From Methylobacterium tardum (GTDB taxonomy: Bacteria; Pseudomonadota; Alphaproteobacteria; Rhizobiales; Beijerinckiaceae): a stretch of DNA of 64,000 nt. The stretch covers positions 5,700,001 through 5,764,000 of the forward strand of contig NZ_CP097484.1 in assembly GCF_023546765.1 (NCBI RefSeq), read 5' to 3'. The notes below the pieces were generated by a model. That model saw only the letters and a program-made list of their open reading frames with translations. It did not search any database and was not told the DNA's origin. Shown in pieces: positions 1-64,000 of the stretch. The stretch's first letter is position 1; the number at the start of each line of letters is the position of its first letter. The position numbers and the translations under genes are program-made.

Positions 1-1
1 G

Positions 2-523
2 GGTCGTGCGCCGGAGCCGGCGGCGGCTGTGCTCGACAGCCGGACTTTGCGCTCCTCGCCCGAGAGCGGCGCGCGGGCCGGCTACCATGGGGCCAAGCGC
101 AAGAAGGGCTCGAAGCTGCACATGGCGGTGGACACCCTCGGCCATCTCCTGGCGCTGCACGTCACGCCCGCCGATGCCGATGATCGGGCCCAGATGGGCC
201 GGCTCGCCAAGGCCGTGCAGGTGGCGACCGGTGAGAGCGTCGAGGTCGCCTTTGTCGATCAGGGCTACACCGGTGAGAAGCCGGCCACGGCAGCCCGCGA
301 GCATGGCATCGCACTGGAGGTGGTGAAGCTGCCCGAGGCCAAGCGCGGCTTCGTGCTGCTCCCACGCCGTTGGGTCGTGGAGCGCTCCTTTGCCTGGGCC
401 ACCCGCTTCCGCAGGCTCGTCAAAGATTACGAGCGCTATGCCAGCGCCCTGGCAGACCTGCACCTCGTCGCCTTCGTCTGCCTCATGCTCAGACAAGCAG
501 CTCAACTCGCCACAGGTTCATAA
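2..523 (+). pseudogene. IS5-family transposase, C-terminal part (cut by window edge)
   Basis: The frame is open from the first bases and ends at a stop codon at 523, so the start lies outside the window. The visible part reads as the second half of a DDE transposase of the IS5/IS427 type. It has a glycine/lysine-rich [14 protein letters not shown] segment, then an aspartate in AFVDQGYTG, then the terminal WVVERSFAW block that carries the catalytic glutamate. These are family hallmarks. IS427-type elements often split the transposase into two overlapping frames, so this may be the downstream frame of such a pair. The element's right end follows directly, which suggests an intact 3' half. Whether the element is functional cannot be judged from here. 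Confidence 0.8.
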
Positions 524-530
524 CAGCCTC
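500..530. repeat. Right terminal inverted repeat of the IS5-family element
   Basis: Read inward on the minus strand, the end begins GAGGCTGTTATGAACC, a typical IS427-like terminus. It lies just downstream of the transposase stop and abuts the tetranucleotide CTAG at about 529-532. The second IS5 copy near 47.96 kb also abuts CTAG. The left end is outside the window, so the exact boundary and target duplication cannot be confirmed. Confidence 0.6.
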
Positions 531-562
531 TAGGAAGCCTCTTCCATGAGACGGGGAAGGAG

Positions 563-769
563 TCAGCCTATAAGGGCATAGTAGAAATGCCAGAGCGGCG
601 AGGTTCGGATCTCGACAGTGCGCAGGCATTTCAGATCCGGCGCTGAGGATCCGTTTTCGCCGTGGCACATGCCGATCACCAATGCGTACCGCTGGTACTC
701 GACCTCAGTCAGGCGGTACGCAAGGAATACGCTCGTCGCTGCCAGGACGACGATAGCCGCGTTCCTCAC
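563..769 (-). CDS. Small single-pass membrane or exported protein, unknown function
   Basis: This 68-residue frame starts with GTG at 769. Residues 2-19 form a hydrophobic helix (AAIVVLAATSVFLAYRL) that could be a membrane anchor or an uncleaved signal. The rest is polar and has two cysteines (GMCHGE and LKCLRT) that could pair outside the cytoplasm. I do not recognise a named family. The composition is protein-like and resembles short hypothetical proteins common in Methylobacterium. The upstream sequence shows no strong ribosome binding site, so the start is uncertain. Its neighbours are an IS end and a decayed gene, so no role can be read from context. Confidence 0.5.
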   Translation of the reverse strand: MRNAAIVVLAATSVFLAYRLTEVEYQRYALVIGMCHGENGSSAPDLKCLRTVEIRTSPLWHFYYALIG

Positions 770-840
770 TTCAGATAGCCCCTCGCCTTCAGGTGTTCGG
801 TGAGGAGCTTCACGGGCAGCCTCCTGGCAGGCAGCTGTAG

Positions 841-1280
841 GGACCGGCTAAGCCACCATCAGAGTGCCCACAATCGCTGGTCGGATCAACGCCAGCGGAG
901 TGGCGGCTACGGCGCGGCCGTGAGTGTGCGAGCCGGGCCAGCCGTGATGGTATTGCCGCCCGGCAAACCTATGAAATAGACCACGTCGATACGCTGCAGT
1001 ACCTCACCGTCATGGCCACCGAACGCCTGACGCTCGCAATCTACGCAAGGCTGGCACGATCACCAGCTCCGAGATCGTCGCAGCGGTCGATGCATACGTC
1101 CACGATCCTGCTGCAGGACCGTATCGCTTTGCTAGCGGTCACCGCCTCGACATAGCGGCAGCTGTCGCCATGTCGAAGGAGTTCGCCAGGATGGTGGCGC
1201 GGCCAGGGCCGAAGGAGAAGGTGTTCCGAACCGCGGTAACTACTGCCGCCATGTCCGCTCGTCTGAGCCCACCCTATTGA
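841..1280 (+). pseudogene. Probable frameshifted gene of unknown function, coupled to the next gene
   Basis: Two protein-like reading frames run in series. The first is open from 841 and reads ARQTYEIDHVDTLQYLTVM and on to about 1050. The second continues as KAGTITSSEIVAAVDAYVHD and ends at a TGA at 1278-1280. The second frame has no plausible start codon at its upstream end, so one gene broken by a single-base indel near 1045-1055 is the simplest reading. The final TGA overlaps the ATG of the next gene in a TGATG arrangement, which is typical of translational coupling and argues that the frame is real. No family is recognised. Confidence 0.35.
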
Positions 1281-1540
1281 TGGCAGTCTTGGATGCGGGA
1301 ACGTGCGAAGTGAGAATCGAGGGCAAGTGGCGTCTTGTCAGCCTCGGCGAGGCCGTGAGGCGCTATGGGGATGCCGTGAAGCGCTGCCCGGCGTGCCATG
1401 GACGCGTGCCGATCAACGGCGCCTACTGCGGGCCCGGCTTTGGCAAGAGGATGACGCACCGGAGGGCACATAGTGGTCGCCCCCTCAAATCGTCGCTCGC
1501 CGTCTTGTCAGCCCCGCCGCCCGATCTGCTCACGGGCTGA
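1280..1540 (+). CDS. Small zinc-ribbon-like hypothetical protein
   Basis: An 86-residue protein starts at the ATG overlapping the previous stop (TGATG). Residues 37-40 are CPAC, followed by HGR, and a later segment reads RMTHRRAHSG. This CxxC plus His-rich arrangement is seen in short conserved Methylobacterium proteins that look like half zinc-ribbons. The last 20 or so residues are low-complexity and could have diverged. A role in nucleic-acid binding would be a guess. The coupling to the upstream frame suggests a two-gene unit whose first member is broken. Confidence 0.5.
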   Translation: MAVLDAGTCEVRIEGKWRLVSLGEAVRRYGDAVKRCPACHGRVPINGAYCGPGFGKRMTHRRAHSGRPLKSSLAVLSAPPPDLLTG

Positions 1541-1912
1541 CGGGGCTTGGTGCCGTTCTCACGGCGAGGGCCAGATGCGCGACGCGGCCAGAGACACAGA
1601 ACGATGGAGGGCGGTGAGCCAAGCTACAACGGCGTTGGCTCACGGTCGGCTCGCGATGGGCCACCATGGGGCGACCTCTGGGTCAGCTGCGATGCTCCAC
1701 AACTGATAGAATGCAGCGAAGCTAAGCGCACAAATCCATAGACATCTACCGCGGAATTTCCCGATAGAAACTCTTTTGCTGACTGTAAGCAGCGTGTGAA
1801 GCCGCACATCCAGTATGCCGCCATACACGATCTGGCGGATCTCTCGTCCAGGGCACGGGTTGGCGAACGCACCAGCGGCTTTCTGGCGCATTCATCTCGA
1901 TAGGAACTCAAC
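1541..1912. other. Non-coding gap
   Basis: I see no convincing gene here on either strand. The open frames present lack a plausible start site and protein-like composition. The last 20 bases contain an AGGAA-type ribosome binding site for the next gene. Confidence 0.5.
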
Positions 1913-2203
1913 GTGAATAGACTTGTACTCGCCGTAGCCGCCTTTGCGGCCGTGGCGTCTCCTGCCTTTGCGCAAGTCGTCGAAACCCCGACCAGCACCC
2001 AGGTGATCGTGCCGCCCAATGCACCGGGCGTGATCACGCGTAAGCCCGGTTCGACCGGAGATGAGGGCGCATTCACCTATTCGCCGTCCGGTCGGGCAGC
2101 CGACGGCATCGAGACGGACTCGGCCGCAGCCGGCAATGAGGATCAGCCCTCGCGCGTCGGCTCTACGGGCAGCGGCGGAGCCGGTGGCAATGGTGGCGGC
2201 TAG
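1913..2203 (+). CDS. Small secreted glycine/serine-rich protein
   Basis: A 96-residue protein starts with GTG at 1913, and AGGAA sits seven bases upstream. Residues 1-20 form a clear Sec signal peptide with AlaXAla cleavage (MNRLVLAVAAFAAVASPAFA). The mature part is short, polar and ends in a glycine/serine tail (GSGGAGGNGGG). It has no cysteine and no recognisable domain. Such proteins are usually periplasmic or extracellular and of unknown role. The overall form strongly supports a real exported product. Confidence 0.65.
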   Translation: MNRLVLAVAAFAAVASPAFAQVVETPTSTQVIVPPNAPGVITRKPGSTGDEGAFTYSPSGRAADGIETDSAAAGNEDQPSRVGSTGSGGAGGNGGG

Positions 2204-2259
2204 AGAAAACGCGTTGACCGCTGACACCGAACACCACCGATAAAGGAGAAGACTCAGCC

Positions 2260-2282
2260 GAAAGGCCGGGCTTTCCCCTTTT
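2260..2282 (+). terminator. Weak hairpin with T-rich tail after the secreted protein gene
   Basis: GAAAG and CTTTC flank a six-base GCCGGG core and are followed by CCCTTTT. The short stem and T run sit 57 bases after the stop at 2203, as expected of an intrinsic terminator. The stem is imperfect. Confidence 0.35.
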
Positions 2283-2481
2283 CAGATGATGCGAGAGCCG
2301 GCGAGCCGAGACGATGTGGCTCCCCGGCGAGCACGCTCAAGCCCCGCGTGATGGCCAAAGAGATCCCCAGCGTCGGCAACCTGCGCCGCAAGCCCGAGAT
2401 GACGAACGAGGAGATTGAGGCGGCGATGCGTAGCTGACTTATGGTTGAAACCCGGCGCAGGCTCGCGCTGTTGGACGCCCT

Positions 2482-2862
2482 ATGTCGGCCGATTGCACCA
2501 CCTCCATACCCGTCGTGCTGGTTGTCGAGGACGGGGGCTTGGTCCGCATGATGGCCGTCGACATGCTGGAGGATGCCGGCTTTGAGGTAGTCGAGGCCGC
2601 GACCGCCGATGCCGCGCTGACCATCCTTGAGACCGATCCAGCCATCGCTGTCTTGTTCACCGACATCGACATGCCAGGCTCGATGTCGGGTTTGGATCTG
2701 GCCGACCGCGTCGCCGAGCGCTGGCCGCACATCCGCCTGGTGGTTACCTCCGGGCGTTTCAGGTTGACCAACCAGGAGGTGCCGGACTCGGGCTGGTTCG
2801 TGCCGAAGCGGTACCATGCAGACCAGGTGCTACACGCTGTCGAAAAAGCGGGCCGTGCCTGA
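2482..2862 (+). CDS. Single-domain response regulator (receiver)
   Basis: This 126-residue protein is a lone CheY-like receiver domain. The acidic pair lies in VLVVEDGG, the phosphoacceptor aspartate in LFTDIDMPG (about residue 60), the switch Thr/Ser in VVTSG, and the conserved lysine in FVPKRY. The pattern matches phosphotransfer receivers that act with PAS/HWE kinases in Methylobacterium. No output domain follows, so it would work by protein-protein interaction or as a phosphate sink. No kinase gene is adjacent here; the nearest is at 5.3 kb. It is preceded by about 280 bases without a supported gene. Confidence 0.85.
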   Translation: MSADCTTSIPVVLVVEDGGLVRMMAVDMLEDAGFEVVEAATADAALTILETDPAIAVLFTDIDMPGSMSGLDLADRVAERWPHIRLVVTSGRFRLTNQEVPDSGWFVPKRYHADQVLHAVEKAGRA

Positions 2863-2986
2863 TGGAGTCACGGACTGCAGGTCTCCATTAAAGGATCCAT
2901 GAACTGTCTGATCAGTTAAACCGTTGCGGGAGCAGCGACGTTGGACGACAAGCCGCCGTTATCATGGCTATTGGGTTCTTCTGACC

Positions 2987-3469
2987 ATGAGCCGACGACC
3001 TCCGATCCGTGCTCGCATCCTGACTGCTCTTACCGACGAGCCGATCAGCGCCCAGCAGATTGCGGAGCGGGCCGGCATCACGGCGCGACGGCGCGGAGAA
3101 GTTGTCAAACTGGCGTGCGACGTCTTGGAGGATGAAGGTCTGATCGAGCGAGTGGGTGGCCGACGCCATCCGAGGTGGCGCCGGCCGAACCGTTCGACAG
3201 CCGACATGTGCACGAACACGACTTCTCCGCCGTCGTCGGGCTGGACGGCGCCGAGCCTCGGCGACCGCTTGGTGCACGAGCTTGTCCAGGGTCTGGTGCA
3301 ATCAGCCATCGCCCGAGGGGTCGATCCAGCCACACGCCTTCGAGAATTTCGTACGCTGCAGCACGCCGCTGGCGCGATGTCACAGGACCCCACCATAGCT
3401 GAGACCGCCGAGCGGCTTGTCAGGGCAATCGATTTAGCCTTGCAGGAGCTGGCCTCGGTCAAGTCATAG
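2987..3469 (+). CDS. Winged-helix DNA-binding protein, possible regulator
   Basis: The frame is open from 2924, but I place the start at ATG 2987. From there the sequence begins MSRRPPIRARILTALTDEP and enters a winged helix-turn-helix at once, giving 160 residues. The segment EPISAQQIAERAGITARRRGEVVKLACDVLEDEGLIERVG is split by prediction into helix, turn, recognition helix and wing, much like MarR/ArsR-type domains. The C-terminal half is helical and may dimerise. I cannot name a family. It runs convergently with the decayed DUF6894 gene. Confidence 0.6.
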   Translation: MSRRPPIRARILTALTDEPISAQQIAERAGITARRRGEVVKLACDVLEDEGLIERVGGRRHPRWRRPNRSTADMCTNTTSPPSSGWTAPSLGDRLVHELVQGLVQSAIARGVDPATRLREFRTLQHAAGAMSQDPTIAETAERLVRAIDLALQELASVKS

Positions 3470-3472
3470 ACG

Positions 3473-3733
3473 TCAGGCGGCTGCCTTGTCCGCGGCAGTC
3501 CGGCCCGCACGCACTCGCTCAATGCTTGGCGCCATAGAAGCTCGGAACCGCACGGTACCCGCCTCGTCGCGGTGACCTGCCGCCAGTCGCGTGCCGGGTA
3601 GCGGGATTGCGCCATCTCAAGGCAGCGAGCGCATCGCCTCATCCTCGGCGCCGGCTAGATCCCGAAATTCTGCACCATCCTCGTCGATGACCGCAGATCT
3701 TCCGTCGTCCGTATCGATGTAGAAGCGGGGCAT
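3473..3733 (-). pseudogene. DUF6894-family protein broken by two frameshifts
   Basis: The start at 3733 reads MPRFYIDTDDGRSAVIDEDG, the conserved opening of DUF6894 proteins, which are about 75-85 residues long. This frame stops after SLP at 3617. The homology continues in a second frame as EMAQSRYPARDWRQVT and then in a third frame as DEAGTVRFRASMAPSIERVR, ending at a stop at 3473. One extra base near 3620 and one missing base near 3570 would restore a full-length protein. Function is unknown. Alphaproteobacterial genomes often hold many DUF6894 paralogues, so loss of one copy would be tolerated. Confidence 0.65.
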
Positions 3734-3843
3734 CTGCGTCTCCGGAAGCCGTGCGAGCGTCCCCCGCGACAACTGGCCCCTGCCACAGTTAACCGCCTCT
3801 TGACGATGAGGCAGAGCGCAAGGCCCGATCATCCACCCCGGGT

Positions 3844-4089
3844 TCAGGCTGCATGCCCCAGCCGCCGCTCGATCCAGCTCTGCGCCACATCGAGGTTGGC
3901 GAACGTAGGTGGGTCCGGATCATCGACGGGTCCGAACCCCGCTTCCAGGAACCACATGCCAGCAGTCTCGTCGTGATCGTCCGAGAGCTGCACCAGCACC
4001 GCAACCAGGAAGCCGTCATCGAACACCAACTGGCTATTCCGGTCGGCGCTTCCCGTCGCAACTTGGACCGGCTGTAGGCGAAGGCTCAT
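3844..4089 (-). CDS. Conserved small hypothetical protein
   Basis: This 81-residue acidic protein has a compact soluble composition, including LVFDDGFLVAVLVQL and a C-terminal helix (LDVAQSWIERRLG). It has no signal or membrane segment. Its start codon overlaps the stop of the Crp/Fnr gene upstream in an ATGA arrangement, so the two are very likely one operon and translationally coupled. I recognise it only as a type of small protein conserved in Methylobacterium. A role linked to the Crp/Fnr regulator is inferred from context. Confidence 0.7.
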   Translation of the reverse strand: MSLRLQPVQVATGSADRNSQLVFDDGFLVAVLVQLSDDHDETAGMWFLEAGFGPVDDPDPPTFANLDVAQSWIERRLGHAA

Positions 4090-4829
4090 GCTGCGGCTTG
4101 TTCCCCCAAGTGTAGGTACCCTGGCTTGAACTCCGCTAGCTGCTTGAGGCGCGGTAGGTCCAGGATTGTTAGGTGCCCGTGCCCCAGTTCAATCAGCCCT
4201 TTTTCGCTCAGTTCCCAGAGGGCACGGTTCACGTGCACGCTGGTCTGGCCTGTGGTGTCGGCGAGGTCCTGCCGGGTAAGTGGCAGCTCGAAGCGGCTCT
4301 CATCAGCTAGGCCGACCGCCTGCAGGCGCAGGTGCACTTCGCAGAACAGGTGCGCCAGCCGTTCCACCGCCGAGCGACGGCCGACGTTGAGCAGCCACTC
4401 GCGCAGGGTCGCCTCGTCCACCAGCGCGGACTTCCGCAGCGCCGAGGCGATAGCCGGACGCTCCAACAGCTCTCGAGCGGTCCCTGGCGCGATCTGCACC
4501 ACCTTGCAGTCGGACAGGGTGCGGATCGAGTGATCCATGGCTTTCAGCAGCGACACATCGGGATCACCCGCGTCGCCCGGCACGAGGTACGCCATGATCT
4601 GGCGCGTACCGTTGTCCCGCAGCTTGTAGCGGCAGGCGAACCCCTCCAGGATCAGGAACAAGCCGGCAGGCGGATCACCTTCCCGGATCAGGTCCGTTCC
4701 GGCCGACACCTCCTGCGCGTTCTGACTGGCCTGCAGCAGGAGTGTGCTGTCTGTCTCCGGAAGCGGCACGAAGCCCTCCAGCTTGCGCAGGAAGGGATTG
4801 CCCGTCGCATCTGACCAGCGCTCCGTCAT
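4086..4829 (-). CDS. Crp/Fnr-family transcriptional regulator
   Basis: The start at 4829 (MTERWSDATGNPF) gives 247 residues, the usual size. Residues about 20-140 form a cyclic-nucleotide-binding fold (GTDLIREGDPPAGLFLILEG). The C-terminal third is a Crp-type helix-turn-helix (LTRQDLADTTGQTSVHVNRA, then LWELSEKGLIEL). The N-terminal cysteine cluster of oxygen-sensing Fnr is absent, which places it among the many FixK/Crp-like regulators without an iron-sulfur cluster. A longer open frame extends to 4868 but adds a basic tail that is unlikely to be native. It is co-transcribed with the small gene at 3844. Confidence 0.9.
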   Translation of the reverse strand: MTERWSDATGNPFLRKLEGFVPLPETDSTLLLQASQNAQEVSAGTDLIREGDPPAGLFLILEGFACRYKLRDNGTRQIMAYLVPGDAGDPDVSLLKAMDHSIRTLSDCKVVQIAPGTARELLERPAIASALRKSALVDEATLREWLLNVGRRSAVERLAHLFCEVHLRLQAVGLADESRFELPLTRQDLADTTGQTSVHVNRALWELSEKGLIELGHGHLTILDLPRLKQLAEFKPGYLHLGEQAAA

Positions 4830-5091
4830 AGTTTCTCTTGCGCCTATCCCCCGAGCCGGTCGGCTCATCGCGTCGGTTAAGTTTTGGCAAGGGCCTCAAC
4901 TAACCACAACAAGATCGCGCGCAAGCCGCGCGGGTTCCTTTGTATGAAAGCCAACATTCGATGGCATGTCGCCGTAGGAATGCTCGTCAGCGCGCCGCAT
5001 CGCAGCCGGCCGGCTCCTCCGCACTGCCAGCTTGAGATCCTGATCTCCTGTGAGCGCAGTCGAAAAGCTGTGCGACCGCGACCTGGCGGGT

Positions 5092-5279
5092 TCAGGTCTT
5101 GTCGGGCTCGCGTGTGGGAGCCGCGGTGCCGACGGAACCGTCGCCGAGTGGCGTGCCGTTCTCGAGCGGCAGTCCGGCCGGAACGATCGGGGCCGCCGGC
5201 TCTGGAAGCGTGTGCACGCTGTCGAGTCGTGCGCGAACTTCCCGGATCAGTTGATCGGCTTCCGTGCTTCGTCATGCCT
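5092..5279 (-). other. Open frame of protein-like composition without a clear start
   Basis: Between the Crp/Fnr gene and the kinase gene, one minus-strand frame reads STEADQLIREVRARLDSV, then LPEPAAPIVPAGLPLENG, and ends at a TGA at 5092. It lacks an upstream start in frame. A nearby ATG (MTKHGS) lies in another frame, so a frameshifted small gene is possible. No family is recognised, and the rest of 4830-5313 shows no other supported gene. Confidence 0.25.
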
Positions 5280-5313
5280 TGCCGGAGCGCAACGGCCCGC
5301 CCACTCTCACCGC

Positions 5314-7581
5314 ATGCCTGAGATTGCCACATCCGCATTCCCGCACTTCCTCGAAGGCGGCGGGCAGATGGGCGCGATGATGCGCGCGCACGACTGGTCG
5401 AGCTCATCCCTCGGCCCGCCCACGGAATGGCCGGCGTCCTTGTGCTCGACCGTGAGCCTGTTGCTCGGCTCGCGGTTCCCGATGTTCACCGCATTCGGGG
5501 CTGAGCTCGGCTTCCTCTACAACGACGCTTACGCCGAGATCCTCGGCGGCAAGCACCCCGCCGCGCTCGGTGCGCGGTTCCAAGACGTCTGGCGGGAGAT
5601 CTGGTCCGACATCGTGCCGCTGGTCGAAAAGGCACTGTCTGGCGAGCCGACATGGGTCGAGGACATGCCGCTGAGCATGAACCGGCATGGTCATGACGAG
5701 CTGACGTGGTTCACCTTCTCCTACTCGCCGGTGCGCAATGAGGATGGCACCGTTGCCGGCATGTTCTGCGCCTGCACCGAGACGACCGGGCGGCTGCGTG
5801 CCGAGGAGCGGCTGCGCGAGAGCGAGCAGCAACTCCGGCTGGCTACAGAGGCAGGCGAGATCGGCCTGTGGGATGTGGACGAGGTCAACGACACCCTGTT
5901 CTGGCAGCCCTGCGTCAAGGCGATGTTCGGGATCTCGCCCGACGTGCCGGTCTCGATGGCTGACTACTACGCCGGTCTGCATCCGGACGATCGCGAGGCG
6001 ACGAGTGCGGCTTACGCCGCCACCAAGGATCCTGCCAGCCCTGCCCTATACGACGTGGAGTACCGCACGATCGGCAGGGAAGACGGGCGCGTCCGCTGGG
6101 TCGCCGCGACGGGGCGGGGCCTATTTGCGGATGGGCGATGCGTGCGCGTGATCGGCACCGCCCGGGACATCACCGCGCGCAAACAGGCCGAAGCTGCGAG
6201 TTTCGAGCGAGATGCGCGGCTACAAGCCGTCTTCTCTCAAGCCGGTGCGGGGTTCGCGATGACCGACCTCGCCGGTGGCATCACCGAGGCGAACGACGCC
6301 TACTGCAAGATCGTCGGTCGAGCCCGTGGCGAACTGCTCGGCCTGACCATGCAGGACATCACGCATCCGGACGATCTGACACGTAACATCCCCTTGCTCC
6401 AGGCAGTGCGGCTCGAGGGGACCGGCTTCGATATCGAGAAGCGGTATCTGCGTCCCGACGGCGAGGTGGTCTGGGTGCGCAACAGCGTAACGCCCGTGCG
6501 CGCCGACGACGGCACGATCTCCGCCGTCCTGATCGTCAGCGTCGACATTACCGACCGGGTCCATGCGGACTCCGCCCTGCGCGAGAGCGAGGCCCGCCAG
6601 CGCGCGCTGATCGAGGGCGTTCCGCAACTCGTCTGGCGCGCCGTCGGCGTCGGGCACTGGACCTGGGCGAGCCCGCAGTGGACGGCATTCACAGGTCAGC
6701 CGGAGCCGGAGAGCCGTGGATTCGGGTGGCTGGAGCCGATGCACCCGGACGACCGTCCGCGTGCCTTGAGTGCCTGGTCTCAGGCTCCCCGAACCGGTTC
6801 CTTGGACGTCGAGTATCGCCTGCGCAACGCCGCCGAGGATCGCTACCGCTGGTTCCAGACCCGTGCCGTGCCTGTGCGGGATGCGAACGGCGCGATCTTG
6901 GAGTGGTTTGGCACCTCGACGGACATCGGCGACCTGCGCCGCCTGCAGGAGCAGCAGCAGGTGATGGTCGCCGAGCTCCAGCACCGGACCCGCAACCTGA
7001 TCGCCGTCGTCACCAGTATCGCGAAGGAGACCTTGGCGCAGACCGGTCCCGGACAAGCCTTCGTCGCACAATTCCAGGATCGTCTCGCGGCGCTGTCGCG
7101 GGTTCAGGGCCTTCTCTCCCGCTCGAACGAGACGCCGATCACGATCGAAGCGCTGGTGCGCATGGAACTCGACGCCCTCGGCGTGGGTGACCTGCACGCC
7201 ACTTTGCGCGGCCCTCCCGTGTCTCTTCGCCCCTCGATGGTGCAGACGCTGGCTCTGGCTATCCACGAGCTGGCGACGAACGCTCGCAAGCATGGCGCGC
7301 TCGCCACGCCGGGAGGATGTCTTACGGTGAACTGGTCGAAGCGCATCGAAGACGGGTCTGCGCGCCAGAGATGCTGGTTAGTGATGGACTGGCGCGAGAC
7401 CAGTGCTCAGCCGGCGCTTCAGGAGGCCGAACGCCCGGAGCACCGTGGCTACGGCCGGGAACTGATCGAAGATGCACTGCCGTTCGCGCTCGGCGCGCGC
7501 ACCCGGTTCGAACTGGATGCCGACGGCGTGCGTTGCCGGATCGAGTTGCCGCTCGACAAGCGCGGCAGCACGGAGACCTGA
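5314..7581 (+). CDS. Multi-PAS HWE-type sensor histidine kinase
   Basis: I choose ATG 5314 (MPEIATSAFPHF), giving 755 residues; upstream frame extensions are basic and not protein-like. Residues 1-165 form a PAS-like input module with AHDWSSSSLGPPTEWP and GMFCACTETTGR. The hybrid kinase at 44.9 kb carries a closely similar module. Three further PAS/PAC units follow at about 175-290, 300-415 and 425-545. The kinase core is of the HWE/HisKA_2 type, with the phosphorylated His at about residue 557 in AELQHRTRNL and an N box in HELATNARKHG. No membrane segment is visible, so it should be a cytoplasmic sensor. The receiver gene two bases downstream is the likely partner. Confidence 0.9.
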   Translation: MPEIATSAFPHFLEGGGQMGAMMRAHDWSSSSLGPPTEWPASLCSTVSLLLGSRFPMFTAFGAELGFLYNDAYAEILGGKHPAALGARFQDVWREIWSDIVPLVEKALSGEPTWVEDMPLSMNRHGHDELTWFTFSYSPVRNEDGTVAGMFCACTETTGRLRAEERLRESEQQLRLATEAGEIGLWDVDEVNDTLFWQPCVKAMFGISPDVPVSMADYYAGLHPDDREATSAAYAATKDPASPALYDVEYRTIGREDGRVRWVAATGRGLFADGRCVRVIGTARDITARKQAEAASFERDARLQAVFSQAGAGFAMTDLAGGITEANDAYCKIVGRARGELLGLTMQDITHPDDLTRNIPLLQAVRLEGTGFDIEKRYLRPDGEVVWVRNSVTPVRADDGTISAVLIVSVDITDRVHADSALRESEARQRALIEGVPQLVWRAVGVGHWTWASPQWTAFTGQPEPESRGFGWLEPMHPDDRPRALSAWSQAPRTGSLDVEYRLRNAAEDRYRWFQTRAVPVRDANGAILEWFGTSTDIGDLRRLQEQQQVMVAELQHRTRNLIAVVTSIAKETLAQTGPGQAFVAQFQDRLAALSRVQGLLSRSNETPITIEALVRMELDALGVGDLHATLRGPPVSLRPSMVQTLALAIHELATNARKHGALATPGGCLTVNWSKRIEDGSARQRCWLVMDWRETSAQPALQEAERPEHRGYGRELIEDALPFALGARTRFELDADGVRCRIELPLDKRGSTET

Positions 7582-7583
7582 TT

Positions 7584-7949
7584 GTGTCATCGTCCGCCGC
7601 TTCTCTCGCCGGTCGTGCAATCCTGCTCGTCGAGGACGACTACTTCATCGTGAAGGATCTGCGCCGCCAGTTCGAGCGTGACGGTGCGACCGTCATTGGC
7701 CCGGCCTCGAACGTTCCGGACGCGCTCGACCTGGTCCGACTGTCGCCCCGGATCGATGCCGCGGTGCTCGACATCAACCTTCAGGGCGAGATGGTGTTTC
7801 CGGTCGCCGACGCGCTCGCCGAACGTGGCGTGCCGTTCGTGTTTGCAACCGGTTACGATGCGGCCGTGATCCCGCCGCAGCATGGCGCGATCCGGCATTG
7901 CAGCAAGCCCGTCAATCCGAGCAGCCTCGCGGAGGTACTGTTTGGCTGA
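7584..7949 (+). CDS. Single-domain response regulator, partner of the upstream HWE kinase
   Basis: A GTG start at 7584 lies two bases after the kinase stop, so the genes form an operon. The 121-residue protein is a single receiver domain. It has acidic residues in LLVEDDYFIV, the phosphoacceptor Asp in AAVLDINLQG, a switch Thr in FVFATGYD and the conserved Lys in HCSKPV. This divergent receiver subtype commonly accompanies HWE kinases in Methylobacterium and Rhizobium. There is no DNA-binding domain, so the output partner is unknown. Confidence 0.9.
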   Translation: MSSSAASLAGRAILLVEDDYFIVKDLRRQFERDGATVIGPASNVPDALDLVRLSPRIDAAVLDINLQGEMVFPVADALAERGVPFVFATGYDAAVIPPQHGAIRHCSKPVNPSSLAEVLFG

Positions 7950-7969
7950 GGCGCTCGCACCCTCGCCTC

Positions 7970-8170
7970 ATCCCGGTCGCGGGTGCCGAGGCTAACCCGA
8001 AACTCGCGACCGGCTCGGCTTCCCTTCAGCGAGACGGGGGCCTCCTCGCCGAAGATCCCGGGCCCTGCAGTACCAAGCACCGCCGGCATGTTCGCGCGCA
8101 GCGCTTCCGGAATGGTGCGGCGGCAATAGAAGATGCCCGGACGCTGGACCAAGCCCACCATCTGCCTCAT
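7970..8170 (-). pseudogene. N-terminal fragment of a DUF6538-type tyrosine integrase
   Basis: The fragment opens MRQMVGLVQRPGIFYCRRTI and continues with FRVSLGTRDRDEARVR. This matches the N-terminal DUF6538 arm-binding region found on many alphaproteobacterial phage-type integrases. Homology ends after about 65 residues, and the rest of the frame runs antisense into the receiver gene. The catalytic domain with its Arg/His/Arg/Tyr set is absent. It is the dead remnant of an integrated element. Confidence 0.6.
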
Positions 8171-8748
8171 GGCTTCGTAGTACTCCTTCGTAGCAGGAGC
8201 GCGCTCAGAAGCCTACGGAGTCAAAAAGATACCCTTATCGCAGTGGCTTGAGGGTAGACTGACGGATGGGGGGATTCTCTGACGCACGCCTGAGCCCACT
8301 GCAAATAAAGGCTTTTGCTCGCTCCGCGTCGGGACTTCGTAGCGACGTTTCGGGGCACCCGTCAAACGCGGGGAAAGGGTTCGACGACGCGCGATCACCC
8401 GCTCTCAGGGCAAACAGGTACCATCGTACGATCCGGTAACCGGTAGTGCTGCCGGATTGCGAGGCCCTTAGCTCATGACAGCGCCAGAACTGAGCCAAAC
8501 TCGGCGCCGATAAGCGGACGTGCCGCTTTGCGCCCATCCCGGCCATTCAAGGCGTTCTTCTTCGACGCCGAAAGCGGACACCAGCTCCATCCCGCCGGTG
8601 CCGCCCAGCTCACAAAGCAGTATCGCTGTCCGTGGGAGCTGCAATCGAAGCTCGATCGAGCCATAGGCGCGATCGCGACCGGAACGGGCGCGGCGTCACC
8701 TCCGAAGGTTGCGATGTGGTTTCGGCATCGCAGATCGGGCGAGGCTGG
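8171..8748. other. Non-coding gap with a partial dispersed-repeat motif
   Basis: I see no supported gene. Positions 8514-8552 match the GCTTTGCGCCCATCCCGGCC block of the dispersed repeat family also present near 13.3, 17.35 and 37.5 kb. Confidence 0.5.
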
Positions 8749-9219
8749 CTAGGCCGTCGCAACAGGTGCGAATTCGTCGCCGTCCTGATGGAGCCCTAAC
8801 AGCTTGGCGATGTCGCGGCCTTCAGGGTCTTCGATCAGGTCCGCGAGCGTGTAGCGGTCGAGCACCGCGAGGAACGCCGACAGAGCCTCTCCCAGAATGC
8901 GTCGCAAACGGCATGGTGCCGTGATCGCGCAAGCGCCACCCGAGAAGCACTCGACCAAGGCGAGATCGTCCTCCGTCTGGCGCACGACCGCGCCGACCAC
9001 GATCTCGCCCGGCGCCCTGGCGAGCCGCAGCCCGCCGCCCCGGCCCCGGATGGTGCGGATCAAGCCCAGACGTCCAAGCTGATGCACCACCTTGGTCAGG
9101 TGGCTCTCCGAGATGCCGTAGGCGCGCGCGATCTCGGCGATCGAACTCTGCCGCGGCTCGTGCAGGCCGACGTAGATCAGTGTGCGCAGGGCGTAGTCCG
9201 TATAGCGGGTCAGGCGCAT
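8749..9219 (-). CDS. nsrR: Rrf2-family nitric-oxide-responsive repressor (NsrR-like)
   Basis: This 156-residue protein starts MRLTRYTDYALRTLIYVGLH, the standard opening of Rrf2 regulators. A winged helix-turn-helix occupies about residues 20-60. Three cysteines at about 90-103 (ECFSGGACAITAPC) have the C-x5-C-x5-C spacing used by NsrR to hold an iron-sulfur cluster that NO destroys. It is divergent from the flavohemoglobin gene, the classic NsrR target, and two palindromes matching the NsrR consensus lie between them. The expected role is repression of hmp, and probably of itself, in the absence of NO. IscR-like function is less likely given the neighbour. Confidence 0.9.
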   Translation of the reverse strand: MRLTRYTDYALRTLIYVGLHEPRQSSIAEIARAYGISESHLTKVVHQLGRLGLIRTIRGRGGGLRLARAPGEIVVGAVVRQTEDDLALVECFSGGACAITAPCRLRRILGEALSAFLAVLDRYTLADLIEDPEGRDIAKLLGLHQDGDEFAPVATA

Positions 9220-9239
9220 GGCGGCTCCGTACTGCCCTT

Positions 9240-9262
9240 AAGGTACATTCCAGTTGCATCTT
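9240..9262. promoter_or_regulatory. NsrR-like operator 1
   Basis: Two 11-base half-sites, AAGGTACATTC and AGTTGCATCTT, are separated by one base, the 11-1-11 architecture of NsrR sites. The right half matches the canonical half-site at 9 of 11 positions. It lies 21 bases from the repressor start and 53 bases from hmp. Confidence 0.7.
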
Positions 9263-9279
9263 TTCAACCGATAGCCCAT

Positions 9280-9302
9280 AAGGTTCATCGTCAGTGCACC
9301 TT
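9280..9302. promoter_or_regulatory. NsrR-like operator 2
   Basis: AAGGTTCATCG and CAGTGCACCTT form a second 11-1-11 palindrome. Its centre is 40 bases from that of operator 1, about four helical turns, so both sites lie on the same face of DNA. It ends 13 bases before the hmp start and would occlude its promoter or leader. Confidence 0.65.
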
Positions 9303-9314
9303 TGGGAGTTGTTG

Positions 9315-10556
9315 ATGCCCAACCCGCTCAGCCCTGCCACCATAGCCATCATCAAGGCCACCGTGCCGGCCCTCGAGGCGCACGGCCTGACGATCACGAA
9401 GCGCATGTACGAGCGCCTCTTCCAGGACGCAGCGATCCGCGACCTCTTCAACCAGTCCCACCACGGCGAGACCGGCTCGCAACCGAAGGCCCTGGCCAAG
9501 GCGGTGCTGGCCTATGCCCGCAACATCGACAATCTCGGCGTCCTCGCCGGAGCGGTCGAGCGCATCGCGCAGAAGCATGTCGCGCTGAACATCCTGCCGG
9601 AGCACTATCCCTACGTGGCCGACGCGCTGCTCGGCGCCATCGGCGACGTGCTCGGCGAGGCCGCCACGCCGGAGATCTGCGCGGCCTGGGGTGAGGCGTA
9701 CTGGTTCCTGGCGGAGCTGCTGATCGGCCGCGAGGCCACGATCTACCGCGATTTGTCGGCCAAGCCGGGGGGCTGGAACGGCTGGCGCGATTTCGTGGTC
9801 GAGAGCGTCGCGCAGGAGAGCGAGATGATCAGCTCCTTCGTCCTAGCCCCGGTTGACGGGGGCCCGGTGCTGCGGCACCGGCCCGGGCAGTACCTAGGCT
9901 TCCTGTTCAACCTGCCGGGCCACGGGGTGTTGAAGCGGAACTACTCGATCTCCTGCGCGCCGAACGACCGGGCGTACCGCATCACCGTCAAGCGTGAGGG
10001 CCGGGCAGACGAACCCGCCGGGATCGTCTCGAACTGGCTGCACGATCATGCCAGATACGGGACGGTTCTTCGCGCGGCACCGCCAGCCGGTGACTTCTTC
10101 CTCGACCAGGCGTCGAACGCCCCCGTCGTGCTCGTCAGCGGAGGCGTCGGGCTGACGCCGATGATGAGCATGCTGGAGACGATCACAGCGGCGACACCTG
10201 AGCGGCCAACCTGGTACGTTCACGGGGCACTCAACGGTCGTGTGCACGCGATGCGTGATCACGCGAAGGCGCTGACCGCCGGCAACGAGAACGTCCGTTT
10301 GCACACCTTCTACGCGGAGCCGGAAGCGCAGGATCGGCAGGGCGAGCACTACGATGCGGCCGGCTTGATCAGCGCAGACTGGCTCGTGGCACAGACGCCC
10401 CGCGAGGAGGCGACCTACTATCTCTGCGGTCCCAAGCCGTTCCTCAGCGCGCTTGTGAATGGGCTTCAGCGTCAGGGCATTCCGGCCGAGCGCATCCGGT
10501 TCGAGTTCTTCGGTCCGGCGGATGAGCTGATCGAAGAGCCGCGGCAAGCCGCCTGA
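9315..10556 (+). CDS. hmp: Flavohemoglobin, nitric oxide dioxygenase
   Basis: ATG 9315 (MPNPLSPATIAII) gives 413 residues, the usual length. Residues 1-140 are a globin domain with the proximal haem His in RIAQKHVALNI. Residues 150-260 are the FAD-binding domain (RNYSISCAPNDRAYRITVKR), and 265-405 are the NAD-binding domain (VLVSGGVGLTPMMSML and YYLCGPKPF). The enzyme converts NO and oxygen to nitrate using NAD(P)H in the cytoplasm. The divergent NsrR-like gene and the two operators show NO-controlled expression. A strong hairpin follows the stop. Confidence 0.95.
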   Translation: MPNPLSPATIAIIKATVPALEAHGLTITKRMYERLFQDAAIRDLFNQSHHGETGSQPKALAKAVLAYARNIDNLGVLAGAVERIAQKHVALNILPEHYPYVADALLGAIGDVLGEAATPEICAAWGEAYWFLAELLIGREATIYRDLSAKPGGWNGWRDFVVESVAQESEMISSFVLAPVDGGPVLRHRPGQYLGFLFNLPGHGVLKRNYSISCAPNDRAYRITVKREGRADEPAGIVSNWLHDHARYGTVLRAAPPAGDFFLDQASNAPVVLVSGGVGLTPMMSMLETITAATPERPTWYVHGALNGRVHAMRDHAKALTAGNENVRLHTFYAEPEAQDRQGEHYDAAGLISADWLVAQTPREEATYYLCGPKPFLSALVNGLQRQGIPAERIRFEFFGPADELIEEPRQAA

Positions 10557-10562
10557 GCACGA

Positions 10563-10592
10563 TGGCGCCGCTCCTTCAGGTGAGCGGCGCCA
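10563..10592 (+). terminator. Strong hairpin downstream of hmp
   Basis: TGGCGCCGCTC and GAGCGGCGCCA form a perfect 11-bp stem with an 8-base loop, seven bases after the hmp stop. No U run follows, so it could be a terminator that needs help, an mRNA 3' stabiliser or a partial attenuator before the PAS gene at 10612. Confidence 0.6.
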
Positions 10593-10611
10593 CAACCGGA
10601 GGAGCGCCTGC

Positions 10612-11054
10612 GTGGACTACGCGCGTAAAGTGGCCGACGCGATCCTGTCTACCGCGGCAGATGCGGTGATTGCCTCGGACAGCGAGGGGATCATCCGCGT
10701 CTGGAACCCGGGAGCAGAGCGCGTCTTCGGCTACACGGCCGACGAGGCAGTCGGCCGATCGCTCGACATCATCACGCCCGAGCGGCTGCGCAAGCGCCAC
10801 TGGGAGGGGTACCGCAAGTCTATGGCGACGGGGAGAGCCGCTATGGTGAGGGTGCTCTCCTATCTGTCCCGGGCATCCGCAAGGATGGGCGGCAGATCTC
10901 GCTCGAGTTCACCATCGTGCCGCTCAGAGATGAGCAGGTGGCGATGACCGGCATGGTCGCGATGATGCGGGATGTCACGATCCGCTTCACCGAACTGAAG
11001 GTTTTGAGACAGCGTTTGGCCAAGCTCACCGAGCGGCACGCGGGCACACCATAG
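10612..11054 (+). pseudogene. PAS-domain protein with a single-base frameshift
   Basis: A GTG at 10612 follows GGAGG-like sequence and opens DYARKVADAILSTAADAVIA, a PAS domain with WNPGAERVFGYTADEAVG. The frame is lost at the G run at 10830-10833. The homology resumes one frame over as ESRYGEGALLSVPGIRKDG and then FTIVPLRDEQVAMTGMVAMM, ending in a short coiled coil and a stop at 11054. One missing G restores a protein of about 147 residues. Such stand-alone PAS proteins often follow hmp in this group, so a sensory role in NO or redox response is plausible. The indel may be a sequencing artefact. Confidence 0.7.
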
Positions 11055-11068
11055 CGAGGGAGCGCATC

Positions 11069-11830
11069 ATGGCTGGGCGTTCAACCAAACCGCCTGAGAT
11101 GCCGTCGGATTCTGCGGCTCCCGAACGCCCTGAGTTCGGCGAGTACAGCTCTCCACCCTGTTTCATGCATGAGCTCGATCCCGACTTCGTCAGCCCGAAG
11201 ATCGAGAGGCGACCTTCCGAACCGTGCGCCTCTGAAGTCTCAGCATCCGACTGGCCGAGCGTGCGGCGGTGGCGAAAGGAGACCCGCACCGCCCTGATCG
11301 AGCGGCGGGTCAGCATCTCTGCCCAGGATCGCGCTGCTTGGAGCGCGCGCATCGGGCAAGCTCTCCGAGCCGCTCTACCCTCGGCATCAGGCACCTTGAT
11401 CGGCCTCTACTGGCCCTTCAGGGGCGAGTTCGATGTCAGACCCCTCCTCACAGGGATGCGTGAAGAGGGAGCACGACTCGCGCTTCCGATCGTCGTGGAG
11501 AAGGGGCACCCCCTCCAGTTTCGAACTTGGTCGCCAGGTGACCGCATGACTCGCGGCGTCTGGAACATTCCCATTCCCGCCGAGGGCGAGGCCGTCGATC
11601 CCGACGTTCTGATCGCACCGCTCGTCGGCTTCGATCCGGCCAGATACCGCCTCGGCTATGGTGGGGGCTTCTATGACCGAACCATCGCGTCCAGACCGAC
11701 GAAGCCGCTGGTCATTGGCGTCGGCTTTGCCCTTGCGCGGCTCGCGACAATCTACCCGCAGGCGCACGACGTTCCTATGGACATCATCGTGACAGAAGAC
11801 GGTGTCTGGCCAGACACGGATCAACCCTGA
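11069..11830 (+). CDS. 5-formyltetrahydrofolate cyclo-ligase family protein
   Basis: The 253-residue protein carries the family's ATP/folate-binding segments. They include IGLYWPFRGEFDVRPLL at about 110-125, then APLVGFDPARYRLGYGGGFY around residue 195 followed by DR, with a C-terminal HDVPMDIIVTEDG. The enzyme makes 5,10-methenyl-THF from 5-formyl-THF with ATP, a salvage step of C1 metabolism that would matter in a methylotroph. An N-terminal extension of about 70 residues precedes the conserved core. It is proline/serine-rich and may be unstructured; an internal start is possible. The next gene starts 22 bases downstream. Confidence 0.88.
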   Translation: MAGRSTKPPEMPSDSAAPERPEFGEYSSPPCFMHELDPDFVSPKIERRPSEPCASEVSASDWPSVRRWRKETRTALIERRVSISAQDRAAWSARIGQALRAALPSASGTLIGLYWPFRGEFDVRPLLTGMREEGARLALPIVVEKGHPLQFRTWSPGDRMTRGVWNIPIPAEGEAVDPDVLIAPLVGFDPARYRLGYGGGFYDRTIASRPTKPLVIGVGFALARLATIYPQAHDVPMDIIVTEDGVWPDTDQP

Positions 11831-11851
11831 TCTCGCTTTGGAGTTGGGCTG

Positions 11852-12568
11852 GTGTCCACATTGGATAGCTTCTTAGCCGATGCGGTCCCGGCCTGTTCCG
11901 AATCGGGCCTGCGCGCTCTCGCCTATAAAGCTATACTGGGTGTGATCGCCGAATTGCGTATCTATGATCATCCCGGCGAGCTGCAGCTCGATGAGTGCAA
12001 ACTTTCCGGGGATCTTAGGGTCAGCCGCACGCCCATCCGAGAGGCTCTGACGATCCTGGAACACCAGGGCTTCGTCCGTCGGCGGCCGCGACACGGTGTG
12101 TTCGTTGTCAAGAAAACCAGGCGTGAGATCATCGAGATGGTCTATGCCTGCGCTGCACTGGAGAGCATGGCGGTCCGGTTGGCATGCGCCAAAGCGACGG
12201 AGGCGCAGCTCGGCGCGCTTCGTGCGAGCTTCCGCGCCCTCTATGAGGCGGATCCGACAGGCGGATATCACCGCTACTTCGAGGCTCGTTGGCAGTTCTG
12301 CCGCCATGCCGCCACGCTCGCGCAATGCGCGGAGATCCTGTCTATGCTCAACCACCTCCTGCTGCATTTGCGGAGCGTTCACGAGACGATATTCCGCCAG
12401 AGCATCGACCTCGCATATCTGAGGGCCGCGTACAGGGCCATTATCGAAGCGCTGGAGCTGCGTGACGCCGAGCTTGCGAGCCGGCTCGTTCTCGAAAGAG
12501 GCTTCAGGTTTGCGCATGACATCGAGAGCTGCGGCGATTGTTTCGGATCTCCGAAAGCCGTGGCCTGA
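11852..12568 (+). CDS. GntR-family transcriptional regulator (FCD type)
   Basis: A GTG at 11852 gives 238 residues. The N-terminal winged helix includes the classical GntR element VSRTPIREALTILEHQGFV followed by a basic wing (RRRPRHGVFVV). The C-terminal helical FCD ligand-binding domain spans about residues 95-225, including metal- or ligand-binding-type residues in YHRYFEARWQFCRHAA. FadR-subfamily regulators respond to organic acids, and the operator lies usually near their target. Neither neighbour identifies the ligand. Confidence 0.88.
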   Translation: MSTLDSFLADAVPACSESGLRALAYKAILGVIAELRIYDHPGELQLDECKLSGDLRVSRTPIREALTILEHQGFVRRRPRHGVFVVKKTRREIIEMVYACAALESMAVRLACAKATEAQLGALRASFRALYEADPTGGYHRYFEARWQFCRHAATLAQCAEILSMLNHLLLHLRSVHETIFRQSIDLAYLRAAYRAIIEALELRDAELASRLVLERGFRFAHDIESCGDCFGSPKAVA

Positions 12569-12822
12569 CGCTTTTGCCGCAAGCTCCGTCACGGAACCCA
12601 TGCTCACTGACGTTTTGCCGGTCTCGTGGAGGCGGATCAGGATCGTCTGCCCGTCACAAGGTCCAGATCGGAATGAGCCGCTTCATGTCTGTCCGACCTT
12701 GCGTCGGATCTGCTTTGAAGCGGGCGAGCTGCTTCCGGCCAGATCCGGCCGGCAGGTCTGCGCAACCCGCAAGGTGCTTAGCGGTTCGGACCGGTAGAGT
12801 GGTGCGGATCAGGAGAGAGCAG

Positions 12823-13386
12823 ATGCAGGATATCCCATTGGGCGCAAAGGGCAGCTTCGCCATGCTGGTCCGTCCCCCGCATCTGGCGAACCAGTTCAAG
12901 GACACCATCCTGCCGCCCGTCTTTGCGACACCGATGATGATCCTGATGATGGAAAACGCAGCGCTGAACGCCATCCGGCAATTCCTCGACCCCGGCGAGA
13001 GCGCCGTCGGTACGAAGGTCGACGTGAGCCATATGGCGGCGACCCCAGTCGGGCACCGAGTGAGAGCGGAGGCCGAGGTGGTCGGTGTGATGGGGCGTCA
13101 GATCCACTTCCGCGTTGCAGCCTGGGATGAGGCAGAGCAGATCGGAGCTGGGACGCACGAGCGGATGGTGGTCGACTTGGAGCGGCTCGGAAAACGTCTC
13201 GTCCGACAAGCGGCCCGCATCAGCATCAAGTGTGTAGGCGCCCGTCTGCTTTTGCAGGTGCCCTTCCCCGAAGCGGGCTGGCGGCGTTCGGCCATACTGC
13301 GTCACCCCGGATCGCTATCGCGCGCAGAACCGGACGTTCGGCTTGGCGCCCGTTCCAGCCATTTGGCACGTCATCGGTGGCCCTAG
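12823..13386 (+). CDS. FlK-like acyl-CoA thioesterase with a repeat-derived C-terminal tail
   Basis: ATG 12823 (MQDIPLGAKGSF) follows a GGAGAGAG ribosome binding site. The first 135 residues form a hot-dog fold thioesterase. Thr36, Glu44 and His70 reproduce the spacing (8 and 26) of the FlK catalytic triad Thr42/Glu50/His76. Conserved GTHERMVVDLERLGKRL marks the normal end of the family. The reading frame then runs about 50 residues further into a copy of the dispersed repeat that starts near 13226. The natural stop has therefore been lost or displaced, and the tail is probably not functional. The likely substrate is an acyl-CoA, but its identity is unknown. Confidence 0.75.
   Translation: MQDIPLGAKGSFAMLVRPPHLANQFKDTILPPVFATPMMILMMENAALNAIRQFLDPGESAVGTKVDVSHMAATPVGHRVRAEAEVVGVMGRQIHFRVAAWDEAEQIGAGTHERMVVDLERLGKRLVRQAARISIKCVGARLLLQVPFPEAGWRRSAILRHPGSLSRAEPDVRLGARSSHLARHRWP
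13226..13380. repeat. Dispersed repeat copy (fused to the thioesterase end)
   Basis: The block contains GTAGGCGCCCGTCTGCTTTT, then GAAGCGGGCTGGCGGCGTTC, then GGACGTTCGGCTTGGCGCCC and TTCCAGCCATTT. Block by block it aligns with the copy at 37414-37570. It overlaps the coding end of the thioesterase. Confidence 0.65.
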
Positions 13387-13394
13387 AAGCAAAC

Positions 13395-13648
13395 ATGGCC
13401 GCGGACAACAAGCAGGGCCGCGAGCATCTGCTCGGGATGATGGGACCCTCCAGGCCGAGAAGACCGCGCTCGCCGCCTGCGCCAGGGTCGCCGAGGGCAA
13501 GGTCGCCCGCGTCCAGGCCAGTCTTGCCAACGTCGAGAACCAACTCGACCGCTTCCGCGTCATGGAGTTCTGGGACCGCGTCATGCGGGAGATTTTCGAG
13601 TTCATTTCCGCCGGCTGCGCCCTGTTACAGGCCGAGATCCTGCCGTAA
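13395..13648 (+). pseudogene. Small coiled-coil protein, probably frameshifted
   Basis: An ATG at 13395 opens MAADNKQGREHLLGMM. A different frame carries the protein-like continuation TLQAEKTALAACARVAEGKV and ASLANVENQLDRFRVMEFWD, ending at 13648. A single-base shift near 13440 would join them into one product of about 84 residues with a heptad-like helix. No family is recognised. The opposite strand offers a longer frame, but its composition is not protein-like. Confidence 0.35.
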
Positions 13649-13777
13649 CTCAGGGTTGTGATCATCCGCGGCGCGGCACTCCACAAGGAGCCGCTGGACC
13701 GTTCGCGCATCGGCGGCATGCGGAACATCGCGCAGCATCGCAGTGAGATGCGATTGCCTTCCCGTCGTGCGAACGGC

Positions 13778-14459
13778 TCAGCGCCCCCAGCGCAGCACCA
13801 GCGCGTCGTTCCGGCGGGCGAGCTCGATCAGGCCGGCGCGTGTGTCGGGGTGCAGCGGCTGGATCGGCAGCCGCGCGGTCTCGTGGGCGATGACACCGCC
13901 CTCCTTCATCAGCGCCTTGCAGGCCAGAAGGCCGCATTGCCGGTTCTCGTAATTGATCAGCGGCAGCCAGCGCGCGTAGGCGTCCATGGCCGCCTCCCGC
14001 CGGCCGGCCGCGTAGGCGTCGGTGATCTGCCGGATCCCGTCCGGATAGCCGCCGCCGGTCATCGCCCCCGTGGCGCCGGCATCGAGGTCGGCCATCAGGG
14101 TGATCGCCTCCTCGCCGTCCCAGGGGCCGACCACCGCGTCGCCGCCCAGCGCGATCAGTTCGCGAAGCTTGGCCGCGGCGCCCGCGGTCTCGATCTTGAA
14201 ATACGCGACGTTCTCGATCTCCCGGGCCATGCGCGCGAGGAACGCCGCCGAGAGCGGCGTGCCCGCCACCGGCGCGTCCTGGATCATGATCGGGATGGAG
14301 ATCGCGTCCGACACCGCGCGGAAGAACTCGTAGACGCCGAGTTCCGGCACCCGGATCGTGGCGCCGTGATAGGGCGGCATGATCATCACCATCGCGGCTC
14401 CGGCGGCCTGCGCCCGGCGCGAGCGCTCGGCGCAGACCTGCGTGGCGAAGTGGGTCTGT
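13778..14459 (-). pseudogene. DapA-superfamily aldolase/synthase, N-terminus removed by IS21
   Basis: About 227 residues of a dihydrodipicolinate-synthase-like TIM barrel remain. They include MVMIMPPYHGATIRVP, IPIMIQDAPVAGT and YFKIETAGAAAKLREL, where YFKIE carries the Schiff-base lysine. The barrel start, about 70-90 residues with the first strands, is missing because the IS21-type element begins at about 14457. The native gene ran on the minus strand and now has no start signal. The natural substrate in this superfamily ranges from pyruvate/semialdehyde to sugar acids and cannot be assigned. Confidence 0.75.
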
Positions 14460-14574
14460 CAAAAAGCGTTGGAACGGGACCCCGGATCGGCGTGCAATTG
14501 GGACCCCTTCGCAAGCTGGGTACGGCGCGGCTGAACTGATCCGACGTCCAGCTTTGGCGTCGTAGGCGCTGGCC

Positions 14575-15309
14575 TCAGGCGCGGTTCTTGAAGCGCCAGC
14601 TCTCATTGCCGGTCTCGACGATCTCACAGTGATGGGTGAGCCGGTCGAGCAGCGCCGTGGTCATTTTGGCGTCGCCAGCGAACACGCTCGGCCACTCGCC
14701 GAAGGCAAGATTGGTGGTCACCACGATCGAGGTGGTCTCGTAGAGCTTGCTGATCAGATGGAACAGCAACTGGCCGCCTGACTGCGCAAACGGCAGGTAG
14801 CCGAGTTCGTCCAGCACCACAAAGTCGAGCCGCATGAGATGGTCGGCGATGCGGCCCTGCCGGCCGGCACGCACCTCGGCTTCGAGCCGGTTGACGAGGT
14901 CGACCACGTTGTAGAACCGGCCGCGCTTCCCGTCCCGGATACACGCTCGCACGATGGCGATGGCCAGGTGCGTCTTGCCGGTGCCGGTGCCGCCGACCAG
15001 CACGACGTTGCGCTGATGGGCCAGGAACTCGCCGCCAGCGAGGTCGCGCACCAGCCCCTCGTTGATCGGCGTGTCGGCGAAGGCGAACTCGGCGATGTCC
15101 TTGGCCAGGGGCAGCTTGGCGATCGTCATCTGGTAGCGGATCGAGCGCGCCTGCTTCTCGCTGATCTCGGCCTGGAGCAGGTCGCCGACGACCTGTTGAG
15201 GCTCGTGGGTGCGCTTGAGCGCGACCTTGATGATCTCGTCGTAGGCCGCCTTCATCCCGAACAGCTTCAGCTCGCCCATGGTGGCGAGGATGTCCTGACG
15301 TTCCATCAT
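14575..15309 (-). CDS. istB: IS21 helper ATPase IstB
   Basis: The start at 15309 ([20 protein letters not shown]) overlaps the istA stop as ATGA, the usual arrangement, and gives 244 residues. Walker A is [17 protein letters not shown] at about residue 100, Walker B is [14 protein letters not shown], and a sensor-type TTNLAFGEW follows. IstB is a DnaA/AAA+-like ATPase that assists the transposase in target choice and strand transfer. The frame is intact. Confidence 0.93.
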
Positions 15310-16806
15310 GGGGCTCTCCTCAGGCTGTCGTAGCGGGCACAATCGGCGACCGGCTCATGGCGCAGCCGCAGGCTCTCGGGCGTCAGGATGGTGACGGGTG
15401 CAGTGGGCTCGCGCTGACGGGCGAGGATGTTGAGCACGACGTCGGCCGAGTGCACGCCCTCACGTAGCGCCTCGGCGCAGGCGGCCTCGACCGCGCTCAG
15501 CCCGTCGCGCAGCACGGCAGTGAGGATCTCGACCATCTGCCGGTCGCCATCGGCAGAGCCGGCGAGCTTGCGTCGGATCCGGTCGAGGGCGGCAGGCAGA
15601 ACCCAGTCCTTGAATGGCGCGCCGTTCCTGAGCGCACCGGGCTTGCGGGCGAGCACGGGGACGTAGTGCCAGGGATCGAACACCGTCTGGTTGCGACCGA
15701 AGCCGCGGGCATGCTCGCCGACGATGCGCCCGTCCTGACGGATCTCCACGCGCTCAGCATAGGCGCGCACCTCGACCGGCCGCCCGAGGGCAGAGGCTGT
15801 GACCGAGTACCGGTTGTTGTCGAAGCGAACCAAGCAGGTCGAGGACACGGCCGCTGGCACGGCATGGAAGCCGTCGAAGCGGCCGGCGTAGGGGACTAGG
15901 GCTGCCCGCTCGGCCTCGAAGGCCTGCCACACGGTCCGGTCGGGCTGCTCGGGATGCGTGTGGGCCTTGGCGTAGGCGATCACCCCGTCGAGCAGCAGGG
16001 CGTTCAACTCGTCGTAGCTCCTCACCCGGATGCGTGGCGTGAACAGACGCTCGCGCACCAGTCCGACCTCGGTTCTCGACCTGCCCCTTCTCCCAGCCCG
16101 AGGCCGGTGTGCAGGCCACCGGCTCGGCGAGGTAGTGCGAGCACATCTGCAGGAAGCGGCGATTGTAGGCGCGCTCACGTCCGACGAAGATCGCGTCCAC
16201 GGCGGTCTTCATGTTGTCGTAGATCCCGCGCTGGCAGGCGCCGCGGAAGAAGGCGAACGCCCGGTCGTGGGCGTCGAACACCATCTCCTGGCTCTCGCGC
16301 GGGTAAGCCCGCACGAACGGCATGCGCGCGTGGCAGAGCCGGACGTGGGCGACCTTGATCTCTGTGGTCGTGCCGCCGATCAGCACCGTCTCGTGGCTCC
16401 AGTCGAACTGGTAGGCCTCGCCCGGCGCGAAGGAGAGTGGCACGAACGCCTGGGCTGTGACCGCGGTGCGCTCGCGCTTCCAGCCCTTGGCGTAGCGGCG
16501 CACCGTGTCGTAGCCGCCCTCGTAGCCGAGATCGCGCAAGGCCTCGTAGACACGCGTCAGCGTCAGTCGCTCGCGCCGCGCCTTGCTGGCGTTCGCCAGG
16601 AGCATTCGGTCAAGCTCGTCCCGCCACGATCCGAGCTTCGGAGCAGGTTGGATGGCGCGGGTGTACCGGAACGCCGTCGCCTCGGAGCGGATGACCTTGC
16701 GCACGACCTTGCGCGAGACCCTCAGCTCCCGGCAGATCTGCTTGATCGGCTTCTGCTGCACGAAGTACGCGCGGCGGATCTTTGCGACCGTCTCCACGAC
16801 CAACAT
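15306..16806 (-). pseudogene. istA: IS21 transposase IstA with a one-base insertion
   Basis: The first frame opens MLVVETVAKIRRAYFVQQKP with an N-terminal helix-turn-helix (IKQICRELRVSRKVVRKVIR). It continues into the DDE core (YQFDWSHETVLIGG and IYDNMKTAVDAIFVGRER) and breaks after GWEKGQVEN. The second frame resumes with EVGLVRERLFTPRIRVRSYD and runs to the end at 15306. One extra G at about 16070-16072 explains the break. IS21 transposases are about 500 residues long, and the two parts sum to that. As written the element could not transpose by itself. Confidence 0.85.
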
Positions 16807-16944
16807 CCCGCGCAAGCCTCCCGTTCGAGCCGGAAGGCAGTGTGGATGACTTGTCCTGGGGGTCCCGTTTGGACGCCGATCACCCCGAAAACGGGGTCCT
16901 TATTCCACGCCTAATCACACGCCGACTGGCTTGGCAGCCGGGGC

Positions 16945-17244
16945 ATGACCCATATCCGCGGTGCGCCCCGCCATCCTTAAACGCAGGGCAAGATCGAGCG
17001 CTGGCACCAGACGCTCAAGAACCGCATCCTGCTCGAACACGCCTACCTGCCCGGCGAACTGGAGGCGCGGGTTGCCGCCTTCGTCGAGCATTACAACCAC
17101 GCTCGGGCTCACGAGAGCCTGGGCAACCTCACTCCCGCCGACGTCTACTTCGGCCGCGGCGAGGCCATCCTGCAGGAGCGGGCGCGGATCAAGCGCCAGA
17201 CCCTCATCGATCGCCGCTTGCGCCACCACGCGCAGGCTGCCTAA
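16945..17244 (+). pseudogene. IS3-family transposase C-terminal remnant with in-frame stop
   Basis: The frame reads MTHIRGAPRHP, a TAA stop, then TQGKIERWHQTLKNRILLEH, continuing through VEHYNHARAHESLGNLTPAD and VYFGR to a stop at 17244. This is the end of an IS3-type integrase core, with the catalytic glutamate in KIERWH. The stop replaces the Gln normally found in HPQTQGKIERW. The fragment abuts the right end of the IS21 element. The rest of the transposase and its left end are absent. Confidence 0.75.
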
Positions 17245-17329
17245 CTTCTCACCCAGATGGACCAGAGCCTCCGTTCCTGAGCGCCTCAAGTCGTCTCAAA
17301 TCATCTGACGACGGACAGTTCCGTACCTC

Positions 17330-17400
17330 GACTCGACGGCCGGTATGGACGCTCGGCTTCCCGCCCATCCCGGTCATTCGAGCTGATTCAGACGCCCCTC
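17330..17400. repeat. Dispersed repeat fragment
   Basis: The segment around GGACGCTCGGCTTCCCGCCC and ATCCCGGTCATTC matches the 3' block of the copies at 13.3 and 37.5 kb. The remaining gap to 17555 holds no supported gene. Confidence 0.5.
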
Positions 17401-17555
17401 AGGCACGGACGTGGATTTTGGCAGCCCACTCAGTTCGGCAGGTCCGGCTGATCGCGAAAATCCAGCTCGCGGCGCCACTCTTTGAACACCTGGCTTCGCC
17501 GTTGCCATAGAGCGCCTGCGCGGGGACTTAAGGCAAACGCTCGTCACCCTTCGTC

Positions 17556-18182
17556 TCAGGGTACGTCGGCGGCAATCCACGCCTGCACGGCTGGGCGGGA
17601 TTGCAGGCGCTGCCGGTACGCGATGAGCGCTGGCGTCGATGGTCGCGCAATGGGCGTCAGGAGCCATCGTTGAAGCGAAAGGCCGACCACCACGTCGGCC
17701 AAGGTGAAGGTGTCGCCGATGACAAAGCCATCGGTCTCGGCCAAGTGCCGCTCCAAAATGAGCATCAAGTCATTCCACCGTTCCACGCTCCGTGCAATCG
17801 CGACCTGATCATGCCTGAAAGCAGGATTCTTTCGGACCAATCCCAGGAAAGCCGCCTGCCAAGCACAATTCAGATCGGCGGCCTGCCAGTCCATCCACTT
17901 TTCCACGGCTGCACGCGCGAACGGACTGTCGGGTAGAAGATCATGCCGGTCTGATTTCGCAATCAGATATCTGCAGATCGTATTGCTCTCCCAGAGGACA
18001 CCCTCCGCGCACACGAGAACGGGAACGAGCCCGTTCGGGTTGAGGGCTCTAAACTCTGGACCTTGCGTGTCTTTGGTCAGAGCCCAGTCGTTTTCGTGCT
18101 CGAAGCTCAACCCGGCCTCGGCCGCGGCCCAAAGAACCTTGCGGACGTTGATCGAGGTCGAGCGGCCGAGGATGCGCATCAT
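17556..18182 (-). CDS. Glutathione S-transferase family protein
   Basis: ATG 18182 (MMRILGRSTSINVRKVLWAA) gives 208 residues. The N-terminal thioredoxin-like half carries Ser/Asn residues at the position where GSTs activate glutathione (RSTSINVRK), then NPNGLVPVLVCAEGVLWESN with the cis-proline and the glutathione-contacting Glu-Ser. The helical C-terminal domain includes GDTFTLADVVVGLSLQRW. The product should be cytosolic and act in conjugation or thiolytic steps. It is 103 bases downstream of the solute-binding protein gene on the same strand, so co-transcription is possible. Confidence 0.85.
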   Translation of the reverse strand: MMRILGRSTSINVRKVLWAAAEAGLSFEHENDWALTKDTQGPEFRALNPNGLVPVLVCAEGVLWESNTICRYLIAKSDRHDLLPDSPFARAAVEKWMDWQAADLNCAWQAAFLGLVRKNPAFRHDQVAIARSVERWNDLMLILERHLAETDGFVIGDTFTLADVVVGLSLQRWLLTPIARPSTPALIAYRQRLQSRPAVQAWIAADVP

Positions 18183-18284
18183 GAACTTGCCTTGGCATAA
18201 GACGTCTGGTCCGGCCATCCGGTGCGGCCCGTCAGAGCCCAACGGCCACCTCCCCGGCCTTCTCATCGGTGACCGGAGTTTCGC

Positions 18285-19856
18285 TCAGGTCTTTCTGATG
18301 TTCCAGAGGATGGGAAATCCGAGGACCCGGCCTGTCAGATTGCGCCTGTAAGAGGTCATGGACCGATAGGAGCCGACAGGTACGTAGACCACTTGGTCGA
18401 GCGCGACTCGCTGCATCTCCGCGCAGAGCGCCTTGCGCGCATGTGTATCCGGAGCAGCGAACCAGGCCGTGCGTAGTTCCTCCAGCTTCGGAATCGACGG
18501 CCAACCGAACCAGGCACCGGCGCCGTTGGCCCTGAGCGGTTGAAGCGCGGCCGGATCAGCATTGTCGAACGACGAGAACGTGGTCAGCAGCACGGACCAG
18601 CCGCCCTTATCGACGGGCTCGCGTGAGACGCGACGCTGGATGACCGTACCCCAGTCGCTCAGGGCCAGATCCACGTTGAAGCCGATACGAGGCAGCAGAT
18701 CGGCCGCGACCTGGGTGATCGCCGAGGGCGCCAGGATGTCCGTCGGACCGATCAGCCGGACCTTCGCGCCGTTATAGCCCGCGGCTCTCAGTGCCGCCCG
18801 CGCCGTCTCGAGGCTACGTGGCCGCGTGAGCACCTCCATGCCGGCATCCGTCGCCATCGGCGTTCCCGGTGTGAAGATCCCGCACCGGTCGTCATAGTTG
18901 GCGGGATCATCACCGGCCACAGCTGCCATGAAGTCGCTCTGGACGATGGCCGGCAGCACCGCCCGGCGCACCTCGACATCGTCGAACGGCGGCTGCAGGT
19001 GGTTCATGCGCAGGATGGCTGGATTGGTAAAGCGGTCGAGCCCTTCCACGACGATGTTGCGATTGCGGGCGAGAAGCTGCTGGAGTTCCGGCGGCGGCTG
19101 CTCGTACCAATCGATCTCGCCGTTCTGCAGCGCGGCCGCCGCAGTGGCGCCGTCGGCGATGATCTGCCACTCGACCCTGTCGAAATGGGCAATTTTGCCG
19201 CCGGCGGTCAGGCTTGGGGCACCGGGAGCGGGCACGTATCCCGCGTGCCGCTCGTAGACCATCAAGCTGCCCGAATTGAACTCGTCCGCCTTCCAGCGGA
19301 ACGGCCCGGAGCCGGTGGCGTCGGTGATCTGCTTGAACGGATCAGTCTGCGCGATCCGCTCCGGCATGATGAAGGCGGGTTGGCTGACGCTCGCCAGCGC
19401 GTTCGGCAGCAGCGGGAAAGGCGCCTTCAAACGGAAGACGATGTTCGCGTCACCGTCGTGCACGATCTCGTCCGTCGCGGCCATCAACGTCTGGCCGAAC
19501 CCGTTCCGCGCGGCCCAGCGCCTGATGCTGGCCACGCAATCCCGCGCGCGGACGGGGGTGCCGTCATGAAAGCGCAGCCCTTCTCGGAGGGCGATCGTCA
19601 CCTTCCGCCCATCCTGCTCGATCCGGTAGCCGGCCGCCATCTGGGGCTGGGGCTGCAGGTCGGCATCGAGGCCGAACAGGGTATCATAAACGATATAGGC
19701 GTGATTGCGCGTCACGATCGCGGTTGTCCAGATCGGGTCGATGGACGTCACGTTCGCCTGGGGCACCATGCGCAGCACTCGGGCGTCCTGCGCTCGGCCG
19801 ACGAGTGGCGCTGCCAGTGTCGAGGCACCTGCGGCGAGGAATGTGCGTCGCTTCAT
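18285..19856 (-). CDS. ABC transporter substrate-binding protein, family 5 (peptide/nickel type)
   Basis: ATG 19856 (MKRRTFLAAGASTLAAPLVG) gives 523 residues, normal for the family. The N-terminus has a twin-arginine-like RRTFLA motif and a hydrophobic core, so it is periplasmic. The body shows SBP_bac_5 hallmarks such as MAAGYRIEQDGRKVTIALRE, LRFHDGTPVRARDCVASIRR and a C-terminal SYRRNLTGRVLGFPILWN. No permease or ATPase of the matching Dpp/Opp type is in the window, so it may feed a transporter encoded elsewhere. A decayed relative lies 450 bases away on the other strand. Confidence 0.88.
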   Translation of the reverse strand: MKRRTFLAAGASTLAAPLVGRAQDARVLRMVPQANVTSIDPIWTTAIVTRNHAYIVYDTLFGLDADLQPQPQMAAGYRIEQDGRKVTIALREGLRFHDGTPVRARDCVASIRRWAARNGFGQTLMAATDEIVHDGDANIVFRLKAPFPLLPNALASVSQPAFIMPERIAQTDPFKQITDATGSGPFRWKADEFNSGSLMVYERHAGYVPAPGAPSLTAGGKIAHFDRVEWQIIADGATAAAALQNGEIDWYEQPPPELQQLLARNRNIVVEGLDRFTNPAILRMNHLQPPFDDVEVRRAVLPAIVQSDFMAAVAGDDPANYDDRCGIFTPGTPMATDAGMEVLTRPRSLETARAALRAAGYNGAKVRLIGPTDILAPSAITQVAADLLPRIGFNVDLALSDWGTVIQRRVSREPVDKGGWSVLLTTFSSFDNADPAALQPLRANGAGAWFGWPSIPKLEELRTAWFAAPDTHARKALCAEMQRVALDQVVYVPVGSYRSMTSYRRNLTGRVLGFPILWNIRKT

Positions 19857-20299
19857 TGTGGCACCCCAGCGAGATGTGTGAGCATAGCAACGGCCAGACC
19901 ATCGCGAGAGCACGCGCGCCATGTCTTTGCGGTCATTGTTGCAATGAGTCCCGATTGTCGCCGAACAACAGCCCGTGAAGCGCCCGGCGCATCCGTTGAG
20001 GGCAACCGTGAGGTTTGCTCCGTGCGTCCCGGATCAGTGCGGTATGCGGCAGCTATCGGCCACCATCAGTAGCTCGCGCCGCTGATCAGATTACCCTGAA
20101 GCCGACGTCGCAGGGGCCTGAGCTGGGTCGACTGCGGAAGTTGACCGCCTAGCGTATGCGAACGATCCGCAATGCGCCCATTCCGATCGTGCAAGTGACC
20201 GCAGTGCCATCCCAGGAACAGACATTCTGTGTCGATGCAACCCGGACCGTCAGCCCGAGGGCACTGGTCCTCGATGCGGTCAGATCAGCCAAATTCTGA
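19857..20299. other. Non-coding gap
   Basis: I see no supported gene. The region separates the substrate-binding protein gene from a decayed relative and should hold the promoter of the former. Confidence 0.4.
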
Positions 20300-20520
20300 G
20301 GCGCCTCCTTCCTGGATTGGACCGCGGCCTCGTTCCTGACGACCTTCGCTTACTTCACCCGCAACTCGGCTACATGGTCTTCGAAACCCTCTACGGCATG
20401 GACGGCGCCTTCCGCGCCACGCCGCAGATGGTCGAGGGCCCACTCGCCGATCGCCGGTACCGTGTCCGTCCCACCGCTCCCGGTGTGTGGGTCCGGAGCG
20501 AACCTCGACGGCGCCACCCT
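20300..20520 (+). pseudogene. Remnant of a family-5 substrate-binding protein
   Basis: DWTAASFLTTFAYFTRN in one frame and LGYMVFETLYGMDGAFRATP followed by QMVEG in another correspond to the segment of the intact protein at 18.3-19.9 kb that reads PIWTTAIVTRNHAYIVYDTL. Only about 70 residues survive, with at least one frameshift and no start. It suggests a former second binding-protein gene next to the racemase-family gene. Confidence 0.5.
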
Positions 20521-20603
20521 GCCACTTCGTGCCGCCCCAACGGAACGATCCTTGCCACCGGCCAGGGCCGGGCTCGCACCGAGGCGCAGGGGAGACAGCC
20601 AAA

Positions 20604-21338
20604 ATGGTGGACATGCGGCCGACGGCCAGGCTCGGAATGCTGACACCGTCCTCGAACAGCATCCTCGAACCGATGACGGCGCGCCTGCTGGCGGAGCAGC
20701 CCGGGATCACGGCCCATTTCGCGCGCCTGCGGGTGACGGAGATCGGCCTGTCGATGGCGGCGCTCGATCAGTTCGACCAGGCGCCGATGCTGGCCGCCTC
20801 CGCGCTGCTGGCTGATGCCCGGGTCGCCGCGATCCTGTGGAACGGCACGGCGGGCGCCTGGCTCGGCTTCGCGAACGATGAGGTCCTGTCTGAGGCGATT
20901 ACGCGGCGGACCGGCGTGCCGGCCTCGACTTCGGCGCTCGCCTTTCGCGACCTGTTCCGAAGGCGCGGGATCAGGCGCGTTGGGCTGGTAACGCCCTATA
21001 CAGGAGAAGTCCAGGCGCGGATCCAGGCGAACTGGCAGACCGACGGGCTCGACTGCTCGGCCGAGCGGCACCTCGGCCTGTCGGAGAATTTCGCCTTCGC
21101 GGAGATCGGGGAGGCCGAGATCGCCGGGATGGTCCGCGCCGTGGCGGCCGAGGGTGCCGAAGCGGCTGCCATCGTCTGCACCAACCTCGCGGGCGCCACC
21201 CTCGCGCCTGCCCTCGAGGCAGAGCTCGGAATCCCGGTCTACGATTCCGTCGCGGTCAGCCTGTGGAAGGCGATGGATCTCGCCGGACTGGGGACCGCGT
21301 CGGTCACCGGGTGGGGCAGCGTCTTCGCGACGGCCTGA
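20604..21338 (+). CDS. Asp/Glu racemase superfamily enzyme (maleate isomerase/arylmalonate decarboxylase-like)
   Basis: ATG 20604 follows GGGGAGA and gives 244 residues. The protein has the duplicated Rossmann-like fold of this superfamily, with PSSNSILEPMTARLLAEQP, LWNGTAGAW and VCTNLAGATLAPALEAELGI. One catalytic-type cysteine is present in AAIVCTNLAG. The position of the first cysteine seen in racemases and maleate isomerases is occupied by Asn-Gly. This single-Cys pattern resembles arylmalonate decarboxylase. It converges with the hydantoin-racemase-like gene and leaves only 10 bases between stops. Substrate unknown; a dicarboxylic acid or cyclic imide product is plausible. Confidence 0.75.
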   Translation: MVDMRPTARLGMLTPSSNSILEPMTARLLAEQPGITAHFARLRVTEIGLSMAALDQFDQAPMLAASALLADARVAAILWNGTAGAWLGFANDEVLSEAITRRTGVPASTSALAFRDLFRRRGIRRVGLVTPYTGEVQARIQANWQTDGLDCSAERHLGLSENFAFAEIGEAEIAGMVRAVAAEGAEAAAIVCTNLAGATLAPALEAELGIPVYDSVAVSLWKAMDLAGLGTASVTGWGSVFATA

Positions 21339-21348
21339 GCGGCTCTTC

Positions 21349-22107
21349 TCAGGCGTCGTCGCCGTCGCCCCGCTCGATCCATCGCCGCAGGGCCGGCGCC
21401 AGTCCGGTGGCGGGCTTGGCCGGAGGCCGTGCGAAGCGGCCCGACCGTGCGGGTCTTGCACCGAGCCGGACCAGCGTCTGCGCCTGCCCCAGGGCGGCTG
21501 CCAGCGGATCGATCAGCGGCACCGGCACGGCGTCGGCGACCCGTGCGGCGAGGCCGGTGAGCGGGGCTCCGGCCAGGATCACCGCGTCGATCCCGTCCTC
21601 GCTGACGGCCCGGTTGGCCAGGGCGACGATCTCGGCCTCCAACTCGTGCTGCACCTCCAAAACCGAACCGAAGGCGGTTGAGACCGCCCGGACGCAGGTG
21701 CAGCGGCCCGACAGGCCGGCGAGCGTGACCGCGTCCTCGTACCAGGGCAGCAGCGTGGTCGAGAAGGTCACAATGCCGAAGCGCTGGCCGAGCTGGCAAG
21801 CGGTGAGCATCGCCGCCTCAGCCATGCCGACGACGGGCAGGTCGAACAGCTCGCGCGCCGCGATAAGCCCGGGGTCGCCGAAGGCCCCGATCACGGCGGC
21901 ATCGTAGCCGGCCTGATGCTCGGCCAGACTCTCGAGCACCGAGGCACCGGCGAGCTGCGCCTCGGCGCGGCTCGCGATGTAGGGTAGGCCCCGGGCGGCC
22001 GTCAGCGCGGTGAGATGCGCATCGGGGGCGAGCGCGGCCGCCGCTTCCCGCTCCATCCGGGCCGTCATGGCGGCCGACGTGTTCGGGTTGACGAGGAGGA
22101 GCCGCAC
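21349..22107 (-). CDS. Hydantoin/allantoin racemase-like protein lacking both cysteines
   Basis: The 252-residue protein opens MRLLLVNPNTSAAMTARMER, the signature of HyuE/allantoin racemases. The two usual catalytic cysteine sites are replaced: the first region reads VIGAFGDPGLIAAREL and the second reads VILAGAPLTGLA. A two-base racemase mechanism with Cys is therefore not possible as written. The protein may be a different isomerase, hydrolase or lyase of this fold. It starts 4 bases after the amidohydrolase stop and is the last gene of the ABC-transporter operon. Confidence 0.8.
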   Translation of the reverse strand: MRLLLVNPNTSAAMTARMEREAAAALAPDAHLTALTAARGLPYIASRAEAQLAGASVLESLAEHQAGYDAAVIGAFGDPGLIAARELFDLPVVGMAEAAMLTACQLGQRFGIVTFSTTLLPWYEDAVTLAGLSGRCTCVRAVSTAFGSVLEVQHELEAEIVALANRAVSEDGIDAVILAGAPLTGLAARVADAVPVPLIDPLAAALGQAQTLVRLGARPARSGRFARPPAKPATGLAPALRRWIERGDGDDA

Positions 22108-22111
22108 GCCG

Positions 22112-23653
22112 TCAGACGCGCGAGCTCGGGCGGTAGAACGGCTCGTGCCGCGACGGGTCGATGTAGTTGGCGTAGAAGCGTTTCGCGTGCGGCAGCAGGG
22201 CTTTGGAGAGTTGGCGCCGCTCGACTTCGTCGTCCGACAGTGCCCGCGACAGGTCGTCGTGAAGCGCCTTTAGGGCGGCGTCTTTGTCGACCCGGGTGAA
22301 GCGCCCGTTGGCGTAGAGTACCTCGCCCTCGCACAGTACGGTGGTGACGCCCCCGGTCTTGGCTCGCTGGATCACCGCGTCGAGGAGCGGCGTCTCCGGG
22401 TCGAGATACGGGTAGGCGATCTGGTCCCAGTCGATCAGCACGAGGTCGGCGCCCCTGCCGACTTCGATCGTGCCCAGGCTGCCGCCGTAGGGGGTGGTGC
22501 GGGCGCCGCCGACGGTCGCCATGCGCAGCACCTGCGCCATGCTCGGCACGTCGGCCTCGTCCATGCCGGGCACCCGGTGGGCGCGCAGCACGAGGCGCAT
22601 CTCTTGGAGCATGTCGCGGTCGTCGTTGATGCCGGCCTCGTCGAGGCCGATCGCGGTGTTGATTCCCTTGGCCTCGAAGCGGTTGAGCGCCGCCACGCCC
22701 GAGCGCAGCCGGAAGTTCGGCGAGCAATTGTGGCAGATGCAGGTGCCGGTCGCGGCGACCCGGTCGATGTCTGATTCGTTCAGCCAGACGCCGTGGCCGA
22801 GCGTTAGGCGAGGCCCAAGCATGCCAAACTGGTCGAGGTACTCGACAGCGGTGCCGCCGCCGCGCTTCTCCGCGTAGGCCTTCTGGTAGGCGGTCTCGAC
22901 GAGGTGCATGTGCATCGGCACGTCGTAGGATTCGGACAGGCCGGCCAGCCCTTCGAGGGCCGCATCGGAGCACCAGTGCAGGTTGGCGGGCGCGAGCTGG
23001 ATCTTGGCCCGCGAGGCACCGGCACGGCCGGCATGAAGGCTGCGGAACAGGGAGAAATTGTCCTCCAACGACATCTGGAAGCGCTCGAACCAGCGCTTCA
23101 TCGGGTCCTGCAGCGAGGCCGGCAGGCTCGCCACGAAATCCATGTCGGCCTGGTAGACGAGGCGGTTCTGGTCGCGGACCGCGAAGCAGTACGAGACCCG
23201 CATGCCGATATCGCGGTAGGCGCGCAGCACCTCGTTGGAGCGCGCCTCGACCTCCTCCAGGCTGCCGGGCATCCAGCCGTGGATGTGCTGGACCGTGGTG
23301 ATCCCGGAGCCGACCATCTCGAAGGCCGAGTACAGGGTGTCGAGGTAGAGGTTCAGGTTGCGCGCCACCATGCGGGTGACGAACCACAGCTCCAGGGGCA
23401 TGTCGGGGGAGCCGAGCTGCACCGGCGTCAGGCCGACATGGTGGTGGCCGTTGACGAAGCCCGGTAGCAGGATCTCGCGGCCGGAGCCGATCACCGGGGC
23501 GTCGGGGTAGCGGGCATGCAGGTCCGCGTAGGTGCCGACCGCCGCGATGATTCCGTCCGTCTGCAGCACCGCGCCGTCGGCGATCTCTTCCCAGCGGTCG
23601 TGGTCGAGGGTGCGGGTGATCATCCGCCGGCTGCGGATCAGCGATGTGGCCAT
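22112..23653 (-). CDS. Amidohydrolase-superfamily deaminase/hydrolase (TRZ/ATZ/SAH-deaminase-like)
   Basis: This 513-residue metal-dependent hydrolase has the HxH metal motif in GFVNGHHHVGLTP (about residue 70). It also has MHMHLVETAYQKAYAE with further His/Glu ligands, a LGHGVWLNESD His, and IGLDEAGINDDRDMLQEMR with the terminal Asp. The pattern matches cytosine/chlorohydrolase-type family members that deaminate or dechlorinate N-heterocycles. It is cytoplasmic. Its operon position, after a NitT/TauT transporter and before a racemase-like gene, suggests ring deamination or opening of an imported N-heterocycle. The exact substrate cannot be read from the sequence. Confidence 0.85.
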   Translation of the reverse strand: MATSLIRSRRMITRTLDHDRWEEIADGAVLQTDGIIAAVGTYADLHARYPDAPVIGSGREILLPGFVNGHHHVGLTPVQLGSPDMPLELWFVTRMVARNLNLYLDTLYSAFEMVGSGITTVQHIHGWMPGSLEEVEARSNEVLRAYRDIGMRVSYCFAVRDQNRLVYQADMDFVASLPASLQDPMKRWFERFQMSLEDNFSLFRSLHAGRAGASRAKIQLAPANLHWCSDAALEGLAGLSESYDVPMHMHLVETAYQKAYAEKRGGGTAVEYLDQFGMLGPRLTLGHGVWLNESDIDRVAATGTCICHNCSPNFRLRSGVAALNRFEAKGINTAIGLDEAGINDDRDMLQEMRLVLRAHRVPGMDEADVPSMAQVLRMATVGGARTTPYGGSLGTIEVGRGADLVLIDWDQIAYPYLDPETPLLDAVIQRAKTGGVTTVLCEGEVLYANGRFTRVDKDAALKALHDDLSRALSDDEVERRQLSKALLPHAKRFYANYIDPSRHEPFYRPSSRV

Positions 23654-23680
23654 GGTTGGGTCCGTTTGATTGGAAAAGGG

Positions 23681-24487
23681 TCAGGCGAGCGCTTCCTGCT
23701 CGGCGAAGGCCCGGTCGACCTCGTCGCGCAAGAGCTCGGTAAGGTGCCGCCGCAGCGCCTCGGCCTCGGGCGAGAACGGGTCGCGCGGGCGGGGCAGGTC
23801 GTTGCGGACGATCGTCTTGATCCGCCCGGGACGGGCAGTGAACACCACCACCCGGTCGGCAAGCGCCACCGCCTCGTCGATGTGGTGCGTCACGAACAGA
23901 GCCGAGGCGCCGCTGTCGCGCCAGACGTCGAGCAGGAAATCCTGCATCTTCTGACGGGTCTGGACGTCGAGCGCCGCGAAGGGCTCGTCCATCAGCATCA
24001 CCTTTGGGCGCATGGCCAGCGCTCGGGCCACCGCCACCCGCTGGCGCATGCCGCCGGACAGCTCGTCCGGCCGCTTGTCGAAGGCCTCGGCGAGGCCGAC
24101 GCGCTGGAGCGCCGCCCGGGCGACGCTCCGGCGCTCGACCTCCGGCACGCCCTTCAGCGACAGGCCGAAGCTGACGTTCTGCCAGACGCTGAGCCAGGGG
24201 AGCAGCGAGGTCTCCTGGAAGATCAGGCTGCGCTCCGGCGACGGCCCGGTGACGGCCTCGCCGAAGGCCAGAAGCTCGCCCCCGGAGGCGGGTTCGAGCC
24301 CGGCGATCAGGTAGAGCAGCGTGCTCTTCCCGCAGCCCGAGGGGCCGAGGAACACCACGAACTCGCCGGGCCGCACGGTGAGGTCGATGTCGCGCAGCGC
24401 CTCGTGGGCGCGGGCGGTGCCGGCCGCCCAGACCTTGGCGACGCCGCGGCAGGAGACGGCGTCCTGGGATGCGGGATCAGAGGCCAA
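23681..24487 (-). CDS. NitT/TauT-type ABC transporter ATP-binding protein
   Basis: This 268-residue ATPase has Walker A (FLGPSGCGKSTLLYLIAG), a Q-loop, the signature LSGGMRQRVAVARALAMRP and Walker B with VMLMDEPFAALDVQTRQKMQ, followed by a switch His in VTHHIDEA. These features match the SsuB/TauB/NrtD group. Its start overlaps the permease end by 11 bases, so the two are coupled. It should energise uptake at the inner membrane of the solute recognised by the binding protein at 25.4-26.5 kb. Confidence 0.93.
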   Translation of the reverse strand: MASDPASQDAVSCRGVAKVWAAGTARAHEALRDIDLTVRPGEFVVFLGPSGCGKSTLLYLIAGLEPASGGELLAFGEAVTGPSPERSLIFQETSLLPWLSVWQNVSFGLSLKGVPEVERRSVARAALQRVGLAEAFDKRPDELSGGMRQRVAVARALAMRPKVMLMDEPFAALDVQTRQKMQDFLLDVWRDSGASALFVTHHIDEAVALADRVVVFTARPGRIKTIVRNDLPRPRDPFSPEAEALRRHLTELLRDEVDRAFAEQEALA

Positions 24488-25403
24488 GGGAGGACCCCGC
24501 GTCGCGCGGCAGCCAGTACAGCAGCCGCCGCTGGACCAGCCGGAACAGCAGGTCGAAGGCGAAGCCGAGCAGGCCGATCAACGTGATGGTGAAGAACACG
24601 AGCGACGGGTTGAAGGTGTTGCGCGCCAGCATGATCACCTGGCCGAGCCCGTAGCCGACGCCGGTCGCCTCGGCGACCAGCACCACCATCCAGGCGCCGA
24701 ACAGGTTGAGGCGCAGCACCGCGAGCAGGCCCGGCAGGATCGCAGGCACGATTACACGCGCGTAGATCTGGCGCTTCGACGCGCCCATGGTGCGGGCGAC
24801 ATTGATGTAGTTCCGGTTGACTCCGTCGATCTGCTGGATGGTCGAGAGCACCATCGTGAAGAACAGGGCGATGAACACCATAAAGATCGCCGGCGCGTTG
24901 CCGATCCCGAACATGAAGATCGCCACCGGCAGCCACGCGATCGGCGAGACCGGCGCCAGGAGCGTGATGGTCGGCAGAGTCAGACGCTCGAACAGCTTGA
25001 AGTAGCGGATCGCGACGCCGACCAGGATCGACAGAGAGGCCGCCAGGGCGAGGCCCGCCAGCACGCGGCCGGTAGAGGCGAGCACCGTGATCAGCACCGC
25101 CATGGCGGGGCTCGGGCCGGTATTCATCCCGGTGCCGATCTGCCAGCGCTGCGCGGTGTTGAAGAAGCGCGCCTGCTCGGCGAGGTTGCCGAGGAAGATG
25201 TGCGGCGGCGGCAGGAGCTTGGCGTCGGCGATGCCGAGCGCCCAGAGCAGCTCCCAGAGACCGGCGAAGCAGCCGACCGAGACCAGCATCCAGCCGGTCC
25301 GCTGCAGGAGCGGGACGAGCCCGTCGGGCAGCGCGAGGCGCTGACCGAACGGGAGGCGCGGCCGGACGTGCGGGACGGCGGCGCGGGCGAGATCGACGGC
25401 CAT
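24477..25403 (-). CDS. NitT/TauT-type ABC transporter permease
   Basis: The 308-residue protein has about six membrane segments (for example GWMLVSVGCFAGLWELLWAL and ITLLAPVSPIAWLPVAIFMF). The cytoplasmic EAA-type loop is seen around ARTMGASKRQIYARVIVPAI and is followed by LPG. An N-terminal extension of about 35 residues precedes the first helix. It overlaps the ATPase gene and starts 4 bases after the binding-protein stop, so the three form one transport operon. Confidence 0.92.
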   Translation of the reverse strand: MAVDLARAAVPHVRPRLPFGQRLALPDGLVPLLQRTGWMLVSVGCFAGLWELLWALGIADAKLLPPPHIFLGNLAEQARFFNTAQRWQIGTGMNTGPSPAMAVLITVLASTGRVLAGLALAASLSILVGVAIRYFKLFERLTLPTITLLAPVSPIAWLPVAIFMFGIGNAPAIFMVFIALFFTMVLSTIQQIDGVNRNYINVARTMGASKRQIYARVIVPAILPGLLAVLRLNLFGAWMVVLVAEATGVGYGLGQVIMLARNTFNPSLVFFTITLIGLLGFAFDLLFRLVQRRLLYWLPRDAGSSLGL

Positions 25404-25407
25404 CCGC

Positions 25408-26460
25408 TCAGGCCGACTTCAGCTTGAGCTTGCTGTAGAGGTCCGGGTTCTCGGCGATGACCTGCTCCAGCAGGGTCCAGTCGATCGCGTCGCGGCCGGG
25501 CTTCTTCTTGATGTAGCCCATCTCGGCCACGGAATCGGTCCGGTCGAGGATGAACTGCGTCTGGTTGCGGGCGTCCACCACCGAGGGCTGCCGGCCCATG
25601 GCGAGCTGGGCGTTGCTCATTGAGGTCTTGTAGTAGGAGCCGACGAGCTTGTTCAGGGCGGCCTGGGGGTCGCCCTCCGCCATCGCCTGGGCCTTCATCA
25701 TGCCCTTGATCAGGGCCTTCACGGCGGCCGGGTTCTTGGCGATCAGCTCGTTGCGGACCGCCAGCACGCAGTCGGTGTAGCCCTTGCCGTAGATGTCGGT
25801 GCCGTCAGAGAGCTTGACCGCGCCCTTCACGTCGGTGAGCAGCGCCGTGCCGTAGGGCTCGATGGTCGAGATGATGTCCAGCGCCCCGGCGCGGAACGCT
25901 TCCACGGCCTCCGGGGTCGAGCCCATGTAGCGGACGGTGATGTCCTTGAAGGCGACACCGTTCTTCTTCAGCCAGTCGTAGGGCAACACCTCGAGCGTAT
26001 CGAGCTGGAAGGTGCCAAGCGTCTTGCCCTTGAGCTTCTCCGGACTGTCGAGGCCGGGCTGGGCCACGAGCACGCAGCCCTCGATGCCGCCGCCCGCAAC
26101 GATCGTCACCGGGGCGCCGGCGTCGTATAGCGCCATGAAGCTGGTGTAGGGCATCACGCCGGCATCGACCTGGCCCATCCCGAGGAAGGTGACCTGATCC
26201 GAGAAGGTCGGCGTGTTGACGAAGTCGATGGTGAGCCCGTCATCCTTGGCGAGCTGCATCGCCTCGGCCAGGAAGAAGTTCAGGTTGCAGAAACCGGTGC
26301 CGTGGGTCGCCCGGATGCCGGTGGCCGCCGCGGCCGGGCTCGTCAGTCCCGGGCCCACCGCCAGGGTCAGCGCGGCGGCGGTCCCGCCGAGGAAGCGCCT
26401 GCGGCTGGGCTTGAACCGCGAGAAGTCGGGGACGCGATAATCGCCGTGACGGTCGCACAT
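25408..26460 (-). CDS. NMT1/THI5-like periplasmic substrate-binding protein
   Basis: This 350-residue protein has a twin-arginine signal (SRRRFLGGTAAALTLAVGPG, about residues 19-38). It is followed by the SsuA/ThiY-like fold with GFCNLNFFLAEAMQLAKDDG, VDAGVMPYTSFMALYDAGAP and EAFRAGALDIISTIEPYGTA. Tat export suggests folding in the cytoplasm. It is the first gene of the minus-strand operon. Relatives bind taurine, alkanesulfonates, pyrimidine precursors or riboflavin-like rings. Given the downstream amidohydrolase, an N-heterocycle is plausible, but this is inference. Confidence 0.9.
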   Translation of the reverse strand: MCDRHGDYRVPDFSRFKPSRRRFLGGTAAALTLAVGPGLTSPAAAATGIRATHGTGFCNLNFFLAEAMQLAKDDGLTIDFVNTPTFSDQVTFLGMGQVDAGVMPYTSFMALYDAGAPVTIVAGGGIEGCVLVAQPGLDSPEKLKGKTLGTFQLDTLEVLPYDWLKKNGVAFKDITVRYMGSTPEAVEAFRAGALDIISTIEPYGTALLTDVKGAVKLSDGTDIYGKGYTDCVLAVRNELIAKNPAAVKALIKGMMKAQAMAEGDPQAALNKLVGSYYKTSMSNAQLAMGRQPSVVDARNQTQFILDRTDSVAEMGYIKKKPGRDAIDWTLLEQVIAENPDLYSKLKLKSA

Positions 26461-26935
26461 ATCGACTCTCCTCAGAGGGCGGATCGCACGATCCGCCGGA
26501 CCACGTGCCGGTGCTGAAACGGAGGGATCGGAGCTCGGAACAGGCTCTAGGCAGTCGCGGAGATCCGGCCGCCCGGCACCTCACCACATCGACGGCACGC
26601 CAACCTCTAGCCGCCGCCGGAGCGACGCTGCGCTGGCGAATATGAACCAAGAAGCGTGCCAAAGGCGGGAATCGGCTGAATTGGCCGCGCGAGACCTGTC
26701 CGCCTCAGGGAGTTCGTATCCAGCAGGCTCGCCTCGTACACCCCGTTTCCGCAAGCTGTCCTTCCGAACATCCGCCTGACAGCGCTGAGGGATGTCTCGT
26801 ACGGGCTAGCCCAAGAGAGACGGCGTGGACTTGGCACCGGCTCGTGCGTTCACAGGAGACGTTGCGACCTGTGCTGCCTCTGAACCGTGCTGCTCTTGGA
26901 CAGGTTAGGTAACCGCGCACCGCCAAGGAGACGCG
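26461..26935. other. Divergent intergenic region
   Basis: I see no supported gene. It separates the transport operon from the divergent kinase gene and should hold both promoters. An AAGGAG ribosome binding site sits at about 26921-26926. Confidence 0.5.
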
Positions 26936-29150
26936 ATGCCGGTCGACGCTGAAATGATAAAGCGGCAGCGCGTGCTGGCCGACTTCGGTGAGTTCGCTCT
27001 GCACAGCGACGATCTCGACGAGGTGCTTTGCGAGGCCTGCCGCCTCGTTGGAGAGGCGCTCGGTACCGGCCGGGCCAAGATCCTGGAGATCCAGGACAAC
27101 GGGCAGTGGCTCATCGTGCGCGCCGGTGTCGGCTGGGATCCGGGCATCGTCGGCCGGCTGCGGTTACCTATGGGCGAGCACTCCTCGGAGACCTTCGCGG
27201 TCCGCCAGGGTAAGCCGGTCATCACGCAGGACATCAGCAAGGAGGAGCGCTTCGAGCTTCCTGCCTTCATGAAGCAGGCCGGCGTGGTCGCGCTCGTCAA
27301 CGTGCCGATCCGCGTCCCCGGCGGGCGGGCTTACGGTCTGCTCCAGGTCGACGCGACCGAGCCGCGCGCCTTCGCCGAGGAGGACACCGAGTTCCTGCGC
27401 ACCTACGCCACCATCCTCGGCCCGGTGATCGACCGTCTGCTGAGGGTGAGCAGCCAGCACCTGACCGAGGAGCGCTTCCGGCTCGTCGTCCGAGAGCGCG
27501 CGCGACTATGCGATCTTCACCACCGATCCTGACGATAGGATCACTGACTGGTACCCCGGCGCGGAGGCCGTGTTCGGCTGGTCCGCCGAGGAGGCCATCG
27601 GCCAACCCGCAGCCATCATCTTCACGCCAGAAGACCGGGCGGACGGTCAGGATGCGCGGGAGACGGAACTCGCGTGCCGCGAGGGATGGGCACCCAACGT
27701 GCGCTGGCATCAGCGCAAGGATGGTTCTCGGGTCTTCATCGAGGGATCCGTCACCAAGCTGCTCGACAGAGCTGGCCGCTTCCGCGGTTTTCTGAAGATC
27801 GGTCAAGATGGCACCGAGCGGCGTGAGGCCGAGGAGCGGCTGAGCACCGCGCTCGCCATCAAGACGGTGGGCATCATCTTCTGGGGACCCGGCTTCGGTC
27901 TCACCGAGGCGAACGACGCCTTTCTGGAGATGACCGGGTTCAGCCGGGAGGAGGCGCTCGGCAAGACGTGGCAGGAGCTGACCCCGGCGGAGTTTTACCC
28001 GGCATCTCTCAACGCCGTCGAGCAGGTCATGACGGTCGGCGAAGCGGTCCCTTACGAGAAGCAGTACTTCCGCAAAGACGGTTCGCGCTGGTGGGGGTTG
28101 TTCGCACCGCGCCGCGTCGGCGACGAAGTGGTCGAGTTCGTGCTCGACGTCTCCGATCGCAAGCACGCCGAGGAAGCATTGCGCGAAAGCGAGGCGCGGT
28201 TTCGGAAGTTCAGCGAGGCATCCTCGGACTTGGTCTGGATGCGTGACGCCGGGACGCTGCGGCTCGAGTACGTCAGCCCCGCCTCAGAGCGGATCTATGA
28301 TGCAGACCAGATTGCGGCGCTCGCGAACAACGACATCGACGCTTGGCTGACGTTCGTCCACCCAGATGATCGAGAGCGGGTGCTCGCCGGCGTAGAACGC
28401 GCTCGCGGTGGCTCGCCGGCGACCTATGAGTTTCGGTTGGTCAGCCCGTCGGAGGCCGAGCAGCGCTGGGTCGAGAGCACGGCTTTTCCGCTGTTCGGCG
28501 ACGCTGGCCGTGTGCAGCGCCTCGGCGGCATCGCCAAGGACGTCACCGAGCGCAAGCAGAACGCTGCCCGCCTGGAGGTGCTGGTCGAGGAGTTGCAGCA
28601 CCGCAGCCGCAATCTGCTCGGCGTGATCACCGCGGTGGCCAGCAAGACGCTTGAGCCCAGCAGCTCAGTCCAGACGTTTGAGACGCGGCTGAAGGCCCTC
28701 AGCCGCGCTCAGGGACTGCTGAGCCAGTTCGGCAGCGATACGGTCGAGATTGGCACTCTCGTGCGGGCAGAACTCGCGGCTCACATCGAAGCCGAGCCGG
28801 CGAAGATCGCCGTCTCCGGCCCGAAGGTTCACTTCACGGTGCGGCAGGTGCAGAACTTCGCACTCGCCCTGCACGAACTCGCGACGAACGCGGTCAAGTA
28901 CGGCGCCCTGAAGAGCGGCACTGGCCAGCTTGCCGTCGCCTGGACGGTGAAGCGGGACCAGAAGAACAGGCGGTGGCTTGCCCTGACCTGGGCCGAGAGC
29001 GGCGTGATCATGCTGCCGGAGGCCGCGACCCGGCGTGGCTACGGCCGACAGCTGATCGAGAACGCTCTCAGCTACGCGCTGCGGGCCAAGACCAAGTTCG
29101 AGTTCGGCGCGGATGGGGTGCGATGCCGGATCGAGCTGCCGCTCGCTTAA
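26936..29150 (+). pseudogene. GAF-PAS-PAS-PAS HWE histidine kinase with a one-base frameshift
   Basis: ATG 26936 opens a GAF domain at about residues 20-165 (LCEACRLVGEALGTGRAKIL). The frame breaks after EERFRLVV at 27490, where one extra C is present, and resumes as ESARDYAIFTTDPDDRITDW in the next frame. Three PAS units follow (VFGWSAEEAIGQPAAI; TEANDAFLEMTGFSREEALG; LVWMRDAGTLRLEYVSPASE). Then comes an HWE core with the phosphorylated His in EELQHRSRNLLGVI and an N box in HELATNAVKYG. Corrected length is about 738 residues. Every domain is well preserved, so a sequencing indel is as likely as inactivation. The receiver gene at 29220 is the probable partner. Confidence 0.85.
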
Positions 29151-29219
29151 CCTGCGTCAGCGCGGGGGCAGACTGGGCCTGCCAGAACCTCGGATGCTGC
29201 ACCGCTGATCGGAACCGAC

Positions 29220-29627
29220 ATGCTGAACGCCGCTGGGCCGCTTGTCGGTCACCGCATCCTGCTGGTCGAGGACGAGTACCTGATCGCCATGGAGATGGAG
29301 CGCTGGCTGCGCGACGCGGGCGCTGAGGTGATCGGGCCGGTGCCGAGCGTGGAACAGGCCCTCGACCTGATCGAGGATGAGGGGGCCCCCGACGCAGCGA
29401 TCCTCGATGTGAACCTCGGCGATGGCGAGAGGGTGTTCCCCGTGGCCGACCGTCTGGATGGGCTGGGTGTGCCCTACCTGTTCGCGACGGGCGACATGCG
29501 GATCCTCAAGGATGCGAAGTACGAGCGCTGCCCTCGCCTGGAGAAGCCGATCCTGAGCCTCGAGCTAGTCGCAGCGGCCGAGAAGCTTGTCGGCACCTCA
29601 CGGCGTGGCGAGCGGCGCAGCGCGTAG
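29220..29627 (+). CDS. Single-domain response regulator, partner of the GAF/PAS kinase
   Basis: The 135-residue receiver has LLVEDEYLIAMEMERWLRDA, phosphoacceptor Asp in AAILDVNLGDGERVF, switch Thr in YLFATGD and conserved Lys in LEKPIL. It is of the same subtype as the receiver at 7584 and lies 69 bases after the kinase. No output domain is present. The last 18 codons and the downstream non-coding region recur in diverged form near 47.96 kb. Confidence 0.9.
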   Translation: MLNAAGPLVGHRILLVEDEYLIAMEMERWLRDAGAEVIGPVPSVEQALDLIEDEGAPDAAILDVNLGDGERVFPVADRLDGLGVPYLFATGDMRILKDAKYERCPRLEKPILSLELVAAAEKLVGTSRRGERRSA

Positions 29628-29639
29628 CGGGCTATCCGT

Positions 29640-29990
29640 GAACGTCAGATTCCGGCGGCAAAGCGGTCCACCTCGGCAGCTCGGCTGAGTGCCAGTTTCC
29701 TACACTAAGCCGAAGTTGCCGGACCGCCGACGGATGACCGCTTCCGGGGAGCGTTGTTGGCGGTCGGAACGGCAAGGTTGGGTCGGTGGGAGGCCGTCCG
29801 CTTTTTCGGTCGTACTGCTCCGAAGCGGACCGACAGCTTTCGGCCAGTTTGAGCCGGCGTCGAGAGGCTGCTGAGCGTCTCAGATGGGTGGATCTCCGCC
29901 TGTCCGCTTACGGGTGGCGGTGCACGGAAGCGGACGTCGTATCTTCTGCCACTCTCGACCCATAGCAGGCCCTATGAAGGTCCGCCTCCA
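29640..29990. repeat. Dispersed repeat copy, long form
   Basis: It contains GTCCGCTTTTTCGGTCGTAC, TGCTCCGAAGCGGACCGACA, GCTTTCGGCCAG, then ATGGGTGGATCTCCGCCTGT, CGGAAGCGGACGTCG and CTCGACCCATAGC. The same ordered blocks occur near 33.2, 48.1 and 50.7 kb. No protein is supported in it. Confidence 0.75.
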
Positions 29991-30413
29991 AGTTGTCGAT
30001 AAGGCAAACGCCTATGACCTGCTGGGGTGGGTACCTGCCGGTCTGCTTCCGGACTTCAGGTTCAACATGCGGTCGTTTGAGGTTCGGCAGGAGCTAGCCT
30101 ACACCGGCCCATCAGCTTCTGACGATGGTGGGACTGCACCGAACTCGAAGCAAAAATGTGATACAAATCAGAAACTTATTACTTCTTACAACCCGGGAAA
30201 TCTGTTGCGCACTTGCGGCACCGCGTCGCTACCGCAGATCCGATTTTGTGCGAATGGCACCATAACTGCTCGTTGTGGCCTCGGTGGTATTACGGCGTTG
30301 GCGCGTCGCATTCGCGATAAAGTCATCAAGTACGTTTGTCCCCTTCCCGAGATTTCGCGTTTCACCCATGCTCGACCGAGCTTTCTCAAGTCGTTGCTTC
30401 TTTGGAGGTAAAA
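29991..30413. other. Non-coding leader region
   Basis: I see no supported gene. The AT content rises around 30140-30190, consistent with a promoter for the DUF2231 gene. A GGAGG ribosome binding site lies at 30404-30408. Confidence 0.45.
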
Positions 30414-30851
30414 ATGACTAGGCAAATCGGCGGGGCCCGTACGCCCAGGCCGCTGCACCCATTGTTCGTCGGACTTGGCGGGGCCTTGCTGATGGCCGCC
30501 CTATTCACGGACTCCATGTATTTCAGTAATGCGCTGATGCAGTGGGCCAACTTTTCGGCGTGGCTGATCACCGGCGGGCTCGTGCTAGCCCTCATCGCCG
30601 CGCTCGTGCTCGTGCTCGATTTCGTGCTCGGCAGGGCCGGGCCGATCAGCTGGCCGGATTTCGCCCTGCTTGCCGTCGTCGCGATCCTCTCGATCGTCAA
30701 CGTCTTCATCCACACGCGCGATGGCTGGAGGTCTGTCGTTCCGTCCGGGATCACTGTGTCGGCCATCGTCGCGATCCTGCTCCTCGTAGCCGGCCTTCGC
30801 GGCTGGTGCGTGACCGGCCTCAAGATGCCCGCCCAGGGAGACATCGCATGA
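30414..30851 (+). CDS. DUF2231-like integral membrane protein
   Basis: ATG 30414 follows GGAGG and gives 145 residues. Four hydrophobic helices are visible: HPLFVGLGGALLMAALFTDS, WLITGGLVLALIAALVLVLD, FALLAVVAILSIVNVFIHTR and TVSAIVAILLLVAGLRGW. The arrangement RPLHP at the start followed by four helices is typical of DUF2231. Its stop overlaps the start of the sorbosone-dehydrogenase-like gene (ATGA), so the two are coupled. In other genomes these families also pair, suggesting a membrane electron-transfer or anchoring role. No cofactor ligand set is evident. Confidence 0.85.
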   Translation: MTRQIGGARTPRPLHPLFVGLGGALLMAALFTDSMYFSNALMQWANFSAWLITGGLVLALIAALVLVLDFVLGRAGPISWPDFALLAVVAILSIVNVFIHTRDGWRSVVPSGITVSAIVAILLLVAGLRGWCVTGLKMPAQGDIA

Positions 30852-32170
30852 CCGTGAAGCGATTCCGCGCGGCTTCCAGCCTGATGGTCGTTGCCCTGCT
30901 TGCCGGCTGCAACGACAAGGGAGGCGATCCCGCGAAGCAATACGGGTCGAACCCGGACATTCCGGAGTCCCGCGAGTACCTCGTCCCCCCGATGAGCGTG
31001 CCGCAGGCCGTCGGCTGGAAGGAGGGGGAAACGCCCACGGTTCCCGCCGGCCTGCGCATCCAAGCCATGGCGAACGGGCTGATGCATCCGCGTATCGTCT
31101 ACCCGCTCTCCAACGGCGACATCCTGGTCGCCGAAAGCAACGGCCCTGGCACCAAGCCTTTACGGCCGAAGGATTACATCTCGGGTTTGATCAAGGCCCG
31201 CGGCGGTGCTGCCGACAAGGGCGGCAATCGCATCACGTTGCTGCGGGATGTCGACGGCGATGGCATTCCGGAGATGAAGACGGTGCTCGCCGACAATCTG
31301 CACTCGCCCTACGGGGTCGCGGTGGTGGCGGATACGCTGTACGTGGCCAACACCGACGCGATCATCGCCTATCCGTTCAAGCCCGGGCAGACCGAGATCA
31401 AGGAGCCGGGGACCAAGCTCGTGGATCTCCCGGCCGGCCCGATCAACCATCATTGGACCAAGGCGATGGTCGCCAGCCCCGATGGATCAAAGCTCTACGT
31501 CGGCGTCGGGTCCAACAGCAACGTCGCCGAAAACGGGATGGATATCGAGGAGGATCGTGCGGCCATCTTCGAGGTCGACAGGCTGACCGGCGCCAAACGC
31601 CTCTACGCGACCGGGATACGCAACCCGACGAACCTCGCCGTCCAGCCCGGAACAGGGCAGTTGTTCGCCGTCGTCAACGGACGCGACGAGAACGGGCCGG
31701 ATGCGGATCCGGACTATCTTTCCTCGATCAAGGAGGGCGGCTTCTACGGTTGGCCCTACAGCTACTGGGGGCAGCACGTGGACGACCGCGTCCAGCCGCA
31801 GAAGCCGGACATGGTCGCGAAGGCGATCAAGCCGGATTATGGATTGAGCTCCCACGTCGCGACCCTCGGTGTCGCGTTCACCCAAGGTCAGAAGGTGTCA
31901 CCGCAATTCGCCAATGGCGCGTTCGTAGGCGAGCATGGCAGCTGGAACCGCGATCCGCTGAACGGCTATCAGGTGATCTTCGTACCCTTCGCCGATGGAC
32001 GCCCGAACGGGGACCCAGTCCCAGTGGTCACCGATTTCCTCGCGCAGGACCATAAGACTGTTCGCGGACGGCCGGTCGGCGTAGCGCTCGACCGGACCGG
32101 CGCCCTGATCGTGGCGGACGATGTCGGCAACACGGTCTGGCGCGTGAGCGGGGCAGCAGCCACGCACTAA
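30848..32170 (+). CDS. Sorbosone dehydrogenase-like (PQQ-dependent sugar dehydrogenase family) lipoprotein
   Basis: ATG 30848 gives 440 residues. The N-terminus is a lipoprotein signal with lipobox LLAGC (Cys at about residue 21). The remainder is a six-bladed propeller of the soluble glucose dehydrogenase/sorbosone dehydrogenase type. It has repeated blade motifs such as MHPRIVYPLSNGDILVAESN, HSPYGVAVVADTLYVANTDA, TGIRNPTNLAVQPGTGQLFA and GEHGSWNRDPLNGYQVIFVP. The protein should sit on the periplasmic side and oxidise a sugar, aldehyde or similar substrate using PQQ. Coupling to a DUF2231 protein suggests electron delivery to the membrane. Confidence 0.85.
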   Translation: MTVKRFRAASSLMVVALLAGCNDKGGDPAKQYGSNPDIPESREYLVPPMSVPQAVGWKEGETPTVPAGLRIQAMANGLMHPRIVYPLSNGDILVAESNGPGTKPLRPKDYISGLIKARGGAADKGGNRITLLRDVDGDGIPEMKTVLADNLHSPYGVAVVADTLYVANTDAIIAYPFKPGQTEIKEPGTKLVDLPAGPINHHWTKAMVASPDGSKLYVGVGSNSNVAENGMDIEEDRAAIFEVDRLTGAKRLYATGIRNPTNLAVQPGTGQLFAVVNGRDENGPDADPDYLSSIKEGGFYGWPYSYWGQHVDDRVQPQKPDMVAKAIKPDYGLSSHVATLGVAFTQGQKVSPQFANGAFVGEHGSWNRDPLNGYQVIFVPFADGRPNGDPVPVVTDFLAQDHKTVRGRPVGVALDRTGALIVADDVGNTVWRVSGAAATH

Positions 32171-32349
32171 AGCATGCCGCGAAAGAGCGTCAACGCACCT
32201 CTATGGAGCCGTGCTATACAATATTGAAACAGCCACGCTGCGTATCGATCGATCATTTCGAAACACAGCGTGGTCCAAATTGTAACGGCACAGCAGCACC
32301 AGGGGCATCACACCACACGCACTGAGGTCTCGGGCGCGCAGAACCGGGG

Positions 32350-32534
32350 AAGGTTGCTACGTTGAGGCCGAGCGCCCCCGTCCCAGCAGGGCCGAGACCG
32401 TTGTGCGCACCCATGTGAACCTCAATGGCGAGCGCATCGCGTCGAACACGATACGGCACATGTTCCGGGCGGGCAATCGGCCGTCGTTGAGTGTCGACAT
32501 GGTTGATGTGGGCGTGGTCTACCCGAGGGTTTGA
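32350..32534 (+). pseudogene. Possible phage tail-protein C-terminal fragment
   Basis: A frame without a start reads ETVVRTHVNLNGERIASNTI, then RHMFRAGNRPSLSVDM, and ends at 32534. The pattern of Thr-His-Val-x-Ile/Leu-x-Gly-Glu followed by a disordered tail resembles the last residues of phage tail-length/tape-measure-like proteins in alphaproteobacteria. The evidence is slight, and the fragment is isolated. The gap 32171-32349 holds nothing else I can support. Confidence 0.3.
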
Positions 32535-32537
32535 AGA

Positions 32538-32807
32538 CTAATCAGTCCCGAAATCCCTGGCGGGTGCCGCCGAAATAGCTCTAGATTGATTATTATGTTG
32601 TGCTACCGGCTCTTTTTCGTAGTTATTCGCTCTGGAGTCCATGTAATTTCCGAACCATCCGATCACAACGAACACCAACATTATGATAAGAATGATTGAA
32701 AGAAACTCTGTGACCTTGTCGGCATGTCGCTCAAGCCGCCGGATTGCGATACATCCTCCGGTGAATAGCGCGGCCATGATGAACGGCACGGTCCCGATAG
32801 CTGGCAT
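32538..32807 (-). CDS. Small two-helix membrane protein
   Basis: The 89-residue protein has two hydrophobic segments, VPFIMAALFTGGCIAIRRL and FLSIILIIMLVFVVIGWFGN, with a basic loop between them and a polar tail. GC content is lower than in neighbouring genes, which may indicate transfer. No family is recognised. Its start is three bases after the stop of another very short membrane-type frame, suggesting a small operon. Confidence 0.55.
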   Translation of the reverse strand: MPAIGTVPFIMAALFTGGCIAIRRLERHADKVTEFLSIILIIMLVFVVIGWFGNYMDSRANNYEKEPVAQHNNQSRAISAAPARDFGTD

Positions 32808-32810
32808 TGC

Positions 32811-32903
32811 TCACAATGCCTGAACCGCCACGGCGGCGAGGAGGGCGATCGTGTAGCCGGGAGCCACGGCGCCGATGACGACGAAAGGAGCTCTATCTTT
32901 CAT
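32811..32903 (-). CDS. Very short membrane peptide
   Basis: MKDRAPFVVIGAVAPGYTIA continues with ten more residues (LLAAVAVQAL), forming one membrane helix of a 30-residue product. The stop lies directly before the next small membrane gene. No clear ribosome binding site is seen, so expression is uncertain. Confidence 0.35.
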   Translation of the reverse strand: MKDRAPFVVIGAVAPGYTIALLAAVAVQAL

Positions 32904-32977
32904 GGCCGCAAAACCCGCCGGCCCGCGGCGGCGTTCCCGGTTGCCGTCTGTAGGCGTGCCCGGTCGTCCGCTCCTCC

Positions 32978-33205
32978 TCAGCAGTCTCGATCCAGCCACA
33001 CCTCTCCCAGGCGCAGCGACCAGATCACGTGCCCTGCGGGGTCGGTGAGATAGATCGAGTTTGTGCCCGTGCCGACCATGTCGACGTGGATTCGTTTGGC
33101 CACCTCAATGGCCTCGTCAGCATCCCCGGCCATGATGCTTTCCTCGCGCGCGGGTGCGTCGAGTACTCCGTCGAGGTGCCGGAGGGCCACAGCGAAGGGC
33201 GGCAC
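32978..33205 (-). CDS. Conserved small cytoplasmic protein
   Basis: GTG 33205 gives 75 residues. The alternating beta/alpha pattern (FAVALRHLDGVLDAPAREES, DADEAIEVAKRIHVDMVGTG, SIYLTDPAGHVIWSLRLGE) is compact and recalls DUF6894-like small proteins conserved in Methylobacterium. I have no functional assignment. It is likely a single-gene unit, with the dispersed repeat immediately upstream. Confidence 0.65.
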   Translation of the reverse strand: MPPFAVALRHLDGVLDAPAREESIMAGDADEAIEVAKRIHVDMVGTGTNSIYLTDPAGHVIWSLRLGEVWLDRDC

Positions 33206-33214
33206 ACACGTTCA

Positions 33215-33345
33215 TGCTGTGCGTTGTCTGGAGGTCCGCTGAGGGTGGATTTCGGCCGGTCCGCTTCCGGGCGGCAAAGCATAGAAGCGGACACCGTCGC
33301 CGCGCCCGCTCACGACCCATTACCAAAGCCGGGGACGTCGGCATG
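33215..33345. repeat. Dispersed repeat copy, 3' half
   Basis: GGTGGATTTCGGCCGGTCCG, CATAGAAGCGGACACCGTCG and CGCCCGCTCACGACCCAT match the second half of the copies at 29.9 and 50.8 kb. Confidence 0.65.
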
Positions 33346-33409
33346 CAGGCTGCTCAGTAGGGCAGCGAACTGCAGCTGGGGCCGAGTGGCCTCAGCCAGC
33401 AGCGCCCCG

Positions 33410-34924
33410 CTAGGTAGGGCACCGCTCAAAGAAGAGGATGCCGTCATCCTCGCGACGATAGGCCTTCCAGATAAGGTGACCAGAGACCCTCGCGGTTGGA
33501 CAGTACCCGTTTTCTGATCCCGCCAAAACGTAGTCCTTCAGATCGGAGCCAGTCGGGAGGTCAGTCGAGAGCGCGATCAGTTCGTACCTCCCGGCCAAGG
33601 TGGTGCGGAAGAAACTTAGCTCCACATTCGGTGAGAAGGCCTGCTGACGTTGCCAAACATAGAATGCCGGCCTCGACCGTCCCCCATCATAGTTCGCGAA
33701 CACATTATGATTGAACCACGGTTGTAGGGAAAATGCTTTGAAGCCTACCGCCGCGACTCGCACCGCTGGATCTCGCTCGCGCGCGGCACGCACGATCGCG
33801 GCCGCCCCCAGACCTGATGAATAGGGTTCCCTGACCTCTCTAATCCAGGCTGCGGCGGTTTGAGCGTCTTGGAGCAGGACAAGGGCCGCGACGCTCGTCA
33901 AGACGAGCCCGCGCAGGCTGCGACTGCAAGCGTTCAGCGTTGGCCAGCTGATCCAGAGCCCGAAGATCCAGACGAGAAACAGAATTCCGGAGTGCCAGAC
34001 GTTAGTCGGCTGCAGCGCCGAGAAGACCAACAAGCTGAGAGCTAAGGAACCGACAAGGATGAAGGTTCCGGCACGGCGGAACAGAATTAGCGAGGGGAGC
34101 AGAATTAGTACTGAGGCGAGCTTCTGGACTTCGAAGGGCGCATCGTGGGTTCCGAAGCCTACGCGATCGACGAAGGCTTCCCTGAGCAGCCTGCCCGAGC
34201 GGTCGAAGTCAATGCCCGACGCATTAAAGCTGACGTCCGAGGCGGGCCATGCCTGCAGGATGGCACACAGTGCCAGGAAGACGAACAACGCTGTGCTGCG
34301 GTAGAAGGCGGATTGCCGCCAGTTGCCCGCATGTAAGGCTAGAAGGATTGCTTCAGCATACAGCGTTCCGGCAACCATGAAGCTGTGTGCATTAGCGTTG
34401 GCGAGCAGTCCTAAAACGATCGCATAGGGCATCGGCTGTGTTGCCCGCCGCGGGAACAGCAAGGCAGCAAGCGGCATCAACAAAAGATCAAGCGCGTAGC
34501 TGCGTGCCACGACAGAATATTGGTAGGCGAAAAAATAAGACCCAATGATGCCGAGCCGAAGCCATACGGGGAATGGCGCGGTGCGCAAGACGAGAAACGC
34601 GCCCGACACTGCGATCGCGGAGCTGATGAGCCAGAGGCCCAAGAACGGGTATCCAGCGTGCGAGGCCAGCCACAGCAGCATGTGCCAGAGACCGGGCGTT
34701 CCCTCGTAGTGCAAACGGTGGAGAAGGAGGTCCGGCAGTGCACTGTCGCGGGCCAGGAGCCACGCCTGCGCCTCGTCGAACCAAGCCTCATGGTGCGAGC
34801 CAACCGCGATTAGGACAGCCGCGAAGCCGGCCGCGCCGATCGCCGGTGAGGCATTCTCATTTGATCGCGAAGGGGCGGTGGGGCTCAGCACTGCTGGCAA
34901 CGGCATCGGGGCAGGTGAGCGCAT
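33410..34924 (-). CDS. Polytopic membrane protein, glycosyltransferase GT-C-like
   Basis: The start at 34924 sits in a TAATG overlap with the epimerase stop, giving 504 residues; an upstream ATG at 34936 is in frame but less likely. About ten hydrophobic segments fill residues 20-370. The first periplasmic loop has HHEAWFDEAQAWLLARD, resembling the acidic loop that holds the metal or lipid-phosphate site in GT-C and PMT-like enzymes. The last 130 residues are soluble (AAVGFKAFSLQPWFNHNVFA). The likely role is transfer of a sugar from a polyprenyl-phosphate donor at the periplasmic face. It is coupled to a nucleotide-sugar-type epimerase. Confidence 0.65.
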   Translation of the reverse strand: MRSPAPMPLPAVLSPTAPSRSNENASPAIGAAGFAAVLIAVGSHHEAWFDEAQAWLLARDSALPDLLLHRLHYEGTPGLWHMLLWLASHAGYPFLGLWLISSAIAVSGAFLVLRTAPFPVWLRLGIIGSYFFAYQYSVVARSYALDLLLMPLAALLFPRRATQPMPYAIVLGLLANANAHSFMVAGTLYAEAILLALHAGNWRQSAFYRSTALFVFLALCAILQAWPASDVSFNASGIDFDRSGRLLREAFVDRVGFGTHDAPFEVQKLASVLILLPSLILFRRAGTFILVGSLALSLLVFSALQPTNVWHSGILFLVWIFGLWISWPTLNACSRSLRGLVLTSVAALVLLQDAQTAAAWIREVREPYSSGLGAAAIVRAARERDPAVRVAAVGFKAFSLQPWFNHNVFANYDGGRSRPAFYVWQRQQAFSPNVELSFFRTTLAGRYELIALSTDLPTGSDLKDYVLAGSENGYCPTARVSGHLIWKAYRREDDGILFFERCPT

Positions 34925-35961
34925 TAAGACACCCATTTAAGGATGCGGATCACGCCCATATCGGCCGAGCGGCTATGGTCGGACACGCCACGCCGCGTCG
35001 CGATCTCGGAACGATTGGCAGCGTAGTAGCGATAGGCACAGAGCAGCATTTCGCGGTTCGTCAGCGTCGGCCGCCAACCCAGTTCGGTTTTGATCCGCGT
35101 TGTGTCGAAAACGAAATCCGAGGCGATCATCCGCGCATGGTATGGCCCAAGCGGCGACACCCGGAGTGCATGAGCGACACGCATCGCCAGGACTGTCGGC
35201 GCTTTGGGGAGGCTACCGATCCTTGAAGGGCTGCCGGCATTTGCGATGACATACGCGTAGCTGTCGCGCATCGTGCCGACATCGTCCGAGCCGATGCCGA
35301 ATACCCCGGCCGTTCGACGCTGCCACGCCAGCAACATCGCCGCGATCAGATCACGCGCGGCAATGAACTGATACCGGTTCGATCCATCGCCGACGACCCA
35401 AACCCGTCGCCCATCCGCGATGAACTCGAACAGGATCGAAAGAAGGCCGAGCCGTCCCTCGTCCATGATGGTGGGCGAGCGCAGGACAGTGGTGGTGAAA
35501 TCGCCCGCGTGGTCAGCGAGTATCTTCTCGCCCTCCCACTTGCTCGCGCCGTAGACTTCGCAAGGCTCCGGCGGATCGTCCTCGTGCACCGGTCGGCTGA
35601 AGCCACGCCCCCACAGGCAATTGCTAGAGATGTAGATCAAGCTCCGGATACCAGCCGTAGTGACTGCCGCCGCGAGCGTCCGCGTGCCTTCAACATTGGC
35701 CGACCACAACTCGCCCGGCGGGATCGAGCCATGCGCAAGAAGCGCCGCACAATGGAATACGACATCGTGACCGGAGCCTGTCAGCAGCTTGTCGAGTAGG
35801 GGCCGGTCACGGATGTCACCAACGATTGCGCGCAGGTTCGGGTGCGAATTTCTGCTGGGAAGCCTGTCTATACTGGTTACGGCGTGCCCATCTTCGAGCA
35901 ACTTCGTGATCAGCAGCGAGCCGAGGAAGCCTGAGCCGCCAGTTACAAGAACACGTGCCAC
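34924..35961 (-). CDS. NAD-dependent epimerase/dehydratase (extended SDR)
   Basis: This 345-residue protein has the nucleotide-binding motif MARVLVTGGSGFLGSLLITK and the active-site pair Tyr-x3-Lys in EVYGASKWEGEKIL (about residues 145-150). Upstream Ser/Cys positions lie in YISSNCLWGRG. Sequence around the binding cleft (FIAARDLIAAMLLAWQRRT) matches extended SDRs of the GalE/3-beta-HSD group. It is a cytoplasmic sugar- or sterol-like epimerase or reductase. Its stop overlaps the start of the membrane glycosyltransferase-like gene, so the pair likely acts in surface glycan or hopanoid-type modification. Confidence 0.85.
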   Translation of the reverse strand: MARVLVTGGSGFLGSLLITKLLEDGHAVTSIDRLPSRNSHPNLRAIVGDIRDRPLLDKLLTGSGHDVVFHCAALLAHGSIPPGELWSANVEGTRTLAAAVTTAGIRSLIYISSNCLWGRGFSRPVHEDDPPEPCEVYGASKWEGEKILADHAGDFTTTVLRSPTIMDEGRLGLLSILFEFIADGRRVWVVGDGSNRYQFIAARDLIAAMLLAWQRRTAGVFGIGSDDVGTMRDSYAYVIANAGSPSRIGSLPKAPTVLAMRVAHALRVSPLGPYHARMIASDFVFDTTRIKTELGWRPTLTNREMLLCAYRYYAANRSEIATRRGVSDHSRSADMGVIRILKWVS

Positions 35962-36369
35962 GCGAGTTCCTTCACACCGGCATCGAACCCCTGGCCGGCG
36001 CCGAAGCTTGCCATCATTTGCTTACGATTGCGTAGCTACGCGCTACGCGACGAGGCCACCGGGTGCGACATGTGTCGGGAGAGGGAAAGGCATTCCCGCT
36101 GCCTCTCAACTATGATCGACGCCGTTCACAGTCACGGCGCCACTCTCGCCGAGCTCACGCTCAAGACATGGCTCGCTACGCTGCCAAGCACATCCAACGA
36201 TGAGGCCCCGAATACCGCCTCGGATCAGCTGACGGAGGCGCAGAGGTGCTGCGTCCAACATCGAGCAGGTCTGTAGAACCTTGCTGTAACATTTGACCGC
36301 GCCTCGTATGCGCATTTCAACATAAGGAACGCAGTTCTTGGGATAAAATATTCATGATCGTGCCAAAAA
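35962..36369. other. Non-coding gap
   Basis: I see no supported gene. GC content falls toward 36300-36370, at the end of the neighbouring low-GC gene. Confidence 0.45.
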
Positions 36370-37041
36370 CTAGTTTTCAATGATCTGATAATAATGATCT
36401 CGGATCTTTGAAATGATTTTATGACCGTTAGTAGATGCTGTCGAGAAATGCGTACCCGGGTATGGTAGAAATTTCGCCAACGTTTCGGGATAAAGTCCCA
36501 CTTGGTCGGTCTCATCGAAAACAACGTAGTAGAACTCGCCGTTTTCCGACTGATTTCCGTGCCAGTTCCCCGGGGAAACAAACATTCGAAGGGGTACATG
36601 GTCGCTTTCTACGCTCTTTGCGGCGGCGCCCACGATCGCGCGTTTTGTAGATGCGCGTTGCGCCTCAACAATATGGTCGAACTCCAGCAAACGATTTTTC
36701 ATAAAAATATTCGAGCAGAAATAGGTGCCCGCGCTCATTAAGAAAATTCCGGCCAGAAGCGACATCCCCTGCCGAGGATGCGAACACACGATCTTGAACA
36801 GAGACCAGAGGATGCCTACCACCGTTATGCATTTAATCGCATCGACAAATAACGGTGACCAGATCGGATCATCGGTTCTGTTCGACCAGAGAAAGGCTAA
36901 AAATGCGAGCAGCGGTATGACAACGAGCTGCACCGACCAGAAATCCTCGTGCTGAGCCGACGCTTTCATTTGCGGATACCGTCGCCTTACTGTCGCAATC
37001 GGGGCGTCAAGTTTAGGCCAAGCCTTGCGTGATCGTGCCAT
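36370..37041 (-). CDS. Membrane-anchored protein of unknown function, low GC
   Basis: ATG 37041 (MARSRKAWPKLDAP) gives 223 residues; ATG 36969 is an alternative. Three hydrophobic helices are visible (SVQLVVIPLLAFLAFLWSN, VDAIKCITVVGILWSLFKIV, SLLAGIFLMSAGTYFCSNIF). A soluble C-terminal domain follows (YYVVFDETDQVGLYPETLAK). The gene is clearly poorer in GC than its surroundings and ends in an AT-rich stretch, which suggests horizontal acquisition. No family is recognised. Confidence 0.65.
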   Translation of the reverse strand: MARSRKAWPKLDAPIATVRRRYPQMKASAQHEDFWSVQLVVIPLLAFLAFLWSNRTDDPIWSPLFVDAIKCITVVGILWSLFKIVCSHPRQGMSLLAGIFLMSAGTYFCSNIFMKNRLLEFDHIVEAQRASTKRAIVGAAAKSVESDHVPLRMFVSPGNWHGNQSENGEFYYVVFDETDQVGLYPETLAKFLPYPGTHFSTASTNGHKIISKIRDHYYQIIEN

Positions 37042-37413
37042 TGCCCAGTGAGTCCAATCGTGAAGATGTATGCCGCGGTAGGAACGGCACGGCGCAATTG
37101 CCAAGGGAGCGCGACGGCCGCCGAGGACCGGGCCTTGTAACCGTCACGCTTTCGGATAAGTGCCGAAGGCAAATAGACCGTTACGGAGCTTCGCTCCTAG
37201 GCTTCACACCCCTGCCGACTTCGAGCAGACGCAGCCATATGATTGGTCTCGAGAAACCCAGGCGATCGTCGCAATGGCTAGCAAAAATCGGAAAGGAAGG
37301 CCTGCTTTCGGACTGAGGAACAAGGTTCGGTTGCCGCCTCAAGCCGGAGTTGGCTGATGGCCGCCGAATGGCCGCTTTGGGAAGGCAGCAGGAGCTCTCC
37401 AGGCGACTGCATT

Positions 37414-37570
37414 GGGTTGATAGTCGACCGTCCGCTTTTCCGGCGGCTCTTCTCCGAAGCGGACCGGCGGCTTTCGGCCAGACTACGCCACGCTGGATCG
37501 CCATTGCGCGTAAGACCGGACATTCGGCTTTGCGCCCATCTCGGCCATTCAGCGGTCTCTTCCGGCATAC
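37414..37570. repeat. Dispersed repeat copy
   Basis: GTCCGCTTTTCCGGCGGCTC, CCGAAGCGGACCGGCGGCTT, TCGGCCAG and GACATTCGGCTTTGCGCCCA occur in order. It is the best partner of the copy at 13226-13380. The adjoining 37260-37413 stretch is probably part of the same unit. No gene is supported between 37042 and 37802. Confidence 0.7.
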
Positions 37571-37802
37571 CCAAAGCAAACAAAGCCCGTTGCCCTATGG
37601 CGACTGCCTTTCGGTAGTTATCAATGTCCCGATAGCCTCGCTTCGAAGGTTGCCTTGCTGCCCTCCTCCCTATGGCGAGCCGCACAGGAGTGGGTTGTGC
37701 CCCTCCAATTTCGATGCGATAGGCCGCTATGGGTGCGCGGTCCGTAGTTCGGATCGGCAGGTCGAGCGCTGGTCGGGCCGCCAGCGCCGGAGACCTGTGC
37801 CC

Positions 37803-39002
37803 GTGTCGTCGCCGTCTCATGCCGTTCCGCGGCCTCGCCGCCCCCTGTCGGCCTTGCGCGATATCCTCGTCAGCGAGGCCGGTGGCGGTCTCGTCCTGAT
37901 GGCGAGCGCCGCGCTGGCCTTGACCGTCGCGAACTCTCCGCTCGCCGACGCCTACTTCGCCGCGCTTAAGACCTATCTCGGCCCGCTCTCGGTTCTGCAC
38001 TGGAGCAACGACGCCTTGATGGCAGTGTTTTTCCTGCTCGTTGGGCTGGAGATCAAGCGCGAGGTGCTCGACGGACGCCTTCGGACATGGCCCGACCGGG
38101 TCCTGCCTGGGCTGGCTGCTCTCGGTGGCATGGCCGCGCCGGCCCTCGTCTACGCTGCCGTGAATTGGCACTCGCCCGAGACCTTGCGCGGCTGGGCCAT
38201 CCCGGCCGCTACAGACATCGCCTTCGCGCTGGGCGTGCTGGCGCTGCTCGGCCCGCGCGTGCCGGTCTCCCTCAAGATCTTCCTGACGGCGCTGGCCATC
38301 ATCGACGACCTCGGCGCCGTGCTGATCATCGCCCTGTTCTACACCGCCGACCTGTCGCTCCCGATGCTCGGCGGGGCCGCGGCGACGCTCGCCGTGCTCT
38401 ATGGGCTCAACAAGGCCGGCGAAGCGCGCCTCTGGCCATACCTGCTGCTCGGCGTCGTCCTCTGGGTGTTCGTGCTCGCCTCGGGCATCCACGCGACCAT
38501 CGCTGGCGTGCTGCTGGCGCTGACGGTCCCGCTGCGCCTCAGCGTCGGCAAGCCGGACGACCCGACCTCGCCGCTCCACATCCTGGAGCACGCGGTCCAT
38601 CCCTGGTCGGCCTACCTGATCTTGCCGGTGTTCGGCTTCGCCAACGCTGGCGTGTCGCTGGCGGGGATCACGCCGGGGATGCTCCTCGACCCGATCACGC
38701 TCGGCGTGGCGCTCGGCCTGTTCGTCGGCAAGCAGGTCGGCGTGTTCGGCCTCGTCCTCGCCGCCGTGAAGCTCGGGCTTGCGCAGCGCCCGGCCCATGC
38801 CGGCTGGTGGCAGGTCTACGGCGTCTCGCTCCTGTGCGGCGTCGGCTTCACGATGAGCCTGTTCATCGGCCTGCTCGCCTTCGCGAACGCGCCCGAGCTT
38901 GAGGCCGAGACCAAGGTCGGCGTGCTGATTGGCTCGCTGGCCTGCATGGCCACTGGGGCGCTGGTGCTGCGGTTCGCCCCGGCCCGTCCGTCCCAGCGCT
39001 GA
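37803..39002 (+). CDS. nhaA: Na+/H+ antiporter NhaA
   Basis: GTG 37803 ([11 protein letters not shown]) gives 399 residues, close to the family norm; GTG 37797 is equally possible. The conserved NhaA segments are present: [38 protein letters not shown] with the sensor-side Asp, and [20 protein letters not shown] with the Asp-Asp ion-binding pair. [15 protein letters not shown] also matches. The protein lies in the inner membrane with about 12 helices and exchanges sodium for protons. It opens an ion-transport island. Confidence 0.95.
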
Positions 39003-39068
39003 GCCGGAGCCGTCGCGTGACTGAACCGCGGCGGCCTCCCTCGACCTCACAGAACCGAGTGAAGCATC

Positions 39069-39245
39069 ATGCCTCGTCAGTTCCCGCGGCGTCGTCCCGG
39101 CGCCATCGAGGGCCGCCTGTCGGGCCTGGTCCTCGCCCTCGCTGGGGTGCTGCTCCTCGGCATGGGGGTGCTGATGCTGCTGTCGTGGCTGTCCGGTGAT
39201 GCCGAAGGCGCCGTGGCCGGGTACGTGGCGACGCGGGATTCCTGA
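39069..39245 (+). CDS. Small single-pass membrane protein
   Basis: ATG 39069 encodes 58 residues, beginning with a basic head (MPRQFPRRRPGAIEGR), then one strong membrane helix (LVLALAGVLLLGMGVLMLLS) and a short polar tail. It sits 66 bases after nhaA and 27 bases before the potassium-channel gene, in the same direction. It may be a small accessory subunit of a neighbour. No family is recognised. Confidence 0.55.
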   Translation: MPRQFPRRRPGAIEGRLSGLVLALAGVLLLGMGVLMLLSWLSGDAEGAVAGYVATRDS

Positions 39246-39272
39246 CCTCCTTCCCTTCCGGCCCGACGACCG

Positions 39273-40043
39273 ATGACGAAACCCGCCGCGACGCTGAGCG
39301 AGCTCTACGAAGGGGACACGAGGCGCGCGCACCGCTTCCGCTACGCCCTGCTCGTGTTCGACGTGGCGACCATCGCCTTCGTCGTCGTGACCTCGTTTCT
39401 GCCGCTGATGGACTGGATCGTCGCCTGCGACCTGTCGCTTGGCCTGTGCGTCCTGCTCGACTTCGCCGCGCGCCTCGGCATCAGCCGCGCGCCGCTGCGC
39501 GAGTTCCGGCATCTCAGCACCTGGACCGACCTGGTGGCGGTGGCCTCGTTCCTCGCCCCCGTGCTCGCCGAGGGCGTCGGGTTCCTGCGCATCCTGCGCA
39601 CGCTGCGCCTGCTGCGGACCTACCACCTGCTGGAGCGGCTGCGACAGGACAGCGGGCTGTTCCGCCGCAACGAGGACGCGATCCTGGCCGCGACCAACCT
39701 CCTGGTGTTTGTGTTCACGATGACGGGCATCGTCTACGCGACCCAGCACGACCACAACCCAGCCATCCAGACGCCGGTCGACGCCCTGTACTTCACGGTC
39801 ACGTCGCTGACCACGACCGGCTACGGAGACATTACACTGCCGGGGCCGACGGGCCGGCTGCTGTCGGTGTTCGTGATGATCTGCGGCGTGACGCTGTTCT
39901 TCCGCCTCGCGCAGGTGGTGTACCGCCCCTACAAGGTGCGCTTTCCCTGCGAAGCCTGCGGGCTGCAGCGCCACGAGCCGGACGCCGTACACTGCAAGGC
40001 CTGCGGCAACCTGCTGAACATCCCCGACGAGGGGGCCGAGTAG
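39273..40043 (+). CDS. Voltage-gated-type potassium channel with C-terminal zinc ribbon
   Basis: This 256-residue protein has six membrane helices. A voltage-sensor-like S4 is seen with arginines every third residue (LRILRTLRLLRTYHLLERLR, about residues 108-127). The pore loop holds the selectivity filter TTTGYGD (Gly183-Tyr184-Gly185-Asp186). After the last helix, residues 226-250 form a CxxC...CxxC zinc ribbon (CEACGLQRHEPDAVHCKACG). The channel should pass K+ across the inner membrane. The metal-binding tail is short and could serve assembly or redox/metal gating, which is inference. It is probably co-transcribed with nhaA. Confidence 0.9.
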   Translation: MTKPAATLSELYEGDTRRAHRFRYALLVFDVATIAFVVVTSFLPLMDWIVACDLSLGLCVLLDFAARLGISRAPLREFRHLSTWTDLVAVASFLAPVLAEGVGFLRILRTLRLLRTYHLLERLRQDSGLFRRNEDAILAATNLLVFVFTMTGIVYATQHDHNPAIQTPVDALYFTVTSLTTTGYGDITLPGPTGRLLSVFVMICGVTLFFRLAQVVYRPYKVRFPCEACGLQRHEPDAVHCKACGNLLNIPDEGAE

Positions 40044-40395
40044 CAGTCGAAATCTGGCGCCGGGTACCGGTGGTGAGGTTCTGCTCCCGACCCATGCCAG
40101 CCTTGCCGGCAGTGATCCGAGCTTTCCGAAAACGGCCATTTGTCGGCCATCGGGCCACTTCGGCTCGGGTGGGAATCGGTTCGTCGTCCGTGCGACGAAC
40201 GTCTGAAAGGCTGGCAGGTCGGGCGATCCAAGTACCCGACCGGCAGCTCATAATTCAAAATCTCCGAAGGAAACTGGATGAACAATAATAAAACCCAGGA
40301 ACAGATCGGATCTGGTGCATGGCTGGCGAAGCGTTGCCGTGATAGTCTGTGTTGCCGCCCACACGGCGAGACGTTCGAGCAGGAGGGGCCAAGCC
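40044..40395. other. Non-coding gap
   Basis: I see no supported gene. AT-rich sequence around 40248-40300 may hold the promoter of the DUF1254 gene. AGGAGGGG just before 40396 is its ribosome binding site. Confidence 0.45.
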
Positions 40396-41844
40396 ATGAC
40401 TCTTTTTACCCGGCGCAACCTCGTTACTGGCGCTGCCCTCGCGGCGCCATTGATCGCCAACCCGTCGCTGGTGTCGGCGCAAGTCTCCGAGGCACTGGTA
40501 GGAAGCGCATCCGATGCAGAGCGGATCGCCATGGACGCCTATATCTACGGCTACTCGCTGATCACCACGGAGGTGACCCGGGTGCAGATGTCGAACGTGC
40601 CTGCGCTCGGCGGCCTGCACGGACCTATGGGGCAGTTCATCAACGTCAAACGCTATCCGCCGGCCGACTACCGCGGCGTATCGGCGCCCAATGCGGACAC
40701 GCTCTATTCGGCTGCTTGGCTCGATCTCGGCGCTGAGCCGACGGTGTTCTCCCACCCTGATATGGGTGACCGCTATTTCCTGTTCCCGATGTACAGTCTT
40801 TGGATGCCGGTGGTGGAATGCCCGGGCGCGCGCACGACGGGGGGCCGGGCGGCTAGCTTTCTGATCACTGGGCCTGGTTGGTCGGGCCAGGTTCCGTCGG
40901 GCATGAGGGAAATTAAGTCACCGACGCGCTACCTGCTCATCCTCGGTCGCACCTATGCCAACGGTACCGACGCCGACTTCGCAGCGGTCAATGCCCTGCA
41001 GGAACAGTACAAACTCGTTCCGCTCTCCTCCTTCGGAAAACCCTTCACCTTCCACGCACCGCCGGTCGACCCGAACCCCGGCTTCAGCATGACCGACAAG
41101 CCGCAATCGGTGATCCTCAGCATGTCGGCTGAAGACTACTTCAACCGACTGGCGCGGCTGATGGGGACGGCGGCCCCGCCGGCGCCGGAGGATGGGCCTA
41201 TGCTTGCCCGCATGGCGCGCATAGGCATCGCTCCCGGTCAGCCCTTTGAGGCCGCAAAGCTCGACCTTACCGTGCGCGAAGCCCTGCGCGACCTTCCGCA
41301 GCGGGCGCTGGCCGTGATCGGAGCGGGTCGTTCCAGCCTTGGCAACGAGGTGAATGGCTGGACCGTGACGAAGGGCCTCGGCCGCTACGGCATCAATTAC
41401 ATGAAGCGCGGCGTAGTCGCCGCCTTCGGCTGGCCCGCCAATCTTGAGGAGGACGCGGTCTACCCGAACACGACAGTAGACAGTGAGGGCCGCGTGCTGA
41501 ACGGCGCGAACAAGTACACGCTCACTTTCGCCGCCGGGCAGACGCCCCCCGTCAACGGCTTCTGGTCCATCACCATGTACGAGGTCGACCAAGGCTGGTG
41601 GTTTGTACCCAATCGCCTCAACAAGTTCACAGTCAGCCTGCGCGATGACCTGAAGCGCAACACCGACGGCTCGATTACGCTCCATTTTCAAAATGACTCG
41701 CCCGGTCCAGAACGGGAGAGCAACTGGCTACCGGCACCGAAGGGAGATTTTATCCCCATGCTGAGGATGTACTGGCCGAAAGCCGGAAATCCTTCGCTGC
41801 TGGACGGCAGCTGGGCGCCGCCTTGGGTGCAGCGCGTCAGTTGA
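40396..41844 (+). CDS. DUF1254/DUF1214-domain exported protein
   Basis: ATG 40396 (MTLFTRRNLVTGAALAAPLI) gives 482 residues with a twin-arginine-like signal (TRRNLVTG). The N-terminal DUF1254 region includes DAYIYGYSLITTEVTRVQMS and NADTLYSAAWLDLGAEPTVF. The C-terminal DUF1214 region includes YPNTTVDSEGRVLNGANKYT and NGFWSITMYEVDQGW. This two-domain architecture is widespread in periplasmic proteins without a firmly known reaction. It lies within the ion-transport island but may be an independent unit. Confidence 0.9.
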   Translation: MTLFTRRNLVTGAALAAPLIANPSLVSAQVSEALVGSASDAERIAMDAYIYGYSLITTEVTRVQMSNVPALGGLHGPMGQFINVKRYPPADYRGVSAPNADTLYSAAWLDLGAEPTVFSHPDMGDRYFLFPMYSLWMPVVECPGARTTGGRAASFLITGPGWSGQVPSGMREIKSPTRYLLILGRTYANGTDADFAAVNALQEQYKLVPLSSFGKPFTFHAPPVDPNPGFSMTDKPQSVILSMSAEDYFNRLARLMGTAAPPAPEDGPMLARMARIGIAPGQPFEAAKLDLTVREALRDLPQRALAVIGAGRSSLGNEVNGWTVTKGLGRYGINYMKRGVVAAFGWPANLEEDAVYPNTTVDSEGRVLNGANKYTLTFAAGQTPPVNGFWSITMYEVDQGWWFVPNRLNKFTVSLRDDLKRNTDGSITLHFQNDSPGPERESNWLPAPKGDFIPMLRMYWPKAGNPSLLDGSWAPPWVQRVS

Positions 41845-41896
41845 GGGTAGGAAGCAGATGGTTCAAGAATAGGTGCCTTGCGTCGGATTTCGGCCG

Positions 41897-43189
41897 CTAG
41901 GCGCCAACTGCGGCGGCATCGTAAAACCGTCGGTGCCGGTCTTCCAGGTCGGCAAGGTCCGATGGGTCCGCCACGTCGCGCCGCGCGGCGGCGATGACGA
42001 GATCCGCATGCCGCGAGAGTTCGGCCGTCCGATCCTTCAGCCTCTCGACCTCGGCGACGCGGGCGAGCACGTCGAGCATGCGGCCGAGGACATGGACCGA
42101 TCCGGCGGCGTTCTGCCGGATCATGTGGAACATGGCATCGCACAGGCCGTCATAGTCCGTCACCGGGTGGACGAGCACGGCTCGGCCCTCCCGGAGCACA
42201 ACCCCGGTGGGCAGGTGCCGCGGCGCGATCCGGCACAGGGCGTCGCCGAGATGGTCCACCACGCTGCCGGCCGTGAACGGGTCGTTGATGCCGGGCGAGA
42301 GCGCCCGCACCGCGATCTCGACCAACTGCCGGACCGAGTATTCCGGGTCCTGGATTGCGGCGGGGCGGCGCCCCAGCGTCACCGCGTCGAGGATGGCGGC
42401 CTCGGCTCCCTCGACCTGCGCGGACAGGAATGCGACCGGGTAGCCGCTCGGAACATAGTCGCCGGGCCTGACCCGCAGGGTGACCGTGACCCGGTGCTCG
42501 CGGGCCCAATCCGCCAGCGCGTCCGTGTCCATGGCCTGGATGTAGCCGCCGCCGGTCGCCGCGACGGCCGTACCGGCTGGCGCCTCCGGGGGACGGACGG
42601 CCACCGGCTCGTCGCGCGTATGGATGGCGATGGCCTCGCACAGATCGCGCTGGACGGCATCGACCACGGTCTCGATGTTGATGCTCGTGGCGATGTGATG
42701 AACGAACCAGACGAGCGTGCCGACCGCGACCAGAGCCAGAACGATGGCGCCGGTGATGGCGAGATGCGGGACGAACGGGCTCTCCTCAACGGTGCGCACC
42801 GTGCGCAGCACCATCAGCGCGTAGGCGAAGGTGCCGAGGAAAATCCCAAGCACCGTCTGGTTGCGGGCGTCGCGGATGAAGTTCCGCAGGAGGCGTGGCC
42901 CCATCTGGCCCGATGCCAGCGTCAGGGCTGCGATGGTGATGGAGAAGGTCGTTCCCGCGACCCCGATGTTCGAGGATGCGATGGCGCTGAGCAGCGCCCG
43001 CGCGCCCTCGGCGCCGCCGGAGTACCCCCAGTTTTGGTCGGGAGAGGATGCGTCGTAGCCGGCGACATGGGCCATTTCCAGCCAGACCCCGAAGTGCGCC
43101 AGCAGGATGCAGCCGAGCACGACGAGGGCCGGGCGAAGCCAGAACAGGTCGCCCAAGGTTTCCAGCCAAGCTTTGACGCGCGCGCTCAT
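41897..43189 (-). CDS. DUF2254 membrane protein
   Basis: The 430-residue protein has four hydrophobic helices in the first 200 residues (FWLRPALVVLGCILLAHFGV, FSITIAALTLASGQMGPRLL, GIFLGTFAYALMVLRTVRT, AITGAIVLALVAVGTLVWF). A large cytoplasmic domain follows with YSVRQLVEIAVRALSPGIND. The central SSNIGVAGTTFSITIAALTL and ALSPGINDPFTA motifs are DUF2254 signatures. Function is not established; structure suggests a channel-like or mechanosensitive protein. It is divergent from the antiporter, with start regions about 130 bases apart. Confidence 0.9.
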   Translation of the reverse strand: MSARVKAWLETLGDLFWLRPALVVLGCILLAHFGVWLEMAHVAGYDASSPDQNWGYSGGAEGARALLSAIASSNIGVAGTTFSITIAALTLASGQMGPRLLRNFIRDARNQTVLGIFLGTFAYALMVLRTVRTVEESPFVPHLAITGAIVLALVAVGTLVWFVHHIATSINIETVVDAVQRDLCEAIAIHTRDEPVAVRPPEAPAGTAVAATGGGYIQAMDTDALADWAREHRVTVTLRVRPGDYVPSGYPVAFLSAQVEGAEAAILDAVTLGRRPAAIQDPEYSVRQLVEIAVRALSPGINDPFTAGSVVDHLGDALCRIAPRHLPTGVVLREGRAVLVHPVTDYDGLCDAMFHMIRQNAAGSVHVLGRMLDVLARVAEVERLKDRTAELSRHADLVIAAARRDVADPSDLADLEDRHRRFYDAAAVGA

Positions 43190-43323
43190 CGTTGCGGACC
43201 GACACCACCGACGCCGGCAACGGCCGGCACGAAGGGGCGTTCCGGTCGTTGCAGTTCGAACGCGACGGGCCGTCCGGCGCAGTTCTGCGCGTTCCGGATG
43301 GCCGCGGGCGGGAAAGACAACCC

Positions 43324-44454
43324 TTGATCTCGATCTTCGACCTGGCGGCGCTGCTGCTCACGCTCTCGGCCGTGTTCGGATGGCTGAACCGCCGCTTCCT
43401 GCGCATGCCGCACAGCATCGGCCTGCTGGTGATGGGGCTGCTCGCCTCGCTCGCGCTGGTGCTCGCCGACGTCACCTTCCCGGGGCAGCACCTCTACGAG
43501 GATCTCATCCGCGTCCTCGATCAGGTCGACTTCACCGGCGTGGTCATGAACGGCATGCTGGCCTTCCTGCTCTTCGCCGGGGCCCTGAACCTCGACCTCG
43601 GCGCCCTGCGCGACCGCGCCTTCGCCGTGGCCATCCTGGCGCTTCTCGGGACGCTCGTGTCCACCGCCGTGGTCGGCGGGATGTTCTGGGCGGCGGGGCA
43701 GGCGCTCGGCAGTCCGGTGCCGCTGGCCTGGTCCTTGGTGTTCGGGGTCCTGATCAGCCCGACCGACCCCGTCGCCGTACTGGCCACCTTGAAGAACGTG
43801 AAGGTGCCGGAAGCCCTCGAAGTGGAGATGCAGGGCGAGGCGCTGTTCAACGACGGCATAGGCATCGTGCTGTTCACGGTATTGCTCGCCCACGCGGCTG
43901 GCTCGGGTGGCAAGGCAATGAGCGTCGGCAAGGTCACGACACTCCTCCTGCATGAAGCCGGGGGCGGCGTGCTCCTGGGCGTCGTGACCGGCTACGTCGC
44001 CTACCTGGCGATGAAGGCCATCGGCGATTTCCCCGTCGAGGTCCTGATCACGCTGGCCCTCGTCACCGGGACCTACGCGCTCGCCCAGAAGCTCGGGACG
44101 AGCGGTCCCCTGGCCGTGGTCGCGGCGGGGCTTCTCGTCGGCGAGCGGGCGCCGCGCTACGCGATGAGCGACACCACCCAGAAATACGTCTCGGCCCTGT
44201 GGACGCTCGTCGACGAGGTCCTGAACTCAGTCCTGTTCCTGCTGATCGGCTTGGAGGTTCTCGTCCTGCGCTTCCAGGTCTCTAGCTTGGCGCTGGCCGC
44301 CTGCGCCGTCCCCATCGTGCTGGTCGCGCGCCTCGTCGCGGTCTCGGCTCCGGTCCTGCTGTTCCGCTGGGGCGGCAACCTCTCGCTCGGCAACGTGCCG
44401 TTCCTGACCTGGGCGGGCGTGCGCGGCGGCATCTCGGTGGCGCCGGCACGGTGA
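43324..44454 (+). CDS. CPA1-family Na+/H+ antiporter, 3' end lost
   Basis: I place the start at TTG 43324 (LISIFDLAALLLTLSAVF), preceded by GGGAAAG, giving 376 residues. Hallmarks are VFGVLISPTDPVAVLATLKN, GEALFNDGIGIVLFTVLLAH with the Asn-Asp pair, and LTWAGVRGGIS. Normal proteins continue VALALSLP and run another 25-40 residues through the last helix. Here the frame ends after SVAPAR at 44454, where GGDEF-type coding sequence begins in another frame. The final membrane helix is missing, so activity is doubtful. Confidence 0.85.
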   Translation: MISIFDLAALLLTLSAVFGWLNRRFLRMPHSIGLLVMGLLASLALVLADVTFPGQHLYEDLIRVLDQVDFTGVVMNGMLAFLLFAGALNLDLGALRDRAFAVAILALLGTLVSTAVVGGMFWAAGQALGSPVPLAWSLVFGVLISPTDPVAVLATLKNVKVPEALEVEMQGEALFNDGIGIVLFTVLLAHAAGSGGKAMSVGKVTTLLLHEAGGGVLLGVVTGYVAYLAMKAIGDFPVEVLITLALVTGTYALAQKLGTSGPLAVVAAGLLVGERAPRYAMSDTTQKYVSALWTLVDEVLNSVLFLLIGLEVLVLRFQVSSLALAACAVPIVLVARLVAVSAPVLLFRWGGNLSLGNVPFLTWAGVRGGISVAPAR

Positions 44455-44603
44455 CGGTAAGCATCGGCCTGGCGACCGGCCCCGGCGCAGACCGGGAAGG
44501 AGCCGAAGCGCTGTACAGCGCCGCCGACGTGGCCCTCTACGAGGCCAAGGCCGGGGGGCGCAACCAGACCCGGTGCCCACTTTCTCGGATGCCGCGGCCG
44601 TGA
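44442..44603 (+). pseudogene. C-terminal fragment of a GGDEF diguanylate cyclase domain
   Basis: In the frame shifted from the antiporter, the sequence reads TVTVSIGLATGPGADREGAE, then ALYSAADVALYEAKAGGRNQ and TR, ending at 44603. This is the last 45 residues of a GGDEF domain, normally found about 60 residues after the GGDEF motif itself. The junction with the antiporter lies within a GC-rich GCGCCGGCACGG stretch and points to a deletion that joined two genes. Confidence 0.75.
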
Positions 44604-44613
44604 CGCTCCGCCT

Positions 44614-44656
44614 CGTCGGCACGTGAGCCGACGGTGCGCGCCTCCCCGGAGGCTTT
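44614..44656 (+). terminator. Two adjacent hairpins after the antiporter/GGDEF junction
   Basis: CGTCGGC and GCCGACG form a perfect 7-bp stem at 44614-44633. GCCTCC and GGAGGC form a 6-bp stem at 44640-44653, followed by TTT. Together they look like a terminator for the original cyclase gene. No gene is supported between 44657 and 44864. Confidence 0.5.
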
Positions 44657-44864
44657 CCCGAGCCGGTAGGCGCGAATCGAGCGATGACGCTACGCGGCGT
44701 GTGCTCCCGAGGCCGCGAACATACCGCATCCCCTGGGCGATGCGCTCCCTTGTCAGGCTTCGGGTTCTGCCGTCAGGTACACCGGGTCGGTGAAGACTGG
44801 GAAAGAGACCGGATGACCCGCACCTGAGCCGAACCAGCACGCCAGTAAGTCGAGCCCAACCCAG

Positions 44865-47129
44865 ATGACCGAGAGCGTCACGTCCGAGTTCCCGCTCTTC
44901 CTCTCCGGCGGCATGCGGATGGGGGCGATGATGCGCTCCCACGACTGGTCCGGCTCGCCACTTGGGCATCCGGACACTTGGCCGCCATGCCTGCGCTCGA
45001 CCGTGAGCCTGATGCTCGGCTCGCGCTTCCCGATGTTCGTGGCCTTCGGACCCGAGCTCGGCTTGCTCTACAACGATGCCTACGTCGAGATCCTCGGCGA
45101 CAAGCACCCCCGCTCCCTCGGCGACCGGTTCCGCGACGTCTGGGCGGAGATCTGGCCCGATATCTCGCCCCTTGTCGACAAGGCGCTCTCCGGCGAGCCG
45201 ACCTGGTCGGAGAACATGCCGCTGCTGATGAACCGGCATGGCCGCGACGAGCCGACTTGGTTCACCTTCTCGTACTCGCCGCTGCGCGACGAGGAGGGCA
45301 GGATCGCGGGCATGTTCTGCGCCTGCACAGAGACCACCGGGCGCATCCAGGCCGAGGCGGCCTTGCGCGCCAACGAGGCGCGCCTCGGGTTTCTCGACCG
45401 GCTCGGGAAGGAGACCGCGAAGGTCACCGACGCGGACGAGATCCTCGCCACGACCACCCGCATGGTTGCCGAGCACCTCGGCCTCTCCAGCTGTGCCTAC
45501 GCCGACATGGACCCTGACGAGGACGGGTTCACCATCCGGGGCGACTGGGCGGCTGAGGGCTCGCCTAGCATCGTCGGCCACTACAGCCTCGCGGACTTCG
45601 GAAAGCGTGCCGTTCAAGATCTCGGCGCAGGGCGGCCCCTGGTCATCCACGACAACCTCGCGGAACTGGCGCCCGAGGAGGCCGCCACTTTCCAGGCCAT
45701 CGGCATCGCGGCCACAATCTGCATGCCGCTCGTCAAGGATGGGCGCCTGACGGCGCTGATGGCCATCCACGACCGGGTTGCCCGCGCCTGGACCGATTAC
45801 GAACTCGCGCTGATCACCGAGGTGACGGAGCGCTCCTGGGCGCACATCGAGCGCGTGCGGGCAGCCGCGAACCTCGAAGCCCTGAACGCGACGCTTGAGC
45901 AGCGCGTCGAGGAACGGACCTCGCAACTTGTCGAGGCCGAGGCGGCGCTGAGGCAGTCGCAGAAGCTTGAGGCCGTAGGGCAGCTCACGGGGGGCGTGGC
46001 GCACGACTTCAACAACCTGCTGACCATCATCCGCTCGTCAGTGGATTTCCTGCGCCGCCCCGACCTCGCCGAGGACCGCAGGAACCGGTACCTGAACGCT
46101 GTCTCCGAGACGGTCGACCGGGCCGCCAAGCTGACCGGCCAACTCTTGGCGTTCGCCCGGCGCCAGACCCTGAAGCCCGAGACGCTCGACGTCGGCGCGC
46201 GACTCGCCGGGGTAGCCGACCTGCTCGATACGGTCACCGGCGCCCGCATCAGGGTGGAGACCGACTTGCCGGACCAACCGTGCTTCGTCCGCGTGGACGT
46301 CAGCCAATTCGAAACCGCGCTCGTGAACATGGCGGTGAACGCGCGCGACGCCATGGATGGGGAGGGGGCGTTGACCCTGTCCCTCCGGTGCTGTGTGCCG
46401 TTGCCGCCGATCCGCGGCCATGTCGGAGCGGCCGGGCCCTTCGCGGCTGTGTCGCTGCGCGACACCGGCTCGGGCATCCCGCCAGACCTGCTCGCCCGCG
46501 TGTTCGAGCCGTTCTTCACGACCAAGGACGTCGGCAAGGGAACCGGGCTCGGCCTGAGTCAGGTCTTCGGCTTCGCCAAGCAGTCCGGCGGCGACGTGGA
46601 CGTGCATAGCGCACCCGGGCAGGGAACGATCTTCACGCTCTACCTGCCCGAGGTCGAGGCCGAGACCGTCCCCGGCGTGGTCGCCGCCGAGGCTGGCCCG
46701 CTCGAACCCGGCGGCTCGGGTCAGCGGGTGCTAGTGGTCGAAGACAACATCGAGGTCGGGCGCTTCGCCACCCAGATCCTGCAGGACCTCGGCTACGCGA
46801 CGACCCTGGCGGGCAACGCAGAGGAGGCTTTGGACAGGCTCGGGCCGGACGGCGACGACTTCGACGTGGTGTTCTCGGACGTGGTCATGCCGGGCATGGG
46901 CGGGATCGAACTCGCGCGGCTCCTCAAGCGGCGCCTGCCGGACCTGCCGGTGGTGCTGGCCTCGGGCTACAGCCACGTCCTGGCACGGGAGAGCTCGACC
47001 GGCTTCGAGCTGCTGCAGAAGCCCTACTCGGCCGACCAGGTCTCGCGCATGCTGCGCAAGGTCCTAGGGCGGAGGCTGGTCACGGATGCCGAGGGGGAGG
47101 CTGACACGGCCAGAAGCGACGTGCATTAA
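44865..47129 (+). CDS. Hybrid sensor histidine kinase (PAS, GAF, HisKA, HATPase, receiver)
   Basis: The 754-residue protein begins MTESVTSEFPLFLSGG. Residues 10-165 form the same PAS-like module as the HWE kinase at 5.3 kb (SHDWSGSPLGHPDTWP; MFCACTETTGR). A GAF domain spans about 180-330, then a coiled coil, a HisKA domain with phosphorylated His in GGVAHDFNNLLTII, and a HATPase_c domain with FFTTKDVGKGTGLGLSQVFG. A C-terminal receiver (VLVVEDNIEVG, phosphoacceptor Asp in VVFSDVVMPG, Lys in LQKPYS) completes it. No membrane segment is seen. The protein could autophosphorylate and relay phosphate internally; its output partner is not adjacent. Confidence 0.93.
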   Translation: MTESVTSEFPLFLSGGMRMGAMMRSHDWSGSPLGHPDTWPPCLRSTVSLMLGSRFPMFVAFGPELGLLYNDAYVEILGDKHPRSLGDRFRDVWAEIWPDISPLVDKALSGEPTWSENMPLLMNRHGRDEPTWFTFSYSPLRDEEGRIAGMFCACTETTGRIQAEAALRANEARLGFLDRLGKETAKVTDADEILATTTRMVAEHLGLSSCAYADMDPDEDGFTIRGDWAAEGSPSIVGHYSLADFGKRAVQDLGAGRPLVIHDNLAELAPEEAATFQAIGIAATICMPLVKDGRLTALMAIHDRVARAWTDYELALITEVTERSWAHIERVRAAANLEALNATLEQRVEERTSQLVEAEAALRQSQKLEAVGQLTGGVAHDFNNLLTIIRSSVDFLRRPDLAEDRRNRYLNAVSETVDRAAKLTGQLLAFARRQTLKPETLDVGARLAGVADLLDTVTGARIRVETDLPDQPCFVRVDVSQFETALVNMAVNARDAMDGEGALTLSLRCCVPLPPIRGHVGAAGPFAAVSLRDTGSGIPPDLLARVFEPFFTTKDVGKGTGLGLSQVFGFAKQSGGDVDVHSAPGQGTIFTLYLPEVEAETVPGVVAAEAGPLEPGGSGQRVLVVEDNIEVGRFATQILQDLGYATTLAGNAEEALDRLGPDGDDFDVVFSDVVMPGMGGIELARLLKRRLPDLPVVLASGYSHVLARESSTGFELLQKPYSADQVSRMLRKVLGRRLVTDAEGEADTARSDVH

Positions 47130-47169
47130 CCGGATTCCGGGTCATGCCGCCTTGCGTTCGCCGCGGCGT

Positions 47170-47463
47170 TCAACCGGGTCCGGCCGCCGCGAGGTGCCAG
47201 CCTTCCTCGCCCAGTTGGGCCCGGATGCCCTTGGCGAGCTCGGCCATGTCGAACGGCTTCATGTAGAGCGGGTAGCCGAGCTCAGTCGCCCGTGCCGCCG
47301 AGGTGCTGTAGCCCGCCACCAGGATCACCGGCAGCGTCGGCCAGCGCCGGCGCGCCTCGTTGGCGAAGGCGAGCCCGTCCAGGCCGCCGTGCATGATCAA
47401 GTCGCTGACCAGGATGTCGGCACCATCCCGCTCAAGCAGGTCCAACCCGGCCTGGGCGCTGTA
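47170..47463 (-). pseudogene. Receiver-domain fragment joined to an IS5 remnant
   Basis: The frame reads YSAQAGLDLLERDGADILVS, then DLIMHGGLDGLAFANEARRR and AGYSTSAARATELGYPLYMK with PFDMAEL. This is a receiver from helix 2 onward, with the phosphoacceptor Asp in LVSDLI and Lys in YMKPF. The first 35 or so residues with the acidic pocket are missing. At about 47463 the sequence changes into IS5 transposase code. The family resembles the receiver of hybrid kinases. Confidence 0.75.
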
Positions 47464-47958
47464 AAGGCGATCGCGTGGCCGGCGCCGTCAGCGATCACGC
47501 AAGCTTTGGTGCCATAGCCGCCACGCGATCGGCCAAGAGCTTCACGATCGTCTCGCTCGGCTGCAGATTCTCCCTTTTAGCGGCGCCTGCCGCGTTCTGG
47601 TGCGCACGCATGTTGCTGCCGTCGAGGAACACCATGCCCAGCTGAACGCTGCGCTCCTGCACAAGGCCGAGCAGACGTTCCCGCACCCCACCGCGCGATC
47701 AGCGGATGAAGATCTGCGCGGCTCGCAACCATGGCCCCAGCTCGCGCGGGATTGCACGCCACTTGGCACCGTTCTGATGGCGCCACAGAATGGCCGAGAG
47801 TGTGCGCCGCAGGTCCTGCGGCGGTGTCTTCGCCTTCGGCCGGCAAGCCTCGACCAGGGGCTCCAGAACAGCCCATTGCGCGTCGCTCAGCATCGTCCCT
47901 CCTCAGGCCGGAGGCACAAAACGCATGCCGCACCAGATGGTTCAAGTGACGACAGGCC
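47464..47958 (-). mobile_element. IS5-family element remnant with nonsense-mutated transposase
   Basis: The transposase opens at 47893 (MLSDAQWAVLEPLVEACRPK). It reads through WRAIPRELGPWLRAAQIFIR, meets an in-frame TGA where Trp is expected, and continues ERLLGLVQERSVQLGMVFLD followed by GSNMRAHQNAAGAA, then KLLADRVAAMAPKLA. A one-base shift follows before VIADGAGHAIAFTAP, and the element is cut there. The right end reads GGGCCTGTCGTCACTTGAAC on the minus strand and abuts CTAG at 47959, as in the IS5 copy at the start of the window. Confidence 0.75.
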
Positions 47959-48012
47959 CTAGTCGCAGCGGCCGAGAAGCTCGTCGGCCCATCACAGCGC
48001 AGCGAGCGGTGA
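47959..48012 (+). pseudogene. Last codons of a response-regulator gene
   Basis: LVAAAEKLVGPSQRSERR and a stop correspond to the end of the receiver at 29220-29627 (LVAAAEKLVGTSRRGERRSA). The IS5 element sits exactly at the CTAG inside this codon run. It is the 3' tip of a receiver gene whose body has been removed. Confidence 0.65.
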
Positions 48013-48330
48013 GGCGCGTAGCGGGCAATCCGGGAACATCAGCTTCTGGTTGCAAAGCGGCGTATCGCGGCAGATCGACGGAATGCCAGTTTTCCGCTCC
48101 AAGTTGAAGTTGTCGGATGGCCGATGAACAGCTGCTTTCGGGAAACGCTGATGTCTGTCGGTTCGGCCAACGTGGGTTGGTAGAGATCCGTCCGCTTCTC
48201 CAGCGGGTCCACTCCAAAGCGGATATTCCGTTCCCGGACTTTGTTAGTCGTCGCGCAGCACCCGTGGGAACGTCTGCGATGGGTGGGTTTCTGCCCGTCC
48301 GCTTGCGGGAGCTCACGACACAAAACTGAA
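48013..48330. repeat. Dispersed repeat copy, long form
   Basis: AATGCCAGTTTTCCGCTCCA, GTTGGTAGAGATCCGTCCGC, CTCCAAAGCGGATATTCCGT, CGTGGGAACGTCTGCGATGG and GTGGGTTTCTGCCCGTCCGC follow each other. Together with the receiver tail it parallels 29565-29990. No gene is supported from here to 48589. Confidence 0.7.
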
Positions 48331-48589
48331 CGTGTACCCAGATGGTGCTGGTCGGCGGTTTCGCCTTTTCTGAACACGGTGAACCGAACTCGGCAGAAGC
48401 TCATAACACTGCTTCTCAGCTGCTTCGGCACGAGCAGCACGGCTCGGGCTAGACTGAACAAAAAACAACATTGTTCGAAAGAGCACATAAGTCTCGATCA
48501 TCTTACCCGTGCGCTACGACATCGGCGGCCGCAAGTTGCTCTTAACGGTTGCTCGCTAGGATTGTAGATCCTCCGCGCATGCACCGACC

Positions 48590-50539
48590 ATGATCAGCCT
48601 TAGCCGCCTGCACGCGATGCTGAATGCAGCGCGGACTCGAACCGAAACGGATCTGACCTGCGTCCGCCAGCTTGTGGAATTGCGCAGGCAGATCCCGACC
48701 CTCTACGGCCTTCTTTCTGTCAACGCATGTGCGCTCGCCATAACGCATCATCCTCTGGCGCCCGCTTTTCTGACACTCGGAGTACCCGGCGCTCTGGTCG
48801 TGCTCTGCATGGTCCGCGCGGTGCGGTGGTGGCGAATGTGCCCGGAGACGATCAGCGAAGAGCAGGCTACCCGTCAGCTTCGCCAAACGACCGCTTTGAC
48901 GGCCCTCTTTTCCATCGCCTTCGTGAGTTGGGCGATGATCCTGAACGGGTATGGCGGCCCCTATGAGCAGGGCCATGTGGCGATCTTCGTCGCCGTTACA
49001 GTGATCGCATGCATCTTCTGCCTGACACACTTGCCCGTCGCTGCGTTCCTCGTGACCGGCATCGTGATGAGCGTCTTCCTGTACTGCTGCATCACGAGTG
49101 GCAATCATGTTTTCTTGGCTATCGCCGTCAACACGGCCTTCGTAACCGTAGTTATGGTCCGCGTTCTCAACAACAATTTTCGGGCTTTCGTCCAACTCGT
49201 CGCATCGCAGGCTGAAGCGAGCCGTCTCTCAGAGGAAAACGCCCGTCTCGCCAACACGGACAGTCTGACTGGCTTGCCCAATCGACGCTATTTCTTTCAG
49301 AAGCTCAACGAGTTGCTGGAGACATCCGGTGAGGCCGACTCGCTCTTTGCGCTGGCCATTTTCGATCTCGATCGCTTCAAACCGATCAATGACACGTACG
49401 GACACAACGTCGGCGACCGCGTCCTAGCTGAGACGGGGCGACGCCTCGCGGCGTTCACCAACACTGGCGTTATTGTCGCGCGATTGGGCGGCGACGAGTT
49501 CGGACTGCTCGTCCGTGCGCCGGGGCCGCCTGCAGAGATCATCGCCTTCTGCGACAGCATCTGCTCGGCGTTGCAGGCGCCGATCCGTGTCGGCGATATC
49601 CAGGTCATCACGGGGTGCTCTGGTGGCTTGGCGAAATATCCCCGAGCCGGACGCGAAGCTGACTCGCTGTTCGATCGTGCCGATTACGCGCTCTATCACG
49701 CGAAGGAACACCGCCGCGGCAGCACAACCTTCTTCTCACAGGAGCACGAAGACGCGATCCGAGCCGAGCGTGCTGTGGAGGCCGCTCTGCGCGTGGCCGA
49801 TCTTGCCGCTGAGATGGAGATGCACTACCAGCCAATCCTCGACACTAGGTCGGGCGCCATCGCGCTCGTCGAGGGGCTGGCGCGGTGGACCAGCCCGACG
49901 CTCGGCCGTGTCTCGCCGGATCGCTTCATCGCCGCGGCGGAGCGCTGCGGCATGATCCACACCGTGACGCTGCTGCTCCTGCACAAAGCGCTCGGCGATT
50001 GTGCGCGGCTGCCGCCAGCGGTGGGCCTATCATTTAACCTTTCCGCCCACGATCTCGCCTCGCCGGAGACGGTGATCGCGATCCTCGCCGCGGTGCGCCT
50101 CAGCGGTCTCGACCCGCGCCGGCTGACATTGGAACTCACGGAGACCGCGCTGATGCGCGACTTCGAACAGGCCAAGGACGCCATCATCACGTTGCGGGCC
50201 CTGGGCATCAAGGTCGCCCTCGATGATTTCGGCACGGGCTATTCCAGCTTGGGCTACGTCCACCGTCTGCCGTTGGACAAGATCAAGATCGACCGCAGCT
50301 TCATGGCCGATATCGACACCGACCTTGGCTGCAGTCTGATCTCCACGATCATCGACCTCTGCCAGAACCTCGGCCTTGACGGGATCGCCGAAGGTATCGA
50401 GACGGCTGACCAGTTGGACGCAGCCCAGCGGCACGGCTGCCGCTATGTCCAGGGTTATCTCCTCGGCAAGCCGATGCCGATCGTCGACCTTCTTCAAAAG
50501 CTTGACCGGGATGCGGAGGTGGAGCGGCTTCATGCGTGA
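48590..50539 (+). CDS. Membrane GGDEF-EAL protein
   Basis: This 649-residue protein has about five or six hydrophobic helices in the first 195 residues (for example ALAITHHPLAPAFLTLGVPG and VAIFVAVTVIACIFCLTHL). A GGDEF domain follows with an intact active site (RLGGDEFGLLV, near residue 300), then an EAL domain. The EAL signature reads EGLARW instead of EALARW. Downstream phosphodiesterase residues are conserved (LELTETALMRDF, DDFGTGYSSLGY, KIDRSFM, EGIET). It should make and/or degrade cyclic di-GMP at the inner membrane. The Gly substitution keeps the metal-binding Glu, so hydrolysis remains possible. Confidence 0.93.
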   Translation: MISLSRLHAMLNAARTRTETDLTCVRQLVELRRQIPTLYGLLSVNACALAITHHPLAPAFLTLGVPGALVVLCMVRAVRWWRMCPETISEEQATRQLRQTTALTALFSIAFVSWAMILNGYGGPYEQGHVAIFVAVTVIACIFCLTHLPVAAFLVTGIVMSVFLYCCITSGNHVFLAIAVNTAFVTVVMVRVLNNNFRAFVQLVASQAEASRLSEENARLANTDSLTGLPNRRYFFQKLNELLETSGEADSLFALAIFDLDRFKPINDTYGHNVGDRVLAETGRRLAAFTNTGVIVARLGGDEFGLLVRAPGPPAEIIAFCDSICSALQAPIRVGDIQVITGCSGGLAKYPRAGREADSLFDRADYALYHAKEHRRGSTTFFSQEHEDAIRAERAVEAALRVADLAAEMEMHYQPILDTRSGAIALVEGLARWTSPTLGRVSPDRFIAAAERCGMIHTVTLLLLHKALGDCARLPPAVGLSFNLSAHDLASPETVIAILAAVRLSGLDPRRLTLELTETALMRDFEQAKDAIITLRALGIKVALDDFGTGYSSLGYVHRLPLDKIKIDRSFMADIDTDLGCSLISTIIDLCQNLGLDGIAEGIETADQLDAAQRHGCRYVQGYLLGKPMPIVDLLQKLDRDAEVERLHA

Positions 50540-50654
50540 CGGCCAGCCAGGTGCAACGCCACGAGCCGGTAGACAGCCGCTTCCGTCCACTTCCTCTCAT
50601 TGATGTCGACGGATCCCGAGCTCCCTTTCGGGCGGCTGTGACATGAGGCTGTAT

Positions 50655-50865
50655 GACTAAATTGGGTCGGTAGGCGCCCGTCCGCTTCTGGGGTGGGCCT
50701 GCTCCGAAGCGGACCAGCCGCTTTCGGCCAGTATCAGTCGTCGCGAAGCGCCCGCGGGAACGTCTCCGATGGGTGGATTACCACCAGTCCGTTGCCGGGC
50801 GACGACGCATGGAAGCGGACATGGCTGCCGCGCCCGCTCCCAACCCGTAGCACGACCCGGTGGGC
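50655..50865. repeat. Dispersed repeat copy, clean form
   Basis: GGTCGGTAGGCGCCCGTCCG, CTGCTCCGAAGCGGACCAGC, GCTTTCGGCCAG, TCGTCGCGAAGCGCCCGCGG, GAACGTCTCCGATGGGTGGA and CATGGAAGCGGACATGGCTG occur in order within 210 bases. This is the copy that shows both halves most clearly. No gene is supported in 50540-50944. Confidence 0.75.
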
Positions 50866-50944
50866 CCAATTTCCGCTATTTGGTAAACCGGAGCCACACC
50901 GTGAGTGCGCCCTCCCGAAGCAGCGCGCACCAAAAGGCCGTGAC

Positions 50945-52762
50945 TCAGACGTTGCGTTCAGCTGCAGGCCGGATACCCGGTTCGTGTTCCTGAAGCCAAG
51001 TCGCGAACTGCCCGACTTCCAGCGGGCGTGCGAAAAGATAGCCCTGCCCCTCGTCGCACCTCATCGAGAGGAGCCGATGGGCCGCCTCGACGGTCTCGAC
51101 CCCCTCGGCGACCACCCGGTAGCCGAGATCGTGCGAGAGGCCGATCATCGAACGGACGAGCGACGACTCCCTGTCACCTTCGTCAAGCTTGAGCACGAAG
51201 CTGCGGTCGATCTTCACGACATGAGCTGGCAGATCCTGGAGGTACGCGAGGCTGCTGTAGCCGGTGCCGAAATCGTCGATGGCGAGGCGCACCCCGGCGG
51301 CGGCGAGTTCGTCCAGCTGGCGCCGCGCTTGGGCAGCGTCCTGCATGATCGCGCTCTCGGTGACCTCCAATTCCAGCCGCTCCGGTTCCAGACCATGGCG
51401 CCGGAGCGCGTCCTGGACGGACCTGCCGAAATCCGCCTCGTGCAGGTTGGCGGCCGAAACGTTGACCGAGATCACGATCTCGTACCCGTCCTCACGCCAG
51501 CGCCGCGCCTGCGCGAGCGCCGTTTCCAAGACGAAGGCCGTCATGGCCTGCGCATGGGGCGAATGCTCGATGACCGGAACGAACTCGCCGGGGGATACCG
51601 GGCCTAGGTCCGGGTGACTCCAGCGGAGTAGCGCCTCCGCGCCGACGCACCGCCCTGTGGGCAGATCGATGCGCGGCTGGAATACGAGCCGCAACTGGTC
51701 ACCGGCGAGCAGCGCCGGTCCGAAGTCCTGCAGCAGCCGATATCGGCGCTGATAAGCCTCGTCGGCGACGGGTGAGTAGACACTGACGAGATCGGGCGAC
51801 GAGCGGGCGTCCTGGACCGCGCTGTAGAGCGCCCGAAGCACGTCCTGCGGACCCGTGGATCGGGGCGTGAATACGGCCACGCCGATGGCGCTGGTCAGAA
51901 GCGTTCCGGTCATGGAGAGCTGCCGCTCCCGCCGATGGCCATCCGCCAAGCGCGGGACATATTCGTCCCGCCTGACGCCCCGGGGCGCCAGGAAGGCGAA
52001 CTGCGTGGCCGCCGTGTGGTAGAGCCTGCGATCCGATCCGAGTAGCCCCCGAAGTTGCCGAGCCGCATCTCGAACCAGATCGTCGACGCGCCCCGGGCCC
52101 ATGACGCGGGCATAGTCGCTGATCTGCTCGGGACGGGCGAGGTCCACGAGCACGACAAGCCTCGCCTCGTCCGGATGCTCGGCGGCGAGATCGGCCAAAT
52201 CGTCCAGGAACTGGTTGCGGCTCGGCAAACCGCTGAGCGGGTCGACCCTGCCGAAGGCATGCTGCAACTCGATCTGCGCCATGACCATCGCGGCGAGATC
52301 CTTGAGGGCGGCAACCTCGGATTCGTTGACGGAGCGTGGCTCGGTACCCAGAACGCACAGGGCGCCAAGCCCGTAACCTTCGCGCGTGACCAGCGGCGCG
52401 CCGGCATAGAAGCGGATGCCGCTTCGGCCGAGCACGCTGTCAGCGTACCAGGCATCCTCCTGGATGTCGGGGATCACGAGAACGTCGGCCGTTTCGGCCA
52501 CCTGTCCGCAAGGTGCTTTCTCACGCGGGATCGAACAATGTTCGACGCCGACGCGCGACTTGAACCATTGCCGGTCGCGGTCCGTCAGCGACACCGCGGA
52601 GATCGGCAGGTTGAAGATCTGGCTAGCCATCCGCGTGATGCGGTCGAAGCTCTCGCTCGGCGGCGTGTCGAGCAGATCGAGCTGCTGAAGAGCGATCAGG
52701 CGCTCTTCCTCAAACCGCCCGGTGTGCAGGTTCCCAGACATCGAGCGACTGCAGGCCTCCAT
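50945..52762 (-). CDS. GAF-GGDEF(degenerate)-EAL phosphodiesterase
   Basis: This 605-residue soluble protein may start at M1 or at MSGNLHTGRF (52741). A GAF domain spans about residues 25-170 (QWFKSRVGVEHCSIPREKAP; GALCVLGTEPRSVNESEVAA). The GGDEF domain lacks the motif: the active-site region reads YHTAATQFAFLAP, so cyclase activity is not expected. The EAL domain is intact (GAEALLRWSHPDLGPVSPGE, VNVSAANL, LELEVTESAIMQDA, DDFGTGYSSLAY, KIDRSFV, EGVET). It most likely hydrolyses c-di-GMP, with the inactive GGDEF as a possible GTP or allosteric sensor. Confidence 0.93.
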   Translation of the reverse strand: MEACSRSMSGNLHTGRFEEERLIALQQLDLLDTPPSESFDRITRMASQIFNLPISAVSLTDRDRQWFKSRVGVEHCSIPREKAPCGQVAETADVLVIPDIQEDAWYADSVLGRSGIRFYAGAPLVTREGYGLGALCVLGTEPRSVNESEVAALKDLAAMVMAQIELQHAFGRVDPLSGLPSRNQFLDDLADLAAEHPDEARLVVLVDLARPEQISDYARVMGPGRVDDLVRDAARQLRGLLGSDRRLYHTAATQFAFLAPRGVRRDEYVPRLADGHRRERQLSMTGTLLTSAIGVAVFTPRSTGPQDVLRALYSAVQDARSSPDLVSVYSPVADEAYQRRYRLLQDFGPALLAGDQLRLVFQPRIDLPTGRCVGAEALLRWSHPDLGPVSPGEFVPVIEHSPHAQAMTAFVLETALAQARRWREDGYEIVISVNVSAANLHEADFGRSVQDALRRHGLEPERLELEVTESAIMQDAAQARRQLDELAAAGVRLAIDDFGTGYSSLAYLQDLPAHVVKIDRSFVLKLDEGDRESSLVRSMIGLSHDLGYRVVAEGVETVEAAHRLLSMRCDEGQGYLFARPLEVGQFATWLQEHEPGIRPAAERNV

Positions 52763-52959
52763 GCGGCGAAGCGACGGGCGAGGTTTGACCCGTTCAAGGC
52801 TTCAGCTCGCCCTGGCCTATCTGAACGAATAGACCTTGCTAGTTCCTGTTTGCGGCAGGATGACCACCCTAAATCCTTAACGTCGTGTGACCGCAGTTTG
52901 AAATGACCGGATCAGATGCCTCCCGCGGTGTGGTGCCGAAAGTAGCGGTGAGACCTGAT

Positions 52960-53045
52960 TGGATCGCGGGAGGAGCGTCTGCTTTTCGGTGGGACCGCTC
53001 CGAAGCGGACCGGCGGCTTTCGGTCGGATCCGGTCGTTAGGGCGG
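52960..53045. repeat. Dispersed repeat fragment, 5' half
   Basis: GAGGAGCGTCTGCTTTTCGG, TGGGACCGCTCCGAAGCGGA and CCGGCGGCTTTCGGTCGGAT match the first block of the repeat family. No gene is supported in 52763-53471. The last 200 bases are AT-rich. Confidence 0.65.
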
Positions 53046-53471
53046 GTCAGGCCGCCGTTAAGCAAACCTTCCGAACCCCGAGGGTGGTCGACAGCGGCAG
53101 TTAAAGCCCGGCATGCTGGGGTCTGGTTCTCACACATGTCGAAGTCGCGGGCCAGCACATCGATGTTCTCTTCAGAAGTCTGGCGAAGGTTCCGAAGTGT
53201 CGAGATGGATGTTAGACTCGGTACTCACCACATTACGAAATTACCGACGAAGAACTTACTTGTACGTTCGGGCGTATCAGCAGCTCAAGCCAATCGGTGA
53301 GTACGGTCTGCTCCGATCAAATAGACCTGATCAATTCAAGCCAAAAATAGGTCTTTCGATCCATTGGAACGTCTACCGAGCGGTTATTCCACTCCGACGA
53401 TCCAGATCTCGATTTCCTATATTACATTTTCATAACATACGGTATGAAACTGGATCTGAAACTAACCCCGC

Positions 53472-56400
53472 TCACCAGCGATACGAGAGGCTGCCCTTGA
53501 CGGCGTGGTCACTCGTCCGCGCCCCGATCTGGCCGTCGTAGCTCAAACCCACCACTGTTCCCGGCGCCACCGCCCAGTTCAGGCCTGCGGTCACCATGGC
53601 CGCGTCCGGGGCCAGCGGCGCGCCGGCCGTCCGGAAGGCCGTGCTGCCGCGGAACGCCAGCAGCGCGGCCGGCACCACGTCCCCGAACGCCCGCCGGTAG
53701 CCGATCAGACCCTGCGCCAACAGTGGGCCGGCGCCCCCGAACAGATCTGCCACCACCGTCTGCGCCTGAACGCCCGCCGTGGCCGTCTCGATCATGTCGG
53801 TCCGCCCGAATACTGCCAGCGCCGCCGAGCCACCCGTCTCGGTAAAGCGGTCCTGGCGCAGGCGCAGCGCCGCCACGCCCACGAACGGCTCGACATAGTG
53901 CTCGGCCCCGCCGATTCGGTAGCCTAACTCGCCGAAGCCCTGCAGCGTGCTGCCTCCGTCGCGGCCGCTGACTGCCTGCGAGAAGCCCGGGAACAGCACC
54001 GTACGGCGGGTGTCGAGAGCGTCCCTGCCATACATGGCCCCGAGCCGGACCTGCACGGGTCCGAGCGTTCCGGTGACATAAGCGGCGCCGAAGCTGCCCT
54101 CGATCCGACCGGACGACTGGCGGGTGGTCGCGTCGAACTGCGTGACGCCGGAGCCGCCCGCCACGCCGAGGCGCCAGCCGTCGAGGCCTGAGCCCAGCCT
54201 GTCGCCGAGCACGCCCGGGCCGGTCTCGGCGCCGAGCACGAAGCCGCCGGTCTCCCGGCTGAGGCGGGCAGTGTTGCGAGTGGCGTCGCTCGCACCGAAT
54301 ACCCCGAAGGCTTGGCCCCAGACGGTGTAGCGCGGCGCGAGCGGCCGCACCGGCACGAGGCCGGTGGCAGGCTCGTCCGGAGTGAAGGCAGTGTAGCCGG
54401 CCGGCAGGGTGGTGCCGGGGGCGAAGTGCTGGCCGGCAGCGCCTGTCAGGCCGGGACTGCCGGCCGAACCGGCGCCGAAGCGCAGGTGTTCGAGCAGGGT
54501 GCCCTGCGCGGCGAGGGCGCTCTGCGCCCGCACGATCACGGCTGAGCCCTGGATCTCGCCCGACAGGCTGTTGAGCGCCCGCACGGCGCCGGACGCGGTC
54601 TGGTTCAGGAGCGCCGTGGTCACCTGCGCGGCCGGGCTCGACACGACCGTCGTCGTGCCGGTGCCGGTGCTCACCGCGGTCGTGACAGTGCCCGTGGCCG
54701 ACACGCTCGTCGTCACGGCGGGGCGCGCCCCGCCGGCCGTGGTCGGCGTGCTGGTGACGGTCGGCCCGGTGCCGTTGAGGGCACTCGCGATTCTGGCCTG
54801 GTTCGTGGTGGTGGCCGCGCTGGTGAGCGGCGCCGTCTGGGCGAAGCCGAGGGCGATGCCGTGGGCCTCGTAGCTCAGTGACGGCGTCAGGAAGGCGAGG
54901 TTGCTCGTGGTCTGCAGGCTGGTGAACTGGCCGGTGATTCCGCCGGTGGCGGTAAGCAGCGTGTAGCGCAGGGCCGGCGTGTAGGTGCCCGAACCCGCCA
55001 GCACCTGCACGGTGCCGCCCTGGATCGTCACCGGGCCGGTCACCGCGGTGCGGTCATCGGACGTCGGCGTGATCCGGACCGTGTAGAACGCGCCCGGCGC
55101 GAAGGTCAGCGGGCCGGTGATCGACAGGGTGCCGATCGCCGCGGCGCTACCCGGCGCCAGCCGCCCGCCGGCCTCGATCAGCGGGTCGCCGATCTTGCCC
55201 GTGCCGGACAGCGTACCCCCGCGCCGGACGGTCACCTCCGAGGCGGTGAGCACGCCGTCGATCTCCAGCGTGGCGTCCGCCACCGTGGTGGCACCCGTGT
55301 AGGTGCTGGTCCCGGTCAGGATCTGCCGGCCGCCGGTCAGGCTCAAGCCGCCGGTACCGGTGATCGTACCGCCGAAGCTGCCGCTGGCGTCGGCCAGGGT
55401 CAGGGTCTTGGTGCCGATGGTGATGGTGCCGGCCTGCCCGGTGGCGTCGGTGAGGCCGGCGATCGTGGTGCCGGTCCCGGTCAGGCCAGAGATGTCGAAG
55501 CTGGCGCCGGCGGCCAAAGCCACCCCGCTGGAGGCGGCGATCGTACCGGCGGCGGCCAGGGACAGCGTACCGCCCGCGATCGTGGTGAGGCCGGCGTATG
55601 TGCTGGCCCCGGTCAGCGTCTGGGTGCCCGCCGTGAGGGTCAGGCCGCCGATGCCGGTGATGCTTCCGCCGAAGCTGCCCCTGGCGTTGGAGATCGCGAG
55701 CGTTCTGGCGCCGAGGGTCACGGTGCCGGCTTGGCCGACGGCCGTGTCGGTAAGGCCGGCGATCGTGGTGCCGGTCCCGGTCAGGCCAGAGATGTCGAAG
55801 CTGGCACCGGTGGCCAAAGCCACCCCGCTGGAGGCGCTGATCGACCCGGCCCCGGCGAGTGCGAGGGTGCCGCTCCAGACCGTGGTGGCGCCCGTGTAGC
55901 TGCTGGCGCCGGTGAGGATCGCGGCGCCGCCGCCAACCTTCGACAGACCGTAGCCGCTGCCGCCGTCGCCGATGGTGCCGGAGACGGTCAGGATACCACG
56001 GCCGCCGAGCGCGGCGTTGCCGGCCAGCGTGATCGCCCCCGACACGCCCGCCGTGCCGGTGCCGGTGAGCGCGCCGACGCCGCCCGCGCCGGTGCCCGCC
56101 AGCGTTAGGGTGTTGGCGAGGATGACGTTGCTCTCTTCGAGGGTGCCACCGGCGAAGACGGAGGCGACGGAGGTGCCCAGCGCCGCAGCGTCGGCCGCAC
56201 TGAGTGTACCGGCTGCGATGGTGGTGGGGCCGGAGTAGGTGCTGGTGCCGGTGAGGGTGAGGGTTCCGGCCCCGGCCTTGGTCAGGCCTCCGGTCCCGTC
56301 GAGGGTGCCGGCGAAGGTGGTGGAGGTGCCGTCCCCTCCGGCGGTGAGGCGGGCGGCGCCGAGCGCGACGCGGCCCTGTCCGGCCAGGGATCCGACGGTC

Positions 56401-58709
56401 TCGCTGTCGGCAAGCGCCAGGGTGGCGCCGGCCGCGACGGTGACCGCGCTGAGGTCGCCGATGGCCTGCCCGCCCCGAGCCAGGAGGGTGCCGGCCGCGA
56501 GGGTGGTGGGGCCGGTGTAGGTGCTGGTGCCCGCCAGGGTGAGGGTACCTGGGCCGAGCTTGGTCAGGCTGCCGGGTCCGGAGAGGGCCTGGGCGAGGGT
56601 GAAGGTGTTGGCCGGGTCGGCGATGTCGAGGCCGCCGCCGTTCTGGCTCCAGGTGATCGGGCGGGTGGTGGCGGTGAAGGCGGTTCCGGTGACCTGGAGG
56701 GTTCCGCCGTCGAAGGCGAGGGGACCGCGGGCGGCGCCGAGGTTGGCGTCGCGCGCGACCGAGAGGGTGCCGCCCGCCAGGATGACGCCGCCCGAGAAGG
56801 TGTTGGTCCCGCTCAGCGTCAGCGTGCCCAGCCCGAGCTTAATCAGGCTGCCCTGCGTGGGCATGTCGGCGAACGAGGCGATCCGCGTTGTCTCGATCCG
56901 GGTCTCGGCCTTCCAATCCCGGACGATGAAAGCGATGGTGCTGTCGTAATCGGCGTCCGTGAGCCCTGAAAGATAGGTATTCAGGAGATTGCCCGCGTCG
57001 GCGCGGGAAGAGGCGTAGGCCGGGTCCGTGAGGGGCCAGACGCCGTCATAGCCGTTGGATCGGACGAAGGTCGCCAGGACCTGATTGGCGACGGGATCAG
57101 CGATGGCGGTCGTGATGGCGCCCAGGATCGCGGATTGGCTGCCGTTGCGCAGCGCGCTGACGACGCCGTCCAGCGCGGTCCGGCTGGCCGGAAGACCGGC
57201 CGTGAGGACCGGGGTCTGAAGGCGGGGATCAAGGGCCGCCTTGCGGGTGGCCCAGGCGGCGGTCTCGGCGTCGTTCTCCTGCCTGCGCTGGATCAGCGCA
57301 TCCTCGGAGATGTCGTTGGACCATGTATCCTTCATGCCGGCCGGCAGGTTGGCGGCGACGGGGCCCAGGACCTGGCCGGGACCCCTCATGGCCTTGTCGA
57401 GGTCGATCACGCCCCAGCCCCAGACCGCGTTGGGCGCATTGGGGTTGGCGTCGGGCACGCCGTCGACGGCATCACGGTGATAGGCGGTTGTGAGCAGGAC
57501 GTCGCGGGCCTGGGTGTTGGTCATGTACGGATAGCGCTGCATGATGACCGCCAGCGCCCCAGTGGCGTGCGGCGCCGCCATCGAGGTCCCATCGACTGTG
57601 GTGTAGCCGGTCTGATGGTTCGGATCGATACCCCAGTCATTGGCGCTCCAGACGGCACCCTGCGTGTAGGTCGGTGCTGTACTGTTGATTGCGTCGCCGG
57701 GAGCGACGACATACCAATACTTGGCGGCGCCGGCGCGGTTCGAGTATGAGGCGAGGACGAGATCCTCGGAGGCCGTGCTTCCGTTGGCGCCTCGTCCGGC
57801 CGCGCCGACCGCGAGCCAGTTCTTCTCGATCTCCGGCCGGAAATATGGCAGGGACGAGCGCACGTTCGGATTGTCCCAGCCAGTGTTTCCCGCAGCGAAG
57901 ACTTGGATGATGCCATATTGCTTGGCCACATCGGACAAGGCATCGACGTAGCCGAGTTGGCCTTCGAATTTCGTGTAGGCTTGGCGTAAGCCTGGGAGGG
58001 TGTTGTAATTGTCCGTAGGCGGCGGGCTACCCCAGGACGAGTTGATCGCTCGGGCGCCGGCGGCCGCCAGACTGCCATAGGCGTTCTTGAAATACGCGTA
58101 GTCGGCGTTCGCTCCGTAGATGCTCTCATCCGTCGCATGCGTATTCGTCACGTAGACAGTCGCGTCGAATGCCACGCCCTGCATGCCGACGCCGTTGCGG
58201 GAGGCCGCAATTGATCCGCTCACGTGGGTCCCGTGCGGATCGTTGAAAGCGGAATCGTAAGTGCCGGGAACGTTGTAGGCCTCGCCCCGGCGGAAGAAAC
58301 TCGGCTGCGGAGACCGGTCGTCCGGCGCCCCGGACCCGTCCATGAAGTAGTAGCCGTCCGATCCGAAGGTGCCGGTGATCGTGAGCGCCTTCACGCGGCC
58401 GTCGGCGAATTCGGGATGGGCGCTGTAGAGGCCCGAATCGACTACGCCGACCGTGACGCCCAAGCCCGTGTAGCCGGCCGCATAGGCGTCGGCGGCGCGC
58501 ATCGCCTCCAGGCCCCAGTCGGCCCGATATTCCGGGGTGCGCCAGGACGCCGGATCGGTGCTGACTGTGCTCTGCGCAAGGGCGAGGTTCGGACTGGACC
58601 ATCCTAAAGCCGCGAGGCCCAGGCTCGCACGCCATGACATCGATAGAACCAAATTCCGAAGACGCGTCTTTGCGGCTGTGAACAATGGAGATTCGATTTT
58701 CTTGTTCAT
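53472..58709 (-). CDS. Autotransporter with subtilisin-family (S8) protease passenger
   Basis: The protein has 1745 residues from ATG 58709. An extended signal peptide ends near residue 46 (SSPNLALAQ). The S8 catalytic triad is visible as Asp91 (GVTVGVVDSG), His162 (DPHGTHVSGSI) and Ser376 (GTSMAAPHATGA), with the oxyanion Asn275 (FAAGNTG). Residues about 600-1300 are passenger-associated beta-strand repeats of the form TLTLSGTNTFSGG and LTKLGPGTLTLAG. The last 280 residues form an outer-membrane beta barrel ending in Trp (SLSYRW). The enzyme should be displayed on the cell surface, perhaps self-cleaving. A block of about 600 bp is shared with the amidase autotransporter. Confidence 0.93.
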   Translation of the reverse strand: MNKKIESPLFTAAKTRLRNLVLSMSWRASLGLAALGWSSPNLALAQSTVSTDPASWRTPEYRADWGLEAMRAADAYAAGYTGLGVTVGVVDSGLYSAHPEFADGRVKALTITGTFGSDGYYFMDGSGAPDDRSPQPSFFRRGEAYNVPGTYDSAFNDPHGTHVSGSIAASRNGVGMQGVAFDATVYVTNTHATDESIYGANADYAYFKNAYGSLAAAGARAINSSWGSPPPTDNYNTLPGLRQAYTKFEGQLGYVDALSDVAKQYGIIQVFAAGNTGWDNPNVRSSLPYFRPEIEKNWLAVGAAGRGANGSTASEDLVLASYSNRAGAAKYWYVVAPGDAINSTAPTYTQGAVWSANDWGIDPNHQTGYTTVDGTSMAAPHATGALAVIMQRYPYMTNTQARDVLLTTAYHRDAVDGVPDANPNAPNAVWGWGVIDLDKAMRGPGQVLGPVAANLPAGMKDTWSNDISEDALIQRRQENDAETAAWATRKAALDPRLQTPVLTAGLPASRTALDGVVSALRNGSQSAILGAITTAIADPVANQVLATFVRSNGYDGVWPLTDPAYASSRADAGNLLNTYLSGLTDADYDSTIAFIVRDWKAETRIETTRIASFADMPTQGSLIKLGLGTLTLSGTNTFSGGVILAGGTLSVARDANLGAARGPLAFDGGTLQVTGTAFTATTRPITWSQNGGGLDIADPANTFTLAQALSGPGSLTKLGPGTLTLAGTSTYTGPTTLAAGTLLARGGQAIGDLSAVTVAAGATLALADSETVGSLAGQGRVALGAARLTAGGDGTSTTFAGTLDGTGGLTKAGAGTLTLTGTSTYSGPTTIAAGTLSAADAAALGTSVASVFAGGTLEESNVILANTLTLAGTGAGGVGALTGTGTAGVSGAITLAGNAALGGRGILTVSGTIGDGGSGYGLSKVGGGAAILTGASSYTGATTVWSGTLALAGAGSISASSGVALATGASFDISGLTGTGTTIAGLTDTAVGQAGTVTLGARTLAISNARGSFGGSITGIGGLTLTAGTQTLTGASTYAGLTTIAGGTLSLAAAGTIAASSGVALAAGASFDISGLTGTGTTIAGLTDATGQAGTITIGTKTLTLADASGSFGGTITGTGGLSLTGGRQILTGTSTYTGATTVADATLEIDGVLTASEVTVRRGGTLSGTGKIGDPLIEAGGRLAPGSAAAIGTLSITGPLTFAPGAFYTVRITPTSDDRTAVTGPVTIQGGTVQVLAGSGTYTPALRYTLLTATGGITGQFTSLQTTSNLAFLTPSLSYEAHGIALGFAQTAPLTSAATTTNQARIASALNGTGPTVTSTPTTAGGARPAVTTSVSATGTVTTAVSTGTGTTTVVSSPAAQVTTALLNQTASGAVRALNSLSGEIQGSAVIVRAQSALAAQGTLLEHLRFGAGSAGSPGLTGAAGQHFAPGTTLPAGYTAFTPDEPATGLVPVRPLAPRYTVWGQAFGVFGASDATRNTARLSRETGGFVLGAETGPGVLGDRLGSGLDGWRLGVAGGSGVTQFDATTRQSSGRIEGSFGAAYVTGTLGPVQVRLGAMYGRDALDTRRTVLFPGFSQAVSGRDGGSTLQGFGELGYRIGGAEHYVEPFVGVAALRLRQDRFTETGGSAALAVFGRTDMIETATAGVQAQTVVADLFGGAGPLLAQGLIGYRRAFGDVVPAALLAFRGSTAFRTAGAPLAPDAAMVTAGLNWAVAPGTVVGLSYDGQIGARTSDHAVKGSLSYRW
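56254..56850 (-). repeat. Autotransporter stalk block shared with 63096-63692
   Basis: The block encodes LGLGTLTLSGTNTFSGGV through GTLDGTGGLTKAGAGTLTL. Codon by codon it appears nearly identical to the plus-strand block in the amidase autotransporter, differing at only a few residues (for example Ser/Gly, Ser/Asn and Ala/Val). The two copies are inverted relative to each other. Confidence 0.85.
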
Positions 58710-58965
58710 TCAATCCGCCTGCGATCCGGAAAATTCAGATAAATTGAAGATATCTGGTCAAGTCGGACATAACATCAAACTTGAAGATCGATCTCATGCG
58801 CATATAAGATCTAAATCGTAACGTTGTAAGTGCGCAATTGGCGATTACAAACCTTGATGTATTTATATAAATGAGACATACAGCGAGATCATGAGGATCA
58901 TTCCGCCGGAAATGACTGTGTTGATCGGGTGCCAGCTAATCGATTACATTGGTCGTTCTTCGTAT

Positions 58966-58981
58966 TGGCATAAAAATTGCT
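58966..58981 (+). promoter_or_regulatory. Sigma-54-like promoter element
   Basis: TGGCAT-AAAAA-TTGCT has the GG and GC dinucleotides with exactly ten bases between them, the strict spacing of a -24/-12 promoter. It faces right. The nearest confident rightward gene is the amidase autotransporter 1.3 kb away, so its target is unclear and a chance match is possible. Confidence 0.3.
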
Positions 58982-59282
58982 CGGCCTTGAAATCGAGGTG
59001 AGGCGTCAATACTCCAGAGCGCTGTATTTTTGCCACACTTTCGCCGTCTGCCGGTGCCAAGTTGGCCCGTCTTTGGTCGAACGGGTTGCCCAGACGCGCC
59101 ATGAGCGAGCAGGGAGTCTCGACCCGGCGCCTGAAGCCGCACTCATCGTGACGGACGGCCGCGAGCCGCAAACATGAGGCGGTCCGCCGTCGAGATGGAC
59201 GGCGGTTCGGCGCAGCGACAGCACACCCCAGGAAGCTTCCAAGCTGGCGTGCGTGGACGGACCGACGCTTCGTCCGGACAAG

Positions 59283-59435
59283 TCATAGGTTGACCGAAGG
59301 CCTCTCGAAGCCGGCGGCCACTCTCGGGAGGCGCTCGATGCGCTCCCGCCCTGCCTGAAGAAGCTCGCGTTCGCGCCTGATGAGCGCGTCCAGCCGGTTG
59401 ATGGGCCCGCCCGGCCGCTCCGGATCGACCTTCAC
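59283..59435 (-). CDS. Short hypothetical protein
   Basis: GTG 59435 opens a 50-residue frame (VKVDPERPGGPINRLDALIR, then RERELLQAGRERIERLPR) ending at 59283. The sequence is charged and helical and has the codon-position GC bias of a real gene. The same frame stays open upstream to 59501 (FRRSDPFAREGAVENCRPIR), so a longer protein with a lost or unusual start is possible. No family is recognised. The rest of 58710-60295 has no other gene I can support. Confidence 0.4.
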   Translation of the reverse strand: MKVDPERPGGPINRLDALIRRERELLQAGRERIERLPRVAAGFERPSVNL

Positions 59436-60295
59436 ACGAATTGGTCTGCAGTTTTCGACCGCGCCCTCTCGTGCAAAAGGGTCGCTCCGGCGGAACTGTG
59501 TCTATCGGACCACAGATCCGACTAAACGGTCACGGTTGGCGTGATTTGCACTCCGTCCGCACGAAGGCCTCTGGATCGCCGGAGGCAATTATTATGCCAA
59601 AACTGCAGAATGGCCGGATCTGCCGCAATAGGAAGCCAGATAAATTCTGGCATAACAAATTGAAAATCCTTCAAGTCGCCAATTTGCATGATTGATACAG
59701 TTATTATTGACGGCACTTGAACAATTTCAGAGTTGTTTCTTAATCTCATCGGCATGACCGTCGCAAAATTCACCGCCACTCTGCAGTGTCGTGACTTGGA
59801 AGCCCGGCAGAAACGTTTCGCCTGCGTGAAACTAACGCTCGCAATCGCCGCCAATCTATCTGCAACGACAGGTTCGATCGGGGGAACCAAGTGACCGGCG
59901 GTGGGCCGATCCATCGCATGGTGCCCGCGCACCGGACGCCCGGCCGCGGTTCCGGTTCCCGCCCTGCCGACAGGCGGAGCTTGGTCGCGCTCCGGCCATC
60001 CGTCTCTTCCCAGTCTGTCCGGCCGATCGAGACCGTGACGGCACCGGGATCGCGATCCCTCCTGGCGGATGCCCGGGCTCGGCCGTCGATGGCGGCGGGG
60101 CCAATGCGATTGCGGCCATCCGTTTCCGGAACTTTCCGGCGGCCGCATCGGGCCGCTCCCACCGAGACGCCGCACCGGCCGGAACACGGGTCCCGTCACC
60201 GAGGGCGAAGGCCCAGGTGAGTCCGTCCGCGGCTCGGATGCCGCGCCCTGGCCCGTCGAAAACGCTTGTCGAAATCACAGTTCCGGAGATCGACC

Positions 60296-63200
60296 ATGTT
60301 CCTTGGCCTGCCCGCATCACGGGGGCGACTGCGCGTTTCCGGGGCCCTTCTCGGCGCCGTCTGGCTGACCGTGCCAGCCTCCGCGCAGGCAACCGATCCC
60401 CAGGACCAGCTCGCCCTGCGTGACGTCGTCCGCGCTGCCTATATCCGCGCCGGCCAGCCGAAGACCGACGCAGAGATCGATGCCTTAACGGTCTCCGCCC
60501 GGCCGCTGATGACCTTCAATCCGCGCGCCGCGACGGAAGCCGACATCGTCGGTCTCGTGGGCCGGCTCGGGTTCACGGATGCTTCGCTGCCGAAGTCGCC
60601 GGCCCCCGTCGCGCTGATGCGAACCCTCTCGAGCGATTCGCTGCCCGCTTACGGCGGCGTCGACCTGACCGGACGGACGGCCGTGGACCTTGCCGGCATG
60701 CTGCAACGGGGCGAGACGACGTCGCGCGAGATCGTGTTGCAGTACATGTACAAGATCCAGCAACTCGACCATGCGGGCCCGGCCTTGCGGTCCGTCGAGC
60801 AGATCAATCCGGATATCCTGGCGCTCGCCGATCAGGCGGACGCGCAGCGGATGGAGGCGCAGCGCCAGGGCCGGACGCTGCCGCCGCTCTTCGGCGTGCC
60901 CGTGCTGCTCAAGATGAATATCGGCACCGCCGACGATCTACGCACCACCGCGGGCTCGGCCGCCCTGATCGGATCCGGTCCAGCCGCCGACGCGACACTC
61001 GTGATCGGGATGCGGGAGCAGGGCCTGCTCATTATGGGCAAGGCCAATATGGGCCAGTGGGCCGGGTTATCGAGCAACAATCGCAGCGACACGGGCGGCC
61101 AGACGATCAGCCCGGTCGATCCGTCGATCGCGGTGGCCGGATCCAGCAGCGGGCCGAGCATCGCGGCCGCCATGCGCTTCGCGCCGCTCACCGTCGGATC
61201 ACAAACCTCCGACTCGATCATCTATCCAGCCCAGCAGCAGGGTCTCTACGCCCTCAAACCGACTGCGGGCCTGATCAGCACGACCGGCATCGCACCCTAT
61301 TCCCGGCAGATCGACACGGCCGGCCCCATGGGCAACAGCATCCATGACCTCGCCCTCGTCCTCAACGGGATGGTCAAGCTCGACACGACCGACACGCGCA
61401 GCAAGGACTTCGTCCGGCCTGCCGACTACAATGCCGGCCTGACCGGTGACCTGACCGGCCTGAAGGTCGGCATCTACAGCGCCACGTCTACCGAGGATCC
61501 TCAGCGACCCGCGCAATTTGATTCCCTCGTCGGCGGGATGCTGACGGCCGCGCACGCCGCCGTCGTGTCGCTCGATCGCGCGCTAGCGTCGACGCGGCGG
61601 TCAAGACGGCGGTCCTGGCAATGTCGGACGACGATCTCGTCCAGTTCGTGAAGCTTGCCGATTCGTCCGTGCAGATCCCGACCGATCCGGCCGCCAGGGC
61701 CGCGGTTCTGAACGATTTCCGGCAATCCTTCGGCGACGGGGCGAGGTGGGTCGAAGCCGCGACGACCGGGGCCTCACCATTCTACTTCTACGATGCCTAC
61801 GTTTCGATTTCGAGCTACCTTGCCTCTCGTGTCTCTTCGCCAGACGATTACAAGAGCGCACTTGTCCGGCTGCTCGGAGACAAGTTCTCGCGGCTTAACG
61901 TGGACCCGAAGGTTTTCGCCCGCACGATCGACGATCTCGTGGCCTTCGCCCAGAAGAACCCCGGCCTCAGTGGCGATTCGGCCCTGGCTTTCCTGGCCTC
62001 GCAGAAGGTCGGCCCCTCCTACGTCTCCATCGACGAATTCAATCGCGCCTACGCGAACTGGATCCGGATCTCGACGGCGCTGATGTCGAATGTCCGCAAT
62101 GTCCTCGGTATCGATGCGGTGGTCGGCTTCCTCGGCACGGACGACGACACCAACGACGGCCTCGGCCTGTTCAGCTTCTCGACGGAACAGACGTCCACGT
62201 CGCCCCAGCTCAACGTGCCCTTTCAGGTGGGCGGGGCGCAGGCGAACATCCTCATCGACGCCAATCCCTATCAGGAGCAGACGCTGTTGAGGATCGGCCA
62301 AGCCCTCCAGCAGCAACTGGGCTCCGATGCGTTCCGGCAATACCAAGCCGTGGCGCCCAATCCCCCTGCAACCGGGTATGGCAACGATCAGCCGGACGAT
62401 TCCGGGCCGCTCCTGCCGCTCGTCCTCAAGAACCTCGACGACCATGGCCGCGCCACCAAGGCCCATCTGCTGACAACCGAGATGGCGCCGCTGGTGCTCG
62501 ACGTCACCGGAGCGACCACGGCGCCGCACTTCGACGGGCGCATCTCCGGCAATGGCGGCTTGATCAAGGACGGGGCCGGCATTCAGCTCCTGACCGGGAC
62601 GAGCGACTTCACCGGCGGGGTCTTCGTTTGGCGGGGCGGCCTTGCCGTCGACAAGACCGAGGCGCTCGGCGACCCCAGCAACACCGTGACGCTGGAAAAC
62701 AAGAGCGCGCTGATCGCCGCCCGGAGCTTCGTGCTCGGACGGCCCATCATCCTGCGCGATGGCGGTACCCTCGGGGTACTCGCCGGCGCGACGCTCACGG
62801 AAGATGCGGTCGTGTCCGGCAATGGCGGCCTGTCCAAGACGGGCCTGGGCCGATTGAGCCTTCTGGCCGACAACACCTATACGGGCAGCACACAGATCCT
62901 GGCGGGCACCGTTTCGGTATCGCGGGAGGCGAATCTCGGCCAAGCCTACGGTGCAGTCACGATCGGCGACGGCGCCGCCCTGGAGGCGACGGCGAGCTTC
63001 ACGTCCGCGCGCCCATTCACCCTGCAAGGTGTCTCGGGTCTGGCCATCGACCCGGCTCAGACCCTGACGGTGTCGAACGTCGTGTCCGGTCCGGGAATTT
63101 TGTTCAAGCTCGGGCTGGGCACGCTGATGCTGAGCGGGACCAACACCTTCTCGGGCGGCGTCGTCCTGGCGGGCGGCACCCTCTCGGTCGCGCGCGACGC

Positions 63201-64000
63201 CAACCTCGGCGCCGCCCGCGGTCCCCTCGCCTTCGACGGCGGAACCCTCCAGGTCACCGGAACCGCCTTCACCGCCACCACCCGCCCGATCACCTGGGGC
63301 CAGAACGGCGGCGGCCTCGACATCGCCGACCCGGCCAACACCTTCACCCTCGCCCAGGCCCTCTCCGGACCCGGCAGCCTGACCAAGCTCGGCCCAGGTA
63401 CCCTCACCCTGGCGGGCACCAACACCTACACCGGCCCCACCACTCTCGCGGCCGGCACTCTCCTGGCTCGGGGCGGGCAGGCCATCGGCGACCTCAGCGC
63501 GGTCACCGTCGCGGCCGGCGCCACCCTGGCGCTTGCCGACAGCGAGACCGTCGGATCCCTGGCCGGACAGGGCCGCGTCGCGCTCGGCGCCGCCCGTCTC
63601 ACCGTCGGAGGGGACGGCACCTCCACCACCTTCGCCGGCACCCTCGACGGGACCGGAGGCCTGACCAAGGCCGGGGCCGGAACCCTGACGCTGACGGCCG
63701 CCCACAGCTTCACCGGCCCGGCCACCCTGACGGTCGGCGGCCTCAGCCTCACCGCCACCGCCAGCCTCGCCGCCCCGGTGCTCACCCGGCCCGGCACCAC
63801 CCTGCTCAACGCCGGAACCCTGGCCGGCGGCCTCACCAATGCCGGCACCGCGCTCAACACCGGCGCGATCGCAGGCGGCGTCGCCAATCTCGGCAGCCTG
63901 ACCACCTCCGGCACGATCGTGGGCGGGCTGACCAACACCGGCACCGTGCTCGCCAGCGCCGGCCGGATCGACGGCGCAATCCGCAACGCGGCCGGGATCC
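60296..64000 (+). pseudogene. Amidase-signature passenger fused to autotransporter stalk (frameshifted, cut by window edge)
   Basis: ATG 60296 follows GGAG and opens a signal peptide (MFLGLPASRGRLRVSGALLG, then AVWLTVPASAQ). Residues about 100-440 are an amidase-signature domain. Lys206 lies in PVLLKMNIG, the likely cis-Ser283 in AGSSSGPS and the likely nucleophile Ser307 in TSDSIIYP. Their spacing (77 and 24) is close to that of fatty-acid amide hydrolase (75 and 24). The frame breaks near 61580-61590, where one base seems missing, and resumes as VDAAVKTAVLAMSDDDLVQF. It then stays open to the window end. From about 62500 it consists of autotransporter beta-strand repeats (GNGGLIKDGAGIQLLTG; LSGTNTFSGGVVLAGG). 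The beta barrel, if any, lies beyond the window. Confidence 0.8.
63096..63692 (+). repeat. Autotransporter stalk block shared with 56254-56850
   Basis: The block encodes LGLGTLMLSGTNTFSGGV through GTLDGTGGLTKAGAGTLTL. The match with the S8 autotransporter begins abruptly and ends before AAHSFTGPATLTVGG, where the two stalks diverge. This points to recent exchange or duplication. Confidence 0.85.

Follow-up and report, generated by a model that had tools for sequence, protein, structure and literature searches.

The gene at the right-hand end of the window is likely a frame-broken copy of a rare Methylobacterium type Va autotransporter, one that would display a Pam-like amidase-signature enzyme as its passenger and that is paired with a subtilase. 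The window is the whole stretch of DNA analyzed, 64,000 bases long (bases 5,700,001-5,764,000 of the contig, in a genome of 6.94 Mb). The closest named relatives at the amidase gene are Methylobacterium species.

Layout of the amidase gene

The gene starts at ATG 60296 (+), preceded by GGAG, and both the start codon and the GGAG are identical in three species. Based on profile matches, alignments and an AlphaFold2 model of the M. fujisawaense protein, we assigned the following parts.

58710..60295, no strand: intergenic region between the divergent genes, with alignable counterparts in M. fujisawaense and M. phyllostachyos
60296..60388, + strand: putative signal peptide, about residues 1-31 (..PASAQA), from the sequence and a similar N terminus in P0003-P0007; predicted cut site
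60398..60589, + strand: small helical N-terminal domain, about residues 35-98, from an AlphaFold2 block in the M. fujisawaense protein and from sequences
60650..61582, + strand: N-terminal part of the amidase-signature domain, frame 1 (PF01425, E 2.9e-52)
60911..60913, + strand: Lys206, catalytic lysine by alignment to Pam
61142..61144, + strand: Ser283, cis-serine position by alignment
61214..61216, + strand: Ser307, nucleophile position by alignment
61582..61591, + strand: first frame break of the window's copy, from tblastn of P0005
61591..62403, + strand: remainder of the amidase domain, frame 3, from tblastn; PDB matches span residues 122-691 of a relative's model
62404..62529, + strand: family-specific linker (GPLLPLVLKNLDDHGRA..), conserved across relatives of all four tail types
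62530..64000 and continuing past the window, + strand: PATR beta-helix stalk (PF12951), with a PF03797 barrel beyond the window

The helical domain is modeled with pLDDT 71-95 in the M. fujisawaense protein and also occurs in forms lacking a signal peptide whose annotation begins at a full-length start; pLDDT in the same model is below 50 at residues 1-32, 99-118, and 701-800. Residues 1-429 of the window's copy are 91-93% identical to P0003-P0007. With the linker as query, the listed matches outside the amidase family start at residue 18 of the linker stretch at the earliest. PATR matches the frame that runs from 61621 to the end of the window (E 3.7e-34). Past the window the stalk leads into the barrel, staying in frame 3 as far as 66585; the final 94 residues are in frame 1 and end at 66868. 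Mean column identity across the intergenic region is 78%, in an alignment that includes short gene ends.

The amidase domain and its putative triad

The initial annotation, made from the letters of the DNA, had proposed a signal peptide followed by an amidase-signature domain with a Lys206/Ser283/Ser307 triad, and both proposals held. Residues 1-31 are signal-like, and PF01425 matches residues 154-407 at 178.6 bits (cut-off 27). The codons of the three residues begin at 60911, 61142, and 61214, as claimed, and in alignment with the peptide amidase Pam the residues fall on its conserved lysine and serines. Among 50 aligned sequences Ser283 never varies, and conservation is 90% or higher at Lys206 and Ser307. 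The positions of the three residues come from the alignment, and their roles are presumably those of a Ser-cisSer-Lys triad.

PDB matches along the relative's model place the domain in the amidase fold. The fold region spans about 570 residues in that model versus 487 in Pam of Stenotrophomonas maltophilia (PDB 1m21/1m22), and this family differs from Pam in adding the helical N-terminal domain, the stalk, and the barrel. The residues beside Lys206 and Ser307 also differ: the Gly before the Pam nucleophile (TDGS) is Asp in the window's protein (TSDS), and beside Lys206 a Met takes the place of the Asp that follows the catalytic lysine of Pam. Because of these substitutions, the alignment does not prove that the amidase is catalytically competent. 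The likeness to Pam appears to be one of fold and does not imply C-terminal deamidation of peptide amides.

Intact relatives carry amidase, stalk and barrel in one frame

We searched with residues 1-300 of the 1,710-aa second frame and found 15 proteins, all with PF01425 and, where an organism is named, all from Methylobacterium or Methylorubrum. Seven of them (P0002-P0007 and P0010) have PF03797. A second query, taken from the amidase region of P0012 of M. extorquens, retrieved 17 proteins, 16 with both PF01425 and PATR, and added three barrel forms (P0136, P0137, and P0139). The gene is a single frame in M. fujisawaense DSM 5686 (2,302 codons) and M. phyllostachyos BL47 (2,394 codons), counted from a shared ATG, and single-frame relatives span 2,206-2,394 aa. 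PF03797 is covered from profile position 1 to 255 in P0005, P0010, and P0136 and from 2 to 255 in P0139, and the C termini of barrel forms read YKF, YRW, LRF, and FQF. Among the remaining first-search proteins, P0008 (M. mesophilicum, 945 aa) lacks a barrel, P0009 stops at a contig end, and P0001 seems, by eye, to leave the frame.

A signal-peptide-like start was found in 9 of 10 barrel relatives by inspection and hydropathy (12-residue maximum 1.41-2.07), a crude call made on annotated starts without a dedicated predictor, in a set in which P0003-P0007 are near-copies of one another. The exception is P0002, whose annotated start is internal.

Because intact one-frame relatives carry all three parts, the amidase, the stalk, and the outer membrane domain are, judged from sequence, one gene in these relatives. 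This supports the earlier proposal of an amidase passenger on a classical autotransporter, and neither of the findings named as evidence against it, two separate genes or a 3' end without an outer membrane domain, was seen in the relatives. A rightward extension had been suggested to look for a barrel ending in Phe or Trp; PF03797 does lie beyond the window and the relatives do end in F or W, but the window's own barrel is broken by a frame change.

The window alone could be read as two genes, an amidase and a stalk-barrel protein with the frame change as their boundary, since this genome has two overlapping open frames (60266-61651 and 61621-66753). We reject that reading as very improbable because the first break falls inside the amidase fold and the relatives have one frame. 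The second frame, moreover, begins at ATG 61621 within the amidase domain and has no signal peptide.

The window's copy is split over three frames

We used the unbroken M. fujisawaense protein P0005 (2,269 aa) as the tblastn reference. Its residues 1-429 match frame 1 (to 61582), residues 432-2175 match frame 3 (from 61591), and residues 2176-2269 match frame 1 again. The single-base shift suspected near 61585 is thus a real frame change in the assembly, at 61582-61591. It is not the sole break, as had been supposed: the copy is in three pieces because a second frame change (about 66585, outside the window) cuts the barrel, where PF03797 profile positions 1-182 lie in one frame and 192-255 in another. 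The window's own copy is therefore not one continuous polypeptide. As assembled it would display nothing complete, and because it is split over three frames it is probably non-functional here.

The opposite-strand frame that was thought to hide the gene exists (61774-63705, 643 aa). However, the plus-strand frame from 61621 is longer, 793 aa inside the window and 1,710 aa in total, and a caller that picks the longest frame would therefore not overlook the stalk.

One alternative is that both breaks are assembly errors and that the gene is intact in the living strain. Close relatives are intact, and dN/dS of the window's copy against relatives is 0.19-0.33 on both sides of the first break, like that of other copies; these values suggest purifying selection on the amidase gene copies and argue against long-standing decay of this one. 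We nevertheless regard assembly error as rather unlikely, since it would require two breaks in one 6.6-kb gene while the adjoining autotransporter gene, GC rich, repeat bearing, and 5.2 kb long, is unbroken. Decay is also seen elsewhere. In the M. longum copy, codon 394 is an in-frame stop, and two genus genomes (G325 and G330) hold relics in which about 115 bp separate a short amidase piece from a barrel end in a different frame (L054 1239-1845; L055 1504-2098).

A divergent subtilase autotransporter shares stalk sequence with the amidase gene

The gene on the other side of the intergenic region encodes a second autotransporter, and part of its stalk is repeated in inverted orientation in the amidase gene. 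The initial annotation had noted neither this neighbor with its shared stalk nor the other tails of the passenger described below.

53472..58709, - strand: subtilase (S8) autotransporter, unbroken, 1,745 aa, EprS-like (PF00082, PATR, PF03797)
63106..63726, + strand (amidase gene), and 56220..56840, - strand (subtilase gene): shared stalk segment, 621 bp, an inverted pair 96.6% identical

The subtilase has the motifs VDSG, HGTHV, and GTSMAAP, and its M. fujisawaense orthologue scores 583 bits against the EprS model NF051851, below the cut-off of 1,700. It adjoins the amidase gene divergently in all five carriers of the amidase, at 85-100% identity, with the contig ending before the subtilase barrel in G316 and G366. 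Its passenger is matched in 36 of 111 genus genomes (E 1e-80), and 31 of these 36 matches (54-80% identity) occur without this amidase. The constant pairing could mean that the subtilase matures or sheds the amidase passenger, so that the enzyme works in the medium and not on the surface. We consider this rather unlikely; a protease matched without this amidase in 31 of 36 genomes would have other roles.

Compared with either gene in two other species, each copy of the 621-bp segment reaches only 89.2-90.5% identity. The two M. phyllostachyos genes are 95.9% identical to each other here, and the two M. fujisawaense genes only 91.1%, versus 88.7-90.4% to other species. These values show concerted evolution by gene conversion within the pair, clear in two of the three species. 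The metagenomic protein P0010 carries the amidase on a subtilase-type barrel (76-77% identity, versus 41-42% to the amidase-type barrel), suggesting a barrel exchange between members of the divergent pair.

Similarity to M. fujisawaense and M. phyllostachyos ends about 15 bp from both gene ends (matches above 250 bp), and the flanks, 2.7-13.5 kb per side, are mutually unmatched except for one 63-bp hit at 81%. Because similarity stops near the gene ends and the flanks do not match, the pair behaves as a two-gene cassette found at different places. As to a mobile element behind the patchy distribution, no integrase or transposase families were detected in the nine proteins scanned, which came from frames of at least 250 aa around the three loci and were not an exhaustive set. 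Genes with GGDEF/EAL (cyclic-di-GMP) domains flank the autotransporter pair on both sides (48590-50539, 50945-52762, and L009:10433-12784). Elsewhere in the window, an nhaA-I riboswitch lies at 37731-37786 (51.6 bits).

The amidase autotransporter is rare and patchy

The amidase piece matched 12 of 111 genus genomes at E 1e-35, and five of the 12 are true carriers: the window's own genome, G310, G316, G322, and G366, at 86-100% identity over the whole query. The other seven matches are other amidases (35-39%) or the two relics. There is no second copy in the window's own genome, where the other 13 amidase matches reach at most 37% identity, and among the matches listed from 298 family genomes none besides the window's own exceeds 39%. 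At E 1e-15 the linker-stalk profile matched 13 of 398 phylum and 3 of 385 class genomes, samples that may overlap and that each include the window's own; no full-profile match outside it was listed in either, and the matches listed from other genomes all begin at profile position 88 or later, in the PATR repeats. The linker query (E 1e-12) matched 25 of 397 family genomes, three of them (own, G310, and G316) over the whole query; the carriers G322 and G366 are presumably outside that sample. The M. extorquens type was not found among the 111 genus genomes; the sole hits of its amidase piece there were the five known carriers, at 57% identity. The amidase autotransporter is rare in Methylobacterium, and its distribution is patchy.

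The same passenger occurs with other C-terminal tails

Related proteins carry the N-terminal domain, amidase core, linker, and PATR start of the barrel forms, but have no PF03797 barrel (judged by precomputed domains for P0011, P0013-P0015, and P0134). HYR/Ig domains with YLAANPDVAAAG-type repeats form the tail in M. extorquens and relatives (P0011-P0015, P0133, and P0134), P0135 has an RTX tail (PF00353, E 8.2e-42), and P0138 has a Hint tail. None of eight other-tail proteins has a signal-peptide-like start (12-residue hydropathy 0.94-1.15), in a crude test on annotated starts that covered eight of the nine, all except P0014, and included many near-copies. P0019 and P0140 are long secreted-looking proteins with two tandem amidase domains, seen as two PF01425 stretches in P0140 and judged by eye in P0019.

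RTX repeats accompany type I secretion, according to the available text of PMC3034196 and PMC6891781. P0135 alone combines a C-terminal RTX tail with the lack of a signal-peptide-like start, as expected of a type I substrate. We infer type I-like export for the HYR and Hint tails, for which the one helpful record is an M10 metallopeptidase that matches the C-terminal 276 residues of the M. extorquens-type tail. Among the matches listed in a plasmid search, 20 of 25 records, we found either the C-terminal 250-300 residues of the M. extorquens type or amidase-only matches below 46% identity.

A core tree built from 16 members of the family and 12 stand-alone amidases separates the family as a single clade from the stand-alone enzymes (support 100/100). 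This tree needs at least two changes between the barrel and other tails, and it places the Hint protein P0138 beside the window's type (100/100); P0139 is a long branch of unsure placement. The tree of the linker and stalk start is weaker and discordant. It pairs P0138 with P0135 (86/90) and unites the barrel forms in half of the bootstrap trees. Fewer tail changes combined with core exchange would also fit.

Amidase cores differ between near-identical scaffolds

In 50-residue blocks, the M. extorquens proteins P0012, P0133, and P0134 are 88-96% identical over blocks 1-150 and 86-100% identical from 651 on, and only 21-62% identical from 201 to 650. P0136 and P0137 are likewise 32-84% identical in blocks 251-700 and 88-100% identical in the others, and P0012 and P0013 are 88-100% identical throughout. 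P0133 joins the RTX protein P0135 in the core tree (100/100) and stays with the other M. extorquens proteins in the linker-stalk tree (94/85). Because P0133 is placed differently in the two trees, scaffolds appear to have exchanged amidase cores.

The triad motifs are kept, by eye, in the variant cores of 21-62% identity. This retention, together with purifying selection, opposes a reading in which the amidase has degenerated and the protein serves, in practice, as an adhesin or stalk. The non-canonical residues beside Lys206 and Ser307 and the patchy distribution and decay would suit a degenerate enzyme, which we judge distinctly improbable. We tentatively suggest a two-route polymorphic exoenzyme family, a possible but somewhat doubtful reading, in which a barrel (with a signal peptide) or type I-like tails (without one) would export the same amidase-beta-helix passenger, its cores being swapped under diversifying pressure on the substrate. 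In such a family, as in polymorphic toxin and recognition systems, the catalytic core would be swapped between near-identical scaffolds.

Comparison with known autotransporters and a proposed mechanism

The subtilisin-like autotransporters (group 15 in the available text of PMC9289746: EprS, SSP, NalP, SphB1, and others) have the same order of signal peptide, N-terminal hydrolase, stalk, and PF03797 barrel. The neighbor at 53472-58709 belongs to their type; the hydrolase of the window's protein, in contrast, has an amidase-signature fold and not an S8 fold. The same source divides autotransporter enzymes into chymotrypsin-like proteases, subtilisin-like proteases, and GDSL lipases. The word "amidase" does not occur in the available main text of PMC9289746 or in that of PMC3419190, a survey of 1,523 sequences, and its sole mention in the available text of PMC10778856 concerns T6SS effectors. 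In the titles and opening lines of abstracts listed, and in the available text of PMC9155641 and PMC10673610, we found no description of an amidase passenger of an autotransporter. The parts are known, and for the combination of amidase, stalk, and barrel we found no description in the literature searched. Public databases already list the relatives, with automatically assigned names such as "amidase family protein," and the domain combination is catalogued.

For the amidase autotransporter of intact strains, we propose export by Sec via the N-terminal signal peptide. The C-terminal barrel would insert into the outer membrane and the PATR beta-helix would carry the amidase outward, presumably leaving it displayed on the surface. 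The Ser-cisSer-Lys site may then hydrolyze amide bonds of external small molecules or peptides. Joint action with the subtilase autotransporter is possible because the two are divergently encoded and exchange stalk sequence by gene conversion; protease products could feed the amidase, or the protease could trim or release the amidase passenger.

If correct, this assignment would add a catalytic class to autotransporter passengers beyond the three divisions in the available text of PMC9289746. One enzyme module seemingly exported by two unrelated routes offers a natural comparison, in which homologous cargo would allow the passenger requirements of each route to be tested. A further question, raised by the mosaic cores, is which substrate or partner drives the exchange of an extracellular amidase in Methylobacterium.
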